Below are positions 1 to 64,000 of a stretch of DNA of 64,000 nt, one piece after another (position 1 is the first letter of the stretch; the number at the start of each line of letters is the position of its first letter). Position numbers and translations under genes: made by a program. This DNA comes from Opitutia bacterium (GTDB lineage Bacteria > Verrucomicrobiota > Verrucomicrobiia > Opitutales > Opitutaceae): positions 62,001-126,000 of the forward strand of contig JACPIT010000010.1 in assembly GCA_016187945.1 (NCBI GenBank), written 5' to 3'. A model generated the notes under the pieces. That model worked only from the letters and a program-made list of their open reading frames with translations, was not told the origin of the DNA and ran no database searches.

Positions 1-3000
1 AGTCGCCGGCGTCGGCGTTGGACGCGCTGGCAATCGTGTAGGAGTCGCCGGTCGCGCCGGAGATGTCGCTGCCGTTGTGTTTCCACTGATAGCTGAGCGC
101 GGTGGCGCTGACGGCTTTGACCTTCAACGTGACGCTGGCGCCGGCGGTGACCGTCTGCGATTGCGGTGCGGCGACGATGAGCGGCGAGTTGGAGAACGTC
201 AGGACGATGTCGGTGGTCTGCGCGGAACCGACGTTGTTGGTGACGGTGAGGCGATACGTGCCCGCGAGATCGCTTGTGACGGCGCCGAGGTTGAGGAACG
301 GGCCGACGGCGCCGAGGACGGGCTGGCCGTCGTGCGTCCAGGCGTAAGTCGCGCCGTTGCCGCCGAAGGCACCGGCGAAGAGCTGGACGTTTTGTCCGCC
401 GTAGATGGTGCGGCTGGTGGATTGGCCGACGATGACCGGAGTGACGTTCGCGATCGCGACGCGCTTGTAGCCGACAGGGCGGACGTCGCTCGGAGCGGCG
501 ACCGGGCCGAGGAGGTGCAGCCAGCCGCGGCCGGCGACGAGCTTCGTGCCTCTTGCGAGCGGATCGCGAATCTGGACGCCGGGCGACCACGCGGTGTCGA
601 GCGAGCCGTCGGTGGCGAAACGGATGATGCCGGCGGCGGCGTTGCCGTTGGCCGTGTCGAAGCGGCCGGCGAGGTAGATGCGGCCGGAGTCGTCGAGACC
701 GAGGGCGTTGGCGAAGGCGGAGAGGCCGAGCGGGGCGTTGTTGGCGAGCGCGACGTCGGGGACGTTGGCGTCGACGGTGCCGGCGGCGGTGAGGCGCGCG
801 ACGTTGCGGGCGGTGCCGCCGATGTTGAGCGTGCCGGCGACCCAGGCGCTGCCGTCGGGGAGGACACGGAAGACGATGTTCGCGCCGCCGAAGCTCGTGA
901 TCGTCGCTTGCACGTAGGAATTCACGACCGGGTCGAAATAGGAGGTCGAGAACCCGGCGGAGCTGGGCGCGTCGGCGATCGGCGTCGGTGTGTAGTTCGG
1001 ATCAAGCGTGCCGTTGGAACGCAGTTTGTAGACCGTCATCTTGCCGTCGCGTCCGCCGAGCAGCACGAAGATCGAGCCGTCGCCGGCGACCTGCACGTCG
1101 GAGATCGTGGCGGTTTCGAAGACCGGGAAGTTGCTCGCGTCGCGTGTGGCGCTGACGAGTCCGCTGAGATCGGGCGCGAAGCTCGGATCGTAGGAACCGT
1201 CGGCGTTGTAGCGGCGCACCCAGTCGCTCGTGCCGAAGTAGGAGTATTGCGTGACGTCGAGCGTCGAGCGCCACGCGATCACGCCGCCGTCGGGCAGCGC
1301 GGCGTAGTTGTATCGCGTCGGATCGTCGGGGAAATGCCAGTTGCCGCGCGCGGAGCCGTCGGCGTTGTAGCGGACGAACGTCGGATCGGAGGAGCCGGCG
1401 CCGGTTTGTTGCTCGCCAAAATCGACGCGCACCACGCCGAACGAGCGGTCGGGCCACTGGAAGACGTAGGCGTAGGGATTCTGCAGGAGGACGCCGGGGT
1501 TGTGGAACGCGGTGGAGTCGCCCGCGAGCAGGCCGGTGGCGCCGAAGAGCGCGGTGCCGGGCTGGCGGAGATCGCCGAAATGATCGAACGTGCCCGCGGC
1601 GAGCACGCGACCGTCGTTGAGCAGGATCGCCGTGTCGGGCACGACCGTGCTGCCGAACCCGCCGGTGTTGAAGCCGTCGAGCGGTGCGCCGGATGAGGTG
1701 AGCGCCAGGATGTTGCCCGGGGTGTTGTTATCGAGGTCGGGCACGTAGAGATTGCCGGAGGTCGCACTGCGGCAAATCCAGAAGAGTTGACGATTGTTGT
1801 AGCCGGTGCCGTTGGTCGGCCAGGCGCCGTCGAGCGTGCCGTCGGCATTGAAGCGCAGGAGGCGCTCGACGGTGACGAGGAACTTGTCGTTCGCGTCGAT
1901 CACGGCGTAGCGCGCATAGGCGCCGGACGAGCCGTCGACGGGGGTTTCGCTGCGCAGCGGCCGCGCGAAGGCGTCGTCGAACGTGCCGTCGGTGTTGAAG
2001 CGCACGGCAAGGATCGGGTTGCTGCTCGTGTTGCCGCGGGCGGTGTAGCCGAAACGGCCGACGATGACGGCGCGGCCGTCGCTCTGGAAGATCACGGCGC
2101 GGGCAACGGTGCCGTTGGACCAACCGGCCGGGAGTTGCGCGGAGTCGCCCATGCTGTCGAGCACGCCGCTCGAATTCACGCGCGCGATGGCGCGGCGGGC
2201 CGTGCCGTTCACGGCGCTGAAGTTGCCGACGACGTAGACGTTGCCGGCGGCGTCGGTGACGGGCGGGCAGAAGATCGTGCCGCCGTTCGTGAGCACGACG
2301 GGCGTGAAGGAGTTGTCGGAGCTGCCGTCGGTGTTGAGGCGGTAGATCGTCGGCTGCGCGACGTCGATGCTGCCGGCGGGGAGCAGCGCGTTGCCGTTGA
2401 CGAGATCGGAGGCGGAGACGAGGAGCTTGCCGTCCGCTTGGCGATGGATGAAGCGGATCGAACGGCTGAAGCGCGGCGCGGTGTAGGTGTCGTCCCACGA
2501 GCCGTCGGCGTTCACGCGGACGACGGTCGCGCCTTCGCCGTAGGCGTGGTTGACGGCGACGAGGAGCTTGCCGTCGGGCTGGAAGGCGACGAACAGCGGC
2601 GAACCGAGCCGCTCGTCCCACACGAACGTCGGATCGATCGCGCCGGTCGCTTCGTCGAGGCGGAAGAGGCTGCCGACGCGGATGCCGGCGACGACGTCCT
2701 GCGCGCGGCTCACCACGTTCCACGTCATGAAGAGGCGGCCGTTGCCGTCGGAGAAGACGCGGCTCGGCGAATACATGTTCGCCTCGGTGTCGTCCCAGAA
2801 CGCCGGCGCGGCGCCGACGGTGGAAACGGAGAGTTGCGCGTCGGAGCTGACGACGGTGCCGTAGGTGTTGGTGACTTCGACGCGGTAGCTGCCGGCGTCG
2901 TTCGCGGGGACGGCGTTGAACGCGAGGGTGGTCGACGTGGCGCCGTTCAGGGGGGTGTTGTTCTTGAACCACTGATAGGAAATCGGCCCCGAGCCGCTCG

Positions 3001-6000
3001 CAGCGACGCCGAACGTGAACGCCGTGCCTGCGGCCGCGACGCCGCCCGTGGGCTGCTGCGTGATGCTGGGCGGGCCGTTCACGACGAGGACGGTGACGTT
3101 GTTCGTCGCCGTGCCGCCGGTGGCGCGGCCGGTGGCGACAACGGTGTAGGTGCCGGCTTGGCCGTTGGTGAGATTGGCGAGGTCGAGCGTGGCGGAGGAC
3201 GCGCCAGCGATCGCGGTGCCGTTGTAGAACCACTGGTAATTCAGCTCCTCGCTCGTCGCGAACGGCGCACCGAGACTGAGATTGCGGCCGATCTGGCCGA
3301 CGAACGTCAGCGGCGTGCTGGCGACCGGGGCCGGACGCGCGAGCGGCTTGTTGGCGCGGTAGATGCCGCCGCCACCGCCGACATAGTAGAGGCGGTTGTT
3401 GAACTGCGTCGGCGCGCCGACGGGGAATTCCGACGACGGGAGTTCGGTGCGGACCCAGCCGTCGCTGTCGGGCTCGAAGGTGTAGACGAGGCTCGCACGC
3501 GATTCGTCGTTCGAGCGCTGGACGTGGGCGACGAACGGCGCGCCGAGGCGCGCGGCGCCGACGAGCGTGCCGAGGTTGCCGGCGATGCTTTCCCAACCCT
3601 GACTCGGGTTGGCGGAGAACGTGCGGAGCACGCGGCCGCTGGTGAGAAAATAATAGAACTGGCCCTGATCGAACACGATCGCGCGCACCGCGGTGGAGCT
3701 CAGTCCGGGCTGCTGGTCGATCACCCAGCGCGTCCAAGTGACGGTGTCGGTCGAGAAATAGATCGCCCCCTCGGTGTAGTTGTTTGTGGGAACGTTCACG
3801 CCGAACAAACCGACGACGTAGTAGCCGCCGCCGTAGGCGAGCGAGGCGACGCCGCCACCGTTCGGGAGAGCACGGCGCGTCCAGGCAGAGCCGTCCGACG
3901 AGGTGAGCACGACGCCGTTCGAGGCGCCGGCGAGGAGCAGGCCATTGAGCGAGGCAAGGCGGTTGATCGAGCCGATGGTGAGCGCGGAGTCGTTCGAGAT
4001 GCGCGTCTCCCAGGTCGCGCCGTCGCTCGAAGCGACGATCGTCCCGACGGCGCCGCCAGCGTAGAGCACGCCGCCGTGGACCGCGAGCGTGGTGAGATTG
4101 TTGGTCGTCGAGGTCGGGCGCGCGGTGAACGTGTTGCCGTCGGCCGACTCGTAGACCATGCCGCCCGTGCCGGCGACGTAGAGTTTATTTTGGAAAACCA
4201 CGGCGTCGTTCAGGTTCACGTTGCGCGCGAACTGCGTGGCGTTGCCGTCGAGCCGCGTGAAGCTGCCGTTCGTGGCGAAGCGATACAGGGCGCCCTGCGG
4301 ACCGGGCAGATAGGTGAAACCGTCCGGTGCGGCGACGGCGTCGGCGAAGGAGATGCCGTTCTCCGGGTTCGACGCGAAAGTCCAATTCACTCCGTCGGAC
4401 GACGTGCCGGTGCGGGCGCCGGAGACGACGAAGGTGTTGTTCGTGAAGGTGGAGCCGGCGAAGAAATCCGTCGAGACGCCGATGGGGACTTCGGCCCACG
4501 ACACGCCGTTATTCGTCGAGTAGGCGACGCGGCCGCTGTTGCCGACGACGATCCACTTCCCCGCCCCGAAGGTCGCGGTGCGATAGAAGTTGGAAGTCGC
4601 ACCGGTGAAGGCGAGCGTCCAACCCGTCCCGTTCGTGCTCGTGAAAATCGCCGAGCGCGTCCCGCCGTTCACGACGGTGGTGCCGGTGGCAACGAAGAGG
4701 CCGTTCGCGTAGTCGAGGCCGAAGATCGAGAGCGTGGCCGAAGCCGACGCGATGCGGTTGCCGCGTTTCCAAGTCAGGCCGAGGTCGGAGGAACTCCAGA
4801 TGTAGCCGCTGGCCGTGATCGAGACGAAGCGCGTGCCGTCCCAGACCATGCCGAACTGCCCGCCCTCGTTGTCGGGCGCGCTGCCGCGCCAGGTCGTGTG
4901 CACGAGTTTCCACGTCGCGCCGTGATCGGCGGAGCGCCAGATCTGCGTGTTACCCTCGGCGACGAGCACGCCGGCGCCGTTGCTCGCGATCGAGAAAAGA
5001 TCCTGCGAATTCGGGAGCTGCATGAAGGTCCAGTTCACGCCGTCGGCCGAGCGCCCGATCGTGCCGTTGATGCCGGTGACGACGTGATGCGTGCCGGAAT
5101 AGGCGTATTTCGAGAGCGGACCGGAAACAGGATTGGGGTTGAGCCGGGTCCAGCCGAGATCGGCCGAATAGCCGGCCTCGACGAGCGCACGGGCAAAAAA
5201 TTCGCGCGACGTGCCGAGCATGACGCCGCCGAGCGACGCGTCGGCGATCGCCAGCGGATCGAAGCGGCCGTTCGTCATCGCGGGCAGCGAGCCGCGGAGC
5301 GACCAGCCGGACGTGAACGTCGGGGCGAGCGAGACGTGCAGGTTGCCTTCGTTGAGTTCGACGTAGTCGGTCGCGGCTTTTTCCAACTCGGAGAGGTGCT
5401 GGCGGAATTCGGCCTCGTCGGAGAAATCCTGCTCGGTCTGGAGCATGAACATGCGATCGACTCCCGGCGCGCGCGAGCGGACGGCCGCCGAGGCGCGGCG
5501 GTAGAGCGTGACGAAATCGATCAGCGCCTGCTTCGCCGCCTGGCGATTCTCGAGCGGACCGGCCTTGAGCAGATCGGGATTTTCTTCGAGCGCCTGGCGG
5601 AGCGTAAGCACGTCCCCCTGCGCGAGCTTCATGAGGCGCGTGTAGTCGGCGTTGAAATTCTGGCCGAGGCCGGCGTTGACGAGCATCTCGAACGCGCGCA
5701 GGCCCGCCTGGATCACGAGGAGGTCGGCGCGATCGAGCGTCACCGAATGCGAAGCGCCGATCTCGGTCGGCGTCAGCGTGAGCACGAAGGCGTCGTCGGT
5801 CACCGCCGCGAAATCGGCGCGGACCGCGGCCGCCGTCGGCAGCACGGCGTCGCGCCAGAACGGTCGGGTGGATTCGAGATTATAGGCGTTCGGGAGCACG
5901 AGACGGTCGTCGGCGTCGTGCGCGATGTCGGTGTTCCAGTTGTAGACGTCGCGTCCGGTGATCGACACGCCGAGGCCGTTGAGCACGGCGTTGGCGGGAG

Positions 6001-6226
6001 CGTCGCCGATCATCGCGAACCAGCGCGTGAGGCCCGAGAGCGCCGCGGCGGTTTGGTTCGTCGAATCGGCCGTGCGGGCCTGCTGGAACTTGGCGCGCGC
6101 GGTGGCGAGATCGTGGGCGGCCAGTGCGGCGCGACCTTCGGCGATGCGATCGTCGACCGGAGCGGCTCGAAGGACGAGCGAGCTAACAACTAGAATCAGC
6201 GACGAGAAGACCAGTTTGGCTTTCAT
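1..6226 (-). CDS. Giant secreted repeat protein (BNR-like, Ig-like and delta-60 repeats), 3' end outside window
   Basis: At least 2075 codons are open from the ATG at 6226 to the left edge, so the C-terminus is missing. A signal peptide (about residues 1-22) is followed by a short TPR-like helical region, then BNR/sialidase-like blades with S-x-D-x-G-x-T/N-W motifs (about 350-960). Two Ig-like domains follow (about 975-1130, 'NDAGSYRVEV'). A long stretch of delta-60 type repeats comes next (about 1130-1910, 'QPDGKLLVA', 'RLNTDGSSDNSF'), then more Ig-like domains with 'NADAGD' at the edge. Such proteins are exported and probably surface-bound or extracellular; a binding or matrix role is inference. 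The start overlaps the stop of the upstream gene by ATGA, so translation is probably coupled. The frame was spot-checked at five places and stays open. Confidence 0.85.
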   Translation of the reverse strand, partial: MKAKLVFSSLILVVSSLVLRAAPVDDRIAEGRAALAAHDLATARAKFQQARTADSTNQTAAALSGLTRWFAMIGDAPANAVLNGLGVSITGRDVYNWNTDIAHDADDRLVLPNAYNLESTRPFWRDAVLPTAAAVRADFAAVTDDAFVLTLTPTEIGASHSVTLDRADLLVIQAGLRAFEMLVNAGLGQNFNADYTRLMKLAQGDVLTLRQALEENPDLLKAGPLENRQAAKQALIDFVTLYRRASAAVRSRAPGVDRMFMLQTEQDFSDEAEFRQHLSELEKAATDYVELNEGNLHVSLAPTFTSGWSLRGSLPAMTNGRFDPLAIADASLGGVMLGTSREFFARALVEAGYSADLGWTRLNPNPVSGPLSKYAYSGTHHVVTGINGTIGRSADGVNWTFMQLPNSQDLFSIASNGAGVLVAEGNTQIWRSADHGATWKLVHTTWRGSAPDNEGGQFGMVWDGTRFVSITASGYIWSSSDLGLTWKRGNRIASASATLSIFGLDYANGLFVATGTTVVNGGTRSAIFTSTNGTGWTLAFTGATSNFYRTATFGAGKWIVVGNSGRVAYSTNNGVSWAEVPIGVSTDFFAGSTFTNNTFVVSGARTGTSSDGVNWTFASNPENGISFADAVAAPDGFTYLPGPQGALYRFATNGSFTRLDGNATQFARNVNLNDAVVFQNKLYVAGTGGMVYESADGNTFTARPTSTTNNLTTLAVHGGVLYAGGAVGTIVASSDGATWETRISNDSALTIGSINRLASLNGLLLAGASNGVVLTSSDGSAWTRRALPNGGGVASLAYGGGYYVVGLFGVNVPTNNYTEGAIYFSTDTVTWTRWVIDQQPGLSSTAVRAIVFDQGQFYYFLTSGRVLRTFSANPSQGWESIAGNLGTLVGAARLGAPFVAHVQRSNDESRASLVYTFEPDSDGWVRTELPSSEFPVGAPTQFNNRLYYVGGGGGIYRANKPLARPAPVASTPLTFVGQIGRNLSLGAPFATSEELNYQWFYNGTAIAGASSATLDLANLTNGQAGTYTVVATGRATGGTATNNVTVLVVNGPPSITQQPTGGVAAAGTAFTFGVAASGSGPISYQWFKNNTPLNGATSTTLAFNAVPANDAGSYRVEVTNTYGTVVSSDAQLSVSTVGAAPAFWDDTEANMYSPSRVFSDGNGRLFMTWNVVSRAQDVVAGIRVGSLFRLDEATGAIDPTFVWDERLGSPLFVAFQPDGKLLVAVNHAYGEGATVVRVNADGSWDDTYTAPRFSRSIRFIHRQADGKLLVSASDLVNGNALLPAGSIDVAQPTIYRLNTDGSSDNSFTPVVLTNGGTIFCPPVTDAAGNVYVVGNFSAVNGTARRAIARVNSSGVLDSMGDSAQLPAGWSNGTVARAVIFQSDGRAVIVGRFGYTARGNTSSNPILAVRFNTDGTFDDAFARPLRSETPVDGSSGAYARYAVIDANDKFLVTVERLLRFNADGTLDGAWPTNGTGYNNRQLFWICRSATSGNLYVPDLDNNTPGNILALTSSGAPLDGFNTGGFGSTVVPDTAILLNDGRVLAAGTFDHFGDLRQPGTALFGATGLLAGDSTAFHNPGVLLQNPYAYVFQWPDRSFGVVRVDFGEQQTGAGSSDPTFVRYNADGSARGNWHFPDDPTRYNYAALPDGGVIAWRSTLDVTQYSYFGTSDWVRRYNADGSYDPSFAPDLSGLVSATRDASNFPVFETATISDVQVAGDGSIFVLLGGRDGKMTVYKLRSNGTLDPNYTPTPIADAPSSAGFSTSYFDPVVNSYVQATITSFGGANIVFRVLPDGSAWVAGTLNIGGTARNVARLTAAGTVDANVPDVALANNAPLGLSAFANALGLDDSGRIYLAGRFDTANGNAAAGIIRFATDGSLDTAWSPGVQIRDPLARGTKLVAGRGWLHLLGPVAAPSDVRPVGYKRVAIANVTPVIVGQSTSRTIYGGQNVQLFAGAFGGNGATYAWTHDGQPVLGAVGPFLNLGAVTSDLAGTYRLTVTNNVGSAQTTDIVLTFSNSPLIVAAPQSQTVTAGASVTLKVKAVSATALSYQWKHNGSDISGATGDSYTIASASNADAGD

Positions 6227-6816
6227 GGTGCAGCGCCGGAGCGGGATGAGGTTGAGTCGAGGAGAGGGGAAATTTGGAAACTGCCGGCCTGCGGGCCGCG
6301 CAGCGGGAGCACGACGCGGTGCGGCTCGCCGCCCGCCAGCACGGCACGCGGCAACACGAGTTCGCGCGCGGTGGTGAGTTCGGCGTCCGCCGCGGCGATG
6401 CGCGGCTCGTCGCCGGGGCGCAGGATCACAAGATCGTGGATGACGACACCGCCGGCGCCGCCCATTTTCTGGAACGCCTCGGCAAGTTGGTCGACGACGC
6501 TCGGCCACGCGATCGCGTTTTCGATCCGCAGTTCGACCCCGCTGAGCAGCGGTCGCGCTTTCCACGCCACGCGGAAGACACCGTGCTTGCCGTAGTCGAG
6601 GCGCACGTGCGCGACTTGGAGGCGCGCGATGCGCTGGCCGCTCTCGCGATCGAAGAAACCGTAGACGAGGTTGTCGGGGCCGTTGCTTTGGCCGATTTCG
6701 ACGTAGAACGTCTCGGCCGGCTTCACGGTGTCGGCGCTCGCGGAGGACGCCGCGCCGCACAGCAGGATGAAGCAAAGCGCAACCATGCGACGAGCGCTGG
6801 GGCGAAGGGATGACAT
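6223..6816 (-). CDS. Secreted protein of unknown function
   Basis: A 197-residue protein. The ATG at 6816 is chosen because it places a standard signal peptide first: an Arg-rich start, a hydrophobic core 'MVALCFILLCG' and an Ala/Ser cleavage region near residue 28. The mature part is predicted to be mostly beta-strand, with no motif I recognise; it contains 'VEIGQSNGPDNLVYGFF' and a C-terminal Ser-rich tail. It is the first gene of a two-gene unit with the giant repeat protein, whose ATG overlaps this stop by four bases. The pairing suggests a shared role in export or assembly, which is inference only. A much longer open frame continues upstream across the asparagine synthetase gene on the other strand, but that is antisense shadow. 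Confidence 0.75.
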   Translation of the reverse strand: MSSLRPSARRMVALCFILLCGAASSASADTVKPAETFYVEIGQSNGPDNLVYGFFDRESGQRIARLQVAHVRLDYGKHGVFRVAWKARPLLSGVELRIENAIAWPSVVDQLAEAFQKMGGAGGVVIHDLVILRPGDEPRIAAADAELTTARELVLPRAVLAGGEPHRVVLPLRGPQAGSFQISPLLDSTSSRSGAAP

Positions 6817-7143
6817 ACGGGGATTGTTGTCGTGTGCGACGGGATGAAATCGCGCCTCGGGCCAGGAGGGGGTATGCGCAATCGCGGAGCCGTCGTGTGC
6901 GGAGCGAGAGTGTGTGTGCGTTAAATCGTCCTCCTGATAACGCGCCGGCGCGAGGCGAAATTTCAGGATAGTTTCCCAAGGTCGTTTCCAATTTGCCCTT
7001 CTACACCGCACCCGGCCGGGCGTTGTCCGACTCGCGCCGACATCGCCAGGACCGCCTTCACCACTCGGCCCGCCGATCGTCCCTGTCGGAGCGCGCCGTG
7101 GAATTGGTTTGAGCCGCTCCGCCGGTTTGGTGTGCTCACAAAA
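6817..7143. other. Divergent intergenic region, no gene seen
   Basis: This 327-bp stretch separates the minus-strand giant-protein unit from the plus-strand AsnB/GT4 pair and must hold promoters for both. I see no convincing -35/-10 pair, riboswitch or long palindrome in it. Confidence 0.4.
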
Positions 7144-9042
7144 ATGTGCGGCATCGCCGGAGTCATCAGCCCTGAACTGGACGTTCGACGCCGCGAGGAC
7201 TCGGTTCGGCGCATGGTCGCGCGCCAGCGTCCCCGCGGTCCGGACGACGACGGCTATGTCGCCGACGGACCGGCGACGCTCGGAATGTGCCGGCTCGCGA
7301 TCTTCGACCCCGCGCACGGTCACCAGCCGATGACGAGCGCCGACGGGCGGTTTCATCTGATCTTCAACGGGGCGATCTACAACTTCCGCGAGCTTCGCCG
7401 CCGGCTCGCCGGCCTCGGCGCGGTCTTCCACACCGAGTGCGACACGGAAGTGCTGCTGGCCGCCTACGCGGCATGGGGCGACGAGTGCGTGCAACAGCTC
7501 CGCGGCATGTTCGCGTTCGCCGTGTGGGATCGCACGACGCAACGCCTCTTCGCGGCGCGCGACTCGCTCGGCATCAAACCGCTCTACTACGCGCAGCGCG
7601 CGGACGACGTCTTCGTGTTCGCGTCGGAGCTGAACGCGCTGCTCGCGAGCGGACTCGTCGCGCGCGAGATCGATCCGGTCGCCGTCGGCGATTTTCTCGC
7701 GTGGTTCGCCGTGCCCGCGCCGCGCACGATCTACCGCGGCATCGCGAATCTCCCGCCGGGCCACTCGCTCTCCGTCGACTGTGAAGGCCGCTGTCGCGTC
7801 CAGAAATGGTGGCGGCTGCCCGCGGCCAGCCACGGCGTCGCGCCGCGCAAGGATTACCCGACCTTCATCCGCGAACTGCGCGCGCAACTCGAGGACACCA
7901 TCCGCGCGCACCGTCTCGCCGACGTGCCCGTCGGCGCGTTTTTGTCCGGCGGACTCGACTCGACCGCGGTCGTCGCGCTCATGGCGCGCACCGGCGCGAG
8001 TCACCTGAAGACTTTTTCGCTGATCTTCAACGAAGCCGACTACTCCGAAGCGGAGCAGGCCCGCCTCGCCGCGAACGCGATCGGCGTCGAGCACCACGAG
8101 GAGATTCTCACCGGCGAACGCATCGCCGCGGACATGCCGCGCATCCTCGCGCAATTCGACCAACCGACCGGCGACGGCATCAACACCTACTACATCAGCC
8201 AGGCCGCGCGCGCCGGCGGCGTGAAGGTCGCGCTCTCCGGCCTCGGCGGCGACGAGATCTTCGGCGGTTACCCGTCGTTCACCGACATGCCGCGGCTCGC
8301 GCGCTGGATTCCCGCGTGGCGGCAGGTGCCCGGGCGGCTCCGCTTGCACGTCGTGAACATCCTGCGCCGGCGCAGCGCGCGCTCGCGCAAGCTCGCAGAC
8401 TTCCTCAACTCCGCGCGCGATCTGCACGAGCTGTGTTCGCTGCGCCGCCGCGTCCTTTCGGAATCCGCCCGCATGGAACTGCTCGCGCCCGAAGCCCGCC
8501 GGCTCGCCGCGCGCCAGGGCTCCACGCATCCGATGCTGGACGATTTCGTGTTCGAGCTCCTCGGCGCCGATCCGATCCAGATCGTCAGCGCGTGGGAGAT
8601 GCGCACCTACATGTCCGACGTGCTGCTGCGCGACAGCGACGTGTTCAGCATGGCGAACTCGCTCGAGCTGCGCGTGCCGTTCGTCGATCGCGCGCTGGTC
8701 GAATGGTGGTGGAACCAGCCGCGCGAGTTCCGGTTCGATCCGGCGCGTCCGAAATCGGCGCTCGCCGACGCCGTCGCCGATTGCGTGCCCGAGGAAATCC
8801 GCTCGCGCCGCAAGCGCGGCTTCACCCTGCCCTTCCCGCTCTGGATGCGCCGCGAGCTGCGGCCGTTTCTCGCCGAGACGTTTTCCGACACCTCGCTCGC
8901 GCGCTGCCCGTGGCTCGACACGGCGGCCTCGCAGCGCGAGTGGCTCCAATTCGACCGCGGCGGCGACGACCACAACTGGGGCCGCGTGTGGACGCTCGCG
9001 ATCCTCATCGCCTTCGCCAACCGCCCGGAGGAACGCGCATGA
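7144..9042 (+). CDS. asnB: Asparagine synthetase (glutamine-hydrolysing) family protein
   Basis: A 632-residue amidotransferase. The ATG at 7144 is chosen over one four codons upstream because it gives 'MCGIAG', which leaves the catalytic Cys2 at the N-terminus after Met removal. The N-terminal class-II glutaminase domain (about 1-200) carries the RGPDD and 'FNGAIYNF' motifs. The C-terminal ATP-pyrophosphatase domain has the P-loop SGGLDS at residues 268-273. Family members make asparagine from aspartate and glutamine, but those beside glycosyltransferases often amidate sugars or peptides in surface polysaccharide pathways. The next gene, a GT4 enzyme, starts inside this stop codon (ATGA), which favours the second role. 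Family certain, substrate not. Confidence 0.9.
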   Translation: MCGIAGVISPELDVRRREDSVRRMVARQRPRGPDDDGYVADGPATLGMCRLAIFDPAHGHQPMTSADGRFHLIFNGAIYNFRELRRRLAGLGAVFHTECDTEVLLAAYAAWGDECVQQLRGMFAFAVWDRTTQRLFAARDSLGIKPLYYAQRADDVFVFASELNALLASGLVAREIDPVAVGDFLAWFAVPAPRTIYRGIANLPPGHSLSVDCEGRCRVQKWWRLPAASHGVAPRKDYPTFIRELRAQLEDTIRAHRLADVPVGAFLSGGLDSTAVVALMARTGASHLKTFSLIFNEADYSEAEQARLAANAIGVEHHEEILTGERIAADMPRILAQFDQPTGDGINTYYISQAARAGGVKVALSGLGGDEIFGGYPSFTDMPRLARWIPAWRQVPGRLRLHVVNILRRRSARSRKLADFLNSARDLHELCSLRRRVLSESARMELLAPEARRLAARQGSTHPMLDDFVFELLGADPIQIVSAWEMRTYMSDVLLRDSDVFSMANSLELRVPFVDRALVEWWWNQPREFRFDPARPKSALADAVADCVPEEIRSRRKRGFTLPFPLWMRRELRPFLAETFSDTSLARCPWLDTAASQREWLQFDRGGDDHNWGRVWTLAILIAFANRPEERA

Positions 9043-10136
9043 AGACGCTTCTGATCTGCCCCGACCTCTTCAACGCCGAGGGCGGCATCGCGCGCATCAT
9101 GCGGCTCTACCTGCGCGCGCTGTGCGAACAAGCCGGGCCCGGCGGCGAAGTCGGCTGCGTCGCGCAACTCGACAGCGGCGACACCTCCGCGCGACTCAAA
9201 ATGCTGCTCGGCGAGCACCACGCGCGCATCGACAACTGCGAACGCAGCCGCGTGGGTTTCCTGTTCATCGTGCTGCTGCGCGGCTTCGGGGCGCACCGCA
9301 TCGTGTGCGGCCATCTCCACCAGCTCATCATCGCGCGCCTCGCGAAGATGCTCAACCCGCGGCTCGACTACTACCTCGTCGCCCACGGCATCGAAGTGTG
9401 GCGCCCCTACACGTTGCTCGAACGCGCGGCGCTGCGCGGGACGCGGCGGATTTTCTGCGTCAGCGAATACACGCGCCGCCAGATGCTGCGTTTCGACAGT
9501 TCGCTCGCCCCCGGGCAACTCGTGGTGCTGCCGAACACGTTCGATCCCGTCTTCAAGGCCGGCAGTGTCCCGCCGCCATCCCCCGGCCGGCATCCGCGCA
9601 TCCTCGTCGTCTCGCGTCTCGTCAACTCCGACCCCTACAAGGGCGTCGATCTGATGATCGAGGCGATGCCGGCCATCCTCCGCCAATTTCCCACCGCGCA
9701 ACTCCGCGTCGTCGGCGGCGGCGACGCCCGCGCTTCGCTCGAGGCGCTGGCGCGCGAGCGGTCGCTGGGCGACGCCGTGCGGTTCCTCGGCCTCGTGGAC
9801 GACGCCGTGCTGCGCGACGAGTATCAGAGCTGCGATCTCTTCGCGTTGCCGAGCCGGAAGGAGGGCTTCGGCCTCGTTTATCTCGAAGCCATGAGCTACG
9901 GCAAACCCTGTGTCGCCGCGCGCGCCGGCGGCGCCCCGGAGGTCGTCGACGATCACGTCGGGGCGCTGGTCGAATACGGCAACGTCGAACAAATCGCGCT
10001 CGCGGTCGCCGACCTCGTGCGCCACCCGCGCAACGCCAAAGCGATCGCCGCGCGCGTGGTGCAGTTCAGCTACGCGAATTTCTCGGCGAAACTCGCGGCA
10101 CTGCTGGAAGCGGGCGGCGACGCCGACGAAAAGTAG
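9039..10136 (+). CDS. GT4-family glycosyltransferase
   Basis: A 365-residue GT-B fold enzyme. The N-terminal acceptor domain begins 'LLICPDLFNAEGGIARI', a glycine-rich acceptor loop. The C-terminal nucleotide-sugar domain begins near residue 185 ('ILVVSRLVN') and holds the E-x7-E signature (E275 and E283 in 'EGFGLVYLE') that binds the donor sugar. The ATG overlaps the asnB stop (ATGA), and a GGAGGA ribosome site lies about six bases upstream inside asnB, so the two are co-translated. The protein is cytoplasmic and retaining by family; donor and acceptor cannot be read from sequence. The stop codon is the first part of a 24-nt palindrome arm (10133-10193). Confidence 0.9.
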   Translation: MKTLLICPDLFNAEGGIARIMRLYLRALCEQAGPGGEVGCVAQLDSGDTSARLKMLLGEHHARIDNCERSRVGFLFIVLLRGFGAHRIVCGHLHQLIIARLAKMLNPRLDYYLVAHGIEVWRPYTLLERAALRGTRRIFCVSEYTRRQMLRFDSSLAPGQLVVLPNTFDPVFKAGSVPPPSPGRHPRILVVSRLVNSDPYKGVDLMIEAMPAILRQFPTAQLRVVGGGDARASLEALARERSLGDAVRFLGLVDDAVLRDEYQSCDLFALPSRKEGFGLVYLEAMSYGKPCVAARAGGAPEVVDDHVGALVEYGNVEQIALAVADLVRHPRNAKAIAARVVQFSYANFSAKLAALLEAGGDADEK

Positions 10137-10193
10137 CGCGGTGCTTCGGCCCGCGCCGGAGGATTTTCAGCGCGGGCTGAAGCACCGCGCTAC
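10133..10193. repeat. REP-like palindrome with GTAG head
   Basis: Arms at 10133-10156 and 10170-10193 are reverse complements at 23 of 24 positions, around a 13-nt loop. The unit starts GTAG and ends CTAC and includes the stop codon of the glycosyltransferase. No T-tract follows, so it is not a typical intrinsic terminator. Confidence 0.8.
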
Positions 10194-10217
10194 CTCAAGC
10201 CCACGCGCGCGTGAACG

Positions 10218-10428
10218 GTAGGAGCGGTTTTACGCCGCGATTGCTGTGCGCGGTCGGCATCGCACAGGCAGGGCGGGACCGTTGGGCCCGCCGCGCAGGC
10301 GTTTCGGCGCGCCCAGCGGTCGCGTCCTACCTGCAGAAAGGAGCAACATTACTGGGCGATTGGGTATGCCCGCTGTGACCGGCTGCGCGCGCGGCTACAC
10401 GTTCGCATCGCGGCGTAAAGCCGCTCCT
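10218..10428. repeat. Inverted pair of GTAG-headed repeats
   Basis: A 24-nt unit at 10218-10241 recurs inverted at 10405-10428 with one mismatch; again GTAG outside left and CTAC outside right. Between them lies another imperfect GC hairpin (about 10270-10292). The whole gap 10137-10463 holds only such repeats and no gene. The layout resembles BIME clusters built from REP units. Confidence 0.7.
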
Positions 10429-10463
10429 ACAACTACCCGGCCACTGGCGCGCCACCGTCGGCC

Positions 10464-10778
10464 TTACGCCAAATGAAAAAGCGACTTCAGCTCGCGCGAC
10501 ACGGGGCTGTTGTCCGGATGGCTCGGCATGATGTCGCGCATGTGCGCCCACCACTGGCGGCATTCGGGCGTCTGCGCGATCGCGGCCCAGCGCGCCTCGT
10601 CTTCGATCTCGACGTAGCCGAAGAGCTGGCGCGTCTCCGCATCGAGGAAGATCGAGTAGTTGTGCACGCCGTGCGCCTTCAGCACCGCTTCGAGCTCCGG
10701 CCAGATCGGCTGGTGGCGGCGGGCGTATTCCGCCTCCGCGCCCGCGTGCACGCTCATCAAAAACGCTTTTCGGATCAT
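10464..10778 (-). CDS. rhaM: L-rhamnose mutarotase
   Basis: A 104-residue protein, exactly the usual family length when the ATG at 10778 is used ('[18 protein letters not shown]'). It shows the family's N-terminal His, the '[12 protein letters not shown]' segment and the 'NYSIFLD...LFGYVEI' strand pair of the dimeric ferredoxin-like fold. RhaM interconverts the alpha and beta anomers of L-rhamnose so that downstream enzymes receive the right form. It is the last gene of a minus-strand operon after a Na+/solute symporter and a Gfo/Idh/MocA oxidoreductase (13-bp gap). That ties the operon to rhamnose or rhamnosyl sugars, which suits the rhamnogalacturonan enzymes nearby. Confidence 0.93.
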
Positions 10779-10791
10779 GGCGCGGAGCGAA

Positions 10792-11952
10792 TCACGAACG
10801 CACCGCGACGGGCAACGCCCGATCGTGGAACGCACGCTGGAGAATTTCCTCGAGCCCCGGCGAACACAGCATCGGCTCGCCGCCGCCCTGGCGCGGGCGG
10901 CTCTCGACGCCGCCGGGCGCCGGGACGATCTCGCCGACCTCGTGCACGCTCGCGACGAGTTCCGTCTGACGCAGCGCGATCTCGGGCGTGCACACGAAGG
11001 CCGTCGGATCGCTCAGGCGGCGCATGACCGCCTTCATCATCTCCGTGCGCGTCACGCTCGTGTCGGGCAGGGCGATGCGCTCCGCCGCGCCGCTCGTCGG
11101 TGCGATCACACACTCGCGCTCGTGGCGCCAGACGATCTGACCGCACTCGCCCTCGATCACGATTTCCGGCTCGCGGTTCACGAGCGACGCGTGCGTGACG
11201 CCGAACCAGAGTTGCACGCCGTCGGTCGTGCCCGCGCGCACGACGCCGGTGTCGAAGCTCTCGATCGGATTCGTGCGCCAGAGCACCGCCTCGACGTTCT
11301 GCGCCTGCGCCGATGCGCCGAACTCGCGTCCGGCGAAAAACAGCCCGAGGTTCACGAAGTGCGCGAAGGCGTTGTTCAGCGGCGAATCGAGCACCAGCGC
11401 GCCGTCCGCGCGGAGGCGGCCTGCCCAGCCGTTGCGCGAAAAATAACTCGCCGGCCGCGGCCACAAGCCGAGCAACCGCACCGAGGTCACGCGCCCGATC
11501 GCGCCGTCGAGGATGCGGCGCTTCACCTGTTGCGCGGTGGAGGCGTAGATGTCCTGAAAACCCACCGCGACGAAGCGCCGCGCCGCCGCTGCGGCAACCT
11601 GCACCTCCTGCACTTCGGCCACGGAAGCCGCGAGCGGTTTCTCGACGAGCACGTTCATGCCCGCGCGCAGCGCCGCCAGCGTCATGCGCGTGTGCCAGGC
11701 GATGCCGGTCGGGATGAGGCAGAGGTCGATGCGGCCGGCCTCGACGCGCATCATCTCCTCGTAGTTCGAGTAGATCGTGCAGCCCGCGGCGCGGAGTTGC
11801 CGGAGGTTTTCCTGCTCCTCCTGCGGGTTGATGACGACCGCCGCCGCCAGCGCGAGGCCGTCGGGGGCTGCTTCGCGGGCGAGTCCGAGATGGATTCGTC
11901 CGTAACCGGAAATGCCGACAATCGCGGCGCGAAAACGAGTGGGAGCGCTCAT
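10792..11952 (-). CDS. Gfo/Idh/MocA family oxidoreductase
   Basis: A 386-residue NAD(P)-dependent sugar oxidoreductase. The Rossmann start '[13 protein letters not shown]' departs slightly from GxGxxG, having G-x-S-G-Y-G. The EKP motif ('[11 protein letters not shown]') that carries the catalytic Lys is present, followed by the alpha/beta C-terminal domain. Its ATG overlaps the stop of the upstream symporter gene by four bases, and rhaM follows 13 bp later, so a three-gene operon is nearly certain. In this setting it probably oxidises or isomerises an imported sugar or sugar acid; the exact substrate cannot be called. Confidence 0.88.
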
Positions 11953-13970
11953 CGAGCGGTGGTGAGATTAAGCAGAAAGACGAACAGCCCGATGATGCCG
12001 CCCGAGATCGCGCAGCAGACGGCGAAGCCGACGGCGTCCACGCGCGTCCAGCGCGCGAATTCCCAGTCGGTGCGCGGAAAGAGCTTCGTGCCGTCGAAGC
12101 GCGCGGGCTCGCGGCGCGTTTTTTCCATCTCCTCGGCGTCCGCCTCGGGCGTCTCGGCCACGGGCGTCTTCATCTTGCCGTAGAAGAGATCCGTGCGCGC
12201 TTTCTCGGTGCGGGGCGTGAAGTAGCTGACGAGCATCAGCAGCGCGAACGGGAACAGCCCGTCGAAGAAGAACTGCGCCGTCTCGCGGCCGTTCGGCGTG
12301 AAGCGCGCGGTGTGCACGCCGACGCGGTCGAGCAGCCAGCACTCGAAATTGAAACGGCCGCGCCCTTCGAGCGCGCTGTCCTCGCGCGCGGGATCGACGC
12401 GCACGAGTTGCCGCCAGTAGACCGCCACCGGCCGGCCATCGGCGCCCGCACTGGCGATCGTGAGCGATTTCGCCTGGCGAATCGCCGGCACGTAGTCGCC
12501 GACCAGCGGCACGACGAGAATCGCGAGCACGCTCACGATCACCGAAACCCACACCGCCTGCGCCGTGAGTCGCCGCCAGAAGAAAATCATGAACACCGCC
12601 GCGCCGAACGGCACGTTCACCGTCAACACGAGGACGACGATCGCCTGGACGTTGTCCATGAGGATCGCCGACACCACGCCGAGCGCGAGCACGGCGATGA
12701 CGGCCATGCGCGCCGCCACGAGCGCCTGCTCCGCCGTCGCATCGGGACGGATATGCCGGTAGAAATTCCGCACCGTGAGCGACGAGATCGCGAGCGCCTT
12801 GGCGGCGAGCGTCGACATCGTGCCCGCGAGCACGCCGGCCAGCATCAAGCCGACGAGGCCGGGCCCGAGCAGTTGCTTCGACATCGTTCCCCACACCATG
12901 TCCGGATCGGACAACCCGCCCACGCCGAACAGCGCGATCGCGATCAGCCCCGTGAACGCCCACAGGATGATCATGAAACGCTTCAGATAATTGCCCGAGA
13001 CGCCGAAACGCGCGGCGAACTCGTTTTTCGCCGAGCCGAAGATCGTCATGTTGTGACTCAGCGCGTGGATCTGGACGATGCTCACGAGCAGCACCGCCGC
13101 GATGAACCACAGCGAGTTGCCCTCGCCCGCGAACAAGTCCGCCATTTGCACCGGCACCTTGCTCGCGAACGCGCTCCATCCCCCCGCCGCCGCGATGCCC
13201 GTCGGGATCAGAATCACCGAGAACACGATGATCAGCACGCTTTGCAGGCCCTCGTTCACCGCCGCCGCCGACATCCCGCCGAGCACGATGTAGAGGCCGA
13301 CGATCGCGGTGAACGCGATATAGAACGGCACCGGGCGGAGCAGCGTGATGAAATTGCGCAGCTCGCCGCGCGCATAGCGGTCCCGCAAGTCGGTGAGCTC
13401 GGCGCGCCGCTCCGGCGCGAGCTTGCCGGCAGCGTCGGCGCGCTCGAGCTGCTTGTATTTTCCGTAGTTTTCCACGGACGCGCGCTCGACGACCGTCATC
13501 TGCGCCTCGGCCTTCGTCACGAGCGACGAGGCGATCTTGTAGGCGACGAAATTCGCGAAACCCAAAAACACGCACGCGACCGCCACCTGGCTCAGCGTGT
13601 AGAGGCGGCTCAGGCCGCGGCTGCCGAAACGGTCCTCGAACAGATCGGCCGACGTCATCAACCGCACGCGCCGGAACCAGACGTTCATGAACCAGAAATA
13701 CGGATTCATGAACACCGTCTGGAACGAGAACCACACGCCCGCCACGCCGCGCTGGTAGACGAGGCTCGCGGTGCTGACCGCGCCTTGCGGCTCGGTCGCG
13801 TTGCCGAACGACAGGAAGAACTGGTAGAGTTTCCCGAGCTTGCGACCGGCGAGGAAGAAACCCTCCTCGCTCTTCGTGGCCTTCGAGGCGCGCTGACCGA
13901 TGTAGATGACCGCCGCGAAATACGCGACGACCACCGCAATATCCAACCAGTGCAGGCTGCCGAAAATCAT
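11949..13970 (-). CDS. Sodium:solute symporter (SSS family)
   Basis: A 673-residue integral membrane protein. The ATG at 13970 is chosen because 'MIFGSLHWLDIAVVVAYFAAVIYIG' is the usual first membrane segment; the frame stays open upstream but encodes Arg/Pro-rich shadow. About 13 hydrophobic segments are visible, with the early 'SFGNATEPQGAVSTASLVYQ' region. Unusual are a charged cytoplasmic insertion of about 60 residues around residues 185-250 ('KYKQLERADAAGKLAPERR') and a long soluble C-terminal part before the last helix. It drives sugar uptake with Na+. As first gene of the operon with an oxidoreductase and rhaM, rhamnose or a rhamnose-containing disaccharide is the likely cargo (inference). 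Confidence 0.9.
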   Translation of the reverse strand: MIFGSLHWLDIAVVVAYFAAVIYIGQRASKATKSEEGFFLAGRKLGKLYQFFLSFGNATEPQGAVSTASLVYQRGVAGVWFSFQTVFMNPYFWFMNVWFRRVRLMTSADLFEDRFGSRGLSRLYTLSQVAVACVFLGFANFVAYKIASSLVTKAEAQMTVVERASVENYGKYKQLERADAAGKLAPERRAELTDLRDRYARGELRNFITLLRPVPFYIAFTAIVGLYIVLGGMSAAAVNEGLQSVLIIVFSVILIPTGIAAAGGWSAFASKVPVQMADLFAGEGNSLWFIAAVLLVSIVQIHALSHNMTIFGSAKNEFAARFGVSGNYLKRFMIILWAFTGLIAIALFGVGGLSDPDMVWGTMSKQLLGPGLVGLMLAGVLAGTMSTLAAKALAISSLTVRNFYRHIRPDATAEQALVAARMAVIAVLALGVVSAILMDNVQAIVVLVLTVNVPFGAAVFMIFFWRRLTAQAVWVSVIVSVLAILVVPLVGDYVPAIRQAKSLTIASAGADGRPVAVYWRQLVRVDPAREDSALEGRGRFNFECWLLDRVGVHTARFTPNGRETAQFFFDGLFPFALLMLVSYFTPRTEKARTDLFYGKMKTPVAETPEADAEEMEKTRREPARFDGTKLFPRTDWEFARWTRVDAVGFAVCCAISGGIIGLFVFLLNLTTAR

Positions 13971-14447
13971 CAGAGGAAGGGGAAGACGTCGTCGCGCGAC
14001 CGGGACCAGGTCAACGAGTTGTTCAGTCGGGTTCGGGGCAACAGCGCGGTCACAAACTACGGGCACATCCCGCAGCGACCACGCCGCCGGAGCCTGACAG
14101 TCCGACCTCGCCCCGACCCGCGAGCGAAAAACCAAGCAAATGGAGGGCCCGCGTCCCCGCGGGCCGTGCAGCGTTGCCGCAGACCGCCACGATCGCGAAC
14201 CCGCAGCTACTCGCGCCACGACTCCGCTCGACGCTCATCGCGGCCCGCAAAGGTCGCGGGCCCTTCTGCTTCTCTCGCGCGTGCGGCAGCGTCCGCCGCT
14301 TCCCGGTCCCTCCGTCCGCCCCGGCTCGCCTCGCCCGTCTAACTGTCAGTCGCGCGCGCGCCTCCTTTTCGCCACCGACCGCGTCACGCTTCCTCCGCCT
14401 TGCGACCTGCCTCGCCTTCGCCGAATCTCCCCACCCTCTCCGCTCCC
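13971..14447. promoter_or_regulatory. Divergent control region with GC palindromes
   Basis: This 477-bp gap lies between the minus-strand symporter operon and a plus-strand oxidoreductase. A perfect hairpin with arms GGCCCGCG/CGCGGGCC and a 4-nt loop lies near 14146-14165, and part of it recurs inverted near 14255-14275. These look like dispersed repeats rather than operators. No sigma-70 boxes are clear. Confidence 0.4.
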
Positions 14448-15794
14448 ATGTCCACTCAACGCATCGCGCTCGTCGGCACCGGCGGCCGCGCCCTGTCCTT
14501 TGTCGAACCGATCTTCGCGAAATACGCCGCGCACAACCAGCTCGTCGCCTTCCTCGATCCGAGTCCCACGCGCATGGCTTACTACAACGAGCTCATCGCC
14601 ACGCGCTGGCACGCCGCGCCGGTGCCGACGTTCGCCCCCGCGCAATTCGACGAGATGCTCCGCGCCACGCGCCCGCAGACCGTGATCGTCTGCTCCGTCG
14701 ACGCCACGCACCACGACTACATCGTCCGCGCGCTGCGCGCCGGCTGCGACGTCATCACCGAGAAACCGATGACGATCGACGCCGAAAAATGCGCCGCGAT
14801 CCTCGCCGCGCAACGCGAGTCCGGCCGCCGCGTGCGCGTCGCCTTCAACTACCGCTGGGGCCCGTTCCGCACGAAAGTCCGCGAACTCCTCGCCGCCGGC
14901 ACCATCGGCCGCGTGCAATCGGTGAACCTCGAGTATCTCCTCGATACCTCGCACGGCGCCGACTACTTCCGCCGCTGGCATTCGCACCTGGCGCAGTCCG
15001 GCGGCCTGCTCGTGCACAAGTCCACACATCACTTCGACCTCGTGAACTGGTGGCTTGACGCGATCCCCGCCCAAGTCTTCGCCCACGGCTCCCTCGTTTA
15101 CTACGGGAAGGAAAACGCCCTCGCGCGCGGCGACGAGCGCTGGACGCGCTACCCGCGCTACACCGGCGCCGAGACCGGCGACGACCCGTTCAAACTCGAC
15201 CTGCGCGAGAGCGAGAGTTTCCGCCGCCTCTACTTCGACGCCGAAAAAGACACCGGCTACCAGCGCGACCAAAACGTGTTTCGCGACGGCATCGACATCT
15301 ACGACCAGATGTCCGCGCTCGTCCGCTACCGCACCGGCCAGGTGCTGAACTACTCGCTCATCGCCTACAGCCCGCGCGAAGGCATGCGCGTCACCTTCAA
15401 CGGCGACCGCGGCCGCCTCGAGTATCACGAGTTCATCGGCTCGCACATGAACCGCGCCGTCGTCAGCTCCGAGTTCAAACTCGAGCAACACGGCAGCGCC
15501 GAAGCCGAAGGCGAGTGGATCCGCGTCTTCCCGCATTTCCAGCCGAGCTACGTCGTGGCGATGCCCGCCGCCACCGGCCCGCACGGCGGCGCCGACGAAG
15601 TGATGGTCGAACAACTTTTCTCCTCCGCCCCGCCCACCGACCCGTGGCAACGCAGCGCCGGCCACGAGCAAGGCGCCGCCTCCATCCTCGTCGGCATCGC
15701 CGCCAACCGCTCGATCCAAACCGGCTCCCCCGTCACGATCGCCGACCTCGTGCCGCTCCACCTCGGCGCACAACACCTCAGCGAACTGGTCTGA
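14448..15794 (+). CDS. Gfo/Idh/MocA family oxidoreductase
   Basis: A 448-residue protein. The ATG at 14448 places the Rossmann strand 'MSTQRIALVGTGGRA' at the start; the open frame upstream is Pro/Arg shadow. The EKP motif ('DVITEKPMTID') is present and 'HLAQSGGLLVHKSTHHFDLVNWW' matches the active-site His region of sugar oxidoreductases. At 448 residues it is longer than the usual 350-400, with an insertion around 'RWTRYPRYTGAETGDDPF'. No signal peptide, so cytoplasmic. It heads a plus-strand pair with a CE12 esterase 308 bp downstream, which suggests a role with pectin-derived sugars; substrate unknown. Confidence 0.88.
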   Translation: MSTQRIALVGTGGRALSFVEPIFAKYAAHNQLVAFLDPSPTRMAYYNELIATRWHAAPVPTFAPAQFDEMLRATRPQTVIVCSVDATHHDYIVRALRAGCDVITEKPMTIDAEKCAAILAAQRESGRRVRVAFNYRWGPFRTKVRELLAAGTIGRVQSVNLEYLLDTSHGADYFRRWHSHLAQSGGLLVHKSTHHFDLVNWWLDAIPAQVFAHGSLVYYGKENALARGDERWTRYPRYTGAETGDDPFKLDLRESESFRRLYFDAEKDTGYQRDQNVFRDGIDIYDQMSALVRYRTGQVLNYSLIAYSPREGMRVTFNGDRGRLEYHEFIGSHMNRAVVSSEFKLEQHGSAEAEGEWIRVFPHFQPSYVVAMPAATGPHGGADEVMVEQLFSSAPPTDPWQRSAGHEQGAASILVGIAANRSIQTGSPVTIADLVPLHLGAQHLSELV

Positions 15795-16102
15795 CCACGC
15801 CCCCGATCGTCGTAGCAGCCGAGGTGACGAGGCTGCCATCCAAGCACCTTCCCCGATTCAAGAACCACAGAATACTCAGAACACACAGAAAACAGACCGC
15901 AGGCCCCCGCTATCCGCCAAACACCCCGCGACGCGTGAAGAATTTTCGCCACGAAGAAACATCAGATTTCACAAAAGAACCCTGTCTCTTTTCGCGCATT
16001 GTCGCGCCTCTTCGTGGCCAATCGCTCAGGGAATCGACTCCGGCCGCGTGATCTTTTTCTGTGTATTCCGTGTTTTCTGTGGTGATTAAACCGCCCTTCC
16101 CC
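15795..16102. repeat. Intergenic repeat cluster
   Basis: The gap holds no gene. At 15811-15835 is a GTAG-containing unit identical over 25 nt to one at 26973-26997. From about 15862 to 16088 lie two nested inverted sets: a CACAGAA-type periodic repeat (near 15863-15895 and, inverted, 16060-16085) and a CACGAAGA-type repeat (near 15948-15957 and, inverted, 16008-16017). Both families recur elsewhere in the window. Confidence 0.7.
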
Positions 16103-17344
16103 ATGCCCCGCCTCGCGACCGCACTCCTCTCCGCGCTTGTCCTCACTAGCTCCCTCGCCGCGGCGCCGGCCGCGCCGCGCGAATTCGACCTCACGCAACC
16201 CGCGGCACTCGCCGCCTTCACCCCCGCCAACGGCGCCGGCTTCGACCTCGGCACGCGCCCGCACGACAACGCGCCGTTCTACTTCTCCGTCGCTGTGCCC
16301 GAGGGCAACTACCGCGTCACCGTCGTGCTCGGCGACGCCGCCGCACCGTCCGCGACGCTCGTCCGCGCCGAATCGCGCCGGCTGATGCTCGAGACCGTGC
16401 GCACCGCCGCCGGCGAGTTCGCGACGCGCACCTTCATCGTCAACGTTCGGGACACCGCGCTTCCGCCGCCGCCCGCCAACGCCCCCGGCGCCAGCGCCGT
16501 CGCGCTCAAGCCGCGCGAGCGCGACTCGTTCACGTGGGATGAAAAACTCACGCTCGAGTTCAACGGCCCCGCGCCACGCGTGCGCTCGATCCGCATCGAG
16601 CCCGTCGACGTGCCGACCGTATTTCTCCTCGGCGACTCCACCGTCACCGACCAGCGCGCCGACCCCGCCGCGAGTTGGGGCCAGATGTTGCCGCGCTTTT
16701 TCCGCGCCGACATCGCCGTCGCGAACCACGCCGAGTCCGGCGAGACGATGAAATCCTTCCTCGCCGAGCACCGCCTCGCCAAGGTGCTCAGCCTCGCCCG
16801 CCCAGGCGACTGGGTGCTGATTCAGTTCGGCCACAACGACCAGAAATCCAACTGGCCGCAAACCTACGCCGAGGCGCACACCACGTTCCGCGCCTACCTG
16901 AAAGCCTTCGTCGCCGAAGCAAAACTCCGCGGCGTGGAACCGATCCTCGTCACCTCGCCCGAGCGCCGCACCTTCGCGTCCGACGGAAAAATCCGCAGCA
17001 CCCACGGCGACTATCCCGCCGTCGTGCAGCAAGTCGCCACCGAGGAAAACATCCCCTGCCTCGATCTCCGCGCCGCCAGCGTCGCCTTCTACGAAGCACT
17101 TGGCCCGCAGCGTGCTCCCCTCGCCTTCAACGACGGCGGAAAAGACGCCACGCACCACAACTCCTACGGCGCCTACGTCCTCGCCGCGTGCATCGCCGAC
17201 GCGATCAAGCGCGACGCCCCCGCCCTCGCCGCCCACCTCGCCGAAGACTTCGCGGGCCTCGATCCGCACCACCCACCCGCAATCGACTCCCTCGCCTTTC
17301 CCGCGAGCCCCACGCGCACCGACGAAACGATCGCGGGCAACTAG
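16103..17344 (+). CDS. Rhamnogalacturonan acetylesterase-like SGNH hydrolase (CE12)
   Basis: A 413-residue exported esterase that should remove acetyl groups from galacturonic acid in rhamnogalacturonan-I. The ATG at 16103 starts a signal peptide ('MPRLATALLSALVLTSSLAAA'). An N-terminal beta-sandwich (about 25-170) precedes the SGNH domain. The domain shows block I 'LLGDSTVTDQ' with the Ser nucleophile at 179, 'QFGHNDQKS' with the block III Asn, and the D-x-x-H pair D348/H351 in 'DATHHNSYGA'. Its genomic neighbours are an oxidoreductase upstream and a repeat-rich region downstream. Fold and catalytic residues are clear; acetyl-xylan cannot be excluded as substrate. Confidence 0.9.
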   Translation: MPRLATALLSALVLTSSLAAAPAAPREFDLTQPAALAAFTPANGAGFDLGTRPHDNAPFYFSVAVPEGNYRVTVVLGDAAAPSATLVRAESRRLMLETVRTAAGEFATRTFIVNVRDTALPPPPANAPGASAVALKPRERDSFTWDEKLTLEFNGPAPRVRSIRIEPVDVPTVFLLGDSTVTDQRADPAASWGQMLPRFFRADIAVANHAESGETMKSFLAEHRLAKVLSLARPGDWVLIQFGHNDQKSNWPQTYAEAHTTFRAYLKAFVAEAKLRGVEPILVTSPERRTFASDGKIRSTHGDYPAVVQQVATEENIPCLDLRAASVAFYEALGPQRAPLAFNDGGKDATHHNSYGAYVLAACIADAIKRDAPALAAHLAEDFAGLDPHHPPAIDSLAFPASPTRTDETIAGN

Positions 17345-17427
17345 CGCGGTTTAAGGGAACTGTATTTCCCGTTACAAGTTCTCCGAACGTCCCCGACCCG
17401 CCGTCCTCAATCTTCCATCATCCGTCC

Positions 17428-17520
17428 ATCGCGTCGGCGGGGCCGTTTACGCGACGATCCAGCGGCGAGCGCACGCCCAGCCCCGGCTTCCGCGTAAACA
17501 GGCTGCGGCCTGACGCGGCA
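17428..17520. repeat. Inverted repeat pair downstream of CE12 gene
   Basis: A unit at about 17428-17454 (core GCCGTTTACGCG) recurs inverted at about 17490-17518 with several mismatches. The same unit appears twice in tandem at 17708-17767. The two sets bracket a GIY-YIG gene remnant. Confidence 0.6.
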
Positions 17521-17664
17521 TCAGCCAATCTCACGTTTGCTGCGCTTTGGGTGCTTCGCGAAATTACCCGCTTGGTGCTGTGCGAGTCGTCGCCGCAGAT
17601 CCGAACTGTAGCCAATGTAGAGACCATCGTCGGTCTGCGACTGAAGCACGTAAACGTAATACAT
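17521..17664 (-). pseudogene. Truncated GIY-YIG nuclease (UPF0213/YhbQ-like)
   Basis: A 47-codon frame beginning 'MYYVYVLQSQTDDGLYIGYS' and continuing 'SDLRRRLAQHQAGN', which is the textbook start of small GIY-YIG proteins: the two Tyr/Gly strands and the Arg of the first helix. Family members run to about 85-95 residues; here the frame departs after residue 36 and stops, so the conserved Glu and the second half are missing. It is probably dead. It sits between copies of a 27-30-nt repeat and directly after the broken integrase frame on the same strand, as if the repeat-flanked piece had been inserted into it. Confidence 0.7.
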
Positions 17665-17673
17665 ATTTTTCGT

Positions 17674-18264
17674 TCAGCACGTTCTCGCGGCGGCGCAGCC
17701 ATTTCTCATCGCGTCGGCGCAGCCGTTTACGCGATCTATCGCGTCGGCGCAGCCGTTTACGCGATCGCCTTTGCCGCCTTTCACGCGCACCTGCCGCCGC
17801 TCCAGGTCGAGGTGATGCACCCGCAGCCTGAGCAGCTCCATCAACCGCAGCCCCGCCCCATACGCCAACTCCGTCATCAAGCGCGGCGTCCCCTCCAACT
17901 GCGCAAACAACGCCCGACACTCCCCCGCGGTCAACACCATCGGCAGCCGCCGCTTCGGGAAAGCCCGCGTGAACTTCATCTCACCCAAATCGCGCGAGAG
18001 CACTTCCTGCATGAGAAATACCAGCGCATTCAACGCCTGCTTCTGCGCCGACGGGCTCGCCCGCCCATTTACCGCCAACGCCGAGAGAAACGCCGCGACA
18101 TCCGTCCCATCGGCCGCATAGGGGCTCCGCGGAGCAATAAACCGCGCAAAGCGCACGGCCCACTCGCGGTAAGTCTGCTCCGTGCGCCACAGCATCCCGC
18201 GCTCGCGCAACACTCGCACGAGTTGCCGCTCCCACGGTTCCTCCCCGAGGTCCTCCGCCGCCAA
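17674..18264 (-). pseudogene. Truncated integron-type tyrosine recombinase
   Basis: An N-terminal fragment of an integron integrase (IntI-like). The SAM-like core-binding domain is clear ('RGMLWRTEQTYREWAVRF', 'ALNALVFLMQEVL'), followed by the start of the catalytic domain with the box I Arg ('AYGAGLRLMELLRLRV') and 'VKGGKGDR'. The frame then runs into two copies of a 10-residue unit (RVNGCADAID) made by a 30-bp DNA repeat, and stops. The remaining catalytic Lys, His/Arg and Tyr are absent, so only about 60% of a typical 320-residue protein remains. No ATG or GTG is in frame; TTG at 18264 is a possible start, and the open frame extends to 18441. No attC-like sites or cassette array are seen nearby. 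Confidence 0.75.
17708..17767. repeat. Two tandem 30-bp repeats inside integrase frame
   Basis: Copies at 17708-17737 and 17738-17767 are almost identical, with core GTCGGCGCAGCCGTTTACG; a partial third copy lies at about 17690-17706. Because 30 is a multiple of three they add a 10-residue repeat to the integrase frame. Confidence 0.8.
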
Positions 18265-18436
18265 CCGCGGCGGCGCCGCACGCCCGCGACTCGCAACCGG
18301 CGCGCCGCTCCCGCCCCCCGGGATCGCAGACGGCTCCGTCGCTGCTGGCCGCTCGCGGTGGTCGCCGCCGTCCCCAGCGCAAATGCCCGCGCGCCGCGCT
18401 CGACGCTGTTCCTCGACACGGACTTCACGGCTAGCT

Positions 18437-19078
18437 TCGGATTACCCGGATCCGTTTTATCCGTCCCGATCCGTCTGATCTGTGGCCAAGTCTACGTCCG
18501 CCCGCGACAACGCGCCCACTCGCCGCTCGACCCCAGCTTTCAACACAGAGGACGCAGAGCACACAGAGACAGACCGCGCGGCGCGTCCCCCCGCGTCCTC
18601 TGCGTCCTCCGCGTTAAATTAATCTGCCAGCAATACGGCGTCGGACCCACGCCGCGCTCGGCGCTGTTTCTCGATCACGGATTTCACCGATCGCATGGAT
18701 CACGCCATCGGGTTCATCCTAAATTCCGCAGAAGATTAACCACTGATGCACACTGATGAATGAGAAGGCCGAAAAACGCGGCGTGAGGTAGCTCACCTGA
18801 CAGGTGGACGATCGCGGCGATGCAAGTCTGCTTCGATGAGTGCGCATCAGTGAAAATCAGTGGTTCAACTGCGCTTTCTAGGTTCATCCGTGTTATCCGC
18901 GTAATCCGTGGTCAAAAAACGCTGTTCGCTCGCGGTGCGTGCAGCACCGCGGCTCGGGAAAAACCGAACAGGGTCACGGGTTGACCCTCGACCGCAGCGG
19001 TGCGACGCCGAGGTCGCTCTCGCCCCACAGAGGGGAAAAGCGCGACGCCAGCGCGACTCCGATTCGAGCTGCGGCGAG
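18437..19078. repeat. Periodic intergenic repeats, no gene
   Basis: This stretch carries several families of imperfect 8-10-nt periodic repeats in both orientations. ATCCG(T/C) units lie near 18437-18485 and 18883-18910. CACAGAGGACGCAGAG lies near 18544-18570, with its inverse near 18595-18615. CACTGATG units lie near 18742-18765, with their inverse CATCAGTG near 18850-18867. From 18913 to 19078 I see only unremarkable GC-rich sequence downstream of the GH112 gene. No open frame looks coding. Confidence 0.7.
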
Positions 19079-21280
19079 CTAGACGCCGAGGATCGCGATG
19101 CCGTGGGCCTCGAGCGAAACCGGTTTCCCGGCGCGCCCGCCGGCCAGCGTCACGGTCGTCTGCTGCGGTTCGCCGGCGTTGTTGATGACGACGAGTTTTT
19201 TGGCCTTTGCGAAGTAGGTCGCTTCCGTCTTCACGTTGCTCGACTGCCACGCGCCCCACGCAGCGTCCTGCGACGCGGTCCAGAAGAGCGCGCGGTGCAA
19301 CAGGCGCGTGTTCTCGAAGGAGAATTTGAAGCCGCTAAGGTAGACACCGCGGCCTTTGCCGAACGCGTGCGCGGTGAGGCGCGGCGAGTTGTCGCGCTCG
19401 GCGAGCACCTGCGTGTCGCCGTCGAAAACGTAGATGCCCTCGACGTCCTTGCCGAGGTCGAGCGGCGCGGTGACATCGGTCGTGATGAAGTGCGGCGCGA
19501 CCGGTGACGCCGGGGCGGCATACTTGAACTTGCCGTTGGCGACGCGGTCGCCGGTGTCGCGATCGAGGCCGAGCACGCGCGCGAGCTTGAAGGTCTGGCC
19601 GGCGCGCGGGCGCGCGCTGGGTTCGCCGATGCCGACGAGGCCACCGCCCTTCTGGACGAATTGCGTGAGGATTTCCTCGACGCGCGGTTCATCCCAGTAG
19701 TGACCGCCGCTCCACGCGGAGCCGGCGCGGCCGCAGTTAACGATCGCCTTTACGCCGCGCGGCACGCCGTTTTTGACGAGATCGTCGAAACTGATGAACA
19801 CCACGTCGAGCGCGAGGCCGGCGAGCGATTCGAGCACGTCGTAGAGCGCGACGCCGGGCGTGAAGTGCCCCGAGCAGGTCCACGCGCGGAGATCGCCCCA
19901 TGCGGTGAGCACGGCGACCTTGAACGGCGCGGCCCAGGGCTTGTCGCCGGCGTGGAAGCTCTTCAGCACGCGAAACTCTTTCGCGAGTCCTTCGATGTAG
20001 TCCTGAAAATCCGGGAACGGCTCCACGAGCGACAGGTAGCCGCCGAGGCCGATGCGATCGATCGGCGCGCGCACGAGACCACGGCGCGCGTCGATCCAGA
20101 AATTCTTCGCGTCGAGCGTGGGATTGCCGCCGGCCTTGAAGGTCGGCTCGCCCTTGAGCCCCGTCGGAAACAGATACGGGTGCAGGCGCAGCTCGCGGGT
20201 CTTCGCGCCGGTGGAGTGCGCGCAGAGGCGGACTTCGAAGGCGTTGAACACGCACTTGATCAGGCCGTCGAAGCCGAACTCCTTGAAGCGCGGGCTGCTC
20301 GGCTCCACGCCGACCCAGTGGTCGTCGTAGAACACGTAGGCGAGCTTCTCGTAGCGGTGGACGAGATCGATGCACTTGCGACCGAACTCGATCACGAAGT
20401 CGTGCACGAAATCCATGTAGTCGCGGTAGCGGCGCGAGGGCGCGTTGTGCGTCGAGTTGTAGAGGCCGCCGTTGACGAAGTCCTCCGACGTGAGCCGGTA
20501 GCCGTATTTTTTCTCGAACAGCTTCAGCGCGCGCGGGCTGACGGTCATCTCGTAGTCGCCCCAGTCCGAGTAGATGTCGCGCAGCTTCGCGTGATCGGCG
20601 CCCCAGAACCACGAGAAGTTGTAGAACATCGACGTGAAGCGCACGACCTTCGTGTCCGGGTGCTCGCGCAGCCACTTGTCCAGAAACGCGAGCAGCACCT
20701 TCTGCGTCTCCGGCTGCATCGGATCGACGGCGGCGAGATGTTCGCGGTCACCCCAGTTGTTCGTGAGGTGGTTATACATCGAGATCTCCTCCCAAACGCG
20801 AAACGCGAGGAAGTTCACGGTGTATTGGTGGCCCGGCACGGTGCCTTCGATCGTGACGGTTCCTTTCTTCGCATTCGCCGACCACTTCGCCTTCGCGACT
20901 GGGTTGCCGGTCGTGCGATCGAAGACCTGCCACCACTGCTTCGGGCTGTCGCCGAAGTTCACCACGAACTGTTCCGTGTAGTAGCCGGCGAGCAGCGTGA
21001 TCGTCGTGCGCGCTTTCTCGGCGACGACGGGGAAACTCATGAGGAAGTTTTGCTGGAGCTTGTCTCGATGGACGCACGCCCATGGCTGCACGGAGCGCAC
21101 GAGGCAGACCGTCGAGTAGATCGCGTAGCCGGATTGGACGATCCCGGGCGAGAGCTGCGTGCCGTCGGAATCGCGGATCGTGTCGGCGCCCCATTTTTTC
21201 GCGAGGCGGAGCGTGAGCTGCTCGTAACCGGCTTCGCCGGGCAGCGTGAAATCACCGTGGGAGAGAGAGTCGTTGCTCAT
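19079..21280 (-). CDS. GH112 galactosyl phosphorylase (galactosyl-rhamnose or galacto-N-biose type)
   Basis: A 733-residue enzyme, typical for GH112. The N-terminus 'LAKKWGADTIRDSDGTQLS' is the family hallmark, and the TIM-barrel part includes 'MYNHLTNNWGDRE' and 'YVFYDDHWVGVEP', whose Asp is the likely general acid. GH112 enzymes cleave beta-galactosides with phosphate to give galactose 1-phosphate: lacto-N-biose and galacto-N-biose in gut bacteria, beta-1,4-galactosyl-L-rhamnose in soil bacteria. No signal peptide, so cytoplasmic, acting on an imported disaccharide. The nearby RhaM, acetylesterases and YetA-like lyase favour galactosyl-rhamnose from rhamnogalacturonan-I (inference). It follows a GH2 gene on the same strand after 141 bp. 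Confidence 0.88.
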   Translation of the reverse strand: MSNDSLSHGDFTLPGEAGYEQLTLRLAKKWGADTIRDSDGTQLSPGIVQSGYAIYSTVCLVRSVQPWACVHRDKLQQNFLMSFPVVAEKARTTITLLAGYYTEQFVVNFGDSPKQWWQVFDRTTGNPVAKAKWSANAKKGTVTIEGTVPGHQYTVNFLAFRVWEEISMYNHLTNNWGDREHLAAVDPMQPETQKVLLAFLDKWLREHPDTKVVRFTSMFYNFSWFWGADHAKLRDIYSDWGDYEMTVSPRALKLFEKKYGYRLTSEDFVNGGLYNSTHNAPSRRYRDYMDFVHDFVIEFGRKCIDLVHRYEKLAYVFYDDHWVGVEPSSPRFKEFGFDGLIKCVFNAFEVRLCAHSTGAKTRELRLHPYLFPTGLKGEPTFKAGGNPTLDAKNFWIDARRGLVRAPIDRIGLGGYLSLVEPFPDFQDYIEGLAKEFRVLKSFHAGDKPWAAPFKVAVLTAWGDLRAWTCSGHFTPGVALYDVLESLAGLALDVVFISFDDLVKNGVPRGVKAIVNCGRAGSAWSGGHYWDEPRVEEILTQFVQKGGGLVGIGEPSARPRAGQTFKLARVLGLDRDTGDRVANGKFKYAAPASPVAPHFITTDVTAPLDLGKDVEGIYVFDGDTQVLAERDNSPRLTAHAFGKGRGVYLSGFKFSFENTRLLHRALFWTASQDAAWGAWQSSNVKTEATYFAKAKKLVVINNAGEPQQTTVTLAGGRAGKPVSLEAHGIAILGV

Positions 21281-21421
21281 GGAGAGACTGCGGGAAGGAA
21301 AGAAGGCCCGAGCCTACGGCGCCGCGCAACCCTCCGAGAGCCCGCCGCAGTCGGACGGTCCGAGGGCCACGGTGGGGCGGCGATTCCCCTCGCCGGCACG
21401 GCGCGGAGCGGAGTTCGCGCC

Positions 21422-24238
21422 CTACCCTGCGTCCGATACAAACAGCCCCCGCACCCCGTCGACCGACACCTCGACCTCCGGCACGAACTGCTTGCTCGCC
21501 GCGTAGGCCAGCAAGCTCGCGCGGAGCTGACGCACGACGGGATTCGCCGCGCCACCGGCTTCCAGATCGACGCCGCACACCAGCAAGCGCCCCCGCCCCA
21601 CGCACACCTCGAACACGAGCCCGAGTCGCCGCGCCGTATACCAGTCGTCGATCACCTCCACGATCGGACGCAACTCGCGCGGCAACGCGTCGAGGATCAG
21701 CGCGTCGGCCTCCCGGAGCGCGTGCCACCACTGCCAATTTGAGTGCGCTTCCGTCGGAAACTCCGCGAGCGCCGGGTGCGCCGGGTCGCACACAATGCCG
21801 AGCGTGTGCGGCGCCTGGCGTTGCGTGCAGGCGGTGTTCCAGAAGATCGGCGTGAAACCCAACTCGAAGCGCCCGCGCGCATCGCCGCGCGCCCGCCCGC
21901 GTCCGCCCCAGAGCACGACGCGGCCGCCATCGCGCAGCACGCGCTCCGCGTCGGCGTCGAACGTCCGCGCGAGGCGCACATCGACCGCCGACGCCAGCGC
22001 CACGCGCGCCGGATAAACCCACAGCTCCCAATCGTTCTCGATCGGCGTCCCCGCGAGACCGACGACGAGCCGCAGCTTGCGCGCCGTCGCATCGGCGCCG
22101 AGCGACACGCGGATTTCGCCCAACGACGTGCCGTTGCCCAGTGGCACGTCGCGCGGCGGCAATTCCCCGCGCGCGATCTCGCTGCCCGCGTCGGCTTCGA
22201 GTCGCCACTGCACGCGCGCGCCCACCATCGGTTGCGGACCGAAGTGCGCGATCTCGACTGCGGCCTGCAGCGTCTCGCGCGTCACGAAAACCCGTCGCGG
22301 CAAGCGCGCGAGCAGCACGGTCGGCCCGCAGAAACGGCGAAACTCGGCGGCGCTCGCGTAGCGCTTCGATTCCCAGAAATGGTCGAGCACGCCGACGGGC
22401 GCCGTGCCCTGCCCCGCGAAATCCTGCAAACCGAGCAGTTGAAATCCGCCGAGGCCTGGCGTGCGGAGCTGCGCCTCGATCTCTTCCTTGGAGCAGAGCA
22501 CCTGAAGGCGACCTGCCGCGTGCGCGAACGCCTCGTAGCGCTCCGTCAGCCCGTGCTCGCGCAGCCAACGCTCGAAGATCTCGAGATTCGCCGCGCGCAA
22601 ATGACCGGTGTGTTTCGCCGTCGTTTCGAGCGCGGGATACGAACACCATTGCCCAATCTCGTGGCTGATGAGCGGCGCCGACCGGCGCTCCACGCTCGCG
22701 CGATAATCCACCATCGTTGCCGGCGGCGTCGCGTTCAGCCGGCCGGCGAGACCGTCGCCCCACTGATGCGTGCGCGACTCGGGCAGCACGTGAAAGTCGT
22801 TTTCGACCAACTCCGGCCAGCCCGCAGCGCCGGTGTAGAGACGCCGCGAATCGATCGCACGCATCGCCTCGACCCAGCGCGCGAGATACTCGCGGTGATG
22901 CGGACCGCCGGGCTCGTTGCCAGCAGCGAAGAGCAGAAAGCACGGATGATTGCCGTAAGCGCGCAGGATGCGCTCGCCCTCCGCGAGCGCCCATGCGTCG
23001 ACCGCGTCGCCGTCGCCGATGCCACGCGGCGAATTGAACGCGAGCACCGCCACCGCGTTCGGCCACGTCGCCGCCTCCACCTGGAAATACATCCCGAGTT
23101 CGTCACCGGCGACGAACGCCGCCTCCGGCGGACACCACGAGTGAAACCGCACGTGGTTCAGACCGTGGCTCTTGATCGTGCCGAGAATCCGCCGCCACTC
23201 AGCGACGTCCGTCGGCGGAAAACCCGTCCGCGGAAACAGCGCGCAATCGAGCGTGCCGCGGAGAAACAGCGGCCGGCCGTTCAGCAGCAGTCGCCGACCG
23301 TCACGGCGCACTTCGCGCAGCCCGAAGCGCACGCTGCGCTCCTCGCCGTTCGGCAGGCGCACCGTCAGCGTGTGCAATACCGGCGAAAACTCGTCCCAGA
23401 GTGCGGCGTCGGCACCGAGCGCGACCTCCGCGCCGAAGCGACCGTCCGCCGCGATCGGGTGGAGCGACTTGACCTCAAGCCGCTCCGAACGCGTTGAGGT
23501 CAACGCGTTCCACCCCAGTTGCGCCGCGATCTCGATCTGCTCTGGCGGCGAAGCATGCGCCGCGACTCGCACGCGTCCGCACACGCGCACCGCGCGCGCT
23601 GCGACGTTCGGGTAAACCGCGATTTCTTCGATCCACGCGCACTCCGTCGCGCGCAACTCGATCGCACCGACGACACCGTTCCAGTTGCCCTGCGTGTGAT
23701 CGCTGACGCTGTGCGCGTTCTCGCCAACGTCCACGACGAGCCGATTGTCCACGCGCAACGTCAGACGGTGCAACCCCGCCGCCTCAAACACGCCCAGCTC
23801 GAACCCATGCGGCGTGCTCAGGCTGTCGCGCGCGCCGAGTTCGCGCTCGCCGAGCCAGGCACGCGTTTGCCAATGCGGTCGCTCGAGCGTGAGCACGACG
23901 CGCCGGCCGACCCACTCGGCGGGAATCTCGATCTCGCGCTGATACCATGCCGCGCCAACGAACACGTTGTCCGGCGTCAGCCAGAACGGCAGCTTCACCG
24001 GCGTTGGCGAACGAAACGGCGCGTATTCCGACGCGGAGAAATAGCTGCGGTCGAAAATCGTCCCGGTCCACGGCGTGTCCGCGCCGACCGGATCGCCGAG
24101 CCGCTGCTCAGCGAGCGAGCCCGGCAGGCGCACGCCGCGCCCGCCGGCGAGCGTGTGCGCGAACCAGCGCGCGGCCACGCCCGCATCCGCGCAGTCGAGC
24201 GCCAGTCGCCATTCGCCGTGAAGAGAGATCGCAGGCAT
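21422..24238 (-). CDS. GH2-family glycoside hydrolase
   Basis: A 938-residue protein. The ATG at 24238, with GGGGA about eight bases upstream, is preferred to a GTG 18 bases earlier. Domains in order: jelly-roll sugar-binding (about 1-190), Ig-like immunoglobulin fold (about 200-310), and a TIM barrel starting near 'LRGTLDCALFPRTGFPP'. The likely acid/base is E442 in 'AAGNEPGGP' and the nucleophile E527 in 'ISHEIGQW'. The C-terminal 300 residues form extra beta domains. No signal peptide is visible, so it probably acts in the cytoplasm. Family GH2 covers beta-galactosidase, mannosidase and glucuronidase; it shares a strand and likely a transcript with the GH112 phosphorylase, so an unsaturated or galactosyl oligosaccharide is a reasonable guess. 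Confidence 0.85.
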   Translation of the reverse strand: MPAISLHGEWRLALDCADAGVAARWFAHTLAGGRGVRLPGSLAEQRLGDPVGADTPWTGTIFDRSYFSASEYAPFRSPTPVKLPFWLTPDNVFVGAAWYQREIEIPAEWVGRRVVLTLERPHWQTRAWLGERELGARDSLSTPHGFELGVFEAAGLHRLTLRVDNRLVVDVGENAHSVSDHTQGNWNGVVGAIELRATECAWIEEIAVYPNVAARAVRVCGRVRVAAHASPPEQIEIAAQLGWNALTSTRSERLEVKSLHPIAADGRFGAEVALGADAALWDEFSPVLHTLTVRLPNGEERSVRFGLREVRRDGRRLLLNGRPLFLRGTLDCALFPRTGFPPTDVAEWRRILGTIKSHGLNHVRFHSWCPPEAAFVAGDELGMYFQVEAATWPNAVAVLAFNSPRGIGDGDAVDAWALAEGERILRAYGNHPCFLLFAAGNEPGGPHHREYLARWVEAMRAIDSRRLYTGAAGWPELVENDFHVLPESRTHQWGDGLAGRLNATPPATMVDYRASVERRSAPLISHEIGQWCSYPALETTAKHTGHLRAANLEIFERWLREHGLTERYEAFAHAAGRLQVLCSKEEIEAQLRTPGLGGFQLLGLQDFAGQGTAPVGVLDHFWESKRYASAAEFRRFCGPTVLLARLPRRVFVTRETLQAAVEIAHFGPQPMVGARVQWRLEADAGSEIARGELPPRDVPLGNGTSLGEIRVSLGADATARKLRLVVGLAGTPIENDWELWVYPARVALASAVDVRLARTFDADAERVLRDGGRVVLWGGRGRARGDARGRFELGFTPIFWNTACTQRQAPHTLGIVCDPAHPALAEFPTEAHSNWQWWHALREADALILDALPRELRPIVEVIDDWYTARRLGLVFEVCVGRGRLLVCGVDLEAGGAANPVVRQLRASLLAYAASKQFVPEVEVSVDGVRGLFVSDAG

Positions 24239-24311
24239 CGGAAAATTCCCCGTCACGATGCGAGCCGATCACGCCGCGCGAAAGCCGAAACCGACGGCTA
24301 GATTGCAGGAC

Positions 24312-24342
24312 TGTCCGGCGGACGCAGCGTCGCCGCCGGACA
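24312..24342. promoter_or_regulatory. Perfect inverted repeat in GH2/GH3 divergent promoter region
   Basis: Arms TGTCCGGCGG (24312-24321) and CCGCCGGACA (24333-24342) are perfect complements around an 11-nt spacer. It lies in the 240-bp gap between the divergent GH2 and GH3 genes, 74 bp from the first start and 136 bp from the second. It could be an operator or a dispersed palindrome. Confidence 0.45.
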
Positions 24343-24478
24343 CAGGAACGCTTGATTGAGACTTCCGGCCCACCCTCGCGATCATGTCTCACGTTTCCGT
24401 CCGCCCCCCCCTCTTTCGAGTGACGGGCCGACGGTTGCCTTCCCTCCGCTTCCGACGTTTCGTAGTCTCGTTTTCCCC

Positions 24479-26959
24479 ATGACACCCCGTTGCCTCGCTG
24501 TTCCCTTCGCGTTCGCGCTCGCTGCGCCGGCCTTCGCCGCTCCGACTTCCGATCAATTCATCGATCCGCGCCCGCTCGCCGCGATCTATCACGAAGGCTG
24601 GATCGATCTGAACAAGAACGGCGTCAAAGATCCTTACGAGGACGCCGCCGTGCCGCTCGAGACGCGCGTCGCCGATCTGCTCGCGCGCATGACGCTCGAG
24701 GAGAAAACCGCGCAGATGGCCACGCTCTACGGCTACCCGCGCGTGTTGCAGGACGAGTTGCCCACCGAGGCGTGGTCGCGAGAGCTGTGGAAAGACGGCA
24801 TCGGCAACATCGACGAGCAGTCGAACGGCAACCTCGGCTGGAAGAGCGATCTGCCGCAGCCGAAATACGATCTGCCGTGGGGCCAGCACACGCGGCAACT
24901 GAACGAGGTTCAGCGCTGGTTCGTCGAGCACACCCGCCTCGGCGTGCCGGTGGATTTCACGAACGAAGGCATCCGCGGCCTCCTGCACGCGAAGGCCACC
25001 AGCTTCCCCTCGCAACTCGGCGTCGCCGCGGCCTTCAACCCGGAACTCGTCCGCGAGATCGGCCGCATCACCGGCCGCGAGGCGCGCGCCCTCGGCTACA
25101 GCAACGTCTACTCGCCCATCCTCGACCTCGCGCGCGATCCGCGCTGGGGCCGCACGACCGAGACTTATGGCGAAGATCCGTTCCTCGTCGGCGAACTCGG
25201 CGTCGAGCAGGTCCGCGGGATTCAGGAGCAGAACGTCGTCTCCACGCTGAAACACTTCGCCGTCTACTCGATCCCCAAAGGCGGACGCGACGGCGAGGCG
25301 CGCACCGACCCCCACGCGACGTGGCGCGACGTCGAGACGATCTACCTCGAGCCGTTCCGCCGCGCCGTGCGCGAGGCACACGCGATGGGCGTGATGGCTT
25401 CCTACAACGATTACGAGGGCGTGCCCGTCGAAGCCTCGAAGAAATTCCTCACCGACATCCTGCGCCGCGAGTGGGGTTTCAACGGCTACGTCGTCTCCGA
25501 CAGCGCCGCCGTCGAGTTCATCCACACGAAGCACCGCACCGCGCCGACCTACGCCGACGGCGTGCGGCAAGCCGTCGAAGCCGGCCTGAACATCCGCACG
25601 CATTTCACGAAGCCCGAAGTTTACGTCGAGCCGCTGCGCCAACAGGTGCGCGACGGGAAACTCGCGAGCGCCGTCGTCGACGAGCGAGTCCGCGAAATTC
25701 TCCGCGTGAAGCTCCGCCTCGGTCTCTTCGATGCGCCGTATCGCGATCCCGCCGCCGCCGAGCGCACCGTGCGCGCGCCCGCGCACCTCGCCGCCGCACA
25801 CCTCGCCGCACGCCAGTCGATCGTGCTGCTGAAAAACGACGGCGCGCTGCTGCCGCTCGACGCGAAGAAGCTGAAGAAAATCCTCGTCACCGGTCCGCGC
25901 GCCGACGACCCGCACGGCTGGTGGTCGCGCTACGCTCCGCAGCAACTCGACTTCGTCACGCCCCTCGCCGGACTCCGCGCGAAGCTCGGCGCGAGTGTCG
26001 AAGTGCGTTACGCGAAGGGTGTCGAGTCGAAGGATGCGGCCTTTCCCGAGAGCGATCTCTTCAAAGAACCGGCGCCGGCCGACGTGCGCACCGGCATCGC
26101 CGAAGCCGTCGCCGCTGCCGCAGACGTGGACGCGATCATCGCCGTGCTCGGCGAGACCGACGACATCAGCCGCGAGTCGGCCAGTCGCGTGAGCCTCGAC
26201 TTACCCGGCTATCAGGAGGACTTGCTGCGCGCGCTGCACGCCACCGGCAAGCCGCTCGTGCTCGTCCTGAGTAGCGGTCGTCCGCTGAGCGTCAACTGGG
26301 CGGCGAAGCACGTGCCCGCGATCGTCGAGCTCTGGTTCCCCGGCGAAGAGGCCGGCCACGCGCTCGCCGACGTGTTGCTCGGCGACGTCAACCCGAGCGG
26401 CCACCTGCCGATCACTTTCCCGCGCAGCGCCGGGCAGATTCCGTTTAACTTCCCAACGCACCCCGGCGCGCAGGATCGCGACTTCGGACAAGTCGCCGGA
26501 CCGCTGTTCCCCTTCGGCCACGGCCTGAGCTACACGACGTTCAGCTACGCCAACCTCCGCATCACACCCGAGCGCGCACCGACCGACGCGACGATCACGG
26601 TCGCCTGCGACGTCACCAATACCGGCTCGCGCGCCGGCGACGACGTCGTGCAACTTTACCTGCGCGACGACTACAGCTCCGTCACGACCTACGACAAAGC
26701 GCTGCGCGGCTTCGCGCGCGTGAGCCTCGCGCCCGGCGAGACGAAGCCCGTGAGTTTCACGCTCTCGCGCCGACACGTCGAACTCTACAACGCCGACCGC
26801 CAGTGGGTCGTCGAGCCCGGCCGGTTCACGGTGATGCTCGGCGCGTCGTCGGAGGACATCCGCCTGCGCGGACACTTCACGCTGACCGCGCCCGACGGCT
26901 CGGCGCCGTTCGAGGAGCCGCTCGACGATGCTCCCGGAGCAAAAAAAGATCGCCCGTAA
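24479..26959 (+). CDS. GH3 beta-glucosidase/beta-xylosidase
   Basis: An 826-residue exported glycosidase. The ATG at 24479 begins a signal peptide ('[21 protein letters not shown]'). The (beta/alpha)8 domain includes '[19 protein letters not shown]' and the nucleophile D341 in '[11 protein letters not shown]'. The alpha/beta sandwich follows from about residue 430 ('[15 protein letters not shown]'). A C-terminal fibronectin-III-like domain begins near residue 690 ('[11 protein letters not shown]'). It removes terminal beta-glucose or beta-xylose from oligosaccharides, probably in the periplasm. It is the first gene of the plus-strand hemicellulase run and is separated from the GH51 gene by a repeat palindrome. 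Specificity cannot be settled by eye; the company of GH51, GH115 and GH43 favours xylo-oligosaccharides. Confidence 0.9.
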
Positions 26960-26972
26960 CTGCTCTCCGCCT

Positions 26973-27045
26973 CGTAGCAGCCGAGGTGACGAGGCTGTCG
27001 CTCGCGGCCCCACTCAATCCCAGCCTCCTCACGTCGGCTGCTACG
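26973..27045. repeat. GTAG-headed inverted repeat between GH3 and GH51
   Basis: Arms 26973-26997 and 27021-27045 are reverse complements at 23 of 25 positions. The left arm is identical to the solitary unit at 15811-15835, 11 kb away. No T-tract follows. Confidence 0.8.
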
Positions 27046-27143
27046 ACTCGTTTCCGCTCGCGTCGCTCTTCGTTCACCTGGCACCTAACGGTCAAGCGCA
27101 CGCGCAGTTGTGGCTGCCCGCTTTCCGGAAACCATTTTTCGCC

Positions 27144-28691
27144 ATGACACCCCGACCCCTGTTTGCGTTCGCGGCGTTCGCGTTGATGGCCGCGTTTTCC
27201 AGTGTCCGCGCCGCCGACGCCACGCTCGTCCTCCGCGCCGACCAGCCCGGCCCGGTCATCAACCGGAACATCTACGGGCACTTTTCCGAGCACCTCGGCC
27301 ATTGCATCTACGAAGGCATCTGGGTCGGCCCGGATTCGCCGATCCCGAACACGAAGGGCTACCGCAACGACGTGCTCGCGGCGTTGAAGGCGCTCAAGGT
27401 GCCCGTGCTGCGCTGGCCGGGCGGCTGCTTCGCCGACGAGTATCACTGGAAGGACGGCATCGGTCCGCGCGAGTCGCGCCCGTCGATGTTCAACTCGCAC
27501 TGGGGCGGCGTCGTGGAGAACAACCATTTCGGCACGCACGAATTTCTCGATCTCTGCGAGATGCTCGGCATCGAGCCCTACGTGTGCCTCAACGTCGGCA
27601 GCGGCTCCGTGCAGGAAGCGATGGAGTGGGTCGAATACATGACGTCCCCCGCCAGTTCGCCGATGGCCAATCTCCGTCGCGCGCACGGCCGCGACAAGCC
27701 GTGGAAGGTCACCTACCTCGCCATCGGCAACGAGAGCTGGGGCTGCGGCGGCAACATGACGCCCGAGTTCTACGCCGACAATTACCGGCGCTATAACACC
27801 TTTGCCAAAAACTACACCGACAACCGCCTCTACCGCGTCGCCTGCGGCCCGAACTCCAACGACTACAACTGGACCGACGTGCTGATGAAGAACGCCGGCG
27901 GACACATGAACGGCCTCTCGCTGCACATGTATACGCTGCCGACCGGCGACTGGAAAAAGAAGGGCACGTCGACCGGCTTCGCCGAAGCGGAGTGGTTCTC
28001 CACGCTGCGCAACACGCTCGGCATGGACGAACTCGTGACGAAGCACTCCGCCATCATGGACAAATACGATCCCGCGAAAAAGGTCGCGCTGATCGTCGAC
28101 GAATGGGGCACCTGGTATGACGTCGAGCCGGGCACCAATCCGGGCTTCCTCTTCCAGCAAAACTCGCTGCGCGACGCGATCGTCGCCGCGCTGAACTTCC
28201 ACATCTTCCACAAGCACGCTGACCGCGTGACGATGGCCAACATCGCGCAGATCGTGAACGTCCTCCAATCGGTCATCCTCACCGACAAGGAGAAGATGGT
28301 GCTCACGCCGACCTACCACGCGTTCGAGATGTTCAAGGTCCACCAGGACGCCACATCGCTGCGCGTCGATCTCGTCACGCCCGACTACGCGTTCGGCAGT
28401 GAGAAGATTCCCGCCGTCAGCGCCTCCGCTTCCCGCGACACCGCCGGCAAAGTCCACCTCTCGCTCGTGAACACCGATCCGCACAACGCGATCACCGTCA
28501 CGTGCGCGCTCGCCGGCGTCGAAGCCAAGTCGATCTCCGGCCGCATCCTCACCGCCGACGCGATGGACGCGCACAACACCTTCGCCGCGCCCGACGTGGT
28601 AAAGCCCGCCGCCTTCAGCGGCGCCAAGCTCGAGGCTGGCAAAGTGGTGGTCGCGCTTCCGGCCAAATCTGTCGTCGTCCTCGAACTCTGA
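27144..28691 (+). CDS. GH51 alpha-L-arabinofuranosidase
   Basis: A 515-residue exported enzyme. The ATG at 27144 starts a signal peptide ('[23 protein letters not shown]'), and the mature part opens '[20 protein letters not shown]', the family hallmark. The acid/base is E197 in '[10 protein letters not shown]' and the nucleophile E320 in '[10 protein letters not shown]'. The C-terminal beta-sandwich follows from about residue 400. It cuts alpha-L-arabinofuranosyl side chains from arabinoxylan, arabinan or arabinogalactan. It stands second in the hemicellulase run, after GH3 and before GH31, with repeat clusters on both sides of the gene. Confidence 0.95.
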
Positions 28692-28849
28692 GTAGCGCCG
28701 GTCTTCGACCGGCGTCTTCCTGTGGGCGGGATGAGAACACCCCGCCCACACAGAAATCTGCCGCAGTTCGCGTTAGTTGCTTGGGTCGGTCTTCGATCGA
28801 CCCATTCTCAGCTCACCACGTTCCACGGCCAGTCGGAGACTGGCCCTAC
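28692..28849. repeat. Array of four small hairpins between GH51 and GH31
   Basis: Hairpin 1: arms 28696-28703/28707-28714, loop TTC. Hairpin 2: TGTGGGCGGG at 28721-28730 with CCCGCCCACA at 28741-28750. Hairpin 3: 28783-28791/28795-28803, one G-T pair, loop TTC. Hairpin 4: 28827-28834/28838-28845, loop GGA. The array begins GTAG (28692) right after the GH51 stop and ends CTAC (28846-28849). No gene is present. Confidence 0.8.
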
Positions 28850-28878
28850 CCCAGCGCTCACCTCGCGCCGCTCACGCC

Positions 28879-31248
28879 ATGAGACTTCTCCCCCTTGTCA
28901 CGCTCGGCACCGCGTTCGCCGTCGTGTCGTCGTCGCCGGTCCACGCTGCCCAACCGGGCTGGCTCAACGCCCCGCTCGACGTCTCGCCGGATTTCGCCGA
29001 CCCGAACAACACGTTCTTCGTCGCCAGCAGCGTCGCCTCGTTCGATCCGGCGACCGGTGCCGGCCAGCTCGGATGGAAACGCTCCGCACGCGGCATCGGC
29101 GTGTCGTTCAACAACGCGCGGCCCGGCATCAGCCCGACCAAGCCGAACGAGTGGCCGCCGCAGGAATACGCCGCCGACCCGACGCTGCCCTTTTCGCTCG
29201 AATTCGTTTCGCCCAACACGGTCCGCCTCCGCATCGCGACGACCGCCACGCCGCCGCCCGCTCGCGAGGAGCTGATGCTCGTCAAGCCGCCGGCGCGCGA
29301 CAGCTCGTGGCAAAGCAAGCGCATCGACGGCGGCTGGGAATTCCGCGGCTCTTACGGCACGGTCGTCCTGCACGAGAAACCGTGGTTCGTGGAATTTCGC
29401 GACGCCTCCGGCCGCCTGCTCACGAGCACGCGGCCCCAACCGAGCGCGGCGCCCTTCTGTTTCATCCGACGCATGTCCGACTACACGCGCAGCGTGCAGC
29501 CGGTCTTCTCCCTCTCCCCCGGCGAAAAGCTCGTCGGTGGCGGCGAGTCGTTCAGTCGCCTCGACAAACGCGGCCAGAAGCTCGTGCTGTGCACGAGCGA
29601 CGCGCTCGGCGTCGAAAACCCGGCGCAATACAAGCCGGTGCCGTTCTTCCTCAGCAGCCGCGGCTACGGCGTGTTCTTCCACACTTCCGCCCCGCTCACG
29701 GCCGATCTCGGCGCGACCCATTTTTCCCAAAGCACCGTCTCGCTCGGCGACGACGCAGTCGATCTGTTCGTATTTTTCGGCTCTCCGAAAGAAGTGCTCG
29801 CGTCCTACACCGACCTCGTCGGCCGGCCGCCGCTGCCGCCGTTGTGGTCGTTCGGCCTGTGGATGAGCCGCATCACCTACAGCTCCGAAGCCGAGGTGCG
29901 CGACGTCGCCGCGAAGCTCCGCGAACACCGCATCCCCTGCGACGTCATCCATCTCGACACCGGCTGGTTCGAAACCGACTGGCGCTGCGACTACGAGTTC
30001 GCCCCCTCTCGGTTCACCGATGCCGGCAAGATGATCACCGATCTGAAGCGCGACGGCTTTCACGTTTCGCTCTGGCAGCTCCCCTACTTCGTTCCGAAGA
30101 ACAAACTCTTCCCCGAGATCATCGCGAAGGGCCTGCACGTGAAGGATGCCAAGGGCGGCACGCCGCGCGAGGACGCGGTGCTCGATTTCTCGAATCCCGC
30201 CACCGTCGCCTGGTATCAGGAAAAACTCGCCGGGCTGCTCAAGCTCGGGGTCGGCGCGATCAAAGTCGATTTCGGCGAAGCCGCGCCGCTCGACGGCCTC
30301 TACGCCTCCGGCTCGACCGGCTTCTACGAGCACAATCTCTATCCCGTGCGTTACCAGAAAGCCGTGATGGAAGTCACCGAGCGCACGAATCACGAATCGA
30401 TCATCTGGGCGCGCGCGGCGTGGGCGGGCAGTCAACGCTACCCGCTGCACTGGGGCGGCGACTCGCACACGACGGACGGCGCGATGGCCGCGTCGTTGCG
30501 CGGCGGCCTGTCTTTCGGCGCGAGCGGTTTTTCCTTCTGGGGCCACGATATCGGCGGCTTCTTCGGCAAATCGCCCGAGGAACTCTACCGCCGCTGGTTG
30601 CCCTTCGGCATGTTCACCTCGCACAGCCGCTGTCACGGATCGCCGCCGAAGGAGCCCTGGCCCTACGGCGAGAATTTCACCGACGAATTCCGCCGCGCCG
30701 TGGAGCTGAAATACCGGCTCATGCCCTACGTCTACGCGCAGGCGAAAGACAGCGCCGATCGCGGCCTGCCGATGCTGCGCGCGCTCTTCTTCGAATTCCC
30801 CGACGACGCCGGCGCATGGACCGTCGACGACGAATACCTCTTCGGCTCGAGCCTGCTCGTCGCTCCCCTGTTCGAGGCGAACACGACCGCGCGCGACGTC
30901 TACCTGCCCGCCGGTCGCTGGATCGATTATCAAACCGGCCACGTCTACGCCGGCGGCTGGCATCGCATCAAAGCCGGCCCCGTTCCCATCGTGCTGCTCG
31001 TGCGCGACGGCACCGTGCTGCCGCACATCGGCCTCGCGCAATCGACGGCGCAACTGGATTGGTCGCAACTCGAACTCGTCGCCTACAGCACCGACGGCGC
31101 CGCCGCGCGCGGCCTCGTCTTCCGACCCGGCGACACCGCGTTGCAAACCGTCACGCTCAACCCCGCCGCCGACGGCCAGCGTCAGCTCGCGAACGATCCG
31201 TTCTCGGGGCAGGTGAAGTGGACGGTGCGCGCTGCCACCGCGCGCTAA
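28879..31248 (+). CDS. GH31 alpha-xylosidase-like glycosidase
   Basis: A 789-residue exported enzyme. The ATG at 28879 begins a signal peptide ('MRLLPLVTLGTAFAVVSSSPVHA'). After an N-terminal galactose-mutarotase-like beta-sandwich comes the (beta/alpha)8 barrel with the nucleophile D464 in 'IKVDFGEA' and the acid/base D528 in 'HWGGDSHTT', then proximal and distal C-terminal beta domains ('LPAGRWIDYQTG'). The 'KVDFGE' form and 'FWGHDIGGF' match the YicI-type alpha-xylosidases that trim isoprimeverose-type xyloglucan ends. It precedes the GH115 gene by 13 bp and is probably co-transcribed. Alpha-glucosidase activity is the main alternative. Confidence 0.9.
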   Translation: MRLLPLVTLGTAFAVVSSSPVHAAQPGWLNAPLDVSPDFADPNNTFFVASSVASFDPATGAGQLGWKRSARGIGVSFNNARPGISPTKPNEWPPQEYAADPTLPFSLEFVSPNTVRLRIATTATPPPAREELMLVKPPARDSSWQSKRIDGGWEFRGSYGTVVLHEKPWFVEFRDASGRLLTSTRPQPSAAPFCFIRRMSDYTRSVQPVFSLSPGEKLVGGGESFSRLDKRGQKLVLCTSDALGVENPAQYKPVPFFLSSRGYGVFFHTSAPLTADLGATHFSQSTVSLGDDAVDLFVFFGSPKEVLASYTDLVGRPPLPPLWSFGLWMSRITYSSEAEVRDVAAKLREHRIPCDVIHLDTGWFETDWRCDYEFAPSRFTDAGKMITDLKRDGFHVSLWQLPYFVPKNKLFPEIIAKGLHVKDAKGGTPREDAVLDFSNPATVAWYQEKLAGLLKLGVGAIKVDFGEAAPLDGLYASGSTGFYEHNLYPVRYQKAVMEVTERTNHESIIWARAAWAGSQRYPLHWGGDSHTTDGAMAASLRGGLSFGASGFSFWGHDIGGFFGKSPEELYRRWLPFGMFTSHSRCHGSPPKEPWPYGENFTDEFRRAVELKYRLMPYVYAQAKDSADRGLPMLRALFFEFPDDAGAWTVDDEYLFGSSLLVAPLFEANTTARDVYLPAGRWIDYQTGHVYAGGWHRIKAGPVPIVLLVRDGTVLPHIGLAQSTAQLDWSQLELVAYSTDGAAARGLVFRPGDTALQTVTLNPAADGQRQLANDPFSGQVKWTVRAATAR

Positions 31249-31261
31249 ACGAACGGTCGCG

Positions 31262-33643
31262 ATGTTCCTGGCACGCATCAGTCGGCGAATCTTCCTGCTG
31301 GGAGGCTTCGTCGGCTCGATCGCGATCGTGCAAGCGGCATTCCCGCTCGTAGAAGCCGGCCGCGCAGCGCCGCTCATCGTCAGCGAAGGCGACGCCCGCG
31401 TCGTCCAACTCGCCACCGCGGATCTCGCGCGCGACATTGCGACAATCACCGGCGCCACGCCCGAAATCGTTCCCTGTAGGACGGGGTCTCCCGATGCCGC
31501 CTCTGCCGGCCCGCGCGTTCTCATCGGCACGCTCGGCTGCGCGCCCGCCATCGACGCGCTCGTCGCCTCGGGCAAGCTCGATGTCGGCCACCTGCGCGGC
31601 GCCTGGGAATCGTTTCTCATCGCTACGGTGGACGACGCGCTCTTGATCGTCGGCAGCGATCGCCGCGGCACCGCCTTCGGCGTCTACGAACTCTCGCAGC
31701 AGATCGGCATGTCGCCCTGGCATTGGTGGGCAGACTCCGTGCCGGAAAAGAAAAGTGAGCTGCTCATCCCGGACGGCACGCGGCGCTTCGGTCCGCCGTC
31801 GGTGCGGTATCGCGGCATTTTTCTCAACGACGAGGACTGGGGCCTGCAGCCGTGGGCCGCGACGAACTTCGAGCCGGAGAACGGCGGCATCGGCCCGAAG
31901 ACCTACGCGAAGGTCTTCGAACTCCTGCTCCGCCTGAAGGCCAATACGCTCTGGCCCGCGATGCACGCGTGCACGAAGCCGTTCAACGCCGACCCACGCA
32001 ACGCCGCGCTCGCCGACGACTACGCGATCGTCATGGGCTCCTCGCACGCCGAGCCAATGCTCCGCAACAACGTCGGCGAGTGGCCGCACGAGCGCGCCGT
32101 CGACTACAACTACGTCACCAACCGCGACGGCGTGCGCGCCTACTGGGAAGAGCGCGTGCGCACCAACGCCCGCTACGAAAACCTCTGGACGCTCGGCATG
32201 CGCGGCATCCACGACAGCGCCATCCAAGGCGCCAAAACCGACGCCGAACGCATCGCCGTGCTCGAACAGGTTTTCGCCGACCAGCGCGCGATGCTCGCTG
32301 CGCACGTCAACCCGGCCGTCGAACGCGTTCCTCAAATCTTCTGCGCCTACAAGGAAGTCCTCGACCTCTACCGCGCCGGCCTGCGCGTGCCCGACGACGT
32401 CACGATCGTCTGGCCCGACGACAATTTCGGTTACGTGCGCAACTACGCCTCGCCCGAGGAGCGCAAACGCAGCGGCGGCTTCGGCGTTTACTACCACATT
32501 TCCTACCTCGGCCGCCCACTCGCCTATCTCTGGCTCTGCACGACACCGCCCGCGCTCATCTGGGAGGAGATGACGAAGTCCTACGCGCACGGCGCCGATC
32601 GCGTCTGGATCGTGAACGTCGGCGACATGAAGCCCGCCGAGATCGGCACCGAGTTCTTCCTCCGCCTGGCGTGGGACGTGAAACAATGGGGCCCCGACGC
32701 GCAGCCGAAATTCCTCCACGAGTTCGCCGCACGCGAGTTCGGCGCAGAGCACGCTGAACGCAGCGCATCGATTCTCGACCGCTACTACACGCTCAACTTC
32801 GCGCGTAAACCGGAGCATCTCCAATGGTGGCTTCCCGGCCAGGCACCGCGCCCGAGCGACTGGATGGACAGCGACCTCGATGCACGTCGGTCAGCCTTCG
32901 ATGATTTGCGGTCCGACGCCGACGGCTTGGTCGAAAGGATTCCGGTCACCAAGCGCGACGCGTTCTTCGAATTGGTCGCCTACCCGGTGAGAGGCGCCGC
33001 ACTCGCCAACCGTCGCTACATTCTCGGAGAGCAAGGGCTTCACCTCGATGCCGCACACGCCGCCGACGCCGAACTGCGCGAGCTCACGCGACGCTTCAAC
33101 GAGGACATCGCACATGGCAAGTGGCGCGGGCTGATGCGCCTCGAACCCGCCGATCAAAACTGGAAGAGCATGCGCGTGGAGCCGTGGCGACCGTTGGTTA
33201 TTGCCCGGACCAAACCCACCGAAGTCGAAGGCCGCATTTCTGTCTCTGCGTTTCTCCCGCCTGAAGCCAAGGGTAGCAGCGCGGTCACCCACGGACTCGG
33301 ACGCTCGGGCGGTGCGCGACGACTCACAACCGGTGCGCGCTTCACCTACGAATTCGACTCCGACGCGCGCGACTTCGATCTGAGCTTCGAGCTTCTCCCC
33401 ACCCACCCGCTCCGCGGCGACGCGCTGCGTCTCGCCTTCGCGATCGACGACGACCCACTCCAAACGCTCGCCCTCCCCGTGCGCGACGGCGGCCCCGAGT
33501 GGGCGCAAGGCGTCCTCAACGGCTATCGCCCGCTCACCACGCGCATCCGCCTCGCGGAACCCGGCACACACAAACTCACCATCCGCGGTGTCGACGACGG
33601 CGTCGTCCTCGACCGCATCGTCCTCACTCCCGTGAAACCATGA
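31262..33643 (+). CDS. GH115 xylan alpha-1,2-glucuronidase
   Basis: A 793-residue protein. It starts 13 bp after the GH31 stop with a Tat/Sec-like leader ('MFLARISRRIFLLGGFVGSIAIVQAAF'). Family marks include 'FLIATVDDALLIVGSDRRGTAFGVYELS', 'YRGIFLNDEDWGLQPW', 'LLRLKANTLWPAMH' and 'VTIVWPDDNFGYVRN'. GH115 enzymes remove (4-O-methyl)glucuronic acid from internal xylose of glucuronoxylan. The last ~150 residues form a beta domain seen in family members. A short Cys-containing segment near residue 75 coincides with a REP-like DNA unit inserted in frame. The next GH43 gene overlaps its stop by ATGA. Confidence 0.93.
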   Translation: MFLARISRRIFLLGGFVGSIAIVQAAFPLVEAGRAAPLIVSEGDARVVQLATADLARDIATITGATPEIVPCRTGSPDAASAGPRVLIGTLGCAPAIDALVASGKLDVGHLRGAWESFLIATVDDALLIVGSDRRGTAFGVYELSQQIGMSPWHWWADSVPEKKSELLIPDGTRRFGPPSVRYRGIFLNDEDWGLQPWAATNFEPENGGIGPKTYAKVFELLLRLKANTLWPAMHACTKPFNADPRNAALADDYAIVMGSSHAEPMLRNNVGEWPHERAVDYNYVTNRDGVRAYWEERVRTNARYENLWTLGMRGIHDSAIQGAKTDAERIAVLEQVFADQRAMLAAHVNPAVERVPQIFCAYKEVLDLYRAGLRVPDDVTIVWPDDNFGYVRNYASPEERKRSGGFGVYYHISYLGRPLAYLWLCTTPPALIWEEMTKSYAHGADRVWIVNVGDMKPAEIGTEFFLRLAWDVKQWGPDAQPKFLHEFAAREFGAEHAERSASILDRYYTLNFARKPEHLQWWLPGQAPRPSDWMDSDLDARRSAFDDLRSDADGLVERIPVTKRDAFFELVAYPVRGAALANRRYILGEQGLHLDAAHAADAELRELTRRFNEDIAHGKWRGLMRLEPADQNWKSMRVEPWRPLVIARTKPTEVEGRISVSAFLPPEAKGSSAVTHGLGRSGGARRLTTGARFTYEFDSDARDFDLSFELLPTHPLRGDALRLAFAIDDDPLQTLALPVRDGGPEWAQGVLNGYRPLTTRIRLAEPGTHKLTIRGVDDGVVLDRIVLTPVKP
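31476..31503. repeat. REP-like unit inside GH115 coding sequence
   Basis: A GTAGGACGGGGTCTCCC-type unit sits within the N-terminal domain of the GH115 gene and reads through in frame, adding a short segment ('CRTGSPDAAS') before 'AGPRVLIG'. It resembles the GTAG-headed intergenic palindromes, but only one arm is well preserved. Confidence 0.45.
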
Positions 33644-35754
33644 AAAGAACCCTGTTCGCCGCACTTGCTGGCGTCGTGCTCGCGGTCGGCATCGCCGCGC
33701 ATGCGTTAGCCCGCGCCGAGGCGGAGCCCGCCGCCAAACCGCTCTTCCGCGACCCGGTCTTCGACGGCGCGGCCGATCCGGTCGTCGTCTGGAACCCGCA
33801 CGCGCGCGCCTGGTGGATGTTCTACACCAATCGCCGCGCGAACGTCCCCGGCCTCTCCGGCGTCGCGTGGGTGCACGGCACACCCATCGGCATCGCCGAG
33901 TCGCGTGACCGCGGCAAGACATGGTCCTACGTCGGCACCGCCCACATCGACCTCCCGCCCGAAGTCGCCGGCCCACCCGGCACCACCACCCTCTGGGCCC
34001 CCGAAATCGTCACCGCCGCCCAAGCCAAGTGTAACCTATTAGGTTACACTCCCGATACCACCCGAGCGAACCGGGACGCGCAAAGTAACCTATTAGGTTA
34101 CAAGTCCCCAACGGCCCCGGTCGATGCGGACGTCACGCACCACATGTTCCTCACCGTCGTGCCGGGCGTGTTCGAGGATTGGAAGCACCCGCGCCGCATC
34201 GTTCACCTCACGAGCACGGACCTCCGCTCGTGGAAATACGTCGCGACGCTCGCACTCTCGTCCGACCGCGTCATCGACGCCAGCGTGCACCGTTTGCCGG
34301 ACGGCACGTGGCGGCTCTGGTATAACAACGAGCGCGACCGAAAATCCATCTACTACGCGGACAGCCCCGACCTCTTCACCTGGTCCGACCGCGGCGAATG
34401 CACCGGCGTCGGCGAGCGTCCGGGCGAAGGTCCGTTCGTTTTCTCCTGGCGCGGACACCACTGGATGCTCGTCGATCTCTGGCGCGGGCTCGGCGTCTAT
34501 CGCTCGGACGATTTCGCGCACTGGACCGCGCAAACCGATAATCTCCTCGCGCAACCCGGCCGCGGCACCGACGACGGCGTCATCGGCGGACACCCCGGAG
34601 TCGTCGTGAACGGCGATCGCGCGTTTCTGTTCTACTTCACGCATCCCGGCCGCACGCCCGACGCCGCGCACGCCAAACTCGACACGACCGAGCAGCGCCG
34701 CAGTTCGATCCAGGTTGTCGAGCTGCACGAACGCGACGGCGTGCTCTCCTGCGACCGCGACGCCCCGACGTTCGTCGATCTCGGCGAGCCGCCAGCCGCC
34801 CCCGCGCACTACGCGAACCCGCTGATCGAACAGCGCGCCGATCCGCACATTTTTCGCCACACCGACGGCTGGTATTATTTCATGGGCACCGTGCCCGAGT
34901 ATGACCGCCTCGAACTGCGCCGCGCGCGCACGATCGAGGGCCTCGCCACCGCCGAGCCCAAAACGATCTGGCGCAAGCACGCCGCCGGACCGATGGGTGC
35001 GCACATCTGGGCGCCGGAGATCCATTTCATCGACGGCAAATGGTTCATCTACTTCGCCGCCGGCGAGGCGGAAAAAATCTGGAACATCCGCAACTACGTC
35101 CTCGAAAACTCCGCCGCCAACCCGCTCGACGGCGAGTGGATCGAGCGCGGCCAGATCGACACCGGCTGGCAATCCTTCGCGCTCGACGCGACGACGTTCG
35201 CGCACCGCGGGCGCCGCTACCTCGTGTGGGCGCAAAACGACCCCGCGATCAAGGGCAACACCAACCTCTACCTCGCGCCGCTGGCCTCGCCCACCCAACT
35301 CGCCGGCCCCGCCGTGCGGATTTCGCGTCCGGAGTTTCCGTGGGAGCAAGTGCGCTACTGGGTCAACGAAGGCCCCGCCGTCCTCGTGCGCCACGGCCGC
35401 ATCTTCATCACCTACTCCGCCGCCGGCACGGGCGCGGAGTATTGCCTCGGCCTCCTCAGCGCCGACGAAAACGCCGACCTGCTCGACCCGCAATCCTGGC
35501 AAAAATCCCCGACGCCCGTCTTCACCACGAGCGAAGCCAACGGCATTTTCGGCCCCGGTCACAACTCGTTCACGACCGCGCCCGACGGCGCCGATCTGCT
35601 CGTCTATCACGCGCGCAACTATCGCGACATCCGCGGCGATCCGCTGCGCGATCCTAACCGCCACACCCGCGTGCAACCGATTTCGTGGCGCGCCGACGGC
35701 ACGCCCGACTTCGGCGTGCCCGTGCCCGAAACCGCCGCGCCCTCTCCGCGATGA
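33640..35754 (+). CDS. Two-domain GH43-like glycosidase fusion
   Basis: A 704-residue exported protein that starts in the GH115 stop codon (ATGA). After a signal peptide come two five-bladed propellers. Blade set 1 (about 28-385) has the putative base in 'GAADPVVVW', a second Asp in 'IDASVHRLPDG' and a Glu in 'PGEGPFVFSWRGH'. Blade set 2 (about 390-700) has 'RADPHIFRHTDGWYYFMG', 'IWAPEIHFIDGKWF', 'FALDATTF' and 'VNEGPAVLVRHGR', a standard GH43 arrangement for arabinofuranosidases or xylosidases. Domain 1 contains a foreign insertion of about 35 residues with two 'NLLGY' peptides encoded by AT-rich palindromes. The next GH43 gene overlaps its stop (ATGA), so GH115, this gene and the next are translationally linked. 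The second domain's family is firm; the first could be GH43-like or a related propeller. Confidence 0.85.
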   Translation: MKRTLFAALAGVVLAVGIAAHALARAEAEPAAKPLFRDPVFDGAADPVVVWNPHARAWWMFYTNRRANVPGLSGVAWVHGTPIGIAESRDRGKTWSYVGTAHIDLPPEVAGPPGTTTLWAPEIVTAAQAKCNLLGYTPDTTRANRDAQSNLLGYKSPTAPVDADVTHHMFLTVVPGVFEDWKHPRRIVHLTSTDLRSWKYVATLALSSDRVIDASVHRLPDGTWRLWYNNERDRKSIYYADSPDLFTWSDRGECTGVGERPGEGPFVFSWRGHHWMLVDLWRGLGVYRSDDFAHWTAQTDNLLAQPGRGTDDGVIGGHPGVVVNGDRAFLFYFTHPGRTPDAAHAKLDTTEQRRSSIQVVELHERDGVLSCDRDAPTFVDLGEPPAAPAHYANPLIEQRADPHIFRHTDGWYYFMGTVPEYDRLELRRARTIEGLATAEPKTIWRKHAAGPMGAHIWAPEIHFIDGKWFIYFAAGEAEKIWNIRNYVLENSAANPLDGEWIERGQIDTGWQSFALDATTFAHRGRRYLVWAQNDPAIKGNTNLYLAPLASPTQLAGPAVRISRPEFPWEQVRYWVNEGPAVLVRHGRIFITYSAAGTGAEYCLGLLSADENADLLDPQSWQKSPTPVFTTSEANGIFGPGHNSFTTAPDGADLLVYHARNYRDIRGDPLRDPNRHTRVQPISWRADGTPDFGVPVPETAAPSPR
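34028..34050. repeat. AT-rich palindrome, copy 1, inside GH43 gene
   Basis: Perfect 10-bp arms AGTGTAACCT/AGGTTACACT around ATT. In frame it encodes CNLLGYT using the rare CTA and TTA leucine codons of this GC-rich sequence. Confidence 0.9.
34085..34101. repeat. AT-rich palindrome, copy 2, inside GH43 gene
   Basis: Arms GTAACCT/AGGTTAC around ATT, the same 17-nt core as copy 1, 54 bp later and in the same frame (SNLLGYK). Confidence 0.9.
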
Positions 35755-37139
35755 AACTCCGCTCGCTCCGCTCCGCCGCCACGCTCCTCGCCGCGCTCGC
35801 GCTCTCGTCCGCCGCGTTCGCGCGCGCCGCCGATCGCTGGGACGCCCCCGGCGCCGCCAATCCGATTCTCCCCGGCTATTTCGCCGACCCGTCGCTCGTG
35901 CCGCACGACGGCAAGTTCTACCTCTACGCCACGATCGACCCGTGGGGCGGCCGCACGCTCGGCTGTTGGGAATCGAGCGATTTCAAAAACTGGATCTTCC
36001 GCGAACTCAACTGGCCGACCAAGGAAGCGTGCACGAGCCCGACCTCGAAGAGCGCGATGGTCTGGGCGCCCTCCGTGATCCGCGCGCCCGACGGCCGTTT
36101 CATGATGTTCGTCTCCGTCGGCAGCGAGGTCTGGGTCGGCACCGCCGCCTCGCCGCTCGGCCCGTGGCGCGACGCCAACGGCGGCCGCCCGCTCATCCCC
36201 GCGACGTGGAACACGACCTACCACATGATCGACGCCGAAGCGTTCGTCGACGACGACGGCGCCGTCTACCTCTTCTGGGGTTCCGGCTGGGGCTGGAAAA
36301 ACGGCCACTGCTTCGCCGCGAAACTTAACCCCGACCTCGTGAGCTTCGCCGGCGAGCCGCGCGACGTCACACCCGCGCACTACTTCGAAGGCCCCTTCCT
36401 CTTCAAACACGCCGGCCGCTACTACCTGACCTATTCGAACGGCAAAACCGTCACCGACACCTACCAAGTCCACTACGCCACCGGTCCCGGTCCGCTCGGA
36501 CCTTTCACCGAAGCGCCCAACAGCCCGCTCCTCGTCACCGACGCCGCACACGACATCGTGAGCCCCGGCCACCACGCGATGTTTCACCGCGGCGCGCAGG
36601 CGTTCATCCTCTACCATCGTCATCGCCTGCCGTTCGTCACCGACACGGCGTTCCGCCAAACCTGCGTCGACGAACTCCATTTCACCGCCGACGGCCTGAT
36701 CGAAAAAGTCCGCCCGACCCACGCCGGCCCCGCGCTGGTGCAAGGCCGCGCCGCCGCCCACCTCGCGGCCACTGCCACGGCGTCGTCCTCGCTCGACGCG
36801 TTGCATGACGCGGCGCGGGCGACCGACGACAACTACGCCACGCGCTGGGCCGCCGCGCCGACAGACCGCAACCCCACGCTCACTCTCGACCTCGGCCGCG
36901 CCACGCGCGTCGACCGGCTCGAGTTGCGCCCCGAGTTTGCCGCAAACGCCTGCGCGCTCGCGCTCGAAGTCTCCGCCGACGGCGAGCGCTGGCAAACGCT
37001 CGCCGACCACCGCGCGGCCGGCCTGCGCGGTTCGCCGCTCGTCCTGTCCGTCGCGCGGGAATGCCGCTACCTGCGTCTGACCTTTCCCGCCGCGGGCGAG
37101 ACGCAGACGGCGTCGCTCTGGGAATGCGCGGCGTATTGA
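35751..37139 (+). CDS. GH43 glycosidase with C-terminal CBM32/F5-8C-like domain
   Basis: A 462-residue exported enzyme whose ATG lies in the stop of the preceding GH43 gene. A signal peptide ('MKLRSLRSAATLLAALALSSAAFA') precedes a GH43 propeller. Visible parts are 'YFADPSLVPHDGKFYLYAT' (base), 'MVWAPSVIRAPDG', 'MIDAEAFVDDDG' (second Asp) and 'HYFEGPFLFKHAGRYYL' (acid Glu). From about residue 335 a discoidin-like domain follows ('ATDDNYATRWAA', 'TLTLDLGRATRVDRLEL'), which usually binds galactose or other sugars. Last gene of the plus-strand hemicellulase run, 28 bp from the convergent lyase gene. Arabinofuranosidase, xylosidase or galactosidase activity are all possible. Confidence 0.9.
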   Translation: MKLRSLRSAATLLAALALSSAAFARAADRWDAPGAANPILPGYFADPSLVPHDGKFYLYATIDPWGGRTLGCWESSDFKNWIFRELNWPTKEACTSPTSKSAMVWAPSVIRAPDGRFMMFVSVGSEVWVGTAASPLGPWRDANGGRPLIPATWNTTYHMIDAEAFVDDDGAVYLFWGSGWGWKNGHCFAAKLNPDLVSFAGEPRDVTPAHYFEGPFLFKHAGRYYLTYSNGKTVTDTYQVHYATGPGPLGPFTEAPNSPLLVTDAAHDIVSPGHHAMFHRGAQAFILYHRHRLPFVTDTAFRQTCVDELHFTADGLIEKVRPTHAGPALVQGRAAAHLAATATASSSLDALHDAARATDDNYATRWAAAPTDRNPTLTLDLGRATRVDRLELRPEFAANACALALEVSADGERWQTLADHRAAGLRGSPLVLSVARECRYLRLTFPAAGETQTASLWECAAY

Positions 37140-37158
37140 GCGCCGCGGTCCGCCCGAC

Positions 37159-37180
37159 GCCGCGCGCTCACTCGCGCGGC
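37159..37180. terminator. GC hairpin at convergent gene ends
   Basis: Perfect arms GCCGCGCG (37159-37166) and CGCGCGGC (37173-37180) with a 6-nt loop span the stop codon of the minus-strand lyase and lie just beyond the plus-strand GH43 stop. There is no T-tract, so a role in termination is only suggested by position. Confidence 0.35.
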
Positions 37181-39918
37181 ATCTGATCGCCGACGAGCGC
37201 GAGGCACTGCATCGCGGCGAGGCCCCATTGCGCGGTGTCGTTCGTCGACACCCCCGCCGCCTCGTGCACGGCGCGCAACACGGCCGGTCCCGGCACCAGT
37301 TGCGCCTCGTTGCGCAGGCGATTGCGTCCGCGCCCCGGGGCCGGCGGGTTGAGAAACTCGCGCCACGCGCGAGCCGCGAGCGCGGCGTCGCCCGTCTGCT
37401 TCGCGGCGAAAGCCGTCAATCGCGAGTGCCCTTGCTCGAGGCCGATGCCCGACAGCGGCGCGCCGAAACGCGCGGCCTGCTCGTCCCGCGTCGCATTGTA
37501 GATCCGGCAGTAGTCGAGCCACGCGGTCTTGAACTCCGGCACCTCCGGCAACAGTTGCACGAGTTCCGCGCAAACCTCGACGAGCCCGAACACGGCGGAG
37601 AGGTGCGACACGTTCGGCTTTTTGAACGACGACTCCGCGAACGCGCCGCTCGCGAGTTCCATGCGCGCTCCGCCCGTAAAGAACCCCTGCGGCTGCGCCG
37701 CGATCGTCTTCATGCTCGCGACGAGACGCTCGCGCATCCGCGCGTCGCCGGTGCGTTCCCACTCGGTGAGCCACGCGCCCGCGAGCGAACCCCAGTCCGT
37801 GCCGAAGCCGACGTAGACTTCCTTCGCGTTCGGATCGGGCGCGGTGACGCGGTCCTTCGCGACCTTGCGGTTCGCCTGGATCGTCGTGAGCGCGCGCGCC
37901 GCCTCGATCTGCTCGCGCATCAAATCGCCCACGCGCTCGTCGCCCGTCAGGTAATAGTAGAAACGCCGGTTCACCGCCGTGCTGATGCGGAGCTGCTTCG
38001 CGCTGCAACCCCAGTGCAGCACGTTGTGCCGCGAGCCGAGCGGCGCGAATCGCCCGAGGTGGTGCACGTCGACTTCGCCCGTGTGGCGCGTCATCGCCTC
38101 GGCGAAACGAAACACGTCCGCCCGCCCCGTGCGCAGGAAGTAGAACCACAGCCACAAATCGGTCGACAACTCCGAGTTGTCCCACGCGTAGCCGCCCACG
38201 TCGTAGCGCCACTCGTGGCGGTCGGCATCGTAGGTGTGCATCACGTCGCCGTAATTCCAGAAACCATACCAGCGCCGCTCCTCGCGCTGTTGCTCGTAGA
38301 ACTTGAACAGCCAATCGAGTCGGTCCTCGACCTGCGCCTTCGCCGGCGTGCTGCGATCGAGCGGCGACCACAAGCCGCCGAACACGCCGCAACGGTGCAG
38401 GTGCTCCGGCGTGGTCACGAGCAGCGCCGGCGCGCGGACCGCGCGCGCACACGCCGCGAGTTGCTCGCGCGACGGTGTGGCCGCGACGGGAAAGAGAAAC
38501 AGTTCGCTCGTGCGCGCGACGCCCTCGGGTTTGTCGAAGCCCGGCTCGTAGTCCTCGTAGGTGATCTCGAGGCCTTGCAGTTGTTTCTCGTGCGTGTCCT
38601 GCCCGAGGCCGTCGTGGTAGCCGCGCAAATCCATCGCGGCCGCCTCGGGCGCCCACAGCCACGCGGTCAGCTCCGCCGCGTCGCTCGTCGCGCCGCGCAC
38701 GTCGAGTTGCCCCGGGTAACTCTGCCAGAAATTCCGCACGCCGACCGCGAGCCCGCCGCCCGGCGTGCCGACGTAGGCGAGACCGCCGGCGCGTTGTCCG
38801 CGCGCCGCAGTCAGCCAGGTGCGGCCAGCCTTCGTGCGCTTGCGAATCTCGAAACCGTCCGCGCTCGACTGAAACAGCGTCCAGTCCGCGTAGGCTGCCA
38901 CGTATTTCAGCAACTCCGGCACCGGCGCGCGCCACGCACTCACGGGCGGCGTCGCCGCGCCGGCGAGCTGCGCCTCGCGCACCTCCTTGCCCGGATCGCG
39001 CCGCAAGCCCGTGATCCCGCGCACGGCCTCGGCGAAGAGCCCGTCGCCCTGCCCCGAAAAACGCACGTGCCGGTCGTGCAACTCGCCGCGCAGCGGCACC
39101 TCGAAGCGCACGCCGAGACCGCGGATGAAATCCTGGTTCTCGTCGCCGTCGTGCACGATCGTGTGCAGCATCCGGATCGTCTCGCCGCCCGCGTAGAAAT
39201 ACAGCCGCACCACGAACGGCAGCCACGCGCGCGGCGACGCCCCCGCGCCCACGCGCGCGTGCCGGCCCTCGATCTTCACGACCGCGCGCACCGGCCCGGC
39301 TTGCTCGACCGTGACCTGGGCGATCGCGCTTTCGAAATCCTCGACGTGCGGCCGCTCCGGGTCCGCGCGATCCTCGCGCAAGCAAACCAGCCGGCCGCGC
39401 CGCGCCACTTCCACGCCGTCGCGCGTGATGCGCTCGACGAGCTGGCTGCCGCCCGTGCCGAGCCGGCAGACGATTGCGCCGGTGTCGACGGTCACGGCGT
39501 CCGCCGTCTGCTCGACGTGCAGCGCCTTGGCCGGAGTCGCCGGCGTTCCGGCAAAAACTTCGTAGCTCTTCGCCACCTTGCCCGGAGGCAGCGCATGGGC
39601 CGTCCATTTCAGCGAGCCGTCCGGCCACGTCGCGAGCGGCCAGCTTTGCACGGGCGCGGGCGAGCCGTCGTCGGCCCGGAGCGCGAACGTCGTCCCCGCC
39701 GCGTGCATGCCGCGCGGCCAGGCGACGCCCCACGTGCACCCGGGAAAATGTCCCGCACCATCGGCATCGAGCCAGCGCGATGGCGCCACGCCGGGCTTGA
39801 GCGGCGACGCGACCGGCGGCACGGCGTCGCTTTGCGCGCGCAGTTGCGACGCGAGTTGGAGCGCGGCGGCACCGAGCACGGTGCTCCGCACGAATTCCCT
39901 GCGAGTGAAGTGGGCCAT
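37168..39918 (-). CDS. Exo-rhamnogalacturonan lyase-like protein (YetA/PcRGLX, PL26-type), Tat-exported
   Basis: A 916-residue protein. The ATG at 39918 gives a twin-arginine leader ('FTRREFVRSTVLGAAALQLAS'), so it is folded before export. The N-terminal RIFT-barrel-type region shows 'TWGVAWPRGMH' and 'SWPLATWPDGSLKWTAHALP', the most recognisable YetA family motif. A central beta-sandwich ('IRMLHTIVHDGDENQDFIRG') and a C-terminal alpha/alpha toroid ('WDNSELSTDLWLWFYFLRTGR') follow. Family members with known activity release unsaturated galacturonosyl-rhamnose from rhamnogalacturonan-I ends. Catalytic residues are not assigned here. It is divergent from a LacI-type regulator, its likely controller, and convergent with the hemicellulase run. 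Family assignment rests on motif memory. Confidence 0.75.
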   Translation of the reverse strand: MAHFTRREFVRSTVLGAAALQLASQLRAQSDAVPPVASPLKPGVAPSRWLDADGAGHFPGCTWGVAWPRGMHAAGTTFALRADDGSPAPVQSWPLATWPDGSLKWTAHALPPGKVAKSYEVFAGTPATPAKALHVEQTADAVTVDTGAIVCRLGTGGSQLVERITRDGVEVARRGRLVCLREDRADPERPHVEDFESAIAQVTVEQAGPVRAVVKIEGRHARVGAGASPRAWLPFVVRLYFYAGGETIRMLHTIVHDGDENQDFIRGLGVRFEVPLRGELHDRHVRFSGQGDGLFAEAVRGITGLRRDPGKEVREAQLAGAATPPVSAWRAPVPELLKYVAAYADWTLFQSSADGFEIRKRTKAGRTWLTAARGQRAGGLAYVGTPGGGLAVGVRNFWQSYPGQLDVRGATSDAAELTAWLWAPEAAAMDLRGYHDGLGQDTHEKQLQGLEITYEDYEPGFDKPEGVARTSELFLFPVAATPSREQLAACARAVRAPALLVTTPEHLHRCGVFGGLWSPLDRSTPAKAQVEDRLDWLFKFYEQQREERRWYGFWNYGDVMHTYDADRHEWRYDVGGYAWDNSELSTDLWLWFYFLRTGRADVFRFAEAMTRHTGEVDVHHLGRFAPLGSRHNVLHWGCSAKQLRISTAVNRRFYYYLTGDERVGDLMREQIEAARALTTIQANRKVAKDRVTAPDPNAKEVYVGFGTDWGSLAGAWLTEWERTGDARMRERLVASMKTIAAQPQGFFTGGARMELASGAFAESSFKKPNVSHLSAVFGLVEVCAELVQLLPEVPEFKTAWLDYCRIYNATRDEQAARFGAPLSGIGLEQGHSRLTAFAAKQTGDAALAARAWREFLNPPAPGRGRNRLRNEAQLVPGPAVLRAVHEAAGVSTNDTAQWGLAAMQCLALVGDQMPRE

Positions 39919-40012
39919 GGGGTGAGGAGAAATTCCGCGGCGGGGGAACGCGGGGATGGGAGGTGACGCGCGCACTATGAACAAGGTTGCGGCCTTTGCC
40001 GGAGCTTAAAAT

Positions 40013-40025
40013 TCGGACCGTCCGA
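40013..40025. promoter_or_regulatory. Candidate LacI-type operator
   Basis: A perfect 13-bp palindrome TCGGACCGTCCGA centred in the 160-bp gap between the divergent lyase and lacI-type genes, 95 bp from the lyase start and 54 bp from the regulator start. A weaker AACC-N5-GGTT repeat follows at 40038-40050. Size and central symmetry fit LacI-family operators. Confidence 0.45.
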
Positions 40026-40078
40026 GCTTTTTCGTTGAACCAGTCCGGTTGTGTGACTCCTTGAACGCTGCCGACCCC

Positions 40079-41149
40079 ATGGCCACCCCAACCCTGCGCA
40101 CTTTGGCCCGCGAACTGGGCCTTTCCCGCACCACGGTCTCCGATGCGCTGCGCGGCTCGCCGCGCGTGAAACCTGAGACCGTCGAACGCGTCCGCGCCGC
40201 CGCGAAGGCCGCCGGCTACGACCGCAATCCGCTCGCGGGCGCTGTGATGTCCTTCCTGCGCCGCTCGTGCGGACAGAAATTCCGCGGCGTGCTCGGTGTG
40301 CTCGAAATCGTCAGCGCCGAACAATCGCTCAACGCGCAACGCTACAACGACGCCGTCTTCGAGGGCGTTTCCGCGAAGGCCGAGCAACTCGGCTTCAAGG
40401 TCGACCGCTTCCAGATCGGCGCGACCGGCCTCAAGCTCAGCCGGCTCGACTCGATTCTCCAAACCCGCGGCATCAACGGCCTCATCGTGCTCCCTGCCGC
40501 CGGTTTTCCCGACCTGAGCGGCTTGAGCTGGACGCGCTACACCGCGGTCTACGTCGACTACTTCGTCGACAGCCCGCCGATGCACTGCGTGTGCTCCGAC
40601 CACTATCGCTCGATGATCGGCCTGCTGCGCGAGTTGCACGCGCGCGGTTTCCGCCGCCCCGGGCTCTTCATCGAGACGTCGCTCGACGAGCGCCTGCACT
40701 TCCGCTGGGAAGGCGCGTTTCTCGCGCTGCAGCATTACGTGCCGGAGATTTCGAAGGTGCCGATCCTGCGACCAGCGCGAGTGACGCCGGAGGTTTTTCA
40801 GGAGTGGTTCGAGAAATATCAGCCGGACGTCGTGCTCGGCCATTTCCCGGACGCGGTCGCGTGGATGAAGCGTTGCGGCGCAAAGATTCCCCGCACCCAC
40901 AGTTTCGTCTGCCTGAACTCGCTGCGCACCCAAGGCGAATGCGCCGCGCTCGATTTCCAAGCGCCCCAACTCGGTGCGCGCGCCACCGAACTCGTCACCG
41001 GTCACCTGATGCACAGCGAATTCGGCATTCCGTCGCAGCCGTCGCTCACGACGCTTCCCGCGCGCCTGCTCGAAGGCCCGACCCTGCGCGCATCCGGCGG
41101 AAAAGCCCCTCGCCCCGCCCGCCGCACGATGCCCGCAGCAGCCGTTTGA
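40079..41149 (+). CDS. LacI-family transcriptional regulator
   Basis: A 356-residue regulator. The ATG at 40079 ('MATPTLRTLARELGLSRTTV') puts the helix-turn-helix at residues 4-26, followed by the hinge 'YDRNPLAGAVMSFLRR'. The effector domain is periplasmic-binding-protein-like ('YNDAVFEGVSAKAEQLGF', 'INGLIVLPAAGFPDL'). The usual hinge-helix Leu lies in an unusually Arg-rich stretch. It is divergent from the YetA-like lyase, with a palindromic operator candidate between, so local control of pectin genes by a sugar effector is likely. Its last 46 bp before the tail are duplicated at 44516-44561, flanking the sugar-transferase cassette. Confidence 0.9.
   Translation: MATPTLRTLARELGLSRTTVSDALRGSPRVKPETVERVRAAAKAAGYDRNPLAGAVMSFLRRSCGQKFRGVLGVLEIVSAEQSLNAQRYNDAVFEGVSAKAEQLGFKVDRFQIGATGLKLSRLDSILQTRGINGLIVLPAAGFPDLSGLSWTRYTAVYVDYFVDSPPMHCVCSDHYRSMIGLLRELHARGFRRPGLFIETSLDERLHFRWEGAFLALQHYVPEISKVPILRPARVTPEVFQEWFEKYQPDVVLGHFPDAVAWMKRCGAKIPRTHSFVCLNSLRTQGECAALDFQAPQLGARATELVTGHLMHSEFGIPSQPSLTTLPARLLEGPTLRASGGKAPRPARRTMPAAAV
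41068..41113 (+). repeat. Direct repeat A (3' end of lacI-type gene)
   Basis: A 46-bp segment within the lacI-type gene that matches 44516-44561 at 44 positions. It encodes 'LEGPTLRASGGKAPR'. Confidence 0.85.
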
Positions 41150-41426
41150 GCCGCTCACGCGGTCGCGCCACTCTGCCCGCGCTTGTGCTCTCCTTGTTCG
41201 CTACAGCGCGAGAGTCCGGAGCGCACGCGTCAGAATCCGCGGAGCGGCCTCGGATTCTGCTGGGCGCTCGACGCCGGAGAAGCGAGCGCCACGGCTCGGT
41301 CGCCGTGAGTTGTCCGGGAGCGTAGCCGAGAACGTGTAGGGTGGGCGCCGGAGTCGCCTTTCAGGTCGTTCGCGTCACTCCGGGGGTTGGCCCGCGCCGC
41401 GTGGAGTTCTACGGTGCCGTTCGGCT
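41150..41426. other. Intergenic region with a hairpin
   Basis: No gene. A perfect stem CAGAATCCG/CGGATTCTG (41231-41239 and 41251-41259, 11-nt loop) lies about 80 bp beyond the lacI-type stop. It lacks a T-tract. The rest shows no clear signal; it is the left border of the inserted cassette. Confidence 0.5.
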
Positions 41427-42386
41427 ATGATGGATTTGGCCCCAGTGAATCGCAGTGCGCCGTCCGACGGGTTGTCGGTGATCGTGCCGGTATTCCGCAG
41501 CGCGCCGATCCTGCCCGAATTAGCGGCGAGGCTGTGCCCGGTGCTGCAATCGCTCGGCAGTCGCTATGAGCTGGTGCTCGTCGACGATGGAAGCCCGGAC
41601 GATAGTTGGGCGACGATTCTGGGGTTGGCCGCGCAGCAACCGTGGATCCGCGGTGTGCGGATGATGCGAAATTACGGTCAGCACAACGCGCTGCTGGCGG
41701 GAGTGCGCGCGGCGCGCTTCGCCACGATCATGACGATGGATGACGATCTACAGCATCCGCCGGAGGAAATTCCGCGATTGCTGGCGGCGTTTGGCCCCGA
41801 CGTAGACGTGCTCTACGCCACACCGCAGCGGCCGCAGCATGGTGTCGTTCGCGATCTCAGCTCCTGGGTCACAAAAATCGCGCTGCGAAGTGCGATGGGG
41901 GCGGAGACGGCGCGGCTGGTCAGCGCGTGGCGCCTGTTTCGGACGGATTTGCGCGTGGGGTTCGCCGAATACCAAAGCCCGTTCGTCAACCTCGATGTGC
42001 TGCTCACGTGGAGCGGAAGAAGATTCGGCAGCCTCCCGGTGCGCCACGCTCCGCGTCGGACGGGCGAGTCGAACTACACGCCCGGGAAACTGGTGCGGCA
42101 TGCACTGAACATGATGACGGGGTTTTCTGTGATCCCATTGCAATTCGCGAGCGTCGTCGGCTTCTTGTTCACGTTGTTTGGCGTCGCCGTGTTGGTCTAC
42201 GTTGTGGTCCGCTATCTTCTCTCTGGGAGCACGGTCGCCGGGTTTCCGTTTCTGGCGTCGATCATCGCAATTTTCTCCGGGGCACAGTTGTTCGCCCTGG
42301 GAATCATCGGCGAATACCTGGCGCGCATTCATTTTCGCACCATGAACCGGCCAGCTTACACGATCGCAGAAACGATCTCGTCCTGA
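41427..42386 (+). CDS. GT2 polyprenyl-phosphate glycosyltransferase (ArnC/GtrB/DPM-like)
   Basis: A 319-residue membrane-bound enzyme. The GT-A domain shows 'LSVIVPVFRSA', 'LVLVDDGSPDDSW', 'RNYGQHNALLAG' and the metal-binding 'TMDDDLQHPPEE'. Two C-terminal membrane helices follow ('ASVVGFLFTLFGVAVLVYVVV', 'FLASIIAIFSGAQLFALGIIG'). Such enzymes load a sugar onto undecaprenyl phosphate for surface polysaccharide or protein modification. It is followed after 4 bp by a WecD-like acetyltransferase and then a WecE-like aminotransferase, forming one unit. Two ATGs are adjacent (41427, 41430); the first is used. Base composition is slightly less GC-biased than neighbours. Confidence 0.9.
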   Translation: MMDLAPVNRSAPSDGLSVIVPVFRSAPILPELAARLCPVLQSLGSRYELVLVDDGSPDDSWATILGLAAQQPWIRGVRMMRNYGQHNALLAGVRAARFATIMTMDDDLQHPPEEIPRLLAAFGPDVDVLYATPQRPQHGVVRDLSSWVTKIALRSAMGAETARLVSAWRLFRTDLRVGFAEYQSPFVNLDVLLTWSGRRFGSLPVRHAPRRTGESNYTPGKLVRHALNMMTGFSVIPLQFASVVGFLFTLFGVAVLVYVVVRYLLSGSTVAGFPFLASIIAIFSGAQLFALGIIGEYLARIHFRTMNRPAYTIAETISS

Positions 42387-42390
42387 CCGC

Positions 42391-43125
42391 ATGCACGCGC
42401 CTCCCATCGCTGCCGCGCCCGTTCGAGTTCTGCCGTGGGACTCGGCGTTCTTCGGTTTTAGAATCGGGTGCGTGACATCGTCGCGACTCACGCCCGAATT
42501 GCTCGAAGCGACGCTGGCCGCCGGTGAGACGGAGCGCCTGCGCTGTCTCTACTTTGCGGCCGATGTCGGTTGCAAGGCATCGAGCGCTCTTGCGCGCCAA
42601 GGAGGGTTCGAGCTGATCGAACAGCGCATCGATCTGGCGCGCCCCGCGCCGTCCGCCGCGCGGGAGTTGCCGACCGGTTTCCGCGCAGCGGTGAAAGAAG
42701 ATTTGCCCACGTTCACCGCGTTGGCGCGCGAAGCGCACACTGGGACGCGTTTTTTCAAGGACGCGCGATTCCCGCGGGCGCGTGCGGCGGATCTTTATGC
42801 GACGTGGATCGAGCGGGATTTCCGCGAGCACGAGCTGTTCGCGCTCGGGATGGGAAAGCAGTGCGAACCGGTCGGCTACGTTTCCGTGCAGCGAGATTGC
42901 GCGAAGGGTATTGGCCGGATCGGCTTGATCGCGGTCGCGCCGCGACTGCGCGGCCACGGGTGCGGGCATAGGCTCGTGCAAGGAGCCGTCAGCCGGTGCG
43001 CCGAACTCGGATGCAGGGAAATTCGCGTGACCACGCACAGCGTCAACGCCACGGCGTTGAACCTCTACCGCGCGGAAGGATTTCGACCGATCGAAGTCCG
43101 CTCGATGTTTCACCGCTGGTTCTAG
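42391..43125 (+). CDS. GNAT acetyltransferase, WecD-like (TDP-fucosamine acetyltransferase)
   Basis: A 244-residue protein. The opening 'VLPWDSAFFGFRIG' is characteristic of WecD, which acetylates dTDP-4-amino-4,6-dideoxy-D-galactose. The GNAT domain lies at about 95-235, with the acetyl-CoA loop 'VAPRLRGHGCGHRLV' and 'SVNATALNLYRAEGF'. Length fits WecD (about 225-245). The next gene, a WecE-like aminotransferase that makes its substrate, begins immediately after the stop, with no spacer. No signal peptide. The acyl donor could differ from acetyl-CoA. Confidence 0.85.
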   Translation: MHAPPIAAAPVRVLPWDSAFFGFRIGCVTSSRLTPELLEATLAAGETERLRCLYFAADVGCKASSALARQGGFELIEQRIDLARPAPSAARELPTGFRAAVKEDLPTFTALAREAHTGTRFFKDARFPRARAADLYATWIERDFREHELFALGMGKQCEPVGYVSVQRDCAKGIGRIGLIAVAPRLRGHGCGHRLVQGAVSRCAELGCREIRVTTHSVNATALNLYRAEGFRPIEVRSMFHRWF

Positions 43126-44382
43126 ATGCACCCCATGGAGCCGGCCACCGTCCCATTCAATCACTCGACCGTCGTGGGGCGGGAGCACGACTACATCCTG
43201 CAAGCGGTGGCCTCCGGACAAATCGCGGGCGATCAGCAGTTCTCCCGCAAATGCCAGGGGCTGCTTGAAGAGACCCTGGGAGTGCGCCGGGCATTGGTGA
43301 CGACATCGTGCACGCATGCCCTCGAGATGGCCGCGTTGTTGGTGGACGTGCGGCCGGGCGACGAGATCATTGTCCCGTCGTTCACGTTCGTTTCGACCGC
43401 AAATGCGTTTGCGTTGCGTGGCGCGCGGCTGGTGTTCTGTGACATTCGCCCCGATACGCTCAACCTAGATGAGAGCGCGCTCTCGAGGTTGATCACATCG
43501 CGCACCAAGGCCATCGTGCCGGTGCACTATGCGGGCGTCGCCTGCGAGATGGATGCGATTACCGCTCTCGCGCGCGAGCGGAACGTCGCGGTGATCGAGG
43601 ACAACGCGCACGGTCTCTTCGGGAAATATCGCGGCCGTTGGCTCGGCACACTCGGTTCTCTGGCGACGCAGAGTTTTCACGAGACGAAAAACATCACCTG
43701 TGGCGAAGGCGGTGCGCTGTTGATCAACGACGGGCGTTTTGCAGAACGCGCGGAAATCATCCGCGAGAAAGGCACCAATCGCGCACGCTTCTTTCGAGGC
43801 CAGGTCGATAAATACTCCTGGGTCGACGTCGGCAGCAGCTATGTGATGAGCGACGTTCTGGCGGCATTCCTCCTCGGACAGCTCGAGGTTTGGCCGCAAA
43901 TTCAGTCCCGTCGGCGCACGTTGTGGGCGCGGTATCAAGTGGCCTTGTCCGGCTGGGCTGAAGAACGCGGTATTCGCCTCCCGTTCGTGCCGACGCATTG
44001 CGACCAAGCATATCACATGTATTACCTGGTGCTTCCTTCGCTCGAACTGCGAACGGCCCTGATCGCGCATCTCAAGGCAGCGGGCGTCATGGCGGTTTTC
44101 CACTACCTGCCGCTGCATTTGTCGGAATTCGGGCGGAAATGGGGCGGAAAACCGGGAGACTGTCCGGTCACCGAATCGATCAGCGACCGCCTGCTTCGAC
44201 TGCCGTTTTTCAACGCGATGGCTCTCGAGCAGCAGGATCGCGTGATTGAAACGTTGCTTCGATTCGCGCCTAGCGACCACCGGAGAGCGACGTCGCGACC
44301 AATTCGGGCGCAGTGTCGCTCGGCGCGTCCACGTCCCCGACGAAAGCTGGTGGAGCGGGCAGGACTCGAACTCAGCCGGTGA
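43126..44382 (+). CDS. wecE: dTDP-4-amino-4,6-dideoxygalactose transaminase, WecE-like
   Basis: A 418-residue PLP enzyme of the DegT/DnrJ/EryC1/StrS family. 'VPFNHSTVVGREHDYI', 'TTSCTHALEMAALLVDVRPGD' and 'PSFTFVSTANAFALRGA' match WecE closely. The PLP Lys is K188 in 'HETKNITCGEGGAL'. It aminates dTDP-4-keto-6-deoxyglucose at C4 with glutamate. The ATG directly follows the WecD-like stop. The recognisable enzyme ends near residue 385; the last ~33 residues are an Arg-rich tail ending 'LVERAGLELSR', whose DNA contains a tRNA 3'-end fragment in reverse. This suggests that the gene's original end was replaced when the cassette was joined to its present neighbour. Confidence 0.88.
   Translation: MHPMEPATVPFNHSTVVGREHDYILQAVASGQIAGDQQFSRKCQGLLEETLGVRRALVTTSCTHALEMAALLVDVRPGDEIIVPSFTFVSTANAFALRGARLVFCDIRPDTLNLDESALSRLITSRTKAIVPVHYAGVACEMDAITALARERNVAVIEDNAHGLFGKYRGRWLGTLGSLATQSFHETKNITCGEGGALLINDGRFAERAEIIREKGTNRARFFRGQVDKYSWVDVGSSYVMSDVLAAFLLGQLEVWPQIQSRRRTLWARYQVALSGWAEERGIRLPFVPTHCDQAYHMYYLVLPSLELRTALIAHLKAAGVMAVFHYLPLHLSEFGRKWGGKPGDCPVTESISDRLLRLPFFNAMALEQQDRVIETLLRFAPSDHRRATSRPIRAQCRSARPRPRRKLVERAGLELSR
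44348..44373 (-). other. tRNA 3'-end fragment (possible attachment-site remnant)
   Basis: Read on minus, 26 bases match the end of a tRNA: T-loop TTCGAGT, T-stem half CCTGC, acceptor half CCGCTCC, discriminator A and CCA. The opposite halves of both stems are not found next to it, so this is not a whole tRNA gene. Such fragments are typical of attachment sites left by elements integrating into tRNA genes. Confidence 0.6.
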
Positions 44383-44691
44383 GCCACGCAGGGCTTCGCA
44401 ACACGTCGCGTTGGAACGAGGCGGCGGCCAGCCGCTTTGCAGGCTAACGCACGACGCCAGCCCGCACGTTTTCTGCTCGGAATTGTCGGGAGCGAATCCC
44501 GACGTGCGAGCGGTCGCTCGAAGGCCCGACACTGCGCGCATCCGGCGAAAAAGCCCCTCGCGCGACCCGCCGCCGCACGCTCACCGTCGCCGGTTGATCG
44601 CCCCGCCGTTCGCCGCGCACGGCGTGCCCCGCGCGCCAGTCGTCGAGACTCGCTGAAGCGCGCGCGGGGTGCTCAGCGAAGCCGGCGTTCG
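44383..44691. other. Junction region with lacI 3'-end remnant
   Basis: A 309-bp gap without a gene. It holds direct repeat B (44516-44561), whose frame (LEGPTLRASGEKAPRATRRR) runs on to a TGA near 44599, like the tail of a second lacI-type gene whose body is gone. Upstream of the repeat is an inverted pair TCGGGA/TCCCGA near 44487-44502. Confidence 0.6.
44516..44561 (+). repeat. Direct repeat B (copy of lacI 3' end)
   Basis: Matches 41068-41113 at 44 of 46 bases, 3448 bp downstream. The similarity continues weakly, with an indel, to about 44575. Confidence 0.85.
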
Positions 44692-46305
44692 TCACCGCGC
44701 CGGTCGGAACGCAGCGAGAGTCGAATCGCCCTCGACGATGCGTGCGAGCTCGTGCGCCACGATTGTGGCGTTCAGCTCCGCGCCGGCGCGGGTCGTGTGC
44801 GTGTGCTCGTCGGCGAAGAGGGCGTTCACGTCCGCCTCGCCGAGGGCGTCGTAGCGCGCGGCGACGAGCGTGTTCAGGTCGATGCAGCGCACGTTCTCCT
44901 GTTGCGCGATTTCCCGCGCCCAGGCGGCATAGCTGTCGGTCGCGCGGACGATTTTTCCGTCCTTCCACGTTTTCCGCGGCACGAGCGTGCAGACGATCGG
45001 CGTGGCGCCAGCGGCCTTCGTGTCGCGGATGTAGCGGCGCAGATACGAGCCGTAGGTGCCGACCGTCTCGCGTTCGTGCGTGAGCTGGTTGTCGATCGTT
45101 TCCGTCTCGCCGCCCACGCCGCGCAATGTGCCGCGCGCGCGTTTGTCGTCGTTCAGCGACGCGTTGTCGTTGTGGCCAAACTGCATCAGGACGACGTCGC
45201 CGCGTTTGATCAGCGTCAGCGCGCGCTCCCAGTGGCCCTGCGTGAGAAACGTGCGGCTGCTCAGTCCGCCGATGGCGCGGTTGACGAGATTGATCTTTGC
45301 GAGATCGAGATGCTCGCCGAGCAATTGTCCCCAGCCGAACTCGCCGTTGGCGCCGTCGCCGCGGCCGTTGCGGACGGTGGAGTCGCCGATGAGCACGAGG
45401 CTCGGCAGCTTCGGGTCGCGCGGCTCGGGTAGGTTCAGCCAGCCGATCGTGTCGGGCTTGATCGCGGCGCCGGCGGGCGAGAGCCAGCGCGCAAAGGCCA
45501 CTTCCTTCAAACCGGCGAGGCCGGCCACGACCTGTTGCGCGGTGAAGTCCGCGCCGGCCTCGTTGGTGTGCGTGTGATCCTTCGGGAAGAACGCCGCGAC
45601 TTTCTCCGCGCCGAGTTTCTGGTAGGCGTCCGCGAGAAGGCGACTCACGTCGACGAACGGGACTCCCTCGCGCTGCGCGATCTCGCGCGCCCAACCGCGG
45701 TGCTCGGCGCCACGGTTGATTTTTCCCTCGGCCCATTGGTTGCGGAGCGTCGGCGAAAGCAGGATCGGCGTTGCACCTTTGGCGCGCACGTCGCGGATCA
45801 TCTGGCGCACGTAGCTCCCGAAGGTGCGCACGGTCTCGGGCTGCGTCGTCAGGACGTTGACGATGTCCTGCGTTTCGTCGCCGAGGCCGGGCAACGAGCC
45901 GCGCGAGCGCATTTTCTCGCGGGGCATGGACGGATCTTCGTTCACGGGGCTGCTGTCGTTGTGGCCGAACTGAATCAGCACCCAGTCGCCCGCCTTCACG
46001 TCGGCGAGGAGTTTTTCCCACCAGCCTTGCGTGATGAAAGTGCGCGAGCTGCGTCCGCCGAGGGCGCGGTTGGAGAGGTTGACCTTGGTCAGTTCGAGGT
46101 AGTTCGCGAACGGCACGGCCCAGCCTTGTTGCGGCGGCTTCGCGCGCGCGCCGGTCGAGTCGCCCGCGACGAAGATCGTCGGCAGCGCCGGATCGATCTT
46201 GCCGGGATTCTCGGGCGGATCGTCGGACAACGGCGCAGGCGGAGGCGTTTGGGCGATGGCGGTGAGAGCGCTCAAGGCGAGGAGGAGAACTTTGACGGAT
46301 TTCAT
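44692..46305 (-). CDS. Tandem-domain rhamnogalacturonan acetylesterase (two CE12 SGNH domains)
   Basis: A 537-residue exported protein with a signal peptide ('MKSVKVLLLALSALTAIAQ') and two homologous SGNH hydrolase domains. Domain 1 (about 42-270) has S50 in 'FVAGDSTGAR', 'QFGHNDSS' and D243-x-x-H246 in 'KDHTHT'. Domain 2 (about 302-530) has S309 in 'LIGDSTVRNG', 'QFGHNDNAS' and E500-x-x-H503 in 'DEHTHT', so the usual Asp of the D-x-x-H pair is Glu. The shared 'GG-SSRTF-TQG-WE' motif shows that the domains arose by duplication. It deacetylates pectin, probably in the periplasm. Its ATG overlaps the stop of the GH2 gene upstream (ATGA), making a two-gene operon. Confidence 0.92.
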   Translation of the reverse strand: MKSVKVLLLALSALTAIAQTPPPAPLSDDPPENPGKIDPALPTIFVAGDSTGARAKPPQQGWAVPFANYLELTKVNLSNRALGGRSSRTFITQGWWEKLLADVKAGDWVLIQFGHNDSSPVNEDPSMPREKMRSRGSLPGLGDETQDIVNVLTTQPETVRTFGSYVRQMIRDVRAKGATPILLSPTLRNQWAEGKINRGAEHRGWAREIAQREGVPFVDVSRLLADAYQKLGAEKVAAFFPKDHTHTNEAGADFTAQQVVAGLAGLKEVAFARWLSPAGAAIKPDTIGWLNLPEPRDPKLPSLVLIGDSTVRNGRGDGANGEFGWGQLLGEHLDLAKINLVNRAIGGLSSRTFLTQGHWERALTLIKRGDVVLMQFGHNDNASLNDDKRARGTLRGVGGETETIDNQLTHERETVGTYGSYLRRYIRDTKAAGATPIVCTLVPRKTWKDGKIVRATDSYAAWAREIAQQENVRCIDLNTLVAARYDALGEADVNALFADEHTHTTRAGAELNATIVAHELARIVEGDSTLAAFRPAR

Positions 46306-48914
46306 TTCGCGAGAACTTCGATTTCGGACGGTGTGAGTCCTTCGGACGTGGCGGCGATCTTGATCGCCCCGCCCGCTCCGGCGCGAGGTCGGACAACGAT
46401 GAGCGCAACTCCGTTGAACGCGGCGCGCTCGGGACTCTGGAACGAGACGTGGCTCGTCGGGTCGCCGTTGTCGGTCGCGGCCAGGTCGGCCGGGCCGGTT
46501 ACGAAAAATTTCAGCAGCGGCTTCGCGCGGGGCACGGCGAGACCTTGCGCGTCGACGACTTCCGCGGTCACGAACACCAGATCGCTGCCGTCCGCACGCA
46601 ACGCGGTGCGGTCGGCGCGCAGGCGCACGGCCGCGGCGGGGCCGGTGGTGCGCACGACCGCGTCGGCCCAGTGCTGGCCGTGTTTGTAGGTGACGACCTT
46701 CAACGCGCCGGGCTGATACTTCACGTCGTCCCAGCGAAAGCGGTATTCGAGCGGACCGCGTTTTTTCCGTCCGAGCGACTGGCCGTTGAGAAACAACTCC
46801 GCCTCATCGCCCGAGGTGTAGACGTGCACCGGCGTCACCTGCCCCACCCGCTCCGGCCAATTCCAGTGCGGCAGGATGTGCGCCATCGGCAGGTCGGGCC
46901 GCCAGCGCGACTGGTAGAGGTAGAACCGGTCTTTCGGAAAACCGGCGAGATCGACGATGCCGAAATAACTGCTGCGCGACGGCACGCGGATCTTGCCGAG
47001 TTCGGCGAGTTCTTTCGCGGCGCGCTCGCGCGCAGCGGGATCGGCGAAGTTCAGCAGGTTGGTCGAGTCGGCGTTGAACGGCGTCGGCTCTCCGAGGTAG
47101 TCGAAGCCCGTCCAGACGAACTCGCCGAGCACCGGCGGATTCTCGTCGAGGCCTTTCCACTCGACGTCGGGCGGCAGCGCCCAGCGCGGCGCGTAGAGGT
47201 CGTAGCTGCTCACCTGGAAATCGGAGCGGCCCTCGGCTTTGTCGTTCGAGACCGGGAAGAAATACTCGCCGCGCGAGCTGACGGTCGACGCCGTCTCGGA
47301 GCCCATGAGGACGAGATGCGGGTAGCGCGCGCGGACCTTCGCGTAGTCGTCGGGCTTGTAGTTGTAGCCGACGACGTCGAGCACGTGCTGGAAACCCATG
47401 TAGGGCGCGTTGACGTTGTTCATGCCGGCGACGACAGGGCGGGTGCGGTCCTCCTCACGCACGATCGCGGCGAGGTGCGCGGCGAGCTTCCAGCCGTCGG
47501 CCTCGAAGAGTTCGCGCGTCTCGTTGCCGATGCTCCACTGGATGACGCACGGGTGATTGCGGTCGCGGCGCACCATCGCGCGCAGGTCCTTCTCGTGCCA
47601 GTCGTCGAAGACGCGGCTGTAGTCGTCGCGCTTCTTGCTGATGCGCCACGCATCGAACGCCTCGACCATCACGACGAAGCCCATGCGGTCGCACAGCTCG
47701 AGCAACTCGGGCGCGGGCGGATTGTGGCTCGTGCGGATCGCGTTGCAGCCCATCTCGCGGAGAATCTCGAGCTGCCGCTCGAGCGCGCGGACGTTGATCG
47801 CCGCGCCGAGCGCTCCGAGGTCGTGGTGATTGCAGACGCCGTTCAACGGCACGCGCTCGCCGTTCAGCAGGAAGCCCTGCTCGGCCGAGATCGCGATCGA
47901 GCGGATGCCGAAGGGCGTGCGCACCTCGTCGACGACCTTGCCGTCGCGCAGCACGCGCGTCTCGGCGACATAGCGGTGGCGCTCGCGCAAGCTCCAGAGT
48001 TTCGGCGACGCGACGGCGAGCGCGTGTGCGACGTTGGCTTGGCGGCCGGCGGGAATCTTCGCGGCCCGCGCACCGCTCTCGGCGATCGGCTCGCCGATCG
48101 CGCGGCCGTCCTCGTCGGCGGCGAAGAGGCGCACCGCCGCTTGGACTTCGACGGATTCGGTGGTGAGGTTGTCGAGCGTGACGGCGACATTCACGAGGGC
48201 GGAGGCAGCGCTCACTTGCGGCGTCGTGACCGCCACGCCCCAGCGCGCCACGGCGACGTTGCCGGTTTTCGTCAGCCAGACGTTGCGGTAGAGGCCCGCA
48301 CCCGGATACCAGCGCGATGACTCGCGTGGGTTGTCGAGGCGGACGGCGAGCGTGTTTTCCGCGCCGGGCTTCACGAAGCGCGTGAGGTCGACGCGCCAGG
48401 ATGTGTAGCCGTAGGGCCAGCCGCCGACGAACTCGCCGTTGCACCAAACGAGCGCGTAGGACATCGCGCCGTCGAACTCGAGGTGCACGCGCCGGCCCGC
48501 GTCGCTCGCGGGCAGCGTGAATTTCTTCCGATACCAGCCGACGCCGGCGTAGGGCAGCTTGCCGGTCTCGCCGGAGAGCGACTGGTCGAACGGTCCTTTG
48601 ATCGCCCAGTCGTGCGGCAGCGTGAGCGCGCGCCACGCGCCGTCGTTGAAATCGGGGCGCGCGTAGGCGATCGGGCGGCCCCCCGGCGGCACGTCGGAGC
48701 GGGCGCGCGGCGCGGCGAGGTAGTTGAGCAACTCGTCGCCGGTCGGCAGCACCCAGAGGCGCACGCGCTCGTAGTCGAGCGACGCGCCGACGTCGGGATG
48801 ATCGCCGCGCGCGAATTTCCAGCCATCGTTGAAAGAAAGCCGCTCGCGCGGCTCGGCGGCGGAGGCGCCGATCGCGAGCGCGGCAGCGAGAACGAGGGAG
48901 CTGAGGGATTTCAT
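46302..48914 (-). CDS. GH2 beta-galactosidase with DUF4982-type C-terminal domain
   Basis: An 870-residue exported enzyme. The signal peptide 'MKSLSSLVLAAALAIGASA' is followed by 'RLSFNDGWKFARGDHP', then the jelly-roll ('DWAIKGPFDQSLSGETGKLPY'), an Ig-like domain and a TIM barrel. The acid/base is E465 in 'SIGNETRELFE' and the nucleophile probably E540 in 'LMGSETAST'. 'LGEFVWTGFDYLGEPTPF' follows the barrel. The C-terminal parts ('DEAELFLNGQSLGRKKR') match DUF4982 and a further Ig-like domain. It should cleave terminal beta-galactose, for example from galactan side chains. It is translationally coupled to the double CE12 esterase, a sensible pairing for rhamnogalacturonan side-chain removal. 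Confidence 0.92.
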   Translation of the reverse strand: MKSLSSLVLAAALAIGASAAEPRERLSFNDGWKFARGDHPDVGASLDYERVRLWVLPTGDELLNYLAAPRARSDVPPGGRPIAYARPDFNDGAWRALTLPHDWAIKGPFDQSLSGETGKLPYAGVGWYRKKFTLPASDAGRRVHLEFDGAMSYALVWCNGEFVGGWPYGYTSWRVDLTRFVKPGAENTLAVRLDNPRESSRWYPGAGLYRNVWLTKTGNVAVARWGVAVTTPQVSAASALVNVAVTLDNLTTESVEVQAAVRLFAADEDGRAIGEPIAESGARAAKIPAGRQANVAHALAVASPKLWSLRERHRYVAETRVLRDGKVVDEVRTPFGIRSIAISAEQGFLLNGERVPLNGVCNHHDLGALGAAINVRALERQLEILREMGCNAIRTSHNPPAPELLELCDRMGFVVMVEAFDAWRISKKRDDYSRVFDDWHEKDLRAMVRRDRNHPCVIQWSIGNETRELFEADGWKLAAHLAAIVREEDRTRPVVAGMNNVNAPYMGFQHVLDVVGYNYKPDDYAKVRARYPHLVLMGSETASTVSSRGEYFFPVSNDKAEGRSDFQVSSYDLYAPRWALPPDVEWKGLDENPPVLGEFVWTGFDYLGEPTPFNADSTNLLNFADPAARERAAKELAELGKIRVPSRSSYFGIVDLAGFPKDRFYLYQSRWRPDLPMAHILPHWNWPERVGQVTPVHVYTSGDEAELFLNGQSLGRKKRGPLEYRFRWDDVKYQPGALKVVTYKHGQHWADAVVRTTGPAAAVRLRADRTALRADGSDLVFVTAEVVDAQGLAVPRAKPLLKFFVTGPADLAATDNGDPTSHVSFQSPERAAFNGVALIVVRPRAGAGGAIKIAATSEGLTPSEIEVLAK

Positions 48915-49328
48915 TTGGGGAAATACGATTGAAACGCGGAGAGGTTTACACGAAGCAAGCGAAGGGAGCGAAGGTCGGAACTCGGAGCTTTGCTGGCTTC
49001 GCTACCTTCGTGTGAAAGGAACCCGACCTCGTTCTGTGCACGATCGGTAAGAGTGTTGTTTTTCCTGCGTGCATCGTTGTTCGAGCCGAATTGAGAACCA
49101 CTGATTCGCACTCTTCTTCACTGATTCCATCAGTGCTCATCAGTGTGCATCAGTGGTTCAAATCTTTCTCCCCTTTCGTGTTTTTCGTCTGTCTCGTGGC
49201 TTGATTGCTGCGGACGCCTCGTCGGCGGGGCGGCGCCAGGCGCTCCGTTCTCTCGGTTCTCTTCTGTTAAAATTCCTGCTCTTCAAAAACGATTCGCGTC
49301 GGCGCGGGCGAGCGCCTTCGCTGGCGGC
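48915..49328. repeat. Periodic inverted repeats in divergent gap
   Basis: Two repeat families fill this 414-bp gap. CGAAG-based units near 48949-48975 recur inverted near 48993-49016. CACTGATT/CATCAGTG units near 49098-49120 recur inverted near 49127-49158. Both resemble repeats in 15862-16088 and 18742-18867. No gene is seen; promoters for the GH2 operon and the DUF6250 gene must lie here. Confidence 0.65.
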
Positions 49329-50021
49329 ATGATGAGGATTCGCGGGCTGGTTCTTCTGCTGTCGATCGTAGGCTGCGCGTGCGCGGGAGAGCGCGTCGTG
49401 CACGCGGAAGACTTTTCGCGCGGACTTGCGCACTGGTCCGTCGAGCAGATGCCGGGCGGGCGCGTGTTCGCGGAGAACGGCCGGCTCGTGATCGACGACG
49501 CGGGCGGTTGCACGGTGTGGTTCCGCGAAAAACTCCGCGCACCGGTCACGATCCGCTATCGCGCGCGCGTGAGTTCCGCCAGCCGTGTGTCGGACCTGAA
49601 CTGTTTCTGGATGACGAGCGACCCGGCGCATCCCGACAAGTTGATCGCGAACGCCGCGGGCCGCACGGGAAAGTTCGAAGACTACGACCGGCTCGCGACC
49701 TACTACGTCGGCTGCGGCGGCAACGAGAACACGACGACGCGTTTCCGCCGCTACGACGGCACGGGCGCGAAGCCGCTGCGCCCGGAGCACGATTTGCGCG
49801 CGCGGCGTTTCCTGCTTGTCGGCGACCGCAGTTATCTGATCGAGATCACGGTGAGCGTCGACGGCCGCGTGCGTTGGGCGCGCGATGGCGAAGTGCTGTT
49901 CGACTTCGTCGATCCGCAGCCGCTGCGCGAGGGCTGGTTTGGATTTCGCACGGTGCATAGCCGGATCGAGATCGAGAGTTTCAAAGTTGCCGCGCCGACG
50001 GAAGCTGCCGCGACGCCGTGA
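49329..50021 (+). CDS. DUF6250-type secreted protein
   Basis: A 230-residue protein with a lipoprotein-like or Sec leader ('MMRIRGLVLLLSIVGCACAGE'); the Cys at 16-18 could be lipidated. The body matches the DUF6250 pattern: 'DFSRGLAHWSVEQ', 'GGCTVWFREKL', 'SDLNCFWMTSDP', 'YYVGCGGNENTTTRFRRYDG' and 'REGWFGFRTVHS'. The fold is probably a concanavalin-like jelly roll. Such proteins occur beside pectin and rhamnogalacturonan enzymes, but no activity is established to my knowledge. It sits alone on plus between the CE12/GH2 operon and an IS66 insertion 117 bp downstream. Confidence 0.8.
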   Translation: MMRIRGLVLLLSIVGCACAGERVVHAEDFSRGLAHWSVEQMPGGRVFAENGRLVIDDAGGCTVWFREKLRAPVTIRYRARVSSASRVSDLNCFWMTSDPAHPDKLIANAAGRTGKFEDYDRLATYYVGCGGNENTTTRFRRYDGTGAKPLRPEHDLRARRFLLVGDRSYLIEITVSVDGRVRWARDGEVLFDFVDPQPLREGWFGFRTVHSRIEIESFKVAAPTEAAATP

Positions 50022-50130
50022 CGATTTCTCGCGGCACCGCGAACACAACACCGCGAGGCGGAAGGAGCGGTGCGCCTTCGTCGGGCGGGCGCAAATCGTT
50101 CGTCGCGCTTTTCCAAGGCTCGCGGTCGCG

Positions 50131-50138
50131 TGAGCGGA
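50131..50138. repeat. Left target-site duplication of IS66
   Basis: TGAGCGGA, identical to 52631-52638. Confidence 0.95.
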
Positions 50139-50197
50139 GTAAGCGTCGTCTCGGGTGCCTCGTAGCTACGAGAGCGACGAAGTGGTAGGATGTGGTC

Positions 50198-50608
50198 ATG
50201 GTAACCAATACGACGGGAGCGACGGCGGAGACGGAGTGGGTCGACACCGGGGAGAAGCGTGATGCGTTGGGGCGGCGGCACACGCCGCGGGAGCGACGGG
50301 CGGAATTGCTGACGGCGTTCCGGGCCAGCGGGCTGACCCAGAGCGCGTTCGCGCGGCGGGAGGGGATCAATTACACGACGTTCTGTTCGTGGGCGCAGGC
50401 GGAGCGACAGGCCGGGCGGCTGGGGCCGGCGGGCAGGAAGCGACGGAGGGAGACGCGGGCGAGCGCCGCGCCGATGCGCTTCGCCGAGGTGGCGTTGCCG
50501 TCGAGCGTGAGCGGCCGCGGGCTGGAGGTGCGATTGGCGGACGGCACGGTGGTGCGCGGCGACAGCGCGAAGGAACTGGCGGAGCTGGTGCGGGCGCTGA
50601 GGGCGTGA
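50198..50608 (+). CDS. tnpA: IS66 accessory protein TnpA
   Basis: A 136-residue protein with a helix-turn-helix region ('RRAELLTAFRASGLTQSAFARREGINYTTFCSWA') and an Arg-rich linker, then a small C-terminal domain ('RFAEVALP', 'LEVRLADGTVVRGDSAKELAELV'), as in IS66 OrfA proteins. The ATG at 50198 is preferred; a GTG two codons earlier is possible. It probably binds the element's ends. First of three genes, three bases before tnpB. Confidence 0.88.
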   Translation: MVTNTTGATAETEWVDTGEKRDALGRRHTPRERRAELLTAFRASGLTQSAFARREGINYTTFCSWAQAERQAGRLGPAGRKRRRETRASAAPMRFAEVALPSSVSGRGLEVRLADGTVVRGDSAKELAELVRALRA

Positions 50609-50611
50609 GCG

Positions 50612-50968
50612 ATGCTGGCGTTCCCCGCGGCGATCAAGCTCTACGTGGCGCTCGAGCCCGTGGACATGCGCAAGCAATACGACGGGCTGTGGGCGGCGGC
50701 GCAAACGCAGTTGGGCGAGGATCCGAAAAAAGGCGCGGTGTTCGTCTTCACGAACCGGGAGCGCACGCGGCTGAAGCTGCTGTATTGGGACGGCACGGGC
50801 GTGTGGGTGCTGGCGAAGCGGCTCGAACAGGGGCGCTTCTCGTGGCCGGCGCCGAGCGAGGCGAAGCGCAAGCTGGCGCTGGCGCCGGAGGCGTTCTCGC
50901 TGATCGTCAGCGGAGTGGACTTGAAAACAGCCACGCTCAAGCCGTGGTATGAGCGCGACGAAAAATAG
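50612..50968 (+). CDS. tnpB: IS66 accessory protein TnpB
   Basis: A 118-residue IS66 OrfB protein, the usual length. The hallmark 'VDMRKQYDGLWA' and 'VFTNRERTRLKLLYWDGTGVWVLAKRLEQGRF' are present. It is required with TnpA and TnpC for transposition; its molecular role is unknown. It begins three bases after tnpA stops and ends eight bases before the tnpC start. Confidence 0.95.
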   Translation: MLAFPAAIKLYVALEPVDMRKQYDGLWAAAQTQLGEDPKKGAVFVFTNRERTRLKLLYWDGTGVWVLAKRLEQGRFSWPAPSEAKRKLALAPEAFSLIVSGVDLKTATLKPWYERDEK

Positions 50969-50976
50969 CAGAACGG

Positions 50977-52518
50977 GTGCGGAACTTTTGGCGCGCGATC
51001 GGCACTCAACGCGGCGTCGTGAGCGCGGCCGCGATCAGTCTCGATGAAGTGCAACTCCTGCGTGAGGAGAACGCGTTGCTGCGCGTGCAGATCGCCTGGC
51101 TGACGCAGCAGCTCTTCGGGCCGGGCCGGAGCGAGAAGCTGGACCGCGCGCAACTGCTCTTGCAGATCGACGCGCTGGAGAAGCTCACGACCGCGGCCGA
51201 GCGCCCGGTCGAGACGATCACTTACGAGCGCGTCGCGGGCCCCGCGCCAAAGCGCACGCTGCCGGCGGAGTCGTTCGCGCACCTGCCGGTGAAGGAAACG
51301 CTCATCATCGAGCCCGAGGCGGTGCGCGCCGATCCCAGCCTCTACGAAAGAATCGCTGAAGAGCGCACCTTCGAGGTCGATGTGATTCCGCCGCAGTTGT
51401 TCAAGCGCGAGATCGTCCGCCCGAAGTATCGGCACCGCCTGGATCGCCACCGCGCGCCGCTGTTGGCGCCGGCGCCGAAGCGGATCGTCGCAGGCGGCTT
51501 CGCCTCGGCCGGCCTGATCGCGTGGGCGCTGACCGCGAAGTATGGCGATCACCTGCCGCTGTATCGCCAGGAGAAGATGCTCGCGCGCTGGTCGAACGCG
51601 AAGCCGGGACAAGCGCCGATCTCCCGGCAGAACCTGAGCGACTGGGTGGGGGCCGCCACCGCGCAGCTCGAAGCCTTGGTCAAAGCGATGAAGCGCGAGC
51701 TGCTCGCCACCGGTTACGTGCAGGTCGACGAGACCCCGATCCGCTGCAACGACCCGGACCTGCGCGACGGCCAAACCACCACCGGCTGGCTGTGGGCGCT
51801 CGCGCGGCCCGGCGGCGATGTCGTCTTCGCGTGGCGCCTGTCGCGCCGGCACGACGAGGCCGAAAAATTGCTCGGCAACTTTGCCGGCATCCTGCACTCG
51901 GACGGCTACGAAGCCTACGCCGCGTATGTGCGTGCGCACCCGCGCGTCGAATGGGCCGGTTGCTGGGCGCACGCCAGACGACGCTTCTTCGAATCAGCCG
52001 CGGAGCGGCCGCGGACCGCCGAGCGCGTCCTGTCCTTGATCGGCCAACTCTACGCGCTCGAAGCGCAGTGGGATGAGGAACAAGTCGGCGAGCGCCGCGC
52101 GGCGCTCCGGCAGGCACACTTCGCGCGCCCGCTCTTCCGGTTGCGCCGGCTCGTCTCGGCGTTGCAAAAGCGCGTGCGCCCCCGTTCCGGTCTCGGCCAG
52201 GCCAGCGCGTATCTGCTCGGCCAGTGGGAACCGCTCACCGCGCACCTGCGACACAGCCAGACCCGGCTCGACACCAACGCGGTCGAGAACGCCATCCGCC
52301 CGAGCAAGCTCGGTGCGAAAAACTGGCTCTTCGTCGGACATCCCGCCGCCGGCGACCGCGCGGCCGTCATCTACTCGCTGGTCGTCAGTTGCCAACGCCA
52401 CGGCCACGATCCGCACGCCTACTTGAAGGACGTGCTCACCCGCCTGCCCGCGATGACCTCCCAAGACGACCTCACCCCGCTGCTGCCCGCCCACTGGAAA
52501 GCGTCGGCAAACTCGTAG
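50977..52518 (+). CDS. tnpC: IS66 transposase TnpC
   Basis: A 513-residue DDE transposase. A coiled-coil/leucine zipper N-terminus ('LLREENALLRVQIAWLTQQLFGPGRSEKL') is followed by the zinc-binding and core domains. The catalytic region includes 'GYVQVDETPIRC' (first Asp), 'ILHSDGYEAY' (second Asp) and 'TNAVENAIRPSKLGAKNWLF' (Glu). The start used is GTG at 50977; a GTG at 51019 is an alternative. The frame is intact throughout, so the protein is probably functional. Confidence 0.95.
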   Translation: MRNFWRAIGTQRGVVSAAAISLDEVQLLREENALLRVQIAWLTQQLFGPGRSEKLDRAQLLLQIDALEKLTTAAERPVETITYERVAGPAPKRTLPAESFAHLPVKETLIIEPEAVRADPSLYERIAEERTFEVDVIPPQLFKREIVRPKYRHRLDRHRAPLLAPAPKRIVAGGFASAGLIAWALTAKYGDHLPLYRQEKMLARWSNAKPGQAPISRQNLSDWVGAATAQLEALVKAMKRELLATGYVQVDETPIRCNDPDLRDGQTTTGWLWALARPGGDVVFAWRLSRRHDEAEKLLGNFAGILHSDGYEAYAAYVRAHPRVEWAGCWAHARRRFFESAAERPRTAERVLSLIGQLYALEAQWDEEQVGERRAALRQAHFARPLFRLRRLVSALQKRVRPRSGLGQASAYLLGQWEPLTAHLRHSQTRLDTNAVENAIRPSKLGAKNWLFVGHPAAGDRAAVIYSLVVSCQRHGHDPHAYLKDVLTRLPAMTSQDDLTPLLPAHWKASANS

Positions 52519-52597
52519 CTCCCGTAGCTGCCGCTCCCGCTTCATCGTCGCTCCCGTAGTTACGTCCCAACCCAGTCCGTAGCTCTCGTAGTTACCA
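52514..52597. repeat. Subterminal repeats of IS66
   Basis: Between tnpC and the right end are four to five copies of a CTC(C/T)CGTAG(C/T)T-type motif; a related palindrome CTCGTAGCTACGAG lies just inside the left end near 50160. These are probable transposase binding sites. Confidence 0.6.
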
Positions 52598-52638
52598 TCC
52601 CGTCAAGAGGGCACCCGAAGCGTCGCTTACTGAGCGGA

Positions 52639-52868
52639 TGACGCCGTGGTGTTTGTCCGTGTGCGCGTCGAAACAGAGTAGAAACCCGTCGCCGGCGCGC
52701 ACCGCGGACGGACCTTTGCTCCGAGCTTCGCGGGCGAAGGAGGGTCGATGAATCTGCAACGCGCGCGTTTTGGGCGGAGACCGATCACGGCGATCCGAGA
52801 CCGAAATTCAGGTTACCGCGCTCGGAGTCCGCGAGTCATGGTTTCCCGTTTTGGCTCGTGAAAAACAA
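52639..52868. other. Gap between IS66 and TonB receptor
   Basis: No convincing gene or repeat is seen here. A short plus-strand open frame from 52770 has no family features and is not called. Confidence 0.4.
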
Positions 52869-52911
52869 AGTGCCCGAACGCACAACCGCAACGATCGCGC
52901 GTTCGGGCACT
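52869..52911 (-). terminator. Intrinsic terminator of the TonB-receptor gene
   Basis: Arms AGTGCCCGAACGC (52869-52881) and GCGTTCGGGCACT (52899-52911) pair perfectly over 13 bp. Read on minus, the stem is followed by TTTGTTTTT, and it begins 10 bp after the receptor stop. A classic Rho-independent terminator. Confidence 0.9.
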
Positions 52912-52920
52912 GGCAAAAGT

Positions 52921-55900
52921 TCAGAAATCGAAGGTCGTCGTCAGCGAGAACTGACGCGGATCGATGATGCGGTAGGAATACGGCGAACCATCAAGGTTGA
53001 CCGCGACCGGTCGGAGACCGCCATTCTCGAAGACGTTGGCGACGTTGAGCTGGATCTTGGCGCCGACTTTGTTGTTCCAAGTCCGGAAGCGGTAGCTGGC
53101 AAAGACGTCGGTGTAGTAGTGGTCGCCGTCATACACCGGCTTCGTAACGTCCGAGTAGTCGAGTGTGGGCTGGCCGTTGTAGTAGTTGGTGGAGACACCG
53201 GTGGAGCGGCCAAGATAACCGATGACAGCCTTGTCTTCCCAGCGGACGCTGCCGCCGACGGTGAGGCCCTTGAGGCGGCCGGCTTGGAAGTTGTAGCTGG
53301 AGAGGAACGACCAGCGATACTTCCGCTGTCCCTGGACCGACTGGCCCTGGAGGTCGCGATCGAGAGCAAGCTGCGGTCCGACATCGCGATTATAGACGCC
53401 TTCGGGGCTACCGGGGCCGTTTTCCGGGAAGACGTTGCTGTTCCAGCCGAAGGAACTCCAGAAGTTGGTGAGATTCACGGCACGGCCGGTTCCATCGACC
53501 TTGGTGTTGTAGGTGGCGTAGCTTTGGTATTGCGGCAGCAGGTAGTCAGTCGCCTTCGCCGCTTTCCAGACCGCCGTGCGGTCGTCATTCCACGGCGTGA
53601 ATTCCTTCAGCACGCTGGCGTATTTCGTGTCCTGCTTGCCGAAGGTGAACTTCAGGGTCCAGCTCCGCGTGGGGTTGTAGTTGAGTTCCGCTTCGACACC
53701 CTTCGCGACGGCATTCCGCGTGGCGCCGCGAGCGAACGTCTCGTAGTAGCCGTAAGGCAGCTTCCAGATTTTCTCTGCGGCGGCTTGGACTTCGGTTTCT
53801 TCCGCTGTGCTGAGACCGGAGCCGAAATTGGTCGAACCAATCGGATTATAGCGCGTGTCGTTCGGATGGCTCGCTTGCAGGTTGATCAGCGAAATCGTGC
53901 GCGCCCAGTTGCGGAAAAGGGTCTGGTCCATGATGCTGCTGAGGCGACTGAACACTGTCGGAGCGGAGATGTTCTCGTTTTCGTTCGAGGCCTCAAACCA
54001 AGTAACGCGAGCGAACAGCTTGTTGTCGAACAGGGCGAACTGAATGCCGTAGTCCTTGCCGTCACCCGTGGGCTTCGGCAGCGCTTTGCCGTAGAAGTCG
54101 TTCAGGGCTTGGGACGGCGGATTGAAATTGTCCGAAGTGTTGTAGCTGACGCCAAAATCGCGGACGAATTGCCAAAGCAGCGAACCGTCGTCGGCCTTGC
54201 GATCGATCGAGTTCCAATGCTGGAATGGGCGCAGAACGCCGCCGATCGTGCGGGTGCGTCCAGTGAGGCGCGTCCACCGGTCCCAGCGATTGAAGAGGAA
54301 ATCGCGCTGATAGACACCGTTCACCCACTTTTGCGCATTGGTGATCGCCGGCGAGATAATCGTGGTTTTGTCCGCTTCTGTCAGGGCCGCGAGGCCGCTG
54401 TTGGTATTACGAGCGCGGTATTTATCCTGGCGGAAACCGACGGTCGCGACGAGGCGGTTATCCCAGAAATAGCTGGTCGTGCCGGCGCTGATCGAATCGA
54501 TGATGCGCTGACTGCGGCCGCTGTTCGCATCGAAATCGGAGAACTGGGTCGTCATGTTCACCGGAATGAATTTCGATTGGTCGTAGTCGTAGACTTGGAT
54601 GTCGCCGGTGAAGCTCATCGGATCCCAATAGCCAGCGGATTTGGTGACGACGCCGTTGGGATCGTTCGGCGAAGCGAGGTAGTAGGTGCGACGGAGCGAG
54701 GTGCTCTGGTAGTTCCAACCCGTGGGCGTGCCATCCGCATTGTTGTTCGGATTGTTCATGAACCGGTAGCGACCGGTGTCGCTCGTGCTGGACATATACT
54801 GCAAGCGCTGGCGCAGCGTGGTCGCCATGTATTCGTCGCGCGACCACAGGCCGAGAACCTGATGGCGACCGAGCCATTTCATCCAACCGTTGCGTCGGGT
54901 GAAATCGGGGGTCCATGCGATCATGGCACGGTAATGATCGTCGAGTTCCGCGTTATAGTAGCTGTCGGGATCGACGTCCTGGACATACGTCTTGCCAAAA
55001 TAGGGATTCGCCGCGCCGGTGGGCAGATACTTGTTCGTATCCACGTAGAGCGTGGCGACATTCAGTTGAGCCACGGTGTAGTTGTTGCGAGACTTGTAAT
55101 CCTGACGGAACCAACCGGCATTGACGTAAAGATCCCACGGCAGTTCCTGCTCGAACTCGACGTTGTAGTTCTTGTTGCTCGCGCTGCCGAAGTTCATCGA
55201 GTTAATGTTAATGTCGGTCCAGTCGTAGATCGACTTGTCGGTCACGCCCGGATACCGCCAGGCGGTGCCGAGGATGCCGTTGCCGGCTGCGGTCCAGCCG
55301 CCCGAGGCGGTATAGCTGCGCGTGTAGTAATCGGACCAGGTGGGATTCGCGTAGACGCCGGTCGCTCCGCTTGTGCTCGGATACAGCGTCGGGTTGGCCG
55401 CGGGGTTGGTAGAGGTGCCGAAACCGGTGAGGTATTGGTATTGGTAGGTGGTGCGATACCAGCCGAGGAGCTGGCCATCCGCGATCTGCATGAAGCTGCG
55501 GTTGAGGTGAACGTCGTTGCCGCCGGCGATGATGCCGGGAACATACAAGATGTTGGGCGAGGTCTGGCCCGCAACGTAGCCGGCACCCGCTGCCGTGCCT
55601 CCCGGCATCGCCATGTAGCCGGTCGCTTCCGTGAAGATGCTGTAGCCGTTGTAGGTCGTCTTCGCGGGATTCCACTTGGAGGCGTCGTAGCCGGGAAGCG
55701 TCGCGATGAAATCGCGCAGCGCATTGGCATAAGGCGAGGAGGCATTGTTCACGATCATGCCGAGCGCCTTGCCGGTCTTCAGGCTGGAGATTGTATGCGT
55801 CGTGGAGTCGTAGTAGGGTTGACCCGCAAGATTCCACTGAGTCACGTAGTCGCGCGGGGTGAGACTGTTCGGGCGATGGTTGTCGTTGTCGTATTTCTCG

Positions 55901-56796
55901 AAGTTCGCGCGAATCGTGGTCTTCGAGAACGGCTTGATCGTGATCGCGGCGTAGTAGCGCTCGGTCTTGTCATAGGACGGCTTGCGCTGGAAACGGCGGT
56001 CGTCGTAGAGCGCCGCACCGTAGATCGCGACTTTGTCGTGAATCAAACCTTGGTTGAAGTTAACCGAGCTGCGGAATGAGCCGTTTTGATCCGTGCGGAA
56101 CGATATGCTGGCACTGTCTCGGTTGAGCAGTGCCCGAGCGGTGCTCTGGTTGGCAATACCGGCGGGGCTGCCGAGGCCGAAGAGCATCGAGTTCGGACCG
56201 CGGCTGATTTCGATCGACTGGGTGTTGTAGGCGTCGAACGGCACCGCGGAAATCGACGGATAGTAGTTCACCGCCGCGCTCGGCGATCCGAGACCACGCA
56301 CACGATTGGCACCGGCGTTCGTGTAGGAGGAGAAATTGCCTTGGCTCGCGCCCGCGATCGAGTCGATCACGCCATCGTTGCGGGAACTCTGGATGTTGGG
56401 CGTGTAGGTGAGCGAGCCCTCGGTGTTCACCTCGTAGCGGAAGATGTCGTTGATGTCCGTCGAAGCAGTGTCGTCCATCTGCTGCTTCGTGATGACGGAG
56501 ATCGACGCGCCGAGGTCGGCGAGATTCGTGTTCAGACGGCTGCCCGCGAGCGTGTTCGCCGCGAAATAGCCCTTGTCGTTCGACGTGGTGACGGTGAACG
56601 GCGACAAGACCACGGTGTCGTCTTTGGGCGCGGCAGCTTTCGTCGTCTCCACCGGGATCGTCTTAGGGTTATCCGGCTGCCGCTCGGCAGCAACGGGAGC
56701 CGCTTGCTGCGCCAAGCTCGTCTGGACGAGCAGGACGGCAAGCAGCGGAGCGAGGGAACGAACTCCATGACGGAGCCTGGAGGGTCGGTTCAGCAT
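52921..56796 (-). CDS. TonB-dependent outer-membrane receptor
   Basis: A 1291-residue receptor. The ATG at 56796 begins a signal peptide ('LAPLLAVLLVQTSLAQQ'). The TonB-box region 'VVLSPFTVTTSNDKGYFA' and the plug domain ('SRLNTNLADLGASISVITKQQMDD', 'RGPNSMLFGLGSPAGIANQ') follow. The long 22-strand barrel ends in the aromatic C-terminus 'FSLTTTFDF' needed for outer-membrane assembly. This plug form is common in Opitutaceae, where such receptors take up oligosaccharides or siderophores. It is divergent from a Gfo/Idh/MocA gene, suggesting carbohydrate uptake, but the ligand is unknown. It ends in a strong terminator. Confidence 0.93.
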   Translation of the reverse strand: MLNRPSRLRHGVRSLAPLLAVLLVQTSLAQQAAPVAAERQPDNPKTIPVETTKAAAPKDDTVVLSPFTVTTSNDKGYFAANTLAGSRLNTNLADLGASISVITKQQMDDTASTDINDIFRYEVNTEGSLTYTPNIQSSRNDGVIDSIAGASQGNFSSYTNAGANRVRGLGSPSAAVNYYPSISAVPFDAYNTQSIEISRGPNSMLFGLGSPAGIANQSTARALLNRDSASISFRTDQNGSFRSSVNFNQGLIHDKVAIYGAALYDDRRFQRKPSYDKTERYYAAITIKPFSKTTIRANFEKYDNDNHRPNSLTPRDYVTQWNLAGQPYYDSTTHTISSLKTGKALGMIVNNASSPYANALRDFIATLPGYDASKWNPAKTTYNGYSIFTEATGYMAMPGGTAAGAGYVAGQTSPNILYVPGIIAGGNDVHLNRSFMQIADGQLLGWYRTTYQYQYLTGFGTSTNPAANPTLYPSTSGATGVYANPTWSDYYTRSYTASGGWTAAGNGILGTAWRYPGVTDKSIYDWTDININSMNFGSASNKNYNVEFEQELPWDLYVNAGWFRQDYKSRNNYTVAQLNVATLYVDTNKYLPTGAANPYFGKTYVQDVDPDSYYNAELDDHYRAMIAWTPDFTRRNGWMKWLGRHQVLGLWSRDEYMATTLRQRLQYMSSTSDTGRYRFMNNPNNNADGTPTGWNYQSTSLRRTYYLASPNDPNGVVTKSAGYWDPMSFTGDIQVYDYDQSKFIPVNMTTQFSDFDANSGRSQRIIDSISAGTTSYFWDNRLVATVGFRQDKYRARNTNSGLAALTEADKTTIISPAITNAQKWVNGVYQRDFLFNRWDRWTRLTGRTRTIGGVLRPFQHWNSIDRKADDGSLLWQFVRDFGVSYNTSDNFNPPSQALNDFYGKALPKPTGDGKDYGIQFALFDNKLFARVTWFEASNENENISAPTVFSRLSSIMDQTLFRNWARTISLINLQASHPNDTRYNPIGSTNFGSGLSTAEETEVQAAAEKIWKLPYGYYETFARGATRNAVAKGVEAELNYNPTRSWTLKFTFGKQDTKYASVLKEFTPWNDDRTAVWKAAKATDYLLPQYQSYATYNTKVDGTGRAVNLTNFWSSFGWNSNVFPENGPGSPEGVYNRDVGPQLALDRDLQGQSVQGQRKYRWSFLSSYNFQAGRLKGLTVGGSVRWEDKAVIGYLGRSTGVSTNYYNGQPTLDYSDVTKPVYDGDHYYTDVFASYRFRTWNNKVGAKIQLNVANVFENGGLRPVAVNLDGSPYSYRIIDPRQFSLTTTFDF

Positions 56797-57023
56797 AAGG
56801 GTGCGGGGTCGGTTCGCTGGGGAAGCGAAGTGCTTGGGAGCGGCCCACGCGTGTTGGGAGGGGTGCGTAGGCGACGGAACTTTTCTGCACCCATCGCCGG
56901 GAACAGACAAATCACGTGCACCTCAGACAGTTCGATTTCCCCATTCTCGCATGCCCGGCGCGACGACTAGAAGCTCGCCGTCAACACGTGCACTGCCGCA
57001 CGCTTCGCTCTCATCATCGCACG

Positions 57024-58109
57024 ATGCCCTACTGCCCCACTCCACCGGACCTCGCGCCGCGCGAGAAACCGCAGCCCGTCGTCAACGGAGACGACTTCGT
57101 TTTCGCCGCCACGCACCTCGAGCACGGCCACATCTACGGCCAGTGCGAAGGACTCGTCGCCGCCGGCGCGCAGCTCAAGTGGATCTACGACCCCGACCCG
57201 CAAAAAGTCGCCGCGCTGCACGCGAAACACCCCACCGCGCGCGTCGCGCGTTCGCTCGATGAGATTCTCGACGATCCGGCAGTGCGCCTCGTCGCCGCCG
57301 CCGCCGTGCCGTGCGACCGCGGCCCGCTCGGCTGCCGCGTGATGCAGGCCGGCAAGGACTATTTCTGCGACAAAACTCCTTTCACCACGCTCGACCAACT
57401 CGCCGAGGCGCGCCGCGTCACCGCCGCGACCGGGCGCAAATACATGGTCTATTACAGCGAGCGCATCCACAACGAAGCCGCGATGCACGCCACCGATCTC
57501 ATCGCGCAGGGTGCGATCGGCAAGGTTCTCCAGGTAATCGGCCTCGGCCCGCATCGCCTCGGCAAAGCGAGTCGTCCGGCATGGTTCTTCCAAAAAGAAA
57601 AATACGGCGGCATCCTCTGCGACATCGGCTCGCACCAATTCGAGCAATTCCTCACCTGGTCCGGCGCGCGCACCGTCGAAGTCACGCACGCCGCCGTCGC
57701 GAACCACGGCAATCCCGACACGCCCGAACTCGAGGACTACGGCGAGGCCTCGCTGCTCGCCGACAACGGCGCGACGAATTTCGTGCGCGTCGATTGGTTC
57801 ACGCCCGACGGTCTCGGCATCTGGGGCGATGGCCGCAATTTCATCCTCGGCACGCGCGGCTACATCGAGCTGCGCAAATACATCGACGTCGCCCGCGACC
57901 CGCTCGGCAACCACGTCTACCTCGTCGACGAGCGCGGCGAACACCACATCCCCGTCGACGGACAGGTTGGCTATCGTTTCTTCGGCGAGCTGATCCTCGA
58001 TTGCCTCAACCGCACCGAACACGCGATGACGCAGCAGCACGCCTTCCACGCCGCCGAACTCTGCCTCCGCGCCCAAGCCGCCGCGCGCCGCCTGCCGCCG
58101 CGCGGCTGA
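57024..58109 (+). CDS. Gfo/Idh/MocA family oxidoreductase
   Basis: A 361-residue protein. The start at 57024 ('MPYCPTPPDLAPREK') is favoured because the upstream frame is shadow. The N-terminal Rossmann part ('FVFAATHLEHGHIYGQ', 'AQLKWIYDPDPQKVAAL') lacks a clear GxGxxG. The usual EKP is 'CDKTPFT', with D in place of E and T for P after the Lys. 'YYSERIHNEAAMHATDLI' and 'GGILCDIGSHQFEQFLTW' match the substrate-binding domain. These changes suggest an atypical member, possibly with altered substrate. It is divergent from the TonB receptor (227 bp) and convergent with the peroxidase gene (13 bp). Confidence 0.85.
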   Translation: MPYCPTPPDLAPREKPQPVVNGDDFVFAATHLEHGHIYGQCEGLVAAGAQLKWIYDPDPQKVAALHAKHPTARVARSLDEILDDPAVRLVAAAAVPCDRGPLGCRVMQAGKDYFCDKTPFTTLDQLAEARRVTAATGRKYMVYYSERIHNEAAMHATDLIAQGAIGKVLQVIGLGPHRLGKASRPAWFFQKEKYGGILCDIGSHQFEQFLTWSGARTVEVTHAAVANHGNPDTPELEDYGEASLLADNGATNFVRVDWFTPDGLGIWGDGRNFILGTRGYIELRKYIDVARDPLGNHVYLVDERGEHHIPVDGQVGYRFFGELILDCLNRTEHAMTQQHAFHAAELCLRAQAAARRLPPRG

Positions 58110-58122
58110 GCGGCCGAACGCG

Positions 58123-59583
58123 TCAGCGCGCGGCGCCCTCGTTCAGCGAACGTAGAAAGGCGAGCAGCGGCGCGACGTCGTCGTCCGCCAAGCTCATCGC
58201 GGCGAACTCCGGCGGCGCGTTGCGCATCGCGCCGTCGCGCGCGAGATCGCTCATTTGCCGATAAAGCCGGACAACGCTCTCGAGCGAACGCGTGCTGCCA
58301 TCGTGTAGCAGCGGACCCTCGCCACCAAGATTGCGCACGCTCGGCGTCTTGAAACGCGCCAGCGTGAGCGCGAGCACCGCCTCGCGCGACAACACGCCCG
58401 TGCGATTGAGCTGTCTCTCGATCGCCGTCTGCGGCGCCTGCAGCGCGGGATTGGCGTAGATGTTCCATAAGCCGAGATCGACGCGCGCGGGATCGTCCCG
58501 CATCGGCGCCTCGCGCCACGGCCCGGCCGCGCGCGGATGCGCAACGCTCGGCGGGAGGTGACGCTCCGGCGCCGCGTTCCGCTCGGCCAATGCGGGGACT
58601 GCCGCCTTCGCGAAAGCGCCTTCCCCGTGCACCGCATCGTAGCGATCCTGCGTCGCGCCGGTGTTGTGAAAGCCGAAATCCGTAAAATGCGGCGGCACGT
58701 GACACTCAGCACAGTTCCCCGCACTCGCCGAGCGCACGTAACCCATCGCACCGCGAAAGAAAATCCGCATGCCGCGCAATTCCTCTTCGCCAAAACGAAA
58801 CGGCTGATCGTGTCGCGCTAGCCGCCGAGTGGGATCGTCGATGAAGGTCGGTTTGCGCAATGCCGCCACCGCGTTGTGCAGCCGACGCGCGTATTCGTGC
58901 GGAGTCTCGCCGGGATTTGGCGCGCGCGGCAGGCGGTTGGCCGCGAGAAACGCGTCGTAGGGCGACCCGTTGTGCCGCCCTTCCCCATCCCGCGATAATC
59001 GAAGCGTGCGCACGAACTCGGCGACGAATCGCGCCGACGCATCGAAAATCTGCGCGTCGCTCGCCGCCGCAACGTCGAGCCCTCCCGCGCAATCGCGGAA
59101 CAGTGCCGCGTAACTGACGCGCCCGGACGCCGCATCGCCGCCATCACAGCGAATCACTGCTGCGAAACGCGCGAGCGCGGCACTGTGTTCGTCCGGCAGC
59201 CAGCCGAAATTCCGTCCCGCGAACGTTGCCCTCACCAAGTCCTCCATCGAGGTGAATTCGCCGTCCCAATGCAGCAGTCCCCACCCGCCCTGCTCGGCGG
59301 ACTCGATCAAAGTCGAGGCGTGGCGCGGCGTCAGTTCTCGACCGTCTTCCGATTGCGCCGGCACGGCGCTGCGCGCCGCCGCATCCGCGAAAGCGCGCCC
59401 GTGTGCACCGTCGGAGAGATGACACGTCGCACAACTCATCGCAGCTGGCGGGCGGGCGAACCGAATCTCGCGGAACAAACGCTCGCCGAGCGACGCATCG
59501 GGGCTCGAAGCGTGCGCAACCATCGCCACGCCACATACAGTGAGCAGGGCCGAAAGCCAGCGGAAGAACTCTCGGCGACTCAT
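58123..59583 (-). CDS. Di-haem cytochrome c peroxidase-like protein
   Basis: A 486-residue periplasmic protein. The ATG at 59583 gives a leader with a twin Arg ('MSRREFFRWLSALLTVCGVAMVAHA'). Two haem c motifs are present: C51-ATC-H55 and C291-AEC-H295. The parts 'LGERLFREIRFA', 'FKTPSVRNLGGEGPLLHDGS' and 'LESVVRLY' are typical of bacterial CcpA/MauG-type peroxidases. It probably reduces peroxide or oxidises a partner protein using two haems. The gene stands alone on minus; its 5' gap to the immunity gene (59584-59860) shows nothing notable. The exact subfamily is open. Confidence 0.88.
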   Translation of the reverse strand: MSRREFFRWLSALLTVCGVAMVAHASSPDASLGERLFREIRFARPPAAMSCATCHLSDGAHGRAFADAAARSAVPAQSEDGRELTPRHASTLIESAEQGGWGLLHWDGEFTSMEDLVRATFAGRNFGWLPDEHSAALARFAAVIRCDGGDAASGRVSYAALFRDCAGGLDVAAASDAQIFDASARFVAEFVRTLRLSRDGEGRHNGSPYDAFLAANRLPRAPNPGETPHEYARRLHNAVAALRKPTFIDDPTRRLARHDQPFRFGEEELRGMRIFFRGAMGYVRSASAGNCAECHVPPHFTDFGFHNTGATQDRYDAVHGEGAFAKAAVPALAERNAAPERHLPPSVAHPRAAGPWREAPMRDDPARVDLGLWNIYANPALQAPQTAIERQLNRTGVLSREAVLALTLARFKTPSVRNLGGEGPLLHDGSTRSLESVVRLYRQMSDLARDGAMRNAPPEFAAMSLADDDVAPLLAFLRSLNEGAAR

Positions 59584-59860
59584 TGGCACGCAGCGAAGTC
59601 GCCAGTCGAAATTAGCCATACAAGCGCCGGGGTTACTAGGGCGTCCTTGAATTTCGCATCGCGACTTTCGCTCTCTGCTCCACACCGACCGACCAGCAGA
59701 AGACGCAGGCACCAGAACAACGGCCACAACAACGCAAGGACGACCAGCCAGGTCAGCATGGAGAAACGTGGAAACGAGTTTTGGCCCGCGCTGAAAATGC
59801 CTGCAGCCGCCGTGGTGCGCGATGCAAACTCTGCGAAACGTCCGTCAAATCAGGGCAGCC

Positions 59861-60262
59861 TCACCATACCCCCTTTTGCGGATCCCGAAGCTGATTAATA
59901 CACTGCAAAATTCGTGGCACATCAACATCGGTAGCTCCGAGTTCCGGCAGGCGCTGCACGCATTGTTGCAGCGAATCCAAAAGCATGTTCTGCCGTCCGG
60001 TCGAATCGGCTGCTTTGAAGGCCGCGTGATCAATAGCGGGTCTGAACTCTGCCTCCTTTCGCCGTTTACTAAACTTGGCGACTTCGGGGTTAAGGCCCTG
60101 CGCGAGGGAGGTAATCATCGGAATGAACGCGAGCTCCTGAATTGATTCTCCCGCATCAATCGCTGCTAGGTGCACGGCGAAGTCGGATTCAATTTTCTGA
60201 CGCAGACGTCTGTAATCATCAGCGATGTCCGCGTCGATTTCTCCAGAAATCCAAATTTTCAT
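59861..60262 (-). CDS. Immunity protein of the RHS toxin (Imm44-like)
   Basis: A 133-residue acidic protein directly downstream of the RHS gene: the RHS stop ends at 60269 and this ATG is at 60262, six bases apart. 'MKIWISGEIDADIADDY', 'ELAFIPMITS' and 'EFRPAIDHAAFKAAD' resemble the Imm44 family of polymorphic toxin immunity proteins (from memory of the family). It should bind and block the C-terminal nuclease domain of the RHS protein in the producing cell. Base composition is visibly more AT-rich than the surrounding genome, as is common for toxin/immunity modules that spread by exchange. The position is strong evidence of role; the family name is less sure. Confidence 0.75.
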   Translation of the reverse strand: MKIWISGEIDADIADDYRRLRQKIESDFAVHLAAIDAGESIQELAFIPMITSLAQGLNPEVAKFSKRRKEAEFRPAIDHAAFKAADSTGRQNMLLDSLQQCVQRLPELGATDVDVPRILQCINQLRDPQKGVW

Positions 60263-60268
60263 TGGTAA

Positions 60269-63200
60269 TTAGTAGTCGCTTTTGTTCAGCGGCGGACGCT
60301 TCCCAAACTTACTCTTGTATTCAAGGATTCGTTGATGCTGCCAAGTGTGCATGTCCAGCTTAGATCCATGGCGTTCAAAGACCATTTCTGCATCGATCGC
60401 TTTGAGATATTTCTTGGAGTAGCGCTTCAATCCTCGCGTGGTTTCACCGAACTTTAGAATTTCGCCGGTCGACCTGTTGCGCAGGGTGTATCCGATCGCC
60501 GGTTTGGTTGTTTTCAGGCTATTTCCATGAACTTTTTGAACCTGAGGAAGAGCAACTTGGGACTCCGCTGTAAGGAGAATGGCTCCACCAGTGATACCCG
60601 CGTAGATGATCGCGTCAGATGACAGATCAATGAATGCCTGCGCCAGCAAATTGCCGCTGAAGTCGCCCTCGGTGAGGCCAAAATCATCCATTAGTTCCAG
60701 CGCATCCTCGTAATTACCTAGCGAGGTCACCGAAACCGGCGAGTAAGGATCTATGCCAATTTTTTCAAATACGCCCTCGAGCGCACCCCGAACCACGGGT
60801 TTCGCTATGGCATAAATCGTCGCGATAGCAGCAACGGTGACCGCGACCTCGACTAACGTGAAGTTGCCGGTGGGATCATTGAAGCGAACTGGAGAAGCAT
60901 GCGCGTAAAGGTATTTGTGCAGGGACGTGGGATCCGCGGCTGAACCTTCGTAGGTGTCGTGATTCCAGAAGCGGCCGGTGGATTGGTTGTAGAAGCGGGC
61001 GCGGAGGTAATACTGGCCTAGGTCGGTGTCGAAGCGTTCGCCGCGGTAGAGGTGGTCGCTGACCGTTGAGCCGACGCGGTGGAGCAGGTTGCCGAAGGCG
61101 TCGTAGTCGTAGGCGTCGGTGATGCTGCCGCTCGCGTCGGTGAGTTCGCGGACGCTGGCGAGGCCGTCGTAGGTGTAGTAGTTGAGAGTTGAGGGTTGAG
61201 AGTTGAGAGAGGTCGACTGGCTGATGAGGTCGTTGCCGTAGGCGTAGAGCTTCACCGTGGTGCCACTGGCGGTGTTGATGCGCTCTTCCAACACTTGAGC
61301 GTAGCCGGTGGGATTTACCGCGTCGGTGAAGTAGCCGGTGGCGCTGACGAGCGTGGCGGCGGCGTTGAAGAGCGTTTTTTGCCGCAGGATGCCGTCGGCG
61401 TCGTAGCTGAGGTTCACCGTGGTGCCGTCGGGCTTGCGGCGGATGATCAGGCGGTCTTCGAAGTCGTAGACGTCCGCGTTCGGCACGTTCGAGAGCGTCG
61501 AGGTGAGCGTGTTGCCGTTGGCGTCGTAAGTGTCGGTGTTCAGCCAATCGCGCGCGTTGTAGCTCAGCCCAACTTGAGAGCTCAGATTTGAAATCTGAGA
61601 CGTTCGGCTCTCGCGGTTTCCGACTTTGTCGAGGCCGTAGGTGACGGCGCCGTTGTTGCCGTGGCTGTCGCTGGCGACGGTTTCGCCGGTCAGGCGGTAG
61701 AGGTCGTCGTAGTCGAATGTCGTCGTGCGCGTGCCGTTCTCGACAATCTGGCGACGGTGGCCGGAGGCGCGCAGCTTGTATTCGTAGCTGTGGAGCGAGG
61801 TCGTGTCGCGGGCGACGTTCAGCGTGCGCAGGCGGTTGAGCGCGTCGTAGCCGTAGGTGTGCACGACGTTGTTCGGAGCCGTGATAGTTTCGAGGCTGCC
61901 GTTGGCGTTGTAGGTGTAGGAAGTAGTTGAGGGTTGAGAGTTGAGAGCTGAGAGAGCTGAAGTGTCGTCGACGTAGGCCAATCGGTTGGCGTCGTCGTAG
62001 CGGTAACCGAGTTTGATGCCGTCGCTGTTCGACGAGGTGATGCTCTCGAGCTGGCTGTTGGCGTAGTAGGCGTAGGTCAGCTTGCCGAGCGCGGTGTCCT
62101 TGTGAGCGCGGCGGTTGCGTTCATCGACGGGGGTGTCCTCGGCGTAGAGCATCGTGGTCCCCTTCTCCACCGTCGCGTCGGTGCGGTTGCCGGTGGCGTC
62201 GTAGCCGTAGGTGATCTTGTCCGGCGCGTGCGAGTAGATGAGCGACGGGTGCGAGGGATCGGCCTGCTTTTCGGTGAGGCGGTTGCGGACGTCGTAGAGG
62301 AACGTCGTGGTGTAGCCCTTGAAGTCGGTGCGTTTCCAGAGATTGCCCCACTCGTCGTATTGCAGGGACTCGAAGGCGACGTCGGGTAGCGTGCGCTTCA
62401 CGCGGCGGCCGAGCGTGTCGTAGCGGTAACTGGTGGTGTGGCCGCGCGCGTCGGTCTGCGTGAGCTGGTTGCCGAGTTCGTCGTAAGCGAACCTCGTCGA
62501 TACGAGGTTCGCAGTTGAAGGAGCCAAGTTGAAGTTGAAGTCGCCCGCCGCGAGCGATTGGTCGAGGTATTGGCGGACCTCGACGAGGCGGCCGAGGCCG
62601 TCGTAGCGATAGCGTGTGACTTTGCCTTCCTGGTCGGTGGCGGCGATGCGCTGGCCGAGTGCGTTGTAGGTGGTGACGGTTTGCGTGGACGGGTGCTCGT
62701 CGGTGGCCGGGTAAACGACGGTGCTCGCGCGGCCGTGATCGTCGTAGCGCGTTTCGACGGTGTTGCCGCGCGGATCGGTCACGAAGCGGACGTTCCCGGA
62801 GGCATCGTATGAATACGACGTGATGAGAGTTGAGGGCTGAGAGTTGAGAGTCAGATGCTGGATGCTCTGCTTCCGTCGCCCTGCGTCCGGAGTTCCGTCC
62901 GGGAAATAGACCACCGACGTGCGGTGACGGAGCTCGTCGTAGGTGTCGGTCACGTGACCGACGAGGTCGTAGACGGTCTCGGTGTAGGGATTGTCGGCGG
63001 TATTGGCCGGCGTGGCGTCGGGCTGGATCGTGAAGCGCAGGCGGCCAACGTCGTCGTATTGGAACGAGGTGCGGCGGCCGAGCGCGTCCTCGGTCCACTG
63101 GCGACGATTTTCGAGGTCGAAGCTGCTCGTCTCCGTTGCGCCGTCAGGATGCGTGACGGTGGTCTGGTTGCCGCGCGCGTCGTAACCGTAGCTCGTGATG

Positions 63201-64000
63201 CGAGCGAGCGAGTCGTTGCGCGACTGGTAATCGGCGACGCTGCGCCAGAGCAGCGACTTGTCGGTTTGGCCGAAGGACGTGTAGCGCGTCTCGGAAACTT
63301 TCTCGTCAGGCTGAATCGTGGCGACGAGGCGGTTTTCCGCATCGTAGACGTAGCGCGTCACGATGTCCTCGGTTCCGCCCTCGGGTAGCGTTCGGCGCGC
63401 GATGCTCGCGATCATGTTTTCCTGTGCATCGTAGAGCGAGCGCGTGGTGCGGAGGATGGTCGCAGAGGCGTTGGCCGGATCGGAACCGGCGGCGCCGGCG
63501 GGATCGGTGACAGTGACCGCGACTTCCTTCACTGCGCCCGGATAAGTGGCGTCGGAGAACGCGTAGTTGTAGGTGTGGCTGGTGACGTTGCCGAGGGCGT
63601 CGGTGATCGTGTCGAGCGTGCCGTCGGAGTTGTAGGTGTAGGTTGTGGTCGAGGGCGCGCTGCTACCCGCGGCGATCGTGTGCGTGAGCAGGTTGTTGGT
63701 CGTCGCGTCGTAGCTGAACGTCTGCACGCGGCCATCGGGGTCGGTGATCTGCGTGGGAGCGCTGCGGGCGTTGTAGATCGTCGACGTGGTGTGGCCGGTG
63801 GTCGGGTGCGCGGGATCGTCGCTCGCGCTGGCGCCGGTGGTTTCGACGACGACGTTGCCCTGCGCATCGTAAGCCATCGACTTCACGTTGCCGTAGTGAT
63901 CGGTCTCGGTCTTCACGCGATCCGAGTCGGCGTAATAGCTGTAGCTCGTGCGTGCGCCGAGCGGGTCGATCTTGAGCGTAACGTTGCCGCGATCGTCGTA
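60269..64000 (-). CDS. RHS/YD-repeat polymorphic toxin with C-terminal URI/GIY-YIG-like nuclease tip (5' end outside window)
   Basis: At least 1244 residues, open to the right edge. Dozens of YD repeats ('YDALNRL', 'YDAFGNLLHR') form the cocoon-like shell. The RHS core 'RGERFDTDLGQYYLRARFYNQ' and 'HKYLYAHASPVRFNDPTGN' end near 60870. Beyond it come two hydrophobic stretches ('VAVTVAAIATIYAIAKPVV', 'AIIYAGITGGAILL'), then a tip of about 85 residues: 'GYTLRNRSTGEILKFGETT', 'AEMVFERHGSKL' and 'GKRPPLNKSDY'. The Y/G-rich opening strands and 'KFGET' fit the URI/GIY-YIG nuclease fold used by several polymorphic toxins. Heptamer DNA repeats are inserted in frame at three places. The cognate immunity gene follows. 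Nuclease activity is inferred. Confidence 0.88.
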   Translation of the reverse strand, partial: YDDRGNVTLKIDPLGARTSYSYYADSDRVKTETDHYGNVKSMAYDAQGNVVVETTGASASDDPAHPTTGHTTSTIYNARSAPTQITDPDGRVQTFSYDATTNNLLTHTIAAGSSAPSTTTYTYNSDGTLDTITDALGNVTSHTYNYAFSDATYPGAVKEVAVTVTDPAGAAGSDPANASATILRTTRSLYDAQENMIASIARRTLPEGGTEDIVTRYVYDAENRLVATIQPDEKVSETRYTSFGQTDKSLLWRSVADYQSRNDSLARITSYGYDARGNQTTVTHPDGATETSSFDLENRRQWTEDALGRRTSFQYDDVGRLRFTIQPDATPANTADNPYTETVYDLVGHVTDTYDELRHRTSVVYFPDGTPDAGRRKQSIQHLTLNSQPSTLITSYSYDASGNVRFVTDPRGNTVETRYDDHGRASTVVYPATDEHPSTQTVTTYNALGQRIAATDQEGKVTRYRYDGLGRLVEVRQYLDQSLAAGDFNFNLAPSTANLVSTRFAYDELGNQLTQTDARGHTTSYRYDTLGRRVKRTLPDVAFESLQYDEWGNLWKRTDFKGYTTTFLYDVRNRLTEKQADPSHPSLIYSHAPDKITYGYDATGNRTDATVEKGTTMLYAEDTPVDERNRRAHKDTALGKLTYAYYANSQLESITSSNSDGIKLGYRYDDANRLAYVDDTSALSALNSQPSTTSYTYNANGSLETITAPNNVVHTYGYDALNRLRTLNVARDTTSLHSYEYKLRASGHRRQIVENGTRTTTFDYDDLYRLTGETVASDSHGNNGAVTYGLDKVGNRESRTSQISNLSSQVGLSYNARDWLNTDTYDANGNTLTSTLSNVPNADVYDFEDRLIIRRKPDGTTVNLSYDADGILRQKTLFNAAATLVSATGYFTDAVNPTGYAQVLEERINTASGTTVKLYAYGNDLISQSTSLNSQPSTLNYYTYDGLASVRELTDASGSITDAYDYDAFGNLLHRVGSTVSDHLYRGERFDTDLGQYYLRARFYNQSTGRFWNHDTYEGSAADPTSLHKYLYAHASPVRFNDPTGNFTLVEVAVTVAAIATIYAIAKPVVRGALEGVFEKIGIDPYSPVSVTSLGNYEDALELMDDFGLTEGDFSGNLLAQAFIDLSSDAIIYAGITGGAILLTAESQVALPQVQKVHGNSLKTTKPAIGYTLRNRSTGEILKFGETTRGLKRYSKKYLKAIDAEMVFERHGSKLDMHTWQHQRILEYKSKFGKRPPLNKSDY
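61181..61209. repeat. Heptamer repeat array 1 in RHS gene
   Basis: On minus, four units of CTCAAC(T/C)C phase encode 'SLNSQPSTLN' just before 'YYTYDG'. Confidence 0.8.
61926..61954. repeat. Heptamer repeat array 2 in RHS gene
   Basis: The same 7-nt periodic sequence encodes 'ALNSQPSTTS' just before 'YTYNANG'. Confidence 0.8.
62825..62850. repeat. Heptamer repeat array 3 in RHS gene
   Basis: The same family encodes 'TLNSQPSTLI' just before 'TSYSYDASG'. Confidence 0.8.

Follow-up and report, generated by a model that had tools for sequence, protein, structure and literature searches.

Four-heptad arrays in an RHS gene of an Opitutaceae bacterium are probably copies of a tiny dispersed DNA element

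A gene for an RHS/YD-repeat protein in an Opitutia bacterium carries three nearly identical arrays of a heptamer within its coding sequence, which raises the question of whether such arrays are variable repeats, selected peptides or something else. The gene was encountered in a 64,000 nt stretch of genomic DNA (the window), where it occupies positions 60269..64000 of the minus strand and is identified by Pfam and NCBIfam matches. Its open frame runs past the window and, when followed beyond the edge, comprises 2363 codons. The original prediction was of CTCAACY arrays that lie in frame within this gene, on its coding (minus) strand, and three such arrays were confirmed, with 0.00 matches expected in the window by chance (100 shuffles). 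Array 1 (61181..61207, minus strand) reads CTCAACT, CTCAACC, CTCAACT, CTCAAC and encodes LNSQPSTLN. Array 2 (61926..61952, minus strand) reads CTCAGCT, CTCAACT, CTCAACC, CTCAAC and encodes LSALNSQPST, and array 3 (62822..62848, minus strand) reads CTCAACT, CTCAGCC, CTCAACT, CTCATC and encodes LNSQPSTLI. Measured against (CTCAACN)3CTCAAC, the arrays have zero, one and two mismatches respectively. Each holds four units, not the three originally counted. The placement of LNSQPST just before a Y-x-Y strand can be seen in the peptides SLNSQPSTLNYYTYDG, LSALNSQPSTTSYTYN and LNSQPSTLITSYSYD.

Two further insertions had been proposed in the same shell. The segment at 62505-62540 corresponds to a degenerate stretch of CTTCAAC type and, after it, a hairpin, GCGAACCTCGT atcg ACGAGGTTCGC (62487..62541, minus strand). 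The right arm of this hairpin lies in the conserved STRFAYD codons, and both stretch and hairpin are shared, imperfectly, with the RHS orthologue of a relative, G007. The segment at 61573-61604 contains a palindrome around CTCAGATTTcAAATCTGAG (61575..61597, minus strand); it exceeds the length seen in RHS orthologues by no more than one codon and is not clearly an insertion. The C-terminal region of the protein (60269-60870), which lies past the YD core and ends in GKRPPLNKSDY, matches no Pfam or NCBIfam family, and a search of the window against Rfam gave no matches.

The arrays are not confined to this gene. A search of the 5.47 Mb source genome (G000) for the heptamer revealed the array throughout, in both coding and intergenic DNA. 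The exact three-unit pattern matches 43 times, arrays are spaced at about one per 50 kb, and extrapolation from 15 arrays in 800 kb gives roughly 100 copies per genome. Among short arrays in G000, a period of 7 stands far above the shuffled control. Because CTCAACTC is mirror-symmetric, a reversed-pattern control is not independent and matched the same arrays (149 control matches versus 161), and we relied on Markov and shuffle controls instead. Dispersed copies lie within many G000 genes, as expected for the small repeat tolerating coding DNA that had been suggested. Genes whose identity was checked by homology include those for UvrA, DnaE (two arrays), ValS, a MiaB/RimO-type methylthiotransferase and ProA, the last assigned by family model; a further array lies in a gene for a RecD-like helicase, identified from sequence only. 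Proof of genic location is limited to the homology-checked genes, as no gene finder was used and long open frames mislead at 66% GC.

In the reverse orientation, three units are enough to bring a TGA into each frame, which restricts coding copies to the CTCAAC orientation; in the inverted partner found in DnaE, one unit now reads GTTCAGA and the stop has been removed. All three frames of the permitted orientation are used, giving LNSQPST, SQPSTLN or LSTLNPQ. Most genic copies are solo. Inverted pairs, 13-120 nt apart, also occur, and some of these lie between genes.

These data bear on the possibility that the peptide itself is what is maintained, as a flexible linker of the LNSQPST type. The peptide is indeed Ser/Gln/Pro-rich and linker-like and is placed in loops. 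In an AlphaFold model of the RHS fragment (three sequences), which is of low confidence (pLDDT 59) and does not include the array 1 region, arrays 2 and 3 map to loops that separate predicted strands. However, the G007 RHS orthologue, which is 58-60% identical, has no array and carries unrelated residues in all three loops, while other genes use all three frames and the same DNA also occurs outside genes. The use of every frame, together with the existence of noncoding copies, argues that the peptide is not selected, and we regard selection for a linker as highly improbable. Moreover, no property of the arrays specific to RHS was found, and this gene is one among many that have accepting loops.

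Comparison of orthologous sites reveals both filled and empty versions of the same loops. In ValS, an identical 30 nt loop without an array is present in 12 relatives, and the array is present in G000, G001 and G005. The UvrA loop measures 45-54 nt in 17 relatives, with one array in G002 and two arrays in both G000 and G001. The DnaE loop is 6 nt long in ten relatives and is occupied by an inverted pair in G000, G001, G005, G013 and G015. Filled and empty sites are likewise found among orthologues of the MiaB/RimO-type protein, and one intergenic pair is absent from G007. The RecD-like loop is occupied in G000 and G015 by a CTCAAC array, in G007 by a CTCAGC array, in G003 and G012 by a CCCATC heptamer array, and in G001, G002, G005 and G006 by GTAG-type palindromes; it is 21 nt long in G004. 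This loop hosts differing small elements by species, namely two heptamer families and GTAG-type palindromes. A separate observation concerns three genera (G005, G033 and G016), in which arrays lie at apparently the same gene position, just before an F-F-P-S-Y motif; in G033, a 14-bp hairpin extends into the motif codons.

The best-supported account of these patterns is that the RHS arrays probably derive from a tiny DNA element, dispersed over the genome, that spreads by being copied whole to new sites. This element is about 30 nt long and comprises four heptads, 5'-CT(CTCAACY)3CTCAACT-3'. The filled and empty sites, together with the unrelated G007 RHS loops, lead us to see the CTCAAC arrays as invading DNA retained where it is tolerated. 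Insertions into genes would survive only if they bring no stop, keep the frame and fall in a flexible loop or linker; elsewhere, copies would persist beside start codons or in intergenic inverted pairs. The LNSQPST-type peptide in the RHS shell thus looks like a tolerated by-product of the invading array, and the array itself looks like neither a contingency repeat nor a selected peptide.

An ordinary microsatellite, arising and changing in place through slippage, is a rival origin, and the arrays might then be contingency loci; that they may vary in length had been suggested in the original prediction. Heptamers are over-represented among simple sequence repeats in bacteria (PMC4692102), arrays of five and six units exist, and a homologous intergenic CTCAGCT array, a true variable-number repeat, has 16, 10 and 13 units in the congeners G000, G001 and G007. 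Nevertheless, array length is nearly fixed. In an 800 kb sample of G000 that was picked regardless of pattern and seeded on any two exact units, 12 arrays have four units, two have five, one has three and no array has two. Pooled samples of this genome (n = 55) contain 3, 46, 5 and 1 arrays of three, four, five and six units, and again no two-unit array; the Markov control produced only three two-unit seeds across five 1.2-Mb shuffles. Among six related genomes (congeners and family relatives), 24 of 25 arrays have four units, and some two- and three-unit arrays occur in G015. Four units are also modal in other phyla and viral contigs, although these samples were fetched by a pattern requiring at least four units and the scarcity of shorter arrays there is partly ascertainment. 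Orthologous sites keep four units between species, for genome pairs that are at most about 87% identical (the closest being about 82-87%). Apart from the one long intergenic array, neither the differences in unit number between relatives nor, in G000, the broad length spread including two and three units that would mark a contingency microsatellite was found.

The ends of the arrays are equally well defined. The boundaries follow CT-(CTCAACY)3-CTCAAC-T, and alignment of 32 arrays gives the consensus C-x-G-[TG]-CT-CTCAACT-CTCAAC[CT]-CTCAACT-CTCAAC-T, with C at position -2 in 31 arrays, T at -1 in 28 and T at +28 in 24. Sequence common to the 32 arrays ends at about 34 nt. The four-unit length peak and the sharp ends disfavor a slippage repeat. 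Furthermore, irregular units are preserved at orthologous positions, unlike those of repeats homogenized by slippage: G000 and G007 share an identical ProA array, down to the variant last unit, and some arrays are thus old. Empty sites in UvrA, DnaE, ValS and the RecD-like gene contain no partial array. On balance, an origin as an ordinary microsatellite is unlikely.

A further feature is present at one end of some arrays. Of 55 arrays in G000, 11 have a perfect hairpin (stem 7-14, loop 3-4) within 0-2 nt of their 3' end, compared with an expectation of 0.56 for randomly placed positions of this DNA; the excess had caught attention in G000 before it was put to the test. None of the 55 arrays has a hairpin on its left side. 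Single examples were found in G001, G002, G007 and G033 and, by eye, in DnaE of G005 and RecD of G015, but the excess is absent from sampled blocks of G015 (0 of 21) and from other phyla (2 of 98, about 1.2 expected). Hairpin sequences vary by site. The right arm enters conserved codons in DnaE, at one UvrA site (compared with G001) and, by eye, in an E2-like gene, and for this reason the left arm reads as an inverted, snap-back copy. The right arm of the ValS hairpin differs from the sequence of the empty site, which indicates that native templating is not universal. We infer that new copies arise by templated insertion. In such a scheme, the end of a polymerase would snap back on the flanking strand and copy a few bases, giving rise to the hairpin; it would then copy an array from elsewhere and rejoin the original strand.

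Units also differ systematically between genomes. Three-unit matches to CTCAAC versus CTCAGC number 43 and 14 in G000, where all 14 belong to one long array, 11 and 39 in G001, 7 and 25 in G007, and 95 and 5 in G015. At one UvrA site, the spacers of G000 and G001 are alike, and all four units have changed from A to G. Such dialects could be explained if the heptads were functional sites for an RNA- or DNA-binding factor whose specificity has altered between species. This explanation would account for units at shared sites changing together and for inverted pairs persisting although their units have diverged. It would also fit the simple observation that part of the intergenic arrays end 4-30 nt before the ATG of a long ORF, a location that recalls the TAACTGA repeats (PMC4679880). 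Against such a role, many arrays lie deep within genes with no regulatory role in view, arrays are gained and lost between species, and in relatives the same slot can hold a GTAG-type palindrome or a heptamer pair of unrelated sequence. A role as factor-binding sites therefore seems about as improbable as slippage.

A bolder extension of the copied-element reading, which we advance only tentatively and consider doubtful, is that some dedicated process writes four-heptad arrays of about 28-30 nt by template switching in many phyla, leaves a snap-back hairpin at one end and rewrites existing arrays to the dialect of the species. Were this true, both arms of an inverted pair would change together, and unrelated heptamer families would swap at one site. 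One intergenic site, at C12:558610-558686 in G001 and with 92-98% identity in its flanks, carries an inverted heptad-like pair in G000 and G007 and a pair of different sequence in G001. G000 also contains other four-unit heptamer families of the AAAATCG, AAGCTCC and ACAGAGG types. The sequence ATTTTCGATTTTGGATTCTCGATTTTCGATT is near-identical at several G000 loci, mostly as inverted pairs (C9:1.0-1.4 Mb; 1062525, 1294762 and 1313111).

It is also conceivable that a larger mobile element, for instance a MITE or a RAYT/IS200-type element, carries the arrays along, perhaps as its ends, and moves them by its transposase. The inverted pairs resemble REPINs, and GTAG-type palindromes that occupy the same loops are known within genes of Opitutus terrae, including both of its uvrA genes (PMC3733652). 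In addition, viral contigs contain heptamer arrays in 101 stretches, versus 15 and 0 for two permuted heptamers, a difference that marks this heptamer as unusual. However, the solo state of most genic copies and the limit of shared sequence at about 34 nt speak against a larger vehicle. Most relatives have genes for Y1 transposases (PF01797) whether they carry many or few arrays, and the counts of these genes do not track array counts. We consider a passenger origin very unlikely. GTAG REPs themselves share with the copied element what is probably the same bacterial family, a presence in uvrA and DNA repair genes, in-frame insertion and an occurrence as monomers and inverted dimers. They differ in being GTAG-tagged palindromes tied to RAYT transposases, whereas the CTCAACY array is a direct repeat; the consensus of the 32 arrays has neither GTAG nor an internal palindrome.

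By its unit and its dispersal, the CTCAACY element belongs to the class of heptamer repeats, and it behaves like in-frame invaders. Heptamer direct repeats of the TAACTGA type are known from Beggiatoaceae, cyanobacteria and Bacteroidetes (PMC4679880), and GGGAATC repeats occur in Xanthomonas and Nostoc, with Calothrix repeats among the cyanobacterial STRRs (PMC4692102). Like CTCAACY, which forms dispersed short arrays of a 7 nt unit, these repeats are found at many sites, with some reverse copies in ORFs, inverted pairs, mixtures of related units and no known mechanism; they often stand just before start codons, as part of the intergenic CTCAACY copies do. TAACTGA sets, however, mostly have two to three units and are intergenic, whereas CTCAACY arrays are fixed at four, with many deep in housekeeping proteins, and a fifth of them are followed by the one-sided hairpin. 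Rickettsia palindromic elements (reviewed in PMC10969869) are similarly selfish-looking and lie in frame in many unrelated essential genes, as CTCAACY does in those for UvrA, DnaE, ValS, the MiaB-type protein, the RecD-like helicase and ProA. Those elements are palindromes of about 100-150 nt with a conserved peptide; the CTCAACY element measures some 30 nt and can be read in all three frames, and no palindrome of that size with one peptide was found among its copies.

Elhai and colleagues reportedly described, in 2008, small dispersed repeats of 21-27 nt in Nostoc that are apparently mobile and occur in heptamer-rich genomes. No enzyme is known to move them. These repeats are likewise very small and mobile-looking, but they are not known to be heptad arrays themselves and their sequence is unrelated. 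The CTCAACY element has precise ends as well, and the filled and empty orthologous sites suggest that it too is mobile. Text searches of the literature for the heptamer string returned only unrelated primer-type matches, and a search for heptameric repeats in Verrucomicrobia returned none. Heptamer repeats, intragenic REPs and Rickettsia palindromic elements were known before, while the fixed length, the hairpin and the species-specific dialects are new.

Bacterial heptamer repeats have so far been without a mechanism, and here they act as fixed-size insertions that carry a mark of polarity. The combination of orthologous empty sites, fixed size and such a mark makes the origin of heptamer repeats testable. 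The loops of a replicative polymerase, of UvrA and of an aminoacyl-tRNA synthetase are repeated landing places for several families of tiny elements, and such landings in the loops of core proteins are a source of in-frame protein change.
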